From positions 1-34,915 of the forward strand of contig JAJEBU010000125.1 of NCBI GenBank assembly GCA_022822375.1: a stretch of 34,915 bases of DNA, in the 5' to 3' direction. Positions 1 to 34,915 of the stretch are shown here, one piece after another. The notes under the pieces are model-generated. The model did no database searches. It saw only the letters and a list, made by a program, of their open reading frames with translations, and had not been told where the DNA came from. A program made the translations under genes and the position numbers. Position 1 is the first letter of the stretch. Every line of letters starts with the position of its first letter. Source of the DNA: Dehalococcoidia bacterium (GTDB taxonomy: Bacteria > Chloroflexota > Dehalococcoidia > Bin125).

Positions 1-744
1 CAGCGGCTATCTGTCACCAACGATCGATGTACCATATGGCTATCCAACGATGGCTTGACCGCCGACGAGCCAGCTGCGGAGGAACATCGCTTGTTAGACA
101 CCCGCAGGCTCAACCCTCTACATTTGACCTTGCCAGAGGACGCCTGCCGCCAAGACAATACTGTCGCTGCTGAGGTGTTGGCCCGTTACAACGAAGATGG
201 ATTCATCGAAGTTGGAATCGCTCAGGACGACTTCTTCGTCTGGGCATCGAGCCGTGGCGACGGAAAGTGGGCAATCTCGGCTCCGAAGGAGGGGATGTAC
301 CACATTTTCTTTCGTGTTGGCTATTGCGACATGTGGTATCGCCCCGACACACTGGTCGCGACGCGCGGGGAATCAGAGCCGATTGCGATTGGAGGTGAGC
401 CGGTCTCGGTGTCGGTGCGGGTCCCCCTGCATCTCTGTAATCATCAGATTCACGGACGCATCAGCGCAACGGATGACGGCCTACTGAATCGGTTATGGCT
501 CACTGCCGGTGGGGCAGGTGGCAGCGGCAGCGATCTCCTCGAAGCACGTGCTGATTTCAGTATCACGGTGCCCCAATCAGGGGAGTACCGGCTGGGGTTC
601 ACGATTGACGGCTGCTGGATCTACTACAGCGCCTCTGGCGCTACGTCAGATCACATGCGCGCAACGCCGATCACCGTCGCCGACGCTGATGTGACTGGCA
701 TCGAGTTCGTCGTGCCCGCTGACCCCGCTAGCCTGTGCCGGTGA
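1..744 (+). CDS. C-terminal part of a repeat-domain protein (5' end outside window)
   Basis: The reading frame is open from base 1 and ends with TGA at 742-744, so the gene begins before the window. A start at the internal TTG (55) is not needed. The visible 247 residues contain two and a half copies of a domain of about 96-99 residues. Each copy has an aromatic-rich strand around a Cys followed by W/Y (Cys codons at 28, 325 and 613; spacing 99 and 96 residues), then a segment ending in VP...C. The third copy reads DGCWIYY and then FVVPADPASLC at the extreme C-terminus. The pattern is reminiscent of carboxypeptidase-regulatory-like or other beta-sandwich repeats, and paired Cys suggest an exported protein. 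No catalytic motif is visible and I do not recognise the family. It ends 7 nt before the MBL hydrolase, so the two are probably cotranscribed. The DNA looks less GC-rich than the ATP synthase region. Confidence 0.75.
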   Translation, partial: QRLSVTNDRCTIWLSNDGLTADEPAAEEHRLLDTRRLNPLHLTLPEDACRQDNTVAAEVLARYNEDGFIEVGIAQDDFFVWASSRGDGKWAISAPKEGMYHIFFRVGYCDMWYRPDTLVATRGESEPIAIGGEPVSVSVRVPLHLCNHQIHGRISATDDGLLNRLWLTAGGAGGSGSDLLEARADFSITVPQSGEYRLGFTIDGCWIYYSASGATSDHMRATPITVADADVTGIEFVVPADPASLCR

Positions 745-751
745 GACGGCC

Positions 752-1783
752 ATGACTACCTCGTTGATCACCGAGCACGGCGTCCTGCCGATTGCGTTGG
801 GCGACAACTGGGCGTATGCCCTGCCGACTTCCGACGGCATCATCATGATTGACTCCGGGCCCGACTACGACGGCGCCTGGGAGGTCCTGGCGGGACAGCT
901 TGACGCCGCGGGCCTGGATATTGCGGATGTCAAGGTCTGCGCGATCACCCACGCGCACATTGACCACTGCGGACTCGCCTTCCGCTGGCAGGATGAGGGA
1001 GTCAACGTCGTCGCCTCGGAGCTGGAGACGCAGTCGTTCCTGCATGGGCGCAACATCATTGGCTACCAGACTCAATACGTCTTCGAGCACATGCGCCGTG
1101 TCGGCGTGCCGGAGGCGCGGATTGCCGGCTTTATCGAGTCGCGCGAGAAGATGCGGCAGGCCTACCGATCTGGCGACAACACGGGCGGCGGCGTCCGTCG
1201 CGAGCGCTGGCCGGGCCTGATCCGCGGTACGCCCTTTCGACCCGACGTGGTGCTGTCGGACGGCGATGAGATCCGACTCGGGGACCGTCGCGTCGTGCTC
1301 GTGTCGGCACCGGGTCACACGCCCGGCAATTGCGTCTTTCACGAGCCCGATAGCGGAGTGCTCTTCAGCGGCGACCAGATCATCCCGGGCTTGAACAGCA
1401 ACCCCGGCTGGCACTTCGACATCTCAGTCGAACCGCCCGAGCGGTTCCGCAGTCTGCCTGCGTTCGCCGACTCACTCGACCGCGTGGAAGCGCTCGATGT
1501 CCGATATCTGTATCCCGGTCACCGCGAGCCGTCAGCGGAGGTGGCGGAGGAGATCGAGCGCGTGCGGCGACATCATCGCAAGCGACAGGGTCAGCTGCGC
1601 GAGTTCCTCGCTCAAGGTCCGCTGACCCCGTACGAGCTGCTCACGACGATGTTCAGCCGCCTGCCCGATCGTCGGCTCTGGCAGGCGATGGCGGAGGTCA
1701 CCGGTCACATCGACGCATTGGTCGTGCGAGGAGAGGCGCGCGAGCGAGAGTCGGACGGGCTGCTCCGCATCGAGCTGAGCTGA
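752..1783 (+). CDS. MBL-fold metallo-hydrolase (LACTB2-like)
   Basis: This is a 343-residue metallo-beta-lactamase fold hydrolase. The zinc-binding signature H67-A-H69-I-D71-H72 is followed by H189 (PGHTPGN), D208 (FSGDQI) and H257 (YPGHREP), the complete ligand set for a two-metal site. The last 80 or so residues (RRHHRKRQGQLREFL and onward) form the helical/winged C-terminal extension seen in LACTB2-like and glyoxalase-II-like members, so a cytoplasmic hydrolase acting on a thioester, phosphoester or nucleic acid is possible. The substrate cannot be read from sequence. ATG at 752 lies 7 nt after the stop of the preceding repeat protein, consistent with an operon. Confidence 0.9.
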   Translation: MTTSLITEHGVLPIALGDNWAYALPTSDGIIMIDSGPDYDGAWEVLAGQLDAAGLDIADVKVCAITHAHIDHCGLAFRWQDEGVNVVASELETQSFLHGRNIIGYQTQYVFEHMRRVGVPEARIAGFIESREKMRQAYRSGDNTGGGVRRERWPGLIRGTPFRPDVVLSDGDEIRLGDRRVVLVSAPGHTPGNCVFHEPDSGVLFSGDQIIPGLNSNPGWHFDISVEPPERFRSLPAFADSLDRVEALDVRYLYPGHREPSAEVAEEIERVRRHHRKRQGQLREFLAQGPLTPYELLTTMFSRLPDRRLWQAMAEVTGHIDALVVRGEARERESDGLLRIELS

Positions 1784-1789
1784 AGTGGT

Positions 1790-1795
1790 TACACT
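1790..1795 (+). promoter_or_regulatory. Probable -10 element (TACACT) for the 46-residue gene
   Basis: TACACT occurs 16 nt upstream of the ATG at 1812, immediately after the stop of the MBL hydrolase gene. Transcription starting about 7 nt downstream would give a short leader. No clear -35 hexamer is visible. Confidence 0.35.
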
Positions 1796-1811
1796 GCAGG
1801 CGGAGGCCAGC

Positions 1812-1952
1812 ATGCGCGCTCGTCTAAAGCACTGGGGTGAAGTCGTGCTGTGGTGGTGGCTCGGCCGACGGACCAGCAAGATGCGTGCCGAGGAAGAAGC
1901 GTTCTTCAAGGAACACCCTCATACGCCAAGGCCGGGCAAGTTTTACTACTAG
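1812..1952 (+). CDS. 46-residue tryptophan-rich small protein, unknown function
   Basis: ATG at 1812 is preceded by GCGGAGGC at a workable Shine-Dalgarno distance and a TACACT -10 box at 1790. The frame runs 46 codons to TAG at 1950-1952. The product starts basic (MRARLKHW), has a hydrophobic, Trp-rich segment VVLWWWLGRR (residues 11-20), then a charged stretch KMRAEEEAFFKEH and a basic, aromatic tail ending KFYY. It may lie at the membrane surface with basic flanks. No family is recognised. Support comes from promoter, ribosome site and a non-random composition. It ends 21 nt before the stop of the convergent membrane-protein gene. Confidence 0.45.
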   Translation: MRARLKHWGEVVLWWWLGRRTSKMRAEEEAFFKEHPHTPRPGKFYY

Positions 1953-1973
1953 CCGACGGTGTCCGCTGGGAAG

Positions 1974-2453
1974 TCAGTACACGGCAGACATCGCGGTCCC
2001 GACTGTCAAGGTCAGCGCGGTGCCAGTTGTGAGCAACAGCACCCGAACCAGCATGATCAGCCGACGCAGGCTGCCATGTCCAAGACGAACGGCGTACCAG
2101 ATGGCTGCAAGATGTTGCTGCTCCAGTCGAGTCTCGTCATTGCCTACTTCCTCAATCGTGCGACGCGTTTCCTCGGGTGTTGGAAACTGAACAGCATCCG
2201 GAGCCCAGAGCCTGCCCAGTCCGGCGGCCACGTTGAGACTGGTGAGGCTCAGGCTCAGCGCGAACAGCCAATCGACAGGATCGGCCGTCAAGGCAACACC
2301 AATGAGTGCACTGATGCCCGCCACATTCAGCGCCGTGAGGAACATCATCTTGCCGTCAAAGCTCGACAACGACGTCAGAAGCACTTGCAGGTGTCGAGCA
2401 GAGAGATCGAGTGATCTGTCACGGTTCGAGGACATGATTGTCATCTGATCCAC
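1974..2453 (-). CDS. Small membrane protein resembling Pycsar (PycTM) / SLATT effectors
   Basis: The protein has 159 residues with GTG start at 2453; ATG codons at 2444 and 2435 are alternative starts. A soluble N-terminus and an amphipathic stretch (HLQVLLTSLSSFDGK) lead into TM1 (about 36-56, MMFLTALNVAGISALIGV) and TM2 (about 61-80). A cytoplasmic helical segment (about 92-130) and TM3 (about 132-154) follow. The run FDGKMMFLTALNVA resembles the DxK-x-LLALNaa signature at the first TM of Pycsar membrane effectors, and the 2TM-linker-TM layout is also that of SLATT proteins. That is a resemblance judged by eye. It starts 4 nt after the cinA stop and is probably cotranscribed. No nucleotide cyclase or other defence partner is in the window. 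The DNA is visibly less GC-rich than cinA, hinting at a later acquisition. Confidence 0.7.
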   Translation of the reverse strand: MDQMTIMSSNRDRSLDLSARHLQVLLTSLSSFDGKMMFLTALNVAGISALIGVALTADPVDWLFALSLSLTSLNVAAGLGRLWAPDAVQFPTPEETRRTIEEVGNDETRLEQQHLAAIWYAVRLGHGSLRRLIMLVRVLLLTTGTALTLTVGTAMSAVY

Positions 2454-2457
2454 AGGT

Positions 2458-3723
2458 CTACAACCGCCGATAGACCCCTGACGATCCGGACATCAGCTCG
2501 CCCAGCGCGGCGCGGCGGATCAGCGTCAGCGCCGACGTGACCGCGCGTGCTTTGATGGCGGCGCGGGTCTGCGCGAACGTGTAGCCCGTCGCGTAGCTCT
2601 CTTGCGGCGTCTCGACCGCCAGACAGACTGCGCCCACCGGCTGGCCGCCGTGCGGCTCAGGACCCGCCACGCCGGTGATCCCCACGCCGATGTCGGCGTC
2701 GAACTGCCGACGCACCGCGCCAGCCATCGCCGTCGCGGTCTCGTTCGAGACGACGCCGTGATCCTCGATGATGGCCGCGTCGACGCCGTACTGGATCTTC
2801 GCCTCGGCCGTGTAGGACACCAGGCCGCCGCGGAAGTAGCCCGACGCGCCGGGCACGTCGGTGATCGTGCTGGCGAGCAAACCGCCCGTGCACGACTCCA
2901 TCACGGCGATGGTGAGCCCCTTGTCCTTGAGCAGCCCACCAACCGCCTCCTGGAACGTGTCCGCGTCGGCGCCCCAGATGGCGTCGCCCAGCATCGAGCG
3001 GATCTGCTGCTCGACCGGCGCGATGCGCTCGCGCGCGACATCCTCGTAGCGCGCCTTCGACGCGAGCCGCACGTGCACGCCATCGGCCTTGTGGTAGACG
3101 CCGACGGTCGGATCGGGCGCGTGACGCAAGTCGCCGAGCAGCTCGTCCAGCATCGACTCGCCGAGGCCGGTGGTCTTCAGCGTGCGCGAGATCAGCACCG
3201 TGCCGTCCGAGCGCTCGCGCAGTCGGGGCGCCACCTCGTGTTCCCACATACCGGTCATCTCGGCCGGCGGACCCGGCAGCGCGACGATGATGGCGCCGTC
3301 TGTCTCGACCCACCAGCCGGGCGCGGTGCCGCGCGGATTGGGCAGCGATGTGCCAGACGGGATAATCGTCGCCTGCTTCACGTTCTGCTCGGGCATCCGG
3401 CCGCCGCGACTCTCGAAGAAGTTACGCAGATGCGCCTCAAGCTCGGGCACGACGTACGGCTCCTCGCCGACCGATTCGGCGATCGCGTCGCGGGTGACGT
3501 CGTCCTCGGTCGGGCCCAGTCCGCCGGTCAGGATGACGACATCGGAGCGGCCGCGCGCGGTCGAGATCAGCTCGACCAGGCGCTCCTTGTTGTCGCCGAT
3601 CTGGTGCATGAAATAGAGGTCGATGCCCATCGCGGGCAGACGTTGGGCCATGTAGTTGGCGTTGGTGTCGAGGATCTCACCCATCAAGATCTCGGTGCCG
3701 ATGCTGATGATCTCTGCGCGCAT
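2458..3723 (-). CDS. cinA: CinA-family protein (NMN deamidase / competence-damage-inducible protein)
   Basis: The protein is 421 residues, the usual length for full two-domain CinA. The N-terminal MoaB/MogA-like (COG1058) domain begins MRAEIISIGTEILMGEILD and contains TGGLGPTEDDVTRDAIAE. The C-terminal PncC domain (about 260-415) contains AVMESCTGGLLAS and GVGITGVAGPEPHGG, the nicotinamide-nucleotide amidase region. By family knowledge it deamidates NMN to nicotinate mononucleotide in pyridine-nucleotide recycling and may hydrolyse ADP-ribose. The start is supported by a GGAGCGAAGGAAGC ribosome-binding stretch just upstream. It is transcribed divergently from moxR and leads into the small membrane-protein gene 4 nt downstream. 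Confidence 0.93.
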   Translation of the reverse strand: MRAEIISIGTEILMGEILDTNANYMAQRLPAMGIDLYFMHQIGDNKERLVELISTARGRSDVVILTGGLGPTEDDVTRDAIAESVGEEPYVVPELEAHLRNFFESRGGRMPEQNVKQATIIPSGTSLPNPRGTAPGWWVETDGAIIVALPGPPAEMTGMWEHEVAPRLRERSDGTVLISRTLKTTGLGESMLDELLGDLRHAPDPTVGVYHKADGVHVRLASKARYEDVARERIAPVEQQIRSMLGDAIWGADADTFQEAVGGLLKDKGLTIAVMESCTGGLLASTITDVPGASGYFRGGLVSYTAEAKIQYGVDAAIIEDHGVVSNETATAMAGAVRRQFDADIGVGITGVAGPEPHGGQPVGAVCLAVETPQESYATGYTFAQTRAAIKARAVTSALTLIRRAALGELMSGSSGVYRRL

Positions 3724-3770
3724 GACTCGTGCTTCCTTCGCTCCGGCGGTCGGTTCTGGGACTGCTGAGG

Positions 3771-3776
3771 ATGGTA
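3771..3776 (-). promoter_or_regulatory. Probable -10 element (TACCAT) for cinA
   Basis: On the minus strand TACCAT lies 47 nt upstream of the cinA ATG, giving a leader of about 40 nt that includes the strong purine-rich ribosome-binding site. Confidence 0.35.
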
Positions 3777-3864
3777 GACGGCGCAGGCAGCGGCGCGCCC
3801 CAGTTCGCGGCCGCGCGGGTCGGCTTCAGCCGCCTTGACGGGCAGAGCCGGACGACCCTGCTGG

Positions 3865-3876
3865 TAGGCTGCCCAG
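3865..3876 (+). promoter_or_regulatory. Leaderless promoter of moxR: TAGGCT-N6-ATG
   Basis: TAGGCT (3865-3870) is followed by exactly six bases and then the moxR ATG (3877), placing the expected transcription start on or next to the A of the start codon. No Shine-Dalgarno is present. A TTGACG lies at 3835 but is 24 nt away, too far for a normal -35. Confidence 0.55.
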
Positions 3877-4857
3877 ATGACAACCACCGCACCGCCCCCA
3901 ACCCTCTCCGATGTTGCCGAAATGGCTGCCCGAGTTCGTGACAACGTCGGTCGAGTGATCGTCGGTCGGGAGCAAGTGCTCGACTATACGCTGGCCGCGA
4001 TTCTGTCCGAGGGACACATCCTGCTCGACGACGTGCCGGGTCTCGGCAAGACGATGCTGGCCAAGTCGTTTGCCCGCTCGATCGGCTGCTCCTTCCGACG
4101 CATCCAGTTCACGCCCGATCTGCTGCCGTCGGACGTCACCGGCGTGAACATCTACAACCAGAAGTCGGGCGAGTTCGAGTTCCGCGCCGGACCGCTCTTG
4201 GCCCAGCTGGTCCTCGCGGACGAGATCAACCGAGCCTCGCCGCGCACGCAAGCGGCGCTGCTCGAGGCGATGGAGGAGCGACAGCTCACGGTCGAGGGCG
4301 AGACGATGGCGATGCCGCGTCCGTTCCTCGTGATCGCGACGCAGAATCCGGTGGAGCTGGAAGGCACGTTCCCCTTGCCCGAAGCTCAGCTCGACCGATT
4401 CCTGCTCCGCCTGCGGATGGGATACCCGGACGCGGCCGAGGAAGACGCCATCCTGCAGCGGTTCGAGCGGGCACAGCCTCTGGAAGAACTCGACGCGGTC
4501 GTGGAATCCGAGCAGCTGCGCCTGATGGTCAAGACGGTCGAACAGGTGCGCGTGTCCGACGCGGTGCGCGGCTACATCGTGGATATCGTCCAGGCGTCGC
4601 GCGAGGAGGCGGCCTTCGAGCTTGGTGCATCGCCGCGAGCGTCGCTGGCACTGCTGCGCACGACTCGCGCGTTGGCCGCCATTCGCAGCAGGGACTTCGT
4701 CCTGCCCGACGATGTCCAGGAGATGGCTCGCGTGGTGCTGCCGCACCGGCTGATGCTCTCGGCCGACGCGCGGCTTCGCTCGTCGTCGCCGGAATCGCTG
4801 CTGGAACAGATGCTGAGCCGCGTCGCGGTCCCCATCGACGCGCCCGCCGCGAGCTAG
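3877..4857 (+). CDS. MoxR-family AAA+ ATPase
   Basis: The protein has 326 residues, typical of MoxR (AAA_3). Walker A is VPGLGKT (GLGKT at 55-59), Walker B is LVLADE with D115/E116, and sensor 1 is IATQNP. The AAA lid domain occupies roughly residues 230-326. MoxR ATPases act as chaperones that insert cofactors or remodel VWA-domain partners. Here the partner is probably the DUF58 protein encoded 49 nt downstream. The ATG at 3877 is chosen because of the TAGGCT box six bases upstream and because the normal N-terminus (VAEMAARVRDNVGRVIVGREQV) follows directly. Confidence 0.93.
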   Translation: MTTTAPPPTLSDVAEMAARVRDNVGRVIVGREQVLDYTLAAILSEGHILLDDVPGLGKTMLAKSFARSIGCSFRRIQFTPDLLPSDVTGVNIYNQKSGEFEFRAGPLLAQLVLADEINRASPRTQAALLEAMEERQLTVEGETMAMPRPFLVIATQNPVELEGTFPLPEAQLDRFLLRLRMGYPDAAEEDAILQRFERAQPLEELDAVVESEQLRLMVKTVEQVRVSDAVRGYIVDIVQASREEAAFELGASPRASLALLRTTRALAAIRSRDFVLPDDVQEMARVVLPHRLMLSADARLRSSSPESLLEQMLSRVAVPIDAPAAS

Positions 4858-4906
4858 ATACCGCCGAGAGCATCGTTCCAGTGAGCGTGGACAAGCGGAG
4901 CGCATC

Positions 4907-6466
4907 GTGGCGATGATGGGCGGCTTCGGCGGCGGCATGATGGCCGAGCTGGAGCAAGATACCCGCCGCGAAGAGCGCGACCGCAAGATCGCCGCCGGAT
5001 CGTGGGGCTTTCGGCACGACAACCGCCTCGTCCGTGCGATCTGGCCGGCCGCAGCCTTGCTCGTCGTGCTGCTCGGCGTCGCCGTCGGCGAGATCGTGGT
5101 CTCGCTGGTTGCCGCGACGGTGCTCGTCGCCGGCTGGGCCGCTTGGACCTGGACGCGCTACGCCCTGCACCGCTTGAGCACCGACCTGGCGATCTCGCAA
5201 ACCCACGCCTTCGTCGGCGAGACTCTCAGCCTGTCGCTGCGCCTGGAGAATCGCAAGATCGTCCCGCTCACCGCCCTGCAGGTTCGGATCAACCTGCCTG
5301 AAATCCTCGAGCCGTCGACACAAGCGTTCAGCAAACTGCACGAGTCAGCGCCCAACGAGGGCGTGGTCGTCCGTTCCACCTCGATGCGTTGGTACGAGCG
5401 GTTGATTTGGCGCTTCGAGATTCCCTTGCTCACACGCGGACACTTCCAGCTGGCGCGGGTTGACCTCAAGTCGGGCGATTTCTTCGGCGTCTATGTGCGC
5501 GAGCGAACCGATGAGGCCGAACACACGTTGTGGGTCTATCCCGAGGTGCTCGCGTTGCAACAGCTGGGGTTGCCGCAGATGCGTCCGCAAGGTGAGCGGC
5601 GCGGCGGTCAACGCCTGTTCGAAGACCCAACCCGCCTGCAAACGATTCGCGACTACCGACCCGGCGATCCGCTCAAGAAGGTCGACTGGAAGGCCACGGC
5701 GCGCCGGCAGGCGCTGCAGTCACGCGTTTACGACCCCTCCAGCGACCTCGTCGCGGTGGTGGCGCTCAACGTCTCGACGCTGCCGCACGCGTGGCAGGGA
5801 TTCTTCGGAGACATCTTCGAGCGCGCCGTCTCGGTCGCCGCGTCGCTCGCCAGCGACTTCGCGTCCGAGCGGGTGCCGGTCGGCTTGCTCGCGAACTGCA
5901 CCTGGCCTGGCCACGACACCGCGATCCGCGTCCCGCCATCGCGCGCGCCCGGTCAGATGACCCGCATTCTGGAGGCGTTGGCCATGGCGGACGTCTTCAC
6001 CCTCGTCCGCATCGAGCGGATGCTCTCGGAAGAGCGGCTTGGCTACGGCTCAACGCTCGCCCTGGTGACCGCAGTGCTGACGCCGGCGCTGGAGTCCTCG
6101 CTGCATCGGCTCAAGCGGCACGGGACGCAGATCGGCATCGTCTACGTGGGGATCGAAGACCCGCCGGCGACGTTCGCAGAGTCGCCGGTCTTTGACATCC
6201 GCACCGCGCTCGAGGGATTGCACTTCGAGCGTGTCGGCGAATCAGGCCCGTGGGCCCGCACGGATCGTCTGTACGCCACCCGCCAGGCGCCCGAGCCAGC
6301 TGAAGCGGTTGAACTGCCATCGTTCGTGGAGGGTGACGCCGAGATCGGCGCTGTCGCCGCCGCCTTCTCGAATGGCAGGCCTGCGACCGATCAGATCGCC
6401 GTCGGCGAGCCGCCGTCCGCGCCCGCGAACCCCTGGTCGCGTCCGGCTGATCGCGGTGGGCCATGA
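4907..6466 (+). CDS. DUF58 (VWA-like) membrane-anchored protein
   Basis: The protein has 519 residues. An unusual glycine/methionine-rich N-terminus (MAMMGGFGGGMM) precedes two adjacent TM helices (about 48-64 and 66-86), a beta-rich extracytoplasmic-type domain, and then the DUF58 signature YRPGDPLKKVDWKATAR (about residues 250-266) in a VWA-like fold. Family members work with MoxR ATPases, possibly in envelope or secretion-related assembly. The GTG at 4907 has GCGGAGCG a few bases upstream; ATG codons at 4913 and 4916 are alternatives. The 3' end overlaps the next gene by 4 nt (ATGA), showing translational coupling. Confidence 0.88.
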   Translation: MAMMGGFGGGMMAELEQDTRREERDRKIAAGSWGFRHDNRLVRAIWPAAALLVVLLGVAVGEIVVSLVAATVLVAGWAAWTWTRYALHRLSTDLAISQTHAFVGETLSLSLRLENRKIVPLTALQVRINLPEILEPSTQAFSKLHESAPNEGVVVRSTSMRWYERLIWRFEIPLLTRGHFQLARVDLKSGDFFGVYVRERTDEAEHTLWVYPEVLALQQLGLPQMRPQGERRGGQRLFEDPTRLQTIRDYRPGDPLKKVDWKATARRQALQSRVYDPSSDLVAVVALNVSTLPHAWQGFFGDIFERAVSVAASLASDFASERVPVGLLANCTWPGHDTAIRVPPSRAPGQMTRILEALAMADVFTLVRIERMLSEERLGYGSTLALVTAVLTPALESSLHRLKRHGTQIGIVYVGIEDPPATFAESPVFDIRTALEGLHFERVGESGPWARTDRLYATRQAPEPAEAVELPSFVEGDAEIGAVAAAFSNGRPATDQIAVGEPPSAPANPWSRPADRGGP

Positions 6467-7965
6467 GCGCCGCCGCCGCCGATCCGCCGGCTGCCGGCGG
6501 CGCGGTTCCCTCGACTGTGTCGACCGCCTCGACCGCGTCGCCCAAACGCGTCGAGCAGGCCTACGTCGCCGTCACCCTGTTTGCCGAGATCGTTCTGCTC
6601 GTCGTCCTGGCCAAGCTGGTCCCGCGCCTGATCTATGGCGGTACGGGTGAGTCGCTTTCGGTCTGGGCGGTCGCGGGAACGGTCGCGCTCGGGTTTGCCG
6701 TGTCCAGGTGGCTCGGCAATCCGGCTCTCACGACCGGCCAGCGATTTTGGCGCGGACTCGCCGTCACGCTGATCGCGCTGCAGATCATCGGCTCGGTCGA
6801 CCTCTCGGAATCGGCGCGAATCTGGGACATGTCCTGGCTGCTTGAGCTGGGCCGGCCGTCGAGCCTCGTCTGGCGGCAGGAGGTCATGCTCGAGAACGGC
6901 GAGCTGCTGGCTGGCGAGATTGACCAGTTGTTCGCGGCGCTGATGCTGATTCCGCTCTGGTTCCGCGGCGTGGCGCTGGGTTCCACCGATCTGATGGAGC
7001 GGCCGTACTCAAACTACGCGCTGGTCGGCCTGTTCTTGCTCGCCATATCGCTCGCCCTGGCCGACAACGCCGGCATCGAGAGCCACGTGCGCCCGCTCGC
7101 CATCGTTTGGGTCGTCAGCGGATTGCTCGCCGTCGCGCTCAAGAACGCCGCCAACTCCGACCAAGTGCAGGGACTCGGTCTGACCCAGACGGGCGCCTCG
7201 ATCGCGGCCACGCTGGCGGCGCTGGTCCTGGGCGTGGTCCTGTTCTTGCTGATCGTCACGGGACTGGTCGGCTTGATCGCCGGTTCAGGCGTTGTCGAGC
7301 CTGTGCTCGACGCGATCGGCACTGTGCTGCGGGCGATCATCACCGGCTTCACCTACCTGTTGTATCCGCTGTTCTGGCTGTTCGAACAGATCCGCGACGC
7401 CCTCGCCGCCACCGCGCCGGAACAGATCGAGCAGATCGGTGAAGGCATCGGTCGTCCTCTGGACGACGTGGAAGCCGAAGAGACGGAGTCGGACCCCACG
7501 GCCGGGATCGTGGTGGCGCGAGTGTTCGGCGCGATCGGCGCGGTGCTCGTCTTCGCCGTGCTCGCCTTCCTGCTGTTCCGACGACTCGTCAAGCGCGAGT
7601 CGCGGCAAGAGGAGGAGCGTGAGTCGCTGTGGGGCGAGGCCGACGTGATGGGCGACCTGTTGTCGGGCCTGCGCGGCTTGCGCGCGCGCTTCTCCCGCAG
7701 CCGCGACGCCCACAGCGCCGACGCGCCGATTGCCGAGCTGTACTTCGACGTCCTCGACCACGCGGAAGGCAAGGGTCAGATTCGCGCGGTGCATCGCACG
7801 CCGCTGCAGTTTGCCGACGCCCTCGAACGGGTCTACGGCAGTCCGACGCCAAAGCGCATCTCGACCGCCTTCAGCAACTTCCGCTATGGCGGACGACCAC
7901 CCAATGAGGCGGAGTTCAACTCAATGAAGCAGAGTTGGGACTCGCTGAAGGACCGGCCGTCCTGA
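6463..7965 (+). CDS. DUF4129 multi-pass membrane protein
   Basis: The protein has 500 residues. A Ser/Thr/Ala-rich N-terminus is followed by multiple hydrophobic helices through residue 310 or so, an acidic linker (EAEETESDPT), a further TM near 345-368 and a cytoplasmic tail. The tail holds the DUF4129-type pattern PIAELYFDVLDHAEGKG and then RTPLQFADAL with a terminal FRYGG. DUF4129 is typically found at the end of transglutaminase-like proteins in MoxR/DUF58 operons; here the transglutaminase domain itself is absent. The start overlaps the DUF58 stop by 4 nt. The 3' end overlaps the convergent comB-like gene by 45 nt. Confidence 0.8.
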   Translation: MSAAAADPPAAGGAVPSTVSTASTASPKRVEQAYVAVTLFAEIVLLVVLAKLVPRLIYGGTGESLSVWAVAGTVALGFAVSRWLGNPALTTGQRFWRGLAVTLIALQIIGSVDLSESARIWDMSWLLELGRPSSLVWRQEVMLENGELLAGEIDQLFAALMLIPLWFRGVALGSTDLMERPYSNYALVGLFLLAISLALADNAGIESHVRPLAIVWVVSGLLAVALKNAANSDQVQGLGLTQTGASIAATLAALVLGVVLFLLIVTGLVGLIAGSGVVEPVLDAIGTVLRAIITGFTYLLYPLFWLFEQIRDALAATAPEQIEQIGEGIGRPLDDVEAEETESDPTAGIVVARVFGAIGAVLVFAVLAFLLFRRLVKRESRQEEERESLWGEADVMGDLLSGLRGLRARFSRSRDAHSADAPIAELYFDVLDHAEGKGQIRAVHRTPLQFADALERVYGSPTPKRISTAFSNFRYGGRPPNEAEFNSMKQSWDSLKDRPS

Positions 7966-8679
7966 CTCGTCGCGGCGCAGCGCGATGGCCGCCGGATCGG
8001 CGTCAATGGCGCTCGCATAGGCGAAATCGGCCTGGAAGCCGAGCGAGCGCAGCCGATCTCCATGCGGAGAATCGGCAAAGGCGCGCGACGGCGAACGCGA
8101 GTACGCGTGATAGACGCGCAGCGCCAGCCTCGCGCCGCCGCGCAACACGACATCTTCAGCCGTCCGACGCAGCTGAGTCACGATCGCGCCAGCCGCGAAG
8201 GCATCCTCGACCGAGGGCGCGGTCCCGCCATGGTCTCCGCTACAGACGACGGCCACCCGCTCGGTTCCCGCGTCGAGGAGATGCGCCACAGATGCGCGCA
8301 CGTTGCGCAGACTGCCCGACAGTGCCAGCTCCGCCTCTGCAGCACCGAGCAGCGCGCGCGTGCCGTTGCTCGTGACGTGTACGACCGTCCAACCGCGCAC
8401 GTCGCGCGCGGCAAACTCCGTTGGAGAGTTGCCGAAGTCCGCCTCGGGCGGCGGCAATGCGTCCACCTCGCCGATCAGCACGCTGCCGGGCAGCGCCTGA
8501 CGCAGCCGCACGCCGGCTGAGAAGTCGGCCACCGGATAGATGGCGTCCGCGCCGCCGCCGATCAGTGCTGCATGTACCGTCGTGGCGCGAAAGATGTCGA
8601 GCACGACCACCGCCGCGCCGCGCAGCGCCTCCGACGGAGGCGGCTGGAAGTACGCCTCGATCTCGATCCTGCCCGCCAT
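7921..8679 (-). CDS. 2-phosphosulfolactate phosphatase (ComB) family protein
   Basis: The 252-residue protein carries the ComB signatures VVVLDIFRATTVHAALIGGGAD (split here by eye into LDIFRATT and GGGAD), FGNSPTEF, VVHVTSNGTRALL, SGSLRNVRA and the late VEDAFAAGAIV. ComB hydrolyses 2-phosphosulfolactate to sulfolactate in coenzyme M biosynthesis in methanogens. Bacterial homologues occur without the rest of that pathway, and no comA, comC or comDE is in this window, so the substrate here is uncertain. The start is fixed by a TAGAGT-N6-ATG leaderless promoter. The stop lies inside the end of the DUF4129 gene (45-nt convergent overlap). Confidence 0.85.
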   Translation of the reverse strand: MAGRIEIEAYFQPPPSEALRGAAVVVLDIFRATTVHAALIGGGADAIYPVADFSAGVRLRQALPGSVLIGEVDALPPPEADFGNSPTEFAARDVRGWTVVHVTSNGTRALLGAAEAELALSGSLRNVRASVAHLLDAGTERVAVVCSGDHGGTAPSVEDAFAAGAIVTQLRRTAEDVVLRGGARLALRVYHAYSRSPSRAFADSPHGDRLRSLGFQADFAYASAIDADPAAIALRRDESGRPVLQRVPTLLH

Positions 8680-8691
8680 GCCCGCACTCTA
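8680..8691 (-). promoter_or_regulatory. Leaderless promoter of the comB-like gene: TAGAGT-N6-ATG
   Basis: On the minus strand TAGAGT (8691-8686) is followed by six bases and the ATG at 8679. It sits back-to-back with the pyrF promoter in a 58-nt divergent gap. Confidence 0.55.
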
Positions 8692-8725
8692 CGACTGGAC
8701 AGCAGTCGGACCGACGCGGGGCAGA

Positions 8726-8737
8726 TACGCTGGAGGC
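8726..8737 (+). promoter_or_regulatory. Leaderless promoter of pyrF: TACGCT-N6-ATG
   Basis: TACGCT (8726-8731) is followed by GGAGGC and the ATG at 8738. GGAGG resembles a Shine-Dalgarno but is only one base from the ATG, too close to work as one, so leaderless initiation explains the layout better. Confidence 0.5.
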
Positions 8738-9544
8738 ATGGCAACGACCTTCACCGACCGACTGAGCAGCGCGATGCAGGCAGCAGACTCGCTGATCTGC
8801 GTGGGACTCGACCCCCAGCCGTCGCGCACGGCGGCTGATGACATCCTCAGCTTCAACACCAGCGTGATCGAAGCCACGGCAGATCTCGTATGCGCGTACA
8901 AGCCGCAGTCGGCCTTCTACGAGGCGGCGGGCGGCGTCGGTTGGCAGGCACTGCGCGACACGATTGCCGCCGTCCGGCGGCTCGCGCCGCATGCGCTGGT
9001 GTTGCTCGACGCCAAGCGCAATGACATTGGCAACACCGCCGACGCTTACGCATCGGCCGCCTTTGATTGGTTCGGCGCTGACGCGGTGACCGTCAACCCG
9101 TATCTGGGCGGCGACTCACTGGAACCGTTCCTGCAGCGTCCGACGCATGGTGCGTTCGCGCTCTGCCGCACGTCCAATCCCGGCGCCGCCGACCTGCAAT
9201 CGCTGCCCATGGCGTCGGGCGATCCGCTGTATCTCGGCGTCGCCGAACGCTGCCGCGACTGGGGCGAGGCGCACCATCGCAATCTCGGCTTGGTGGTCGG
9301 CGCGACCTGGCCCCAGGAGCTGCGCGACGTCCGAGAGCGCTGTCCCGACCTTCCCATCCTGCTGCCGGGGATTGGCGCGCAAGGCGGCGACCTCGAAGCG
9401 TCCGTCGCGGCCGGGGTGGATGCCAGCGGACGCGGACTGCTGGTCTCGGCATCGCGGTCCGTGATCTACGCCGGTGACGCGGACGCCGTGCGCGCGGAGG
9501 CGGCCCGTCTGCGCGCCGCTGCCAACGCGGCCAAACCGCGGTGA
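8738..9544 (+). CDS. pyrF: Orotidine 5'-phosphate decarboxylase
   Basis: The 268-residue protein catalyses OMP to UMP, the last step of de novo pyrimidine synthesis. The N-terminus FTDRLSSAMQAADSLICVGLDP and the catalytic LDAKRNDIGNTA (Lys and Asp of the DxKxxD signature) identify it. The length, IGAQGGD near the end and SRSVIYA match the longer bacterial type 2 enzymes. The frame continues upstream to 8540, but that stretch is antisense to the comB-like gene and unlike the family, so ATG 8738 is used. The stop overlaps the GTG of the MFS gene (GTGA). Confidence 0.95.
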   Translation: MATTFTDRLSSAMQAADSLICVGLDPQPSRTAADDILSFNTSVIEATADLVCAYKPQSAFYEAAGGVGWQALRDTIAAVRRLAPHALVLLDAKRNDIGNTADAYASAAFDWFGADAVTVNPYLGGDSLEPFLQRPTHGAFALCRTSNPGAADLQSLPMASGDPLYLGVAERCRDWGEAHHRNLGLVVGATWPQELRDVRERCPDLPILLPGIGAQGGDLEASVAAGVDASGRGLLVSASRSVIYAGDADAVRAEAARLRAAANAAKPR

Positions 9545-10878
9545 GCTCGGCGCCGTCCGGCGGTACCGCGGACGTCCTGCCGCTGTACCGCAACCGACCC
9601 TTTCTGGCGCTGTGGTCGGCGACGGGCATTCAGCTCACGATCAACTCGGCGCTGCAGTTTGTGCTGTTGATCTGGGTGCTCGAAGAGACGGGATCGCCGT
9701 TCGCCTCGACGCTGCTGGTGATCTGCCTGGCCGCGCCGCCGGTCTTGATGGGCGCGGTCGCGGGCGTGATCCTGGACCGCCTGGACAAACGCCGCGTCCT
9801 GATCGTCGCGGTCGTCCTGCGCGCGGGACTCACCGCGTTGTTGCTGCTGGCTGACAATCTGTCGGTCGGAGCGGTCTACGCCGTCGCCTTCGGGACTGCC
9901 GCCGCTGGACAGTTCGCCGTGCCCGCCGGCGCCGCCGCGCTGCCTCGCTTCGTCGCCCGCGAGCAACTGCTCTCGGCCAACTCCGCCTTTCAGTTCACGA
10001 CCACGTCCACGCAGCTGATCGGCCTGGTCATGCTGGCGCCGATCATGCTGAAGGTGTTGGGTTTCGATGTGTCGTACATCGTCAGCGCGGCGATGCTGCT
10101 CGCCTCGGCCGCGCTGCTCGCGCTGCTGCCGCCGCTCCGCTCGCTGCGCGAGCCGCATCCTGTCTCTGAAGATGTCGGCCAGATTCGCGCCGCCTGGTCG
10201 ATGATGCTGCACGACATCGGCTCGGCGGGACAGATGGTCTGGCGCGACCGACTGACGGCCGTTGCGATGTTGCAGCTGATCACCGGGGTCATGCTGCTGT
10301 TTATGTTCGCTGTGCTCGTGCCCCAGTTCGTCCACGAGGTGTTGGGCCGCGCCGAGGAAGACGCGGTCTTCGTCTTCTGGCCGACGGGCGCCGGCGCGCT
10401 GTTCGCGCTGCCGCTGCTGCCCTGGTTGGGCCGCCGCATCGGCATCGCGCACATGGCCTCGGTCGGGCTGGCGGTGATCACGGTGGTCGTGACCATGTTC
10501 GGCGTGCTCGACTTTCTGCGCGACGGCAGTCTCGACCAGAGCTGGCCGCTGATCGCCACGCTGATCCTCGCTGCGCCGCTCGGCGTGGCCTACGCGATGG
10601 TCAATGCGCCGGCCCAAACGCTGATCCAGGAGCGGGCTCCGCCCGAGATGCGCGGCCGTCTCTTCGCTGCACAGATGATGGTCGCCAACGGCGTCTCGAT
10701 GCTTGCGCTGCTGCTGGTCGGCGGCGTGTCCGACACCGCCGGCGTGCGGCAGGGGCTGTTCCTGCTTGGCGGCGCACTGTTCCTGATCACCATGGCCTCG
10801 CTCTGGCTGGGTCGAGGCGGTCCGCCGCGGGCGCCGTCTCCGACCCCGCCAACGCTGCCAACGCCGCCGTCTGCTTGA
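9541..10878 (+). CDS. Major facilitator superfamily transporter
   Basis: The 445-residue protein starts with GTG overlapping the pyrF stop by 4 nt. The N-terminal LYRNRPFLALWSATGIQL is the usual opening of the MFS_3/enterobactin-exporter-like (EntS, DHA3) branch. A typical loop 2-3 motif A variant (GAVAGVILDRLDKRRVLI) follows, and about twelve hydrophobic helices are visible. The C-terminus is Pro-rich (PPRAPSPTPPTLPTPP). Substrate is unknown; DHA3 members export drugs or siderophores. Coupling to pyrF may just reflect compaction. Confidence 0.88.
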   Translation: MSSAPSGGTADVLPLYRNRPFLALWSATGIQLTINSALQFVLLIWVLEETGSPFASTLLVICLAAPPVLMGAVAGVILDRLDKRRVLIVAVVLRAGLTALLLLADNLSVGAVYAVAFGTAAAGQFAVPAGAAALPRFVAREQLLSANSAFQFTTTSTQLIGLVMLAPIMLKVLGFDVSYIVSAAMLLASAALLALLPPLRSLREPHPVSEDVGQIRAAWSMMLHDIGSAGQMVWRDRLTAVAMLQLITGVMLLFMFAVLVPQFVHEVLGRAEEDAVFVFWPTGAGALFALPLLPWLGRRIGIAHMASVGLAVITVVVTMFGVLDFLRDGSLDQSWPLIATLILAAPLGVAYAMVNAPAQTLIQERAPPEMRGRLFAAQMMVANGVSMLALLLVGGVSDTAGVRQGLFLLGGALFLITMASLWLGRGGPPRAPSPTPPTLPTPPSA

Positions 10879-10895
10879 GGGTGGGCCGTCTGCGC

Positions 10896-10901
10896 TAATC
10901 T
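10896..10901 (+). promoter_or_regulatory. Probable -10 element (TAATCT) for the DUF151 gene
   Basis: TAATCT lies about 58 nt upstream of the ATG at 10959 in the gap after the MFS gene. A start of transcription near 10908 would give a leader of about 50 nt with the AGGAGG ribosome site. Confidence 0.4.
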
Positions 10902-10958
10902 GACTGTTGGACTGTGACGCACGACTGGCGCGAGTCGCACGATGAGGAGGGACGGGAG

Positions 10959-11480
10959 ATGAAGGAAGTCACCATTGAAGCGCTACGCGTCTCGCTGATG
11001 AACTACAACCGAGTCGTGGTGTTGAAGGAAAAGGACGCCGATCGCTACCTGACCATCTACATCGGCGCCGCCGAGGCTGACGCGATCGCGATCCGATTGC
11101 AGGATGTCAATGTGCAGCGGCCGATGACGCACGACTTGATGACCAACGTGATGGGCGAGCTCGGCGCGCAGGTGACCAAGGTCGTCGTGACCGAGGTCCG
11201 CAATGACACCTATTTCGCCCGACTGTTCCTGGATGTGAACAACGAGCAGGTCGAGATTGACTCGCGGCCCTCTGACGCGATCGCCCTCGCCGTCCGCGCC
11301 GAGGCGCCGATCTTCGTTGAAGATGAAGTGATCGACGCGGCCGGCGTTCTGCTCGACAACCAGGGCTTGATCAGCGCGGACGAGGAAGGCCGGCCGGAGC
11401 CGGTCCGGCCCGAAGAGCTGGAGAAGATGTCTGCCTTCCGCGACTTCATCGAGTCGTTGGATATGGACGACTTCGAGTAG
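10959..11480 (+). CDS. DUF151 bifunctional nuclease family protein
   Basis: The 173-residue protein spans the DUF151 core: VVVLKEKDADRYLTIYIGAAEADAI-type N-terminus, the HDL motif in MTHDLMTNVM, and SRPSDAIALAVR-type centre with PIFVEDEVID. Plant and Thermotoga (TM0160) relatives show DNase/RNase activity. An acidic C-terminal tail (SLDMDDFE) follows. ATG 10959 is selected because AGGAGG (10945-10950) sits 8 nt upstream; an upstream GTG at 10914 would add 15 residues unlike the family. It lies 79 nt ahead of the ATP synthase operon. Confidence 0.92.
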   Translation: MKEVTIEALRVSLMNYNRVVVLKEKDADRYLTIYIGAAEADAIAIRLQDVNVQRPMTHDLMTNVMGELGAQVTKVVVTEVRNDTYFARLFLDVNNEQVEIDSRPSDAIALAVRAEAPIFVEDEVIDAAGVLLDNQGLISADEEGRPEPVRPEELEKMSAFRDFIESLDMDDFE

Positions 11481-11545
11481 CTTGCGACACAGAGGCGCCA
11501 CTGTGGCGTCGCGCGGCTGGGCTCAGGTTGTCGCAAGAGGACTCT

Positions 11546-11559
11546 GTGATAATCTTCTC
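11546..11559 (+). promoter_or_regulatory. Promoter of the ATP synthase operon: TGTGATAAT-N6-ATG
   Basis: GATAAT (11548-11553), with an upstream TG like an extended -10, is followed by six bases and an in-frame ATG at 11560. A TTGTCG at 11528 is a possible -35. This fits the same leaderless layout as moxR, pyrF and murA, and would be the main promoter for atpI through atpC. Confidence 0.5.
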
Positions 11560-11868
11560 ATGGCTCCAGCGGGGAGCGTCCTCATGAGACAATGGCCGGC
11601 GGCCATGCAGCTCCTGGGGATCGGCTGGTACGTCGCCATCTGCATCGTCTGTGGTGTGGTTGGCGGGGTCCTGCTGGACGATGAACTGGGGACCGGGTTC
11701 GCCCTGACCCTGGTCGGTCTTGCGCTCGGGTTGGCCTCCGCTGGCTGGGGCGGATACCGAATGCTGCAAGACCTCTTCGCCGCGCAAGCGCGGCAACGGC
11801 AAGCATCGCAGACCGCGTCGACACGCGGCGCTCCAGCAAAGACAGAGGACGAGGAGGATCACGGGTGA
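11560..11868 (+). CDS. atpI: AtpZ/AtpI-family membrane protein
   Basis: The 102-residue protein has two TM helices (about 18-38 and 43-65; LGIGWYVAICIVCGVVGGVLL, then FALTLVGLALGLASAGWGGY split around a turn) and a basic/Gln-rich cytoplasmic tail, the layout of AtpZ/AtpI. The family assists c-ring assembly or Mg2+/Ca2+ uptake for the F-ATPase. Start 11560 follows the GATAAT box by six bases. ATG 11584, with GGGGAG upstream, is an alternative that removes 8 residues. It overlaps atpB by 4 nt. Confidence 0.8.
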   Translation: MAPAGSVLMRQWPAAMQLLGIGWYVAICIVCGVVGGVLLDDELGTGFALTLVGLALGLASAGWGGYRMLQDLFAAQARQRQASQTASTRGAPAKTEDEEDHG

Positions 11869-13382
11869 GCCGAACGCGCCTGATCGTCATCGCCGCTGTT
11901 GTGTTGGCCGTGGCCGGCTTCTTCCTGTTGCGCGCCCCGTCGCCGGTCATCGCGCTCGCGGCCGAGCCGGTCATCTCGATCGGGTCCTACGAGATCACCA
12001 ACACGGTCCTCTCGGCCTGGGTCGTGATCATCCTGCTCGTGATCGGCGCCTACTTCGTCTACCGCCGCACCAAGGATGTTGAGGCCGCGCTGGTGCCGTC
12101 AGGCTTCCAGAACCTCGTCGAGGCGATCTACGAGGCCTTCCTCAACATCTCAGAGCAAGTCGGTGGCAAGAACGCCAAAACCTTCTTCCCCTTCGTCTTC
12201 ACCATCTTCATCTTCCTGCTCGCCGGCAACTGGTTCGGACTGTTCCCCTGGAACAACGTGATCGGCCCCGTCGAGAACTACCGCTACCACTACCTGCACG
12301 AGATGGAGTACTCGGTCGAGGAAGTGCTGCACGAGTTGCACGCCGACGAGCGCGAGCTGAGCCCTGCCACCATTGCCGGCATCAACGACACCTTCCAGAA
12401 CGCCTACTTCAAGCCGATCCACTTCTCTGACTACGAGACCGGCTCGTTCAAGGAGACCCACGAACACTCGGATGAGATCATCCACACGGTGCGTGCCGGC
12501 GATCTGAGCGATGAGGCGATCGCGGTGCGTGCCGAGTTCAGCGCCAATCCGCTGCCCGCCGACCTCGACGGCGTCGACCTCGAGTCTGCCATCATGCAGC
12601 GGCTGGAGGATGCCGGACTCGAGCAGAAGTACGCCCACGAGGGTCTGCTCTACAACCTGCCGTTGGCCGCCGCCGACGCGGAGCTGGTCCGCGCCACGGG
12701 ACCGATCCTGAGCGGGTCCGGCTTCAAGATCGTTCCTCCGCGCACGCTCTTCTCGACGCCGCGGGACTTCTCCTACGACGGTTTCAACGAACCGATCTTC
12801 ATCGACGCGGGCGGCGTCATCTGCCTGCCGCAGGAAGAGACCGCTTGCGACGGCGAGCCGGCACTGACCACCGTCAACACTGCCCACATCGGCTTCGTGC
12901 TCGAGCTCGAAGAACAGGGCTTCGCCGGCGATACCGTCGGACACATCTTCCCGATCTTCCGTTCGCTCGCGTCCGACGTGAACCTGCCGCTGGCGATTGC
13001 CCTGTGGTCGTTCATCATGGTCCAATATTTCGGAGTCCGCGGCATCGGCGCCGGCAACAACTTCGGCAAGTACATCGGCATCGGCTCTCACGCCGTGGTC
13101 AAGGGGCCGATGGGTCTGTTCGTCGGCATCCTCGAGATCATCTCCGAGGTCGGACGCGTGATCTCGTTCACCTTCCGACTCTTCGGCAACATCTTCGCCG
13201 GTGAGGTGGTGCTGTTCATCGCCATGTTCCTGGTCGCCTTTGTGGTGCCGACGGTGTTCTTCGGACTCGAAGTGTTCATCGGCTTCATCCAGGCGTTCGT
13301 CTTCGCCATGCTCACGCTCGTGTTCGCGGCCACCGCGGTCGGCGATCACGACGAGCATCACGACGAGGCGGCAGGCCACTAA
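11865..13382 (+). CDS. atpB: ATP synthase F0 subunit a with a large extra domain
   Basis: Subunit a forms the proton half-channels against the c-ring. The protein is 505 residues, about twice the usual 230-300. Residues 1-130 hold the N-terminal TM (5-22), TM at 51-66 and TM at 107-125 (ending NWFGLFPW). Residues about 133-363 are an acidic hydrophilic insertion absent from ordinary family members. The conserved part resumes at FRSLASDVNLPLAIAL (365-380) and includes FTFRLFGNIFAGE with the essential Arg438 and Glu447, then FIGFIQAFVFAMLTLVF. The insertion falls in the loop expected outside the cytoplasm and contains two Cys, C320 and C328. The C-terminus is His/Asp-rich. The start overlaps atpI by 4 nt. 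Confidence 0.95.
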   Translation: MSRTRLIVIAAVVLAVAGFFLLRAPSPVIALAAEPVISIGSYEITNTVLSAWVVIILLVIGAYFVYRRTKDVEAALVPSGFQNLVEAIYEAFLNISEQVGGKNAKTFFPFVFTIFIFLLAGNWFGLFPWNNVIGPVENYRYHYLHEMEYSVEEVLHELHADERELSPATIAGINDTFQNAYFKPIHFSDYETGSFKETHEHSDEIIHTVRAGDLSDEAIAVRAEFSANPLPADLDGVDLESAIMQRLEDAGLEQKYAHEGLLYNLPLAAADAELVRATGPILSGSGFKIVPPRTLFSTPRDFSYDGFNEPIFIDAGGVICLPQEETACDGEPALTTVNTAHIGFVLELEEQGFAGDTVGHIFPIFRSLASDVNLPLAIALWSFIMVQYFGVRGIGAGNNFGKYIGIGSHAVVKGPMGLFVGILEIISEVGRVISFTFRLFGNIFAGEVVLFIAMFLVAFVVPTVFFGLEVFIGFIQAFVFAMLTLVFAATAVGDHDEHHDEAAGH

Positions 13383-13730
<348 letters not shown>

Positions 13731-13851
13731 CCTGACGACGCCAATGCGCCCGCGCTGCTGAGTCGACCTCGCGCAGCGATCGGACGCCGACGGGCGCGGC
13801 AGCACGGATCCACGAGGCGCGAACGGCGCGCCGACTGATTGGCAGGAACGT

Positions 13852-14352
13852 ATGGACGCACTCGGTCTCAACCTGGCCGGACTGATCAGCCACTTCGTCA
13901 GTTTTGGCATCCTGTTCGCCCTGCTCTACGTGCTGCTGTACAAGCCGTTGGGTCGCGTGCTCGATGAGCGGCGCAAGCGCATCGAAGAGGGCTTGACGGC
14001 ATCTGAGCGGGCTCAAGAGGCCGCGGAAGAGGCGCGCGCTGAGGCGCGGGCCGAAATCCAGCAGGGCCGCGACGAGGCGCAGCGACTCGTCGCCCAGGCT
14101 CAGGAGCTCGCGCAGCGAATCGAGTCGGAGGCGCGTGAGAACGCTGTCGTCCAGGCCGAACAGCTGATCGAGCGGGCCCGCTCGGAAATCGAGCAGGAGC
14201 GCGACCAGGCGGTCCAGCAGCTGCGCGACGAGTTTGCCGGCATGGCGATCTCCGCGGCTGAGCGGGTGATCGGGCAAGCGCTCGACGCCGACGACCACCA
14301 GCGCCTGATTTCAGACGTGCTGGCCGAGTCGTCGTCCGGTCAGCAGAACTAA
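13852..14352 (+). CDS. atpF: ATP synthase F0 subunit b
   Basis: The 166-residue peripheral-stalk protein has one N-terminal TM (about 11-30, ISHFVSFGILFALLYVLLY) then the conserved KPLGRVLDERRKRIEEGL and a long charged Ala/Glu/Arg coiled coil to about residue 135, ending with the delta-contacting segment. A single b gene is seen, so the stalk is probably a homodimer. Ribosome site GGCAGGAACGT precedes the ATG. A 121-nt gap without an evident gene separates it from atpE. Confidence 0.95.
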   Translation: MDALGLNLAGLISHFVSFGILFALLYVLLYKPLGRVLDERRKRIEEGLTASERAQEAAEEARAEARAEIQQGRDEAQRLVAQAQELAQRIESEARENAVVQAEQLIERARSEIEQERDQAVQQLRDEFAGMAISAAERVIGQALDADDHQRLISDVLAESSSGQQN

Positions 14353-14370
14353 CAGCACGAGGAGCGAATC

Positions 14371-14910
14371 GTGGCCTTGAGCGACCCGGCCGCCCGACGA
14401 TACGCCGACGCCGTCTTTGGCATCGCCCACGACACGGCGTCGCACGATCGTTGGCTGTCTGATCTTGAGGACATCTCCGCGCTGTTCAGCGACCCAACGG
14501 TCTACGGCTATCTCAGCTCGACCCGCGTGACGCAGGCGCAGAAGGAAGAAGTGCTGGCGCAGGCACTGCCCGACGTGCAGACACACGCCGCCAGCTTCGC
14601 CAAGCTGCTCGTCGCCAAGCGCCGCGTCAACCTCGCGGCCCAGATCGTGGAGGCGTTCCGCGAACGGCTCAACGCCACCCGCGGCATCGCGGTGGCGACG
14701 GTGACGACCGCGGTCCCGCTCACCATTGACGCGCGGGACGCGGTGGAGGCCGCCGTCAAGCGCTACACCGACGCCGAGAGCGTCTCGCTCAGCGAATCTG
14801 TCGACAGTCAAATCATCGGTGGCGCAGTGCTCAAGATCGGCGACCGGATCATCGATGGTTCCGTTCGCACCCGCTTGTCCACCCTGCGCCGCTCGCTCGC
14901 GCAAGGCTAG
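14371..14910 (+). CDS. atpH: ATP synthase F1 subunit delta
   Basis: The 179-residue OSCP/delta subunit links the stalk to the F1 head. The N-terminal [15 protein letters not shown], a helical middle domain and the C-terminal [26 protein letters not shown] are diagnostic. The start is GTG at 14371 with ACGAGGAGCG upstream; it lies 18 nt after atpF. Confidence 0.95.
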
Positions 14911-14930
14911 AACACGAAGGAGTCAGCATT

Positions 14931-16457
14931 ATGGCTGTCCGACCAGAAGAAGTCGCGGCCCTGATTCGGCAGCAGATCGAAGGCTTCGAGAGCCAGGTCG
15001 TCTCGGCCGAGGTTGGCACCGTGGTCGAAGCAGGCGACGGAATCGCCCGCGTATTCGGCCTCGCCGGCGCACTGTCCGGCGAGCTGCTCGAGTTCCGACC
15101 CAAGGACGGCTCAGACCCGGTCATGGGTATGGCGCTGAACCTCGAAGAAGAGATCGTCGGTGCCGTGATCATGGGTGACTACCGCGTGATCGAGGAGGGC
15201 GACGAAGTTCGCTCGACCGGCACTGTCGCCGAAGTGCCCGTCGGCGAGCAGCTGATCGGTCGCGTGGTCAACGCCCTTGGTGAGCCGATTGACGGCAAGG
15301 GCCCGATCGGCGCCTCCGAAACGCGCCCTGTCGAGCGCATCGCGCCCAACGTGGTCACCCGCGCCTCCGTCGACACGCCAGTGCAGACCGGCATCCTCGC
15401 CATCGACTCCCAGATTCCGATCGGTCGCGGTCAGCGCGAGCTGATTATCGGCGACCGCCAGACCGGCAAGTCCTCGATTGCCATCGACACGATCATCAAC
15501 CAGAAGGGCCAGGACCTGATCTGCATCTATGTCGCCATTGGCCAGAAGCAGGCCAAGGTGACGAACGTCGTGGCCACGCTCGAGGAGCACGGCGCGATGG
15601 GCCACACCATCGTGGTCAACGCTGCCTCCGCCGAAGCGGCCGCGCAGCAGTACCTCGCTCCCTATTCGGGCGTCGCCATGGCCGAGTACTTCATGGAGCG
15701 CGGCCAGGACGCGTTGATCATCTACGACGACCTCTCCAAGCACGCCTGGGCCTATCGGCAGATCTCCCTGCTCCTTCGCCGACCTCCGGGTCGCGAGGCC
15801 TACCCGGGTGATGTTTTCTATCTGCACAGCCGACTGCTCGAGCGCGCGGCCAAGCTCTCCGACGACAACGGCGGCGGTTCGATCACCGCGTTGCCAATCA
15901 TCGAAACCCAGGCCGGCGACGTCTCCGCTTACATCCCGACCAATGTGATCTCAATCACCGACGGACAGATCTTCCTCGAGGCCGACCTCTTCAACGCAGG
16001 TCAGCGTCCCGCCGTCAACGCCGGAATCTCGGTGTCCCGCGTGGGCGGTTCTGCCCAGAGGCGCGCGATGCGCTCGGTTGCGGGACAGCTGCGGATCGAC
16101 ATGGCGCAGTTCCGCGAGCTGCAGGCATTTGCGCAGTTCGGTACGTCGGACCTCGACGCCGCCACGCGGCGACAGCTCGAACGAGGCCAGCGCCTGTCCG
16201 CGTTGCTCGTCCAGCCCGAGCAGCAGCCGCTCGCCCTGTCGACACAAGTCGCGTTGCTGTACGCCGCCAACGCCGGCATCCTCGACGACGTGCCCGTCAA
16301 CAAAGTCAACGATTTCGCCAACGGCGCGAGCGAGTTTCTGAACACCTCGCACCGCGATCTGCTCGGCGGGATTGCTGAGTCCGGCAACCTCTCCGACGCG
16401 GACGAGGCGGCGCTGAGCAGCGCCCTGCAGACCTTCAAGGACACGGTGCCCTTCTAG
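14931..16457 (+). CDS. atpA: ATP synthase F1 subunit alpha
   Basis: The 508-residue protein is of normal length. It has the beta-barrel domain (about 25-95), Walker A GDRQTGKS at 174-181, [31 protein letters not shown]-type central region (abbreviated), and the VSRVGGSAQ signature. It forms the non-catalytic sites in alpha3beta3. The ribosome site GAAGGAG precedes the ATG. Confidence 0.97.
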
Positions 16458-16501
16458 CCGTACCAGATCAGCGCGCGCGCAACGGAGAGCAGTCAGGGTC
16501 G

Positions 16502-17383
16502 ATGGCCAACACGCGAGAAATCCGCCGACGCATTCGCTCGGTCGAGAACACGGCCAAGATCACCAACGCGATCCAGCTCGTGGCGGCGTCCAAGATGCGC
16601 CGCGCGCAGGACCGCGCGCTGCAAGCGCGCCCCTACGCCGAGAACATGCAGGCCGTGCTGGGCCAGCTCTCGACCGTCGCCGCCGAGCCCGAGACAGCGC
16701 ATCCGCTGCTCGCCCGCCGCGACGTGAACGAGACCGCAGTGATCCTGATCACGCCGGATCGCGGGCTGTGTGGCGGGCTGATCGCCAATTTGGAGCGCCA
16801 CACCGGCGAGATCGTGCTCGGACCGGAAGCAGCGGGATCGGGCGAGATTTCGATGATCCCGGTCGGACGCAAAGGCGGCGACTACTTCCAGCGCTTCGGG
16901 CTCAACTTCCGCGCCCGCTTCCAAGATCTCGGTGACTATCCGGGCCTGGCCGAGACACAGCCGATCTCGCGCATCGCCATCGACGATTACATCGAAGGCC
17001 GCGTCGATCGAGTGCTGTTGGTCTACGCGTCGTTCATCAACACGGTCTCGCAGGTGCCCGTGACGGTGCCGATTCTGCCCGTCGAACCGCCGGCCGTGGA
17101 CGACGAGGACGTCGCTGGCGAGACGCAATACATCTTCGAGCCGTCGCCGCAGGAAGTGCTCGCCGACTTGCTGCCGCGCTACGTCGACCTGCTCGTCTAC
17201 CAAGCGGTGCTCGAAGCCGCCGCGTCCGAGCAGTCCGCGCGGATGGTCGCGATGCGCAACGCCACTGACGCCGCCAACGACATGATCTCCGATCTCACCC
17301 TCGTCTACAACAAGGCCCGCCAGGAGCAGATCACATCCGAGCTGCTCGACATCACCGGCGGCGTCGAGGCGCTCAAGGGGTAG
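16502..17383 (+). CDS. atpG: ATP synthase F1 subunit gamma
   Basis: The 293-residue central stalk subunit has the N-terminal helix NTREIRRRIRSVENTAKITN, the ITPDRGLCGG motif and the C-terminal helix MRNATDAANDMISDLTLVYNKARQ, both ends of the rotor coiled coil. GGAGAG lies upstream of the ATG. It is followed after 3 nt by the HAD gene. Confidence 0.96.
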   Translation: MANTREIRRRIRSVENTAKITNAIQLVAASKMRRAQDRALQARPYAENMQAVLGQLSTVAAEPETAHPLLARRDVNETAVILITPDRGLCGGLIANLERHTGEIVLGPEAAGSGEISMIPVGRKGGDYFQRFGLNFRARFQDLGDYPGLAETQPISRIAIDDYIEGRVDRVLLVYASFINTVSQVPVTVPILPVEPPAVDDEDVAGETQYIFEPSPQEVLADLLPRYVDLLVYQAVLEAAASEQSARMVAMRNATDAANDMISDLTLVYNKARQEQITSELLDITGGVEALKG

Positions 17384-17386
17384 CGA

Positions 17387-19509
<2,123 letters not shown>

Positions 19510-19529
19510 GAAGTTGTCAGGGATACGCC

Positions 19530-19964
19530 ATGCCGCTCACGCTTGAGATCATTACCGGCGAGCGTCGCCTCCTCCGCGAGGAGGATGTCGACGAGGTCGT
19601 CGCGCCCGGCTCGCTCGGCGAGCTCGGCATCCTCCCCAATCACGCGCCCCTGATCACGTCCCTCACCGCAGGCGAGCTGCGAGTCAAGCAGGGCAACGGC
19701 GTCGAGGAGTACTTCATCTCCGGCGGATTCCTCGAGGTCCACGCCGACGAGGTGACCGTCCTGGCCGACGCGGCCGAGCACGGCTCCGAGATTGACGCCG
19801 AGCGCGCCGAAGCCGCCCGGCAGCGCGCGCTGCAACATCTGGAGCAGGCCTCCGACGCCGATCGCGCTCGCGCCCAAGCGGCGCTTGCCAGATCGCTGCA
19901 GCGGCTCCGAGTGCTGGAACACCGACGGCGGCGCGGTGCATCGGGCCGCGAAATGGCGCGCTAA
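19530..19964 (+). CDS. atpC: ATP synthase F1 subunit epsilon
   Basis: The 144-residue protein has the N-terminal beta sandwich (PLTLEIITGERRLL, LGELGILPNHAPLIT, SGGFLEVHADEVTVLAD) and a two-helix C-terminal regulatory domain (AERAEAARQRALQHLEQA onward). It is the last gene of the operon. Confidence 0.95.
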   Translation: MPLTLEIITGERRLLREEDVDEVVAPGSLGELGILPNHAPLITSLTAGELRVKQGNGVEEYFISGGFLEVHADEVTVLADAAEHGSEIDAERAEAARQRALQHLEQASDADRARAQAALARSLQRLRVLEHRRRRGASGREMAR

Positions 19965-19971
19965 CCAAACA

Positions 19972-19998
19972 CCACCTGATCGCCCTGCGTCCAGGTGG
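19972..19998. repeat. Inverted repeat between atpC and murA
   Basis: CCACCTG (19972-19978) and CAGGTGG (19992-19998) form a perfect 7-bp stem with a 13-nt loop. No T-tract follows. It sits in the last gap of the atp operon and just ahead of the murA -10 box (20004), so it may be a weak terminator for the operon or an operator for murA. Confidence 0.35.
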
Positions 19999-20003
19999 GC
20001 GGT

Positions 20004-20015
20004 TACAGTCAGGGT
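20004..20015 (+). promoter_or_regulatory. Leaderless promoter of murA: TACAGT-N6-ATG
   Basis: TACAGT (20004-20009) is followed by CAGGGT and ATG (20016). The arrangement is the same as at moxR, pyrF and others in the window, and decides the murA start over an upstream in-frame GTG at 19995. Confidence 0.55.
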
Positions 20016-21341
20016 ATGACCGCCGACGCCGAGTCGTATCTGCGCATCGTGGGCCAGCGACGCCTGAGCGGCGAGCTGCAAGTCCACGGCGCAAAGAATG
20101 CGGCGCTCCCCTGCCTCGCCGCATCACTGCTGACTGACGAGCCTGTCCGTCTGCGGCGAGTCCCCGAGATCGACGACGTCAGCCGCTTGCTTGACATTCT
20201 GTCCGCCTTGCAGGTGGAGTCCAGCGCCGCGGACGACGAGGTTGAGCTGCGGCCGGCCGGTGTGAGCGCCGGATCGCCGCCCGACGACCTGGCCGCGGCG
20301 TTGCGGGCGTCCTTCCTGGTCATGGGTCCCCTGCTCGCGCGGACGGGCGAGGCGTCCTGCGGCGCACCGGGCGGCGATGTCATCGGTGCGAGACCGTTGG
20401 ACGTGCATCTGAACGGCTTCCGAGCTCTCGGCGCCGACGTGGTCACGTTCGCGGGACGGACCACGGCGACCGCGCCTTCGGGATTGCGCGGCGCGGAGAT
20501 TGTGCTCGACTATCCCAGCGTGTTGGGTACGGAGAATCTGCTCCTCGCCGCGGTGCTCGCCGAGGGGCGCACGCGGATCATCAACGCCGCTATGGAACCC
20601 GAAGTGGTCTGCCTGGCAAGCATGCTGCGGCAGATGGGCGCGCGAGTCTCTGGTGCTGGACAGCACACCATCACCATCGACGGTGTCGACCGTCTCTCGG
20701 GTGCTGATGTCGAGTTGATTCCCGACCGGATCGAGACGGGCACGCTGTTGATCGCCGCAGCCATCACGCGGGGACGTATCTGCCTGACGCAGACCCGCGC
20801 CGACCACCTGAAATCGCTGCTGTCCAAGCTGACTGAGATCGGCTGCGTCGTCCGACGCTCGGACGACGTGATCGACCTCGACGCCGCCGCGGGCGTGTTA
20901 CAGCCAGCAAATGTGCAGGCGCTGCCGTATCCCGGCTTCGCAACCGATCTGCAGGCGCCGATCGCCGCGTTGCTGACGCAGGCCGACGGCACGTCGATTG
21001 TTCACGAGCGCGTCTTCGAGAACCGCACACAGCACCTCGACCAGCTGCGCAAGCTGGGCGCGAAGATCGTCGCCGATGGGCCAATCTCAGTGATCAGCGG
21101 ACCGTCGCCGTTGGATGGCGCGGTCACCGTCGGCACAGACATCCGCGCGGCCGCGGCGCTGGTCGTCGCATCGCTCGCGGCCGAAGGCGAGAGCCAAGTC
21201 AGCGGCCTGCAACATCTCGCACGCGGCTATGCAACACTCGACACTCAGCTGCGCGAGCTGGGCGCCGAGATGGAGCTCGTCCGCGGCGCGGATACACTAG
21301 ATGATCGCAGCGCCGGGCGTCCGCCGGCCGCAGAGAGCTAA
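20016..21341 (+). CDS. murA: UDP-N-acetylglucosamine 1-carboxyvinyltransferase (C115D type)
   Basis: The 441-residue enzyme catalyses the first committed peptidoglycan step, transferring enolpyruvate from PEP to UDP-GlcNAc. The N-terminus LSGELQVHGAKNAALP includes the conserved K27-N28 pair. The active-site loop reads APGGDVIGARPLDVH, with Asp121 where most enzymes have the Cys of GGCxIGARP (Cys115 in E. coli). Asp at this site is active and not alkylated by fosfomycin in mycobacterial and chlamydial MurA. The C-terminal GFATDLQAP-type and ENRTQHLDQLRKLGAKI segments are intact. It is followed 6 nt later by the mreB-like gene. Confidence 0.96.
   Translation: MTADAESYLRIVGQRRLSGELQVHGAKNAALPCLAASLLTDEPVRLRRVPEIDDVSRLLDILSALQVESSAADDEVELRPAGVSAGSPPDDLAAALRASFLVMGPLLARTGEASCGAPGGDVIGARPLDVHLNGFRALGADVVTFAGRTTATAPSGLRGAEIVLDYPSVLGTENLLLAAVLAEGRTRIINAAMEPEVVCLASMLRQMGARVSGAGQHTITIDGVDRLSGADVELIPDRIETGTLLIAAAITRGRICLTQTRADHLKSLLSKLTEIGCVVRRSDDVIDLDAAAGVLQPANVQALPYPGFATDLQAPIAALLTQADGTSIVHERVFENRTQHLDQLRKLGAKIVADGPISVISGPSPLDGAVTVGTDIRAAAALVVASLAAEGESQVSGLQHLARGYATLDTQLRELGAEMELVRGADTLDDRSAGRPPAAES
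21293..21298 (+). promoter_or_regulatory. Probable internal -10 element (TACACT) for the mreB-like gene
   Basis: GATACACT near the 3' end of murA lies 50 nt upstream of the GTG at 21348 and could give the mreB-like gene a transcript of its own in addition to read-through. Confidence 0.3.
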
Positions 21342-21347
21342 CGCCGC

Positions 21348-22415
21348 GTGGTGTTCTTCAGCAAGAAACTCGGTATTGATCTCGGCACCTCGCGCCTGCG
21401 TGTCGCCGTGCCTGGCCCCAGCGGTCGAGGCGGGCGTATTCTCGTCGACGAGCCAACGATGGTCACGCTCTCCCGGTTGGAGGATCGAGTGCTCGCGGCC
21501 GGGTCCGACGCCGCCAGCATGGTCGGTCGCGCGCCCGAGCACGTCAGCGTGATCAGCCCCATGCGAGAGGGCGTGATTGACGACTACCAGATTGTTGAGG
21601 CGCTGCTGCGCTACTACATGGGGTTTGCGACGGGACGCTTCAACCTGGTTCGTCCCGAGGTGATGATCGCCACGCCCGCAGGTGTCACCAACGTCGAGCA
21701 GCGAGCCGTCCGCGACGCGGTCGAGCAGGCGGGTGCACGGCGGCCCGCTTACCTGATCGCCAACCCGTTGGCCGCCGCGATCGGCGCCGGGGTGCCCATG
21801 TCCGACGCCCGCGGCGCACTCGTCGGCAGTCTCGGCGCCGGTCGCTCGGAAGCCGCCGTCGTCTCCATGTACGGCGTCGTCGTCTGGGAGTCTGCCCGCG
21901 TCGGCGGACAGATCGTCACCGAGCAGGTCTCCGAGTACGTCAAGCGGCGTCACAACCTGCTGATCGGCGAACCGACGGCTGAAGAGCTGAAGTTTGCGGC
22001 CGGCTTTGCCATGCCTGTCGAAGATCCGCCTCGCGCCGAGGTACGCGGACGCGACCGCTCAACCGGTATGCCGCGCAACGTCACGATCACCGCGAACGAG
22101 CTCGTCCCCTCGATCCAGCAGGTGCTGGAGTCGTTCGTCGATGTCACGCGCAGCACGCTCGAGCGGACGCCGCCAGAGCTGATGGCGGACGTGATCGACC
22201 GCGGCATGTTGCTGACCGGCGGCGCAGCTCGGTTGCGCGGGGTCGACACCTATCTGGCCGAGCAGCTCGGCATTCCGATCGCCATCGCCGATAACGCAGA
22301 GGACGCGGTGGCGCTCGGCGCAGCCGAGGCGCTGCTCAATCTCGACATCGTCGGTCCAAATCTGCTCGCTCAGGAGAGCGCGACGACGGCTGTGGAGTCC
22401 AGATCGGGGCGCTAG
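21348..22415 (+). CDS. MreB/Mbl-family actin homologue with degenerate ATPase motifs
   Basis: The 355-residue protein aligns along its length with rod-shape actin homologues: KKLGIDLGTSRLRV (phosphate-1), REGVIDDYQIVEALLRYY, RPEVMIATPAGVTNVEQRAV, EEL...AG in the hinge, and the adenosine motif LTGGAARLRGVD. Two catalytic signatures are altered. The LIEEPMAAAIG segment reads LIANPLAAAIG (136-146), losing the hydrolytic Glu, and phosphate-2 DIGGGTTE reads SLGAGRSE (161-168). Nucleotide hydrolysis is therefore doubtful and it may act as a regulator or non-dynamic filament. The start is GTG at 21348. It follows murA by 6 nt and overlaps the convergent rex gene by 4 nt. Confidence 0.88.
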   Translation: MVFFSKKLGIDLGTSRLRVAVPGPSGRGGRILVDEPTMVTLSRLEDRVLAAGSDAASMVGRAPEHVSVISPMREGVIDDYQIVEALLRYYMGFATGRFNLVRPEVMIATPAGVTNVEQRAVRDAVEQAGARRPAYLIANPLAAAIGAGVPMSDARGALVGSLGAGRSEAAVVSMYGVVVWESARVGGQIVTEQVSEYVKRRHNLLIGEPTAEELKFAAGFAMPVEDPPRAEVRGRDRSTGMPRNVTITANELVPSIQQVLESFVDVTRSTLERTPPELMADVIDRGMLLTGGAARLRGVDTYLAEQLGIPIAIADNAEDAVALGAAEALLNLDIVGPNLLAQESATTAVESRSGR

Positions 22416-23068
22416 ATTTGGTCCTCGACCACGGCGTCGAACTGATCGTCCAGGTAGTAGGACATGCTCTCGAGTTCCATCACCGGGTCGATCTGGCGCA
22501 GTCGCACGCCGTCGGGCACCGACCGCGAGATGGGCGCGTAACTCAAGATCGCCTGCACGCCGCCGGCCACGAGCGTGTCGATCACGGTGGACGCCGCCTC
22601 GGTCGGCACCGCCACAATGGCGAAGGCCACCTTCGAGCGGCGCAGGAACTCGGGCAGACTGGCCACGTCTTCGACCTCGTAGCCGACGACCGCCTGGCCG
22701 ATCTGCTCAGGATCGGCGTCAAAGACGCGCACGACCTCGAACCCGCCGATCAGGAATCCGCGATAGCCAAGCAGCGCGCGCCCTAGCTGTCCAACACCGA
22801 CCAGCACCATCTCCCGGACGCGGCCGTTGAGCTTGAGGATGCTGCGAATCCGTTCGCGCAGAGAGGTCACCTGGTAGCCGCGGCCGCGGGTGCCGAAGCT
22901 GCCGAAGTAGTTGAGGTCCTTGCGGATCTGCGCCGGCGACACGCCGAGTCGCTCGCCGAGCCCCTCGGACGAGATGTACTCGCTGCCCTCACTCGCCACG
23001 GCGCCGAGCTCGCGCGCATAGAGCGGCAGCCGGCGGATGACGATGTCCGGAATCTCTTCGTCGCTCAC
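22412..23068 (-). CDS. rex: Redox-sensing transcriptional repressor Rex
   Basis: The 218-residue protein has an N-terminal winged helix (about 1-80; VIRRLPLYARELG, LGVSPAQIRKDLNYFGSFGTRGRGY split) and a Rossmann domain with VGVGQLGRALLGY as the NAD(H) motif, then the C-terminal swapped helix. Rex represses respiratory and fermentative genes until NADH rises. The start is GTG at 23068 with GGGAGTGATGG just upstream. An inverted repeat near its transcription start suggests autoregulation. Confidence 0.95.
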   Translation of the reverse strand: MSDEEIPDIVIRRLPLYARELGAVASEGSEYISSEGLGERLGVSPAQIRKDLNYFGSFGTRGRGYQVTSLRERIRSILKLNGRVREMVLVGVGQLGRALLGYRGFLIGGFEVVRVFDADPEQIGQAVVGYEVEDVASLPEFLRRSKVAFAIVAVPTEAASTVIDTLVAGGVQAILSYAPISRSVPDGVRLRQIDPVMELESMSYYLDDQFDAVVEDQI

Positions 23069-23093
23069 CCCATCACTCCCACAACACTCCAGT

Positions 23094-23114
23094 CGAAGCT
23101 TTTGCTTCAGGCTA
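23094..23114 (-). promoter_or_regulatory. rex promoter with overlapping inverted repeat
   Basis: On the minus strand TAGCCT (23114-23109) is a probable -10. Directly downstream is GAAGC-AAAA-GCTTC (23108-23095), a perfect 5-bp inverted repeat with a 4-nt AT spacer, at the expected transcription start. The layout resembles a Rex half-site pair (TGAA....TTCA type) only loosely, so autoregulation is a proposal. Confidence 0.35.
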
Positions 23115-23164
23115 CAACGGCTGGCCGCGAGGATGGATTGACACCGTTACGGGGACGTTGCAAC

Positions 23165-24163
23165 TCAGAGCACTCGGTCGTCGGGCTGGCGCAGCCCGAA
23201 ATCCTCGTCGCGCAGCGCATCGATCCGCGCTAGCGAGGCGGCGTCGATCGATGGCAGGTCCACCGCAGCGATCTGATCGGCCAGCTCTGCCGTGTTCTTG
23301 ACCCCGGGCACCACACTCGAGATCGCCGATTGTTCCAGCGCAAAGCGCGCCGCCCAGCGCGAGAGCGGCACGCCGTCAGACTCCAGGAAGCGCAGCGTGT
23401 CCGTGCGCCGATCGTCATGCGCGACGAGCGAGCCGTCCAAGACGTCGCGATCGACGCCCTCGGACAATGCCCCAGCGGCGAGATTGCGGATGCCGATCAC
23501 GCCCAAGCCCAGCTCTCTCGCGAGTGGCAGCAGCTGTCCGTGATCGTGCAGCGACGATCCTGCGGGCAACGGTCGCGCGGCCGAATCGTTCAGCAGGTTG
23601 TAGTAGACCTGCACCGTGTCCAGCGCACCGTCGCGCAGCACTTGCCGCACTGACGCGCCGTCACCCATGCCGGTGATGCCAACGAACCGCGTCAACCCGT
23701 CCTGTTTCAGCTGTTGCAGCGCGGCGACCGCGGCCATCGCGTCGGCGACGGACACCGATCGGCGGTACTGCCCGCGCTCGGGCGTGATCGTGTTGTGCAG
23801 CTGAAAGAGATCGACCCGTTCGCGCCGCAGACGCTCGAGCGACTCGTGGATGCCCCGCTCGACCGCGGCGGGGATATCGGCCAGGTCGTCTTCGCTCAGC
23901 GAGACTTTGGTCGCGACCAGCATGTCCTGACCGCGGCCTTCAGGCGCCTCCAGCAGCGCCCGGCCCAGATTCACCTCAGCAGCGCCACTGCCGTAAGACG
24001 GCGCCACGTCGTAGAAGTTGACGCCCTCCTCCATGGCCAACGTGATCGTGGCGGCGATCTCGTCGTCAGTGGTGTCGCCCCAGACGTGTCCGATGCCGCC
24101 GCCGCCCAATCCAATCTCCGACACAACCAGTCCGGTCCGCCCCAGCCGCCGATATCGCATCAT
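23165..24163 (-). CDS. Aldo/keto reductase
   Basis: The 332-residue protein is a (beta/alpha)8 NADPH-dependent oxidoreductase. It starts MMRYRRLGRTGLVVSEIGLGGGGIG, has the catalytic Asp/Tyr in NFYDVAPSYGSGAAE, Lys in LVATKVSL and His in DLFQLHNTI. The C-terminus contains SVVPGVKNTAELADQI, the cofactor-phosphate region. Substrate is unknown. Tandem ATGs (24163, 24160) are both possible starts. It diverges from the GGCT-like gene across 23 bp. Confidence 0.93.
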   Translation of the reverse strand: MMRYRRLGRTGLVVSEIGLGGGGIGHVWGDTTDDEIAATITLAMEEGVNFYDVAPSYGSGAAEVNLGRALLEAPEGRGQDMLVATKVSLSEDDLADIPAAVERGIHESLERLRRERVDLFQLHNTITPERGQYRRSVSVADAMAAVAALQQLKQDGLTRFVGITGMGDGASVRQVLRDGALDTVQVYYNLLNDSAARPLPAGSSLHDHGQLLPLARELGLGVIGIRNLAAGALSEGVDRDVLDGSLVAHDDRRTDTLRFLESDGVPLSRWAARFALEQSAISSVVPGVKNTAELADQIAAVDLPSIDAASLARIDALRDEDFGLRQPDDRVL

Positions 24164-24186
24164 GGCCGCGCCTATATCCTGCTTGC
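24164..24186. promoter_or_regulatory. 23-bp divergent promoter with a shared symmetrical -10
   Basis: The whole gap between two divergent ATGs is 23 bp. It holds CCTATATCC, whose reverse complement is GGATATAGG. Plus strand: TATCCT (24175-24180), six bases, ATG 24187. Minus strand: TATAGG, seven bases, ATG 24163. Both genes appear leaderless, and the two -10 boxes overlap. Confidence 0.5.
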
Positions 24187-24933
24187 ATGGTTCTGTTGGC
24201 TGAGGCTACAAGCGTCCGCCGCTATGGGCGCTCAACTGCGGATGTGGGCGCGACCGATCTGACCGGCTTCACCAGATCGTGGCCCAGCCTCGCCGACCTG
24301 CCTGCGCTCTACCCCGATGCTCGGAACCGCATCAATCGAGGTCCGCTGATCTATCGCCGCGGCCAGACGAGGCCATTGGGCGGCCAACCGGACACCGCCG
24401 GCCGCATCCCGCTGCTCGCTGTCGGCAGCAACGCCTATCCCAGGCAGCTGGCGGACAAGCTGGCCGGCTCGGACGCCGATCTGCAGGGCATCCCGCTGTT
24501 GCCCGCCATCCTGCGCGGATACGACGCGGCCTGGTGCCCGATCGTGAGTCGCAAGGGCTACACGCCGCTCACGCTGGCGCCGCGGCCGGGCGCGGTCTGC
24601 CTGACATGGCTGCAATGGCTCACGGTAGAGCAGCTGCAGATTATCTCGGAAACGGAAGGACCCCGATACGCTCTGACGGGCGGAGCGGAGCTGGCCGACG
24701 CCGTCCGAATCGCCGACCAGATGCGACGTCCGCCCATGCTCTTTGCATGGTGGTTCGACTCATATCTGCTCGAGTCGGGCGGCGCGGCCTGGTTCGATGT
24801 CTACCGCCGGCGGAGCGCCGCGACGCTGGATGTCTCGACCTCCCATCCCAACCCCATTCCGCCAGGATGGACGGCGCTTCCTCGCGGTGCAGCACTGGCC
24901 CGGATCGTGGATAACGTTGCTTGGAACATGTGA
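24187..24933 (+). CDS. Gamma-glutamylcyclotransferase-like protein, function unknown
   Basis: The 248-residue protein has a variable N-terminus and then PLLAVGSNAYPRQLADKL (from residue 75), resembling the YGSN phosphate-binding turn of GGCT-fold proteins. The following pattern fits the family: IPLLPAILRGYDAAW, a polar loop GYTPLTLAPRPGA and an acidic SETEGPRYAL, where Glu157 could be catalytic. Similarity is judged by eye. The real substrate is unknown. Start and promoter are fixed by TATCCT-N6-ATG. It ends 60 nt upstream of gyrA. Confidence 0.7.
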   Translation: MVLLAEATSVRRYGRSTADVGATDLTGFTRSWPSLADLPALYPDARNRINRGPLIYRRGQTRPLGGQPDTAGRIPLLAVGSNAYPRQLADKLAGSDADLQGIPLLPAILRGYDAAWCPIVSRKGYTPLTLAPRPGAVCLTWLQWLTVEQLQIISETEGPRYALTGGAELADAVRIADQMRRPPMLFAWWFDSYLLESGGAAWFDVYRRRSAATLDVSTSHPNPIPPGWTALPRGAALARIVDNVAWNM

Positions 24934-24993
24934 ACATAATCTGCTAACCTTCAGATATACACATATGCGCGAATCGCGGGCGGGAGCGGTCAG

Positions 24994-27468
24994 TTGGTTA
25001 GTGAACAAACAGTCCCTGATCGACCGACCCGCACGCTCGTCGAGGAGATGAGTTCGTCATATCTCGACTACGCCATGAGCGTCATCGTCTCGCGCGCGCT
25101 GCCCGATGCGCGGGACGGTCTGAAACCCGTCCAACGACGCATTTTGTATGCCATGGACGACCTCGGTATGCGCGCCAATCAGCCGCATCGCAAGTCCGCC
25201 CGAATCGTCGGCGAGGTGCTCGGTAAGTATCATCCGCACTCCGACCAACCCGTCTACGACGCCATGGTACGTATGGCGCAGGACTTCTCTCTGCGGCACA
25301 TGTTAGTTGACGGGCAAGGCAACTTCGGATCGATCGATAACGATCCGCCCGCAGCGATGCGTTATACGGAAGCGCGCCTCTCCCGCATCGCCGAAGAGTT
25401 GCTCGCTGATCTGGACAAGAACACCGTCGACTTCGCGCCCAACTTCGATGAGTCGTTGAACGAGCCGACCGTCCTGCCCGGACGCGCACCCAACCTGCTG
25501 CTCAACGGCGCCGCCGGCATCGCCGTCGCGATGGCCTGCGACATTCCTCCGCACAACCTGGCCGAGTTGGCCGGCGCCATCAGAGTGCTGCTGAACAACG
25601 AGGACGCCACGCTCAGCGACATCCTCGAGCATGTCAAGGGCCCGGACTTCCCGACCGCCGGCACGATCTTCGCCGGCGAGAACCGTGAAGACCTGCGCCG
25701 CATGTACGGCACCGGCCGCGGCGGATTCACCGTCCGCGCCCAGCAGCACCTCGAAGAGACGTCTTCGGGCAACCGTATGCAGATCGTCTTCACCGAGATG
25801 CCCTATCAGGCCAACAAGGTGCGGATCATCGAGCAGATCGCCGCCCAGGTGCGCGACAAGAAGATCGAGGGTATCCGCGACCTGCGCGATGAGTCGGACC
25901 GGCACGGGATCAGGCTCGTCGTCGAGTTGACCCGCGACGGACACTATCAGACCATCCTCGCCCAGCTCTACAAGTCGACCGCGCTGCAGGTGCAGTACAA
26001 CGGCAACTTCGTCGCGCTCGTCGACAACCGTCCGCGCACGCTGACGCTGTTCCAGCTGTTGCAGGAATTCATCCGCCACCGACGCATCATCATCACCCGC
26101 CGCACCGAGTTCGAACTCGAGAAGGCGCGCGACCGCCACCACATCGTCGAGGGTCTGCTCAAGGCGATCGACAACATCGACGCGATCATCGCCGCGATTC
26201 GTGCGGCCGAGTCGGCGGAGGCCGCGCGCGACGCGTTGCAGCAGGACCCGTTCGACCTCTCGCAGCGTCAGGCGCAGGCCGTGCTCGAGATGCAGCTGCG
26301 ACGGCTCGCACAGCTCGAACGCACCAAGCTCGAAGAGGAGTACCAGGAGCTGACCGAGACGATCGAGTATCTCGAAGGTCTGCTGGCGGATGAGAAGAAG
26401 ATCGACGGACTGATCTCCGAAGACATGGACGAGCTGGTCGAGACGTACGGCGAGGAACGCAAGACGCGAATCGTCGAGCGCTCGGTCGACAACTTCTCAC
26501 CCGCCGATCTGGTTCCGCACCAATCGTCGGTGGTGACGCTGACCCAGAATGGCTACATCAAGCGGCAGCCGGTCGACGCATTCAGGTCGCAGCGACGCGG
26601 CGGCAAGGGCGTGAAGGGGATCGAGCGCAAGAACGGCACGACGAGCGCCGACGCGCCACACCGCCTGATCGCCTGCGACACGCACGATCACCTGCTGCTC
26701 TTCACGTCGCGCGGTCGCGTCTACGGCCTGCAGGCGCACGAGGTCGAGGCGCGCTCGCGCGAATGGCGCGGGCTGCCAGTCCGCAACGTCGTCGACCTGC
26801 AACTCGACGAGCGAGTCACGACCATCATCCCGGTGCAATCGTTCGACGACGACTACATCATCCTGGGCACGCGGCAGGGCTACGTGAAGAAGTCGAAGCT
26901 GTCCGACTTCCAGCGCGTGCGCCGCAGCGGTCTGCTGGCCTTCAACCTGCGGGACGATGATGAGCTGGTCGAGGCGGCCTTCGCCAAATCGGACGAGGAT
27001 GTGATCCTCACCTCAAACGGCGGTCGCAGCGTCCGCTTTGCGGTCGACGGGCTGCGCGAGGCTTCGCGTATCAGCGGCGGCGTGCGCGGGATCAGGCTCG
27101 AAGATGACGACGCCTCGCTGATCGGTATGCACACGGTCGATCAGGAGGCGGAGATTCTGACCGTCACGGCCGGCGGTTTCGGCAAGCGCACGCCGGAGAC
27201 GGAGTACCCAACCAAGGGCCGCGGCGGCAAGGGCATGATCGGGCACAAGGTGACCGATGAGACTGGTGACGTCGTCGGCATGGTCGTCGTGATGGGCGAC
27301 GAGGAGCTGGTCGTGATTTCGCAAGAGGGCAAGATCCTGCGCACCGAGGTCAAGCAGCTGCGCCAATGCGGGCGCTCGACCAAGGGCGTCAAGGTGATGA
27401 ACTCAGACGAGGGCATCGCCGCCATCGCCGTGGTCGACACCAGTCGAGAGTTCGGCCAGCGCGGCTAG
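24994..27468 (+). CDS. gyrA: DNA gyrase subunit A with unusual quinolone-region residues
   Basis: The 824-residue protein has the breakage-reunion domain with [32 protein letters not shown] (split by eye), catalytic Tyr124 in [10 protein letters not shown], and the six-bladed C-terminal beta-pinwheel that starts with the GyrA box QRRGGKG, which marks gyrase rather than ParC. The quinolone-resistance region reads [10 protein letters not shown]: Ser83 and Gln85 stand where E. coli has Gly81 and Ser83, while Asp89 (E. coli Asp87) is kept. Also GSIDNDPP has Asn for the usual Gly. The start is TTG at 24994 with GGGAGCGG upstream, needed to include the residues before [21 protein letters not shown] in the 60-nt gap is a possible -10. 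Confidence 0.96.
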
Positions 27469-27476
27469 GGCATTGC

Positions 27477-28427
27477 CTAAGGGCGGCTGAGCTGCACCTT
27501 GAAGTCTGCGGGCTCAAGTCCGGCTGTGGCGATCAAGCGGCAGACGTTTGCTGTCAGTGTCGCCGACGACGTCGGAATCTCGACGTACATCGAGTCAATC
27601 TTCCGCCAGGTCCCGCTTGGGATCGTGGGCCGCAGTTGCTGTAGACCGACCGCGATCAGCCGATTGCCCTGCATGCTCTTGATCGGCAACTGACTCGCGT
27701 TCAGCTTGCCTGAAGCGGCGAGCCATTCTGCAATCACACACAAGAGCTCCGGGTACGTTGTTGCGCCACGTTGTGTGTGGTCCGGCAACCGGACGAGGTG
27801 CGGCCTGGTTCCCCACATGTACAGCAGACTGTTGACTGGCCGCCATTGGTAGATTCGCTGGCCCGATACAGTCTTCGGTGTCTGTGGCCTAGGGCTGGGT
27901 GGCGAAGCCGGCGTCGTGACGATGTTTGCCAGTACTTTCTGTTCGATATTGCGCTGCCAGAGGGCCAGCGACATCACGGCGACGGCTGTAGGGTCGCCGG
28001 CGATATCGAAGTGAACGACTTGTTTCGCGCCGTTCGGTCCTCCGTGGCGGGTTTCGTACAGGTACCAGTGCTGACCATCGGTGACGGCGTAGCAGGGGAT
28101 GGCGTTCTGGTTGCAGTAGTCAGATGCTTGACTGCGCGCCCCAGAAAGGTCGCCGCCAAGTTTCTTCGCTTCAATCAGGACGACTGACCGTCCATCCTTT
28201 CCTCTGAGTAAGTAATCGGCTTTGCCCTCCTTGGAGCCGCCGCTCTTCTTGAGCCGCTTCTCAACCCCTACGTGGGTTGGATCTTGGGTCTTCCAGCCGA
28301 GCGCACGCAGCAGGGGATTGATCAGCGCGTAGCGGGTCGCCATCTCGCTGTGGCGAAGCTCATCGCCGTGCGCGCGAATCAGGGTCTGCAGCTCATCGAT
28401 CGTCGACAGCAGCTCGTCCAGGACCAT
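27477..28427 (-). CDS. Orphan HsdR-N-like PD-(D/E)xK nuclease with an unrecognised C-terminal domain
   Basis: The 316-residue protein begins with a domain like the type I restriction enzyme R N-terminal region. It has SEMATRYALINPLLRALGW, then D71 in KADYLL and E86-A-K88 in VVLIEAKKL, the D...ExK metal site, followed by QASDYCNQNAIPCYAVTDGQHWYLYE. A Pro-rich linker (TTPASPPSPRPQTP, 171-184) leads to residues 188-316, a domain I do not recognise. No methylase, specificity or helicase gene is nearby. ATG 28427 is chosen over an upstream extension because TATCAT-N6-ATG precedes it and the extension would be antisense to the next gene. It is convergent with gyrA with 8 nt between stops. The DNA is visibly less GC-rich than gyrA, suggesting transfer. 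Confidence 0.82.
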   Translation of the reverse strand: MVLDELLSTIDELQTLIRAHGDELRHSEMATRYALINPLLRALGWKTQDPTHVGVEKRLKKSGGSKEGKADYLLRGKDGRSVVLIEAKKLGGDLSGARSQASDYCNQNAIPCYAVTDGQHWYLYETRHGGPNGAKQVVHFDIAGDPTAVAVMSLALWQRNIEQKVLANIVTTPASPPSPRPQTPKTVSGQRIYQWRPVNSLLYMWGTRPHLVRLPDHTQRGATTYPELLCVIAEWLAASGKLNASQLPIKSMQGNRLIAVGLQQLRPTIPSGTWRKIDSMYVEIPTSSATLTANVCRLIATAGLEPADFKVQLSRP

Positions 28428-28439
28428 GACGCCATGATA
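28428..28439 (-). promoter_or_regulatory. Leaderless promoter of the orphan nuclease: TATCAT-N6-ATG
   Basis: On the minus strand TATCAT (28439-28434) is followed by GGCGTC and the ATG at 28427. Confidence 0.55.
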
Positions 28440-28462
28440 CCCGCCGCGCCTTGCGCGTCCGC

Positions 28463-28468
28463 TACTAT
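28463..28468 (+). promoter_or_regulatory. Probable -10 element (TACTAT) for the LLM oxidoreductase
   Basis: TACTAT lies 43 nt upstream of the ATG at 28512; the leader would contain the GAGGATGAG ribosome site. Confidence 0.4.
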
Positions 28469-28511
28469 CCCATTGAACCAGCGCGGATACGCGCGAGTGA
28501 GGATGAGACCC

Positions 28512-29651
28512 ATGAAATTCGGCATCTTCTACGAAATCTCGGTCCCCCGACCGTGGGAGAACGACATCGAGCACACCGTCTATCACCGCTGCCTCGAACA
28601 GGTGCGGCTGGCCGACGAGCTCGGCTTCCACTCCGTCTGGGCGGTCGAGCACCACTTCCTCGAGGAGTACTCGCATTGCTCCGCGCCCGAGCTGTTCCTG
28701 ACCGCCTGCGCCATGCAGACCAAGCAGATTCGCGTCGGACACGGGATCGTCGTCTGCGTGCCGCAATTCAACCACCCGATCCGCGCCGCAGAGCGGGCGG
28801 CCGTGCTGGACATCCTCTCAGACGGTCGGCTCGAGTTCGGCACCGGCCGCTCAGCGACCTGGACCGAGCTCGGCGGGATGGGCGCCAACCCCGACGAGAC
28901 CAAGGAAACGTGGGACGAGTACACGCGCACGATCCCGCAGATGTGGACCAACGAGCGTTACGGATACGAGGGCCGCGCGTTCCAGATGCCGACCCGCGCC
29001 GTCCTGCCCAAACCCTACCAGAAGCCGCATCCGCCGATGTGGGTCGCCGTGTCGTCGCCCGGCACCGAGATCGATGCCGCCGAGCGCGGCATGGGCTCGC
29101 TGGGGCTGACCTTCGGCGGTTTCGCGGAGCAAGAGGAGAAGGTCGACCGTTACCGCCGCATCATCCGTGATTGCGAGCCGGCTGGCGCGTTCGTCAACGA
29201 GCGAGTCGCGACGGTCAACTTCCTCTACTGCCACCCCGACAACGAGACCGGGATCAAGACCGGCAGCCGCCTAACCGGCTCGTTCGGCTACCTCGCCGCG
29301 CAGCTGTTGCCCGTGCGCGAGGTGCACCCGACCCGCAGCTACCCGAATCCGGGATTGCTCGCCGCTAGTCGCCAGCAAGCAGCCCAGAATCCGGGCGAGG
29401 GTGCCTCAGCGCCCGAGGGCGTCTGCATCGGCAATCCCGACCGCCTGATCGAAGAGATCAAGAAATGGGAGTCCTGCGGCGTCGACCAAATCAACTTCCT
29501 GCTCAACGCGCTCGAAACGATCCCGCAGGAGGAAGTGTTGGAGAGCCTGCGCCTCTTCGGCGAGGAGGTCATGCCGCACTTCCAGGACGACCAGCCGGCC
29601 ACGACCTCGCTATCGCGTGAACTGGCTGCAACCGCCGCGGCCGGCGACTAG
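28512..29651 (+). CDS. LLM-class flavin-dependent oxidoreductase
   Basis: The 379-residue protein belongs to the luciferase-like monooxygenase fold. It starts MKFGIFYEISVPRPW, has LADELGFHSVWAVEHHF, IRVGHGIVV, HPIRAAERAAVLDILSDGR and FGTGRS, the usual order for TIM-barrel F420- or FMN-dependent members. Reactions could include oxidative cleavage of small carbonyl, aromatic or sulfonated compounds; substrate is not readable. The ATG has GAGGATGAG upstream. The open frame extends to 28272 but that part is antisense to the nuclease gene. It is 39 nt from the ADC-like gene, so they probably act together. Confidence 0.94.
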   Translation: MKFGIFYEISVPRPWENDIEHTVYHRCLEQVRLADELGFHSVWAVEHHFLEEYSHCSAPELFLTACAMQTKQIRVGHGIVVCVPQFNHPIRAAERAAVLDILSDGRLEFGTGRSATWTELGGMGANPDETKETWDEYTRTIPQMWTNERYGYEGRAFQMPTRAVLPKPYQKPHPPMWVAVSSPGTEIDAAERGMGSLGLTFGGFAEQEEKVDRYRRIIRDCEPAGAFVNERVATVNFLYCHPDNETGIKTGSRLTGSFGYLAAQLLPVREVHPTRSYPNPGLLAASRQQAAQNPGEGASAPEGVCIGNPDRLIEEIKKWESCGVDQINFLLNALETIPQEEVLESLRLFGEEVMPHFQDDQPATTSLSRELAATAAAGD

Positions 29652-29690
29652 CAACCTGATCGTCCGCGCCGCACGAACGAGAGGCCGCAG

Positions 29691-30440
29691 ATGCCCATCA
29701 ATGGCAATGCAGACCCCAGCCAGCTGACCAAGTACGCGCCCACCATGTCCAGCCTCGACACCGAGGCTCTGACGCTGCCCGATGTCAAGGTGCTGCAGGT
29801 CATCTACGAGATTGACGATTCAGTGATGGCGGAGCTGATCCCGCCGGCGCTGCATCCGACGATCCCGCCCACGATGCACGTGATCGGTATGCGCGCCGAC
29901 GACGGACCGCTGGGCGCCTTCACGCTCGCCGTCGTGCGTGTCGGATGCCGTGCGGCCGTGCGTCCGCGCGGGTTGCCGACCCGCGCCGTGTGCACGGAAG
30001 GCGAGGCGGCCGAAGCGCTGCGCGACCGCTGGGGCTTTCCGATCACCGTCGGAGAGCCGATCATGCGTCAGCGCTACGACCGTCAGTCGATTCAAGTCGA
30101 CGACGGCAACGTGACCGTCCTCTCCGCTCAGCTGATTGATCCCGTACCGATCGGCAACGGCGACCTGCTCTACACCGCCGGCATGCACGTCGCAAGAGTC
30201 GAGCGGGATGGCGAGACCAAGCCCTGGCTCGTGCAAGTCGACCCGGAGTTTGAGGTCAGCCGCGCTGATCGCGGTCAAGCGCAGATCGACGCGTTCGACA
30301 ACGGCTTCTGGGATGCGCCTGAGCTTCGGCCCGTGTACCCGATCGTCGCGAGCTACACGACGGCCAACGTCACTCTGCCCGCGATTCGTTACATCTGCGA
30401 TCCCGAGCAACCGGCCATCACCGGCACCGTCGCCCTCTAA
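29691..30440 (+). CDS. Acetoacetate-decarboxylase-like protein lacking the catalytic lysine
   Basis: The 249-residue protein has the ADC-fold order: DDSVMAELIPPALHP near the start, PLGAFTLAVVRV, and then RDRWGFPITVGEP, which corresponds to the GREiyGFPKK region. Both Lys of GFPKK are replaced by Ile-Thr, so Schiff-base decarboxylation like that of the clostridial enzyme is unlikely. It may be another lyase or hydrolase of the superfamily. It is 39 nt after the LLM gene and has a GAGAGG upstream of ATG. Confidence 0.75.
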   Translation: MPINGNADPSQLTKYAPTMSSLDTEALTLPDVKVLQVIYEIDDSVMAELIPPALHPTIPPTMHVIGMRADDGPLGAFTLAVVRVGCRAAVRPRGLPTRAVCTEGEAAEALRDRWGFPITVGEPIMRQRYDRQSIQVDDGNVTVLSAQLIDPVPIGNGDLLYTAGMHVARVERDGETKPWLVQVDPEFEVSRADRGQAQIDAFDNGFWDAPELRPVYPIVASYTTANVTLPAIRYICDPEQPAITGTVAL

Positions 30441-30457
30441 CCGATCGCGCGCCCTGA

Positions 30458-30463
30458 TATCCT
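30458..30463 (+). promoter_or_regulatory. Probable -10 element (TATCCT) for the coiled-coil gene
   Basis: TATCCT lies 22 nt upstream of the GTG at 30486, giving a short leader of about 16 nt that contains GAAGGG. Confidence 0.45.
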
Positions 30464-30485
30464 GCACAGACGAAGGGCTCGATCA

Positions 30486-31112
30486 GTGGCCGTACCAACG
30501 AACGCTCTGGAACTCACCAACGCGCTGATCGATTGCGATGTGCCGCGCGAGCCCGCAGAAGCGTTGGCTGCGAAGCTGGCCGAGAACTTCGGCTTGGCCG
30601 CGTCTGAGCAAGACCTCGACCGAAGGATCGCGTCGGAACGTGAGTTATCGGACGCGCGCTTTGAGGCGTTGTTGGATCGCATCGACGCCCGGTTCGAGCG
30701 CGCGGAAGCAGCAATGGACGCCCGCTTCGACGCGATGCAAGCAGAAATGGATGCCCGCTTTACTCATATGCAGGCAGAAATGGATTCCCGCTTCGCTCAG
30801 GTGGACGCCAGATTCGAGCAGATTGATGCCAGGTTCGAGCAGATTGATGCCCGCTTCGATGAGGCTCGGTCGGAGACCAAGACCCGCTTTGCTGAGGCTC
30901 AGTCGGCGACCAATACTCGCTTCGATGAGGCTCGGTCGGAGACCAAGACCCGCTTCGATGAGGCTCGGTCGGAGACCGATGTCCGCTTCCAACTCTATGA
31001 CGCCAAACACTACGCGCGCTTTGCCGAGTTCGAAGTCAAGGTCTATCGCGCCGTCGCCATTGGAACTGGTTTGGTCCTCGCGGCCATCTCGATCTGGGGC
31101 GCATTCGGCTAG
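30486..31112 (+). CDS. RF-repeat coiled-coil protein with C-terminal membrane anchor (CCDC90/DUF1640-like)
   Basis: The 208-residue protein has a small N-terminal head (VPREPAEALAAKLAENF), then residues 56-186 made only of short repeats each carrying an Arg-Phe pair. Phe occurs at 59, 70, 81, 92, 103, 110, 117, 124, 135, 146, 157, 168 and 179. A single C-terminal TM (about 188-205, VAIGTGLVLAAISIWGAF) anchors it. The head-coil-TM layout is that of bacterial CCDC90/DUF1640 proteins, whose role is unclear. Start is GTG 30486 with GAAGGG upstream. Near-identical DNA repeats of 33 bp suggest recent duplication. Confidence 0.85.
   Translation: MAVPTNALELTNALIDCDVPREPAEALAAKLAENFGLAASEQDLDRRIASERELSDARFEALLDRIDARFERAEAAMDARFDAMQAEMDARFTHMQAEMDSRFAQVDARFEQIDARFEQIDARFDEARSETKTRFAEAQSATNTRFDEARSETKTRFDEARSETDVRFQLYDAKHYARFAEFEVKVYRAVAIGTGLVLAAISIWGAFG
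30651..31043 (+). repeat. In-frame tandem repeats encoding 11- and 7-residue RF units
   Basis: Thirteen units follow the pattern 4 or 5 of eleven residues (e.g. DARFDAMQAEM), three of seven (DARFEQI), then eleven again (FDEARSETKTR). At the DNA level a 35-bp block starting TTCGATGAGGCTCGG occurs at 30855 and 30921, with a third, partly changed copy at 30954 (offset 33). Confidence 0.9.
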
Positions 31113-31171
31113 GCGCATGCAGTCAACGATTAGCATGTCCGATAACTGAGCCTCTCCCAATTCATACGGCG

Positions 31172-32068
31172 ATGCCCATGCCCGACACCGAGACCCTGTT
31201 TCCAGGCTTCCGCGAGCACAAGACCGGGCCGATCTTCGCCCGTGTTGGCGGCTCCGGTTCACCGCTCTTGCTCCTCCACGGCTATCCCCAGACCAGCGCC
31301 ATGTGGCACAAGATTGCGCCCGGCCTGGCCCAGCAACACACCGTCGTTGTGGCTGACCTGCTCGGCTACGGCGCCTCCGAATCTCCGCCTGGCGACGGTG
31401 GCGGCGAGGCCTACTCCAAGCGCCAGATGGCCAGGTGCATGGTCGAGCTGATGTCCGACCTGGGCTTCGAGTCGTTCAATCTGGCCGGCCACGATCGCGG
31501 CGGACGCGTTTCCTACCGCCTCGCGCTGGACCATCCCGAACGCGTCGAGAAGCTCTCCACGCTCGACATCATCCCCACGGCCGAGCAGTTCGAGCAGATG
31601 GGCATCGCCGGAGGACTCGGCGGATTCCATTGGTACTTCCTCGCCCAACCATCCCCGCTGCCCGAGACGCTGATCAACGGTGCGCCGGAGTACTTCCTGA
31701 AGCGCATGCTCGGCTCATGGGCCGGGGACGACGACCACAGCGTCTTCACCGAAGCCGCGATGACCGAGTACCTCGCCGCCGCAAACGATCCCGAGACCGT
31801 CCGCAGCTGGTGCGAGGACTACCGCTCGGGCGCGCGATTCGACTTGCGGCTGGACCGCGATGACCGTGCGGCTGGCAAGAAGATCAGCTGTCCCATGCTC
31901 GCGCTCTGGGGCGGCGCACGGCAGCCCCATCGCCGCGGCCGATTCATGGCGACCTGGCGCCGATGGGCGACCGACGTCACGGGGCAAGGGCTCGACTGCG
32001 GCCACTTCTTGCCCGAAGAATTGCCCGACCAGACCGAGGCAGCCCTGCGCGACTTCTTCGCCAGCTAG
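31172..32068 (+). CDS. Fluoroacetate/haloacetate dehalogenase-like alpha/beta hydrolase
   Basis: The 298-residue protein has HGYPQTSAMW (oxyanion), nucleophile Asp108 in GHDRGGR, Arg109 and Arg112 for a carboxylate, Asp132 in TLDIIP, His153-Trp154 in FHWYFLAQP, Tyr217 in EDYRSGA and His278 in CGHFLPEE. These match the residues described for fluoroacetate dehalogenase RPA1163 (110, 111, 114, 134, 155, 156, 219, 280), all offset by exactly two. The enzyme may hydrolyse haloacetates. Start choice between ATG 31172 and 31178 is open. It stands 59 nt after the coiled-coil gene. Confidence 0.9.
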   Translation: MPMPDTETLFPGFREHKTGPIFARVGGSGSPLLLLHGYPQTSAMWHKIAPGLAQQHTVVVADLLGYGASESPPGDGGGEAYSKRQMARCMVELMSDLGFESFNLAGHDRGGRVSYRLALDHPERVEKLSTLDIIPTAEQFEQMGIAGGLGGFHWYFLAQPSPLPETLINGAPEYFLKRMLGSWAGDDDHSVFTEAAMTEYLAAANDPETVRSWCEDYRSGARFDLRLDRDDRAAGKKISCPMLALWGGARQPHRRGRFMATWRRWATDVTGQGLDCGHFLPEELPDQTEAALRDFFAS

Positions 32069-32097
32069 CGCGCCACGAACAGCCGACGCCCCGCCGA

Positions 32098-32103
32098 TAC
32101 GAT
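32098..32103 (+). promoter_or_regulatory. Probable -10 element (TACGAT) for leuD
   Basis: TACGAT lies 54 nt upstream of the leuD ATG in the gap after the hydrolase gene. The leader of about 42 nt has no leucine-codon run or T-box-like structure that I can see. Confidence 0.35.
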
Positions 32104-32151
32104 GCAGACAACCGCGTGGACGACCTCGCCCACGAAGCAGAGGATGAACCG

Positions 32152-32742
32152 ATGGACCCTGTCACCACGTTTAGCGGCACTGGATTGCCGCTCGACCGCG
32201 CCGATGTCGACACCGACCAGATCATCCCGGCCAAGTATCTGAAACGGATCGAGCGGACCGGCTACGGACCGTTCGCATTCGAGGCCTGGGCTCAAGACCC
32301 CGACTTTGTCACCAATCAACCGCAGTTTCAGGGCGCGAGCGTGATGCTCGCCGGACCTAACTTCGGCTGCGGGTCGTCTCGCGAACACGCGGTCTGGGCC
32401 ATCCAGGGCATGGGTGTCCGTGCCGTGATCGCCCCCAGCTTCGCCGACATCTTCCGCAACAACTCGGCCAAGATGGGCTTGCTCACGATCCAGCTCGCCC
32501 AGTCCGACGTAGAAGAGCTGATGCGGATGGTGGAGTCAGAATCGAGCACGCCGATCACGGTGAGCCTGGCGGACCAGACCGTCACCGCACCCGGCGGCTG
32601 GCGGCGCAGCTTTGAGATTGCGCCGTTCGTCAAGCATTGTCTGCTCAACGGCCTTGACGACATATCGCTGACCCTCGAACACGACGACCTGATCGCCGAT
32701 TACGAGTCGAACCGTCCCTCGACGAAGCCGCTGACCGTCTAG
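32152..32742 (+). CDS. leuD: 3-isopropylmalate dehydratase small subunit
   Basis: The 196-residue protein isomerises 2- to 3-isopropylmalate with LeuC in leucine synthesis. Motifs are LDRADVDTDQIIPAKYLK, the substrate-specifying GPNFGCGSSREHAVWAI and APSFADIFRNNSAKMGLL. ATG 32152 has AGAGGATGA upstream; the open frame above it belongs to the hydrolase gene's shadow. leuC is not in the window. leuB follows about 1 kb later, separated by a nuclease remnant and three mini-genes. Confidence 0.96.
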   Translation: MDPVTTFSGTGLPLDRADVDTDQIIPAKYLKRIERTGYGPFAFEAWAQDPDFVTNQPQFQGASVMLAGPNFGCGSSREHAVWAIQGMGVRAVIAPSFADIFRNNSAKMGLLTIQLAQSDVEELMRMVESESSTPITVSLADQTVTAPGGWRRSFEIAPFVKHCLLNGLDDISLTLEHDDLIADYESNRPSTKPLTV

Positions 32743-33054
32743 GATCGACGCACGGTCCAAGCAGCAGTCAAGCCCAAGCTGGTCACACGGTCCGCGGAGG
32801 CAGAACCCGCGGGTGACCCGAGCGTGCTGCGCCTGCCTGAGGGCCTACTGACCGACGATCTGCTGATTGAGATCAGCACCCTGAATGAGCCGCTGCACTT
32901 CGAGCGCAGCCCGAAAGGAGCGCTGGAAATCGCTCCTCAACACGGAACGCATAGCGGTTACCGCGCCAGCCGAATCGCTGTTTGTCGCAATCGCGCCAGG
33001 CTGAGTACATGCCCAGGCAATCGCACCGGACTCCGTCCTTGCGCGACTCCATGA
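32743..33054 (+). pseudogene. Remnant of an Uma2-family (DUF820) nuclease
   Basis: Directly after the leuD stop, in the same frame and without a stop until 33054, is a fragment like the start of Uma2 PD-(D/E)xK proteins: LTDDLLIEISTLNEPLHFER followed by KGALEIAP and SGYRASRI, matching the usual xNxxLRxERxxxGxLxxMPP lead-in. The catalytic SPD...ExK half is missing and the similarity fades after about residue 70, where the frame runs under the first mini-gene. GTG 32824 is a possible start if any product is made. Inside it AGGAGCG/CGCTCCT (32916-32937) form a 7-bp inverted repeat. Confidence 0.4.
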
Positions 33055-33173
33055 TCAATCTGCGCCGCTCGATGAGCCGACGTCACGCGATCTACGGAAT
33101 CATCTCCAACACCTGGGTCAAGATGCGCAATGTCGACAACTGCTGTGGCGACTACGCCTCGGCAGATTGTTGA
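33009..33173 (+). CDS. Mini-protein A of a tandem three-cysteine family
   Basis: The 54-residue product starts MPRQSHRTPSLRDSMINLRR and ends NCCGDYASADC. It shares with copies B and C an N-terminal xxNLR segment, a central hydrophobic helix with Trp (TWVKMR) and the final CC....C. It is the most diverged copy, keeping all three Cys but losing the Gly-Pro of the motif. An in-frame upstream TTG/GTG extension is possible but the N-terminus then stops matching copy C. The ribosome site is weak (AGG 13 nt upstream). A stem-loop follows 13 nt after the stop. I do not recognise the family. Confidence 0.65.
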   Translation: MPRQSHRTPSLRDSMINLRRSMSRRHAIYGIISNTWVKMRNVDNCCGDYASADC

Positions 33174-33186
33174 GTGACTGGCGAAC

Positions 33187-33203
33187 GCGCTCGGGACGAG
33201 CGC
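33187..33203 (+). repeat. Stem-loop after mini-gene A
   Basis: GCGCTC-GGGAC-GAGCGC, a perfect 6-bp stem with a 5-nt loop, 13 nt after the stop codon. No T-tract follows. Confidence 0.6.
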
Positions 33204-33304
33204 ATGAAGTCCGAATACTGACGCCGGGCGCGTCGCTCGCGCACTGCGCGTGCCGCGAGCGGTATCATATGCGCTACGGAGTGGCTTCATGGGAAGGGGG
33301 GCGC

Positions 33305-33463
33305 ATGTGCGAAGGGCGACCTGAGCTGGGTGGATATGCGATCTCCAATCTGCGCAACGGTCAGGGAGTGTTTCACTTCCTACGCAGTGTGGTCGTCACC
33401 AACTGGATCAAATTGCGGAGACTCGAACAGTGTTGCGGTCGCTACGGCGACCCCGGCTGTTGA
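33305..33463 (+). CDS. Mini-protein B of a tandem three-cysteine family
   Basis: The 52-residue product starts MCEGRPELGGYAISNLR, has a hydrophobic middle (FLRSVVVTNWIKLRR) and ends QCCGRYGDPGC. ATG 33305 is chosen because GGGAAGGGGGG sits at a good distance upstream and copy C also begins MCE; an earlier in-frame ATG (33269) has no such site. The Trp-x-Lys/Arg-Leu-Arg run before the Cys motif is shared with copies A and C. Confidence 0.75.
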   Translation: MCEGRPELGGYAISNLRNGQGVFHFLRSVVVTNWIKLRRLEQCCGRYGDPGC

Positions 33464-33475
33464 ACCGGACCACCC

Positions 33476-33494
33476 GACGCTCAGGATGAGCGTC
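33476..33494 (+). repeat. Stem-loop after mini-gene B
   Basis: GACGCTCA-GGA-TGAGCGTC, a perfect 8-bp complementarity with a 3-nt loop (7 bp if the closing A-T opens), 12 nt after the stop codon. Core GCTC/GAGC is the same as in the other two. Confidence 0.6.
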
Positions 33495-33590
33495 CCGCAG
33501 ACGAGTAGACGGTCCAACCTTGACCGCTGCATTGGACGGCTACCCGAGCCTGCGACGCTGAAAGCGGTTCACGCTAGGTGGTGACCTACG

Positions 33591-33749
33591 ATGTGCGAGC
33601 GACCCAAGCCGTCCTTCAGCGACGCGATCGCTAACCTCCGTCGCGATGGCGATCAACGCAGCATCGCTCTCAGAATGCTCGAGATCGCCTGGGATAGATT
33701 GCGCAAGCGGCAGACCTGCTGCGGCAACTACGGCGCTCCAGGCTGTTGA
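33591..33749 (+). CDS. Mini-protein C of a tandem three-cysteine family
   Basis: The 52-residue product starts MCERPKPSFSDAIANLRR, has a helix IALRMLEIAWDRLRKR and ends TCCGNYGAPGC. AGGTGGTGA lies upstream of ATG 33591. Net positive charge, one Trp, and Cys only at residue 2 and in the C-terminal motif suggest a small helical protein with a metal-binding or thiol-reactive tail. It is 57 nt upstream of leuB. Confidence 0.75.
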   Translation: MCERPKPSFSDAIANLRRDGDQRSIALRMLEIAWDRLRKRQTCCGNYGAPGC

Positions 33750-33762
33750 GTGTCCCCGGAAC

Positions 33763-33779
33763 GCGCTCCGGGTGAGCGC
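33763..33779 (+). repeat. Stem-loop after mini-gene C
   Basis: GCGCTC-CGGGT-GAGCGC, a 6-bp perfect stem with a 5-nt loop, 13 nt after the stop codon and 27 nt before the leuB ATG. Confidence 0.6.
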
Positions 33780-33806
33780 CCCAACAACGAATAGGAACTG
33801 GTTCTC

Positions 33807-34901
33807 ATGGCCCACTTCAGGATTGCGCTGTTGCCCGGCGACGGCATCGGCGGCGAGGTCATCGGACAGGCGGTCCGCGTGCTCGACGCCGTCGGCGGAC
33901 GCTTCGACCACTCGTTTGAATACACCGAGGATCTCGTCGGCGGCGCCGCGATCGATGCGCACGGAGTCGCGCTGCGGGACGAAACACTGGCGATGTGTCA
34001 ATCCCAGGACGCCGTCCTGTTCGGAGCGGTCGGTGGACCGAAGTGGGATGATCCGAAGGCGTCGGTGCGTCCGGAGCAAGCCATTCTCGGCCTGCGCAAG
34101 GGGCTCGGCCTGTTCGCCAACATTCGGCCGGTCAAGATGCTGCCCATCCTGGCCGACGCCACGCCGCTCAAGCGGGAAACGGTGGAAGCGGTCGACATGG
34201 TCGTCCTGCGCGAGCTGACCGGCGGCATCTACTTCGGCGAGCCACAGCGCCGTTGGGAAGAGGACGGCCAGCGCAAAGCCGTCGACACGCTGGCCTACGC
34301 CGAGCACGAGGTCGAACGGATCGTGCGGCTCGGCTTCGAGACCGCGCGCGGACGCCGCAAGCTGCTGACCTCAGTGGACAAGGCCAACATCCTCGATACG
34401 TCACGCATGTGGCGCGAGATCACCGAAGAAGTCGCCAAGGACTATCCCGACGTCGCGCTCGAGCATCGCCTGGTCGACGCGTGCGCAATGGACTTGATCC
34501 GTCATCCGTCTTACTTCGATGTGATCGTGACCGAGAACATGTTCGGCGACATCCTGACCGACGAGGCTTCGATGCTCGCGGGATCGATGGGCATGCTGCC
34601 ATCGGCATCGCTGGGCGCCTCAGAGGATGGCTCAGCGCTTGGTCTCTACGAGCCGATCCACGGCACGGCGCCCGACATCGCGGGACAGGGCATTGCCAAT
34701 CCAATGGCGATGATCCTGAGCGCTGCCCTGATGTTGCGCTACTCGCTGGGCCTCGAGGCGGAGGCGGCGGCGATCGAAGCTGCCGTGACCGACATCCTGG
34801 CCGCCGGCCATCGCTCCGCCGATCTCGCAAGCGAGGGCGAGCAAGCGCTCGGCACCGAGGCGCTCGGCAGCCTGATCGCCGACAGCGTCGCCGGCGGGTG
34901 A
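33807..34901 (+). CDS. leuB: 3-isopropylmalate dehydrogenase
   Basis: The 364-residue, full-length enzyme oxidatively decarboxylates 3-isopropylmalate in leucine synthesis with NAD+. Motifs are [34 protein letters not shown] (substrate), the YAEHEVERI region, and [27 protein letters not shown] (split by eye) with metal Asp residues, then [19 protein letters not shown] lies 10 nt upstream of ATG 33807. It ends 14 nt before the window edge. Confidence 0.97.
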
Positions 34902-34915
34902 GGAACACCTCGCGT

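Follow-up and report, generated by a model that had tools for sequence, protein, structure and literature searches.

What do three short open reading frames in a row between two leucine biosynthesis genes encode, and where do their products end? We addressed this question in a stretch of 34,915 nucleotides from the genome of a Dehalococcoidia bacterium (the window), in which ORFs A (33009-33173, 54 amino acids), B (33305-33463, 52 amino acids) and C (33591-33749, 52 amino acids) follow one another on the forward strand. Their arrangement is as the initial annotation described it, and Pfam confirmed the flanking genes, both also on the forward strand: leuD at 32152-32742 (PF00694 Aconitase_C, E 2.7e-28) and leuB at 33807-34901 (PF00180 Iso_dh, E 1.5e-134). 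Gene calls, start sites and neighbour names without such a Pfam check were read from translations. Two further observations concern the surroundings. Between leuD and gene A lies the relic of a Uma2-type (PF05685) gene (32755-32979), which shares 48% identity over 75 residues with the intact Uma2 gene (213 aa) found at the equivalent position in L044 and has lost about two thirds of its length. At 30486-31112 lies a 208-aa ORF without a Pfam match; it carries DARFE/ETKTRFDEARS repeats of heptad-like character and, at its C terminus, a hydrophobic segment.

The three ORFs had been read as diverged paralogues whose conserved cysteines indicate selection, and both claims hold. A search with query P0003 against its own genome retrieved B (E 5e-6) and A (E 2e-5), and N-L-R, W, R, CCG, Y and C are invariant across the copies. 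All three cysteines are present in every copy. The motif CCGxYGxPGC is complete in B and C, while A reads CCGDYASADC and has lost the GxPG part. Each of the 14 other genomes of the genus has orthologues, with one to three copies; for gene A itself, 12 genomes of the genus have an orthologue. Over 40 codons, pN/pS was 0.17 among orthologues of A, 0.20 among those of B, and 0.24 and 0.46 in two groups of C, with the window copy of A evolving faster (0.54 versus 0.17 among A orthologues). Since orthologues exist in all genomes of the genus and pN/pS is low, the ORFs are not chance frames; judged by these comparisons, all three are real and under purifying selection.

The initial annotation placed the cysteine motif at the C terminus. 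The motif is there, but it is probably not the protein end, since the UGA behind it bears every mark of a selenocysteine (Sec) codon. To collect relatives we scanned 84,980 genomes with the pattern CCGx[YH]GxPGC followed by a stop codon and obtained at least 116 stretches; the counts are lower bounds and biased towards members with the exact motif. UAA and UAG were permitted by the pattern, yet neither occurred among the matches listed: the codon after the motif was TGA at 147 of 150 sites, TAA and TAG at none, and TGG at three (L141, L171, L172), which are chance matches and not members. On the same contigs, 217 called neighbour genes terminate with TGA (46%), 182 with TAG and 70 with TAA; for the window's own genes the counts are TAG 14, TGA 8 and TAA 4. 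The naive probability of 147 TGA codons is about 6e-50, a figure that relatedness makes optimistic, though the pattern spans phyla.

Within the genus, pN over the 11 codons after the UGA was 0-0.09; in this tail, synonymous change reached about one half to two thirds of the body's level, with the codons of the hairpin described below nearly frozen. We also considered the open frame after the UGA as evidence and rejected it: such a frame was found in 85% of cases versus 87% at ordinary stops, and is uninformative because it is not unusual in GC-rich DNA. One Cys homologue was found (L205 in genome G111, the only genome of its class), in which TGC replaces TGA within ...FFANFHTYDAPFHVKLRMAFSNNLIKMRTRANCCGNHGQPGC-C-ATGSCSIGPEHPH and the core reads CCGNHGQPGC. 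No qualifying hairpin follows this TGC codon.

Insertion of Sec in bacteria depends on a SECIS hairpin, for which published rules (bSECIS) call for a loop of 3-9 nt with G in the first two positions, a stem of 4-16 bp, a distance of 16-37 nt from the UGA and a minimum free energy of at most -7.5 kcal/mol. Hairpins that satisfy these rules follow all three window ORFs. Behind the predicted Sec codon of A (33171-33173), the hairpin GCGCTCG-GGA-CGAGCGC (33187-33203, -10.7 kcal/mol) has its loop 20 nt after the UGA. The same loop distance was found for B (UGA at 33461-33463), where GACGCTCA-GGA-TGAGCGTC occupies 33476-33494 (-11.1 kcal/mol), while in C (UGA at 33747-33749) the loop of GCGCTC-CGGGT-GAGCGC (33763-33779, -8.8 kcal/mol) lies 19 nt downstream. 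Among the matches listed, 135 of the 137 members with a qualifying hairpin had a G in the first two loop positions and the hairpin 18-23 nt after the UGA, and 95 of 138 reached an energy of -7.5 kcal/mol or lower. Of the dinucleotide shuffles, 9% passed this cut-off, as did 17% of the hairpins at 224 ordinary TGA stops, where hairpin positions were evenly spread.

Folding of single sequences gave no significant result (z -0.9 to -2.0), and we therefore relied on comparative tests. For 24 sequences taken outside the genus, the share of paired cells was 86.9% versus 62.7% after shuffling, with 40 double changes versus 14.8; the covariation score was 0.577 versus 0.161 (0/500 shuffles) and collapsed when the partner strand was slid. 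A covariance model built without the genus and scanned over the window gave A as second-best (14.2 bits) and C as third-best match (11.0 bits), both weak; it missed B and ranked one unrelated site first. Rfam returned three sub-threshold matches on 32900-33900, none of them a SECIS. The hairpin also outlasts the reading frame: in 19 members an ordinary stop lies 0-4 codons after the UGA, and 17 of these retain the hairpin in place, which indicates that the RNA is conserved where coding is impossible. Examples with a normal stop 0-3 codons past the Sec-UGA and a SECIS-like hairpin outside the frame are L113:5050-5193, L025, L026 and L087.

Could the UGA be an ordinary stop, with peptides ending in ...PGC and a hairpin that serves as a terminator or another 3' RNA signal? 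The frame does close soon after the UGA in every case, and GC-rich hairpins are common after genes. However, none of the 150 sites listed carries UAA or UAG, the three window hairpins lack a T-run behind them, the spacing is fixed, the amino acids after the UGA are constrained, and L205 has Cys at the UGA codon and lacks the hairpin. We regard this explanation as very improbable. Harder still to credit is a leader peptide or attenuator for leuB, akin to the Cys-rich upstream ORFs that sense amino acids. Such a role would suit short ORFs immediately 5' of leuB with runs of Cys codons, but there is no run of Leu codons, pN/pS is low along the whole peptide, the body is conserved across phyla and far from any regulatory tract, and elsewhere the gene lies upstream of unrelated genes and is not tied to one downstream operon.

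The host appears able to decode UGA as Sec. Its genome contains SelA (515.8 bits), SelB (E 1.3e-96), tRNA-Sec (66.4 bits) and SelD; the active site of the latter (L203; contig C110, 7468-8409) is interrupted by an in-frame UGA (CGGUGSK), so that SelD is itself a selenoprotein. SelA was present in all but one of the 20 motif-positive genomes in the phylum sample (the exception being G188) and in 31 of 40 member genomes outside it, the member genomes that lack it being drafts, and was absent from both genomes with spurious motif matches (L126, L141). As SelA occurs in 321 of 400 genomes overall, this co-occurrence is a weak test and supportive only.

Taken together, the exclusive UGA, the covarying hairpin, the Cys homologue and the Sec machinery of the host argue for mini-selenoproteins. 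It is extremely probable, on this comparative evidence, that the UGA-containing genes encode bacterial selenoproteins, and we put the probability that A, B and C are tandem representatives of a new mini-selenoprotein family, with products of about 65-70 residues in the window, at roughly 0.9. The genes would then almost certainly end at 33221, 33508 and 33794 rather than at 33173, 33463 and 33749. Accordingly read, gene A (33009-33221) is predicted to encode MPRQSHRTPSLRDSMINLRRSMSRRHAIYGIISNTWVKMRNVDNCCGDYASADC-U-VTGERARDERMKSEY, with a decayed core motif and a retained SECIS; gene B (33305-33508) MCEGRPELGGYAISNLRNGQGVFHFLRSVVVTNWIKLRRLEQCCGRYGDPGC-U-TGPPDAQDERPADE; and gene C (33591-33794) MCERPKPSFSDAIANLRRDGDQRSIALRMLEIAWDRLRKRQTCCGNYGAPGC-U-VSPERAPGERPNNE, the predicted real stop of the latter being the TAG at 33792-33794, 12 nt upstream of leuB.

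Among the matches listed, members were found in Chloroflexota (Dehalococcoidia including SAR202, soil groups, Thermomicrobiales and Ardenticatenales), in Actinomycetota (many Acidimicrobiia, and Aquicultor), in Desulfobacterota and in Syntrophales, with single records labelled Armatimonadetes or Acidobacteria. No members were found in the viral contigs, plasmids or phages searched. Conservation of the core motif is partly by construction, since the scan pattern fixes it. Positions outside the pattern are conserved as well, counted from the UGA in the matches listed: N at -21 (74%), K/R at -17 (91%) and P at -32 (54%). The members are therefore homologues and not coincidences of the pattern. 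The family core appears to be CC-G-N-[YH]-G-x-P-G-C-U, followed by a variable tail. Of the 109 distinct members among the matches listed, 25 have a His-rich tail with at least two HxH, and several gene A copies of the genus have such a tail, for example HDHDHHHGHDHGHGHDHH. Among gene A orthologues (L010, L012, L016, L019-L021), the part after Sec ranges from about 15 to about 35 residues within this one genus, the longer tails being HDHDH repeats. In another Dehalococcoidia lineage (L080:367-932), two tandem copies with GNHG cores were observed; tandem duplication is thus not confined to the window's genus.

The initial annotation knew of no named family with this ending, and our searches agree. 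With ten read-through members, there was no NCBIfam match at E<=10 and no Pfam match above cut-off, the sole hit, below that cut-off, being DUF4417 (E 0.16) for a single member. A PDB profile search gave no match, and no literature on the motif letters was found. None of the 119 prokaryotic selenoprotein families inventoried in 2026 (PMC13188914), among them those of Haft and Gwadz 2023 and of Haft and Tolstoy 2025, is a CCGN[YH]GxPGCU family, and the new families reported with deep-Sep are different (PMC12013277). Gene callers systematically cut selenoproteins at the UGA and miss very small ones entirely. The family described here extends over at least three bacterial phyla, with three adjacent copies in one operon, and would add selenium use to the abundant uncultured SAR202 and other Dehalococcoidia, to soil Chloroflexota and to Acidimicrobiia.

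What might such a small protein do? Thiol or metal chemistry had been proposed from the cysteines; this chemistry is likely, but the proposal missed selenocysteine, that is, the UGA with its SECIS hairpin and a Cys-Sec pair followed by a tail. A short, basic, helical body would lead into the invariant core C-C-G-N-[YH]-G-x-P-G-C-U, where SelB and tRNA-Sec would decode the in-frame UGA as Sec, directed by the SECIS hairpin 18-23 nt downstream. The Cys-Sec pair could form a reversible selenylsulfide on a mobile arm, the second Cys pair, across the Gly/Pro-rich turn, could act as resolving or metal-binding partner, and cellular disulfide or flavin reductases might service this thiol/selenol centre. 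AlphaFold, run with 38 sequences, predicted two helices at low confidence (pLDDT 62). We give a redox tail as the main role about an even chance, based on the chemistry of the motif and a few neighbours. In L091 the gene for a pyridine-nucleotide disulfide oxidoreductase lies 50 nt upstream, L116 has a flavin reductase-rubredoxin as neighbour and L083 a flavodoxin, and PNPOx-like flavoproteins neighbour the members in L122 and L155. A RiPP precursor was also considered and rejected, as no maturase was recognised beside members.

The main rival of the redox role is a selenoprotein that binds soft metals or metalloids (Cu, Hg, As, Cd, Zn), in which CC...CU and the His-rich tail would form a chelating arm that serves trafficking or detoxification, a function already suggested for other selenoproteins with a vicinal Cys-Sec pair. 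Four thiol/selenol ligands within 11 residues and the His-rich tails of some members, several A copies of the genus among them, would fit such an arm, and a review links several CU and UxxC families with metal handling. Yet a His tail is missing from many members, those of the window among them, and no metal transporter, reductase or regulator recurs beside the gene. We consider a metal-binding role possible, if clearly less probable than a redox one.

The position of the genes had further suggested a partner of the Fe-S enzyme LeuCD. Placement within leuC-leuD-leuB does recur in several Dehalococcoidia lineages: the gene lies between leuD and leuB in the window's genus and in L040, L087 and L174, and between leuC and leuD in L125, L130, L176, L189 and L190. 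Elsewhere, leuCD is nearby on the opposite strand in Acidimicrobiia (L115, L161, L180), IDH-MDH lies upstream in L159, L169 and L184, and an IscS-like gene adjoins the member in L042. But the neighbours differ in most other lineages (hisA/YajQ/ilvE, pyrE, PepP-like, PNPOx, flavodoxin), and an operon position can be passively inherited. The leu association is real in one class but cannot carry a family-wide function. A Sec-dependent partner that protects or repairs the clusters of LeuCD or related hydratases and dehydrogenases, or supplies them with reducing power, is therefore unlikely. We are equally doubtful of the wider proposal, a broad uncatalogued family whose Cys-Sec tail would maintain or protect Fe-S hydratases of the LeuCD/aconitase type, with the SECIS of some lineages working outside the frame.

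Like known bacterial selenoproteins, the putative mini-selenoproteins combine an in-frame UGA, a hairpin with an apical-loop G within 16-37 nt, the Sec machinery of the host and a Cys homologue. Unlike them, for which the SECIS is described inside coding regions, the 19 early-stop members would have it outside the frame; members whose SECIS apparently lies past the stop codon make bacterial SECIS placement directly testable. The C-U pair is shared with KCU-star/DUF466 (NF033934), SaoC (NF040734), MbdU (NF045648) and Csac_0668-type 2Fe-2S proteins (CopZ form 2), vicinal Cys-Sec families in which it occurs in small or short-domain proteins. In contrast to all of these, the pair of the new family ends CCGN[YH]GxPGCU, before a variable, often His-rich tail, and the profile models of KCU-star/DUF466, SaoC and MbdU, of the CC/Se motif and of other NCBIfam selenoprotein families were not matched. 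GOS_B/C, OS_HP3-5, the CC/Se motif family NF041239 and deep-Sep DG/DW/DF are likewise finds with UGA and SECIS and without known domains; they differ by their listed Sec motifs, and their NCBIfam models were unmatched. The model for the proposed mechanism is high-molecular-weight thioredoxin reductase, which carries a flexible C-terminal Gly-Cys-Sec-Gly redox arm as part of a large flavoenzyme. Here the arm would belong to a free mini-protein. CCGN[YH]GxPGCU may offer chemistry a natural minimal Cys-Sec scaffold.
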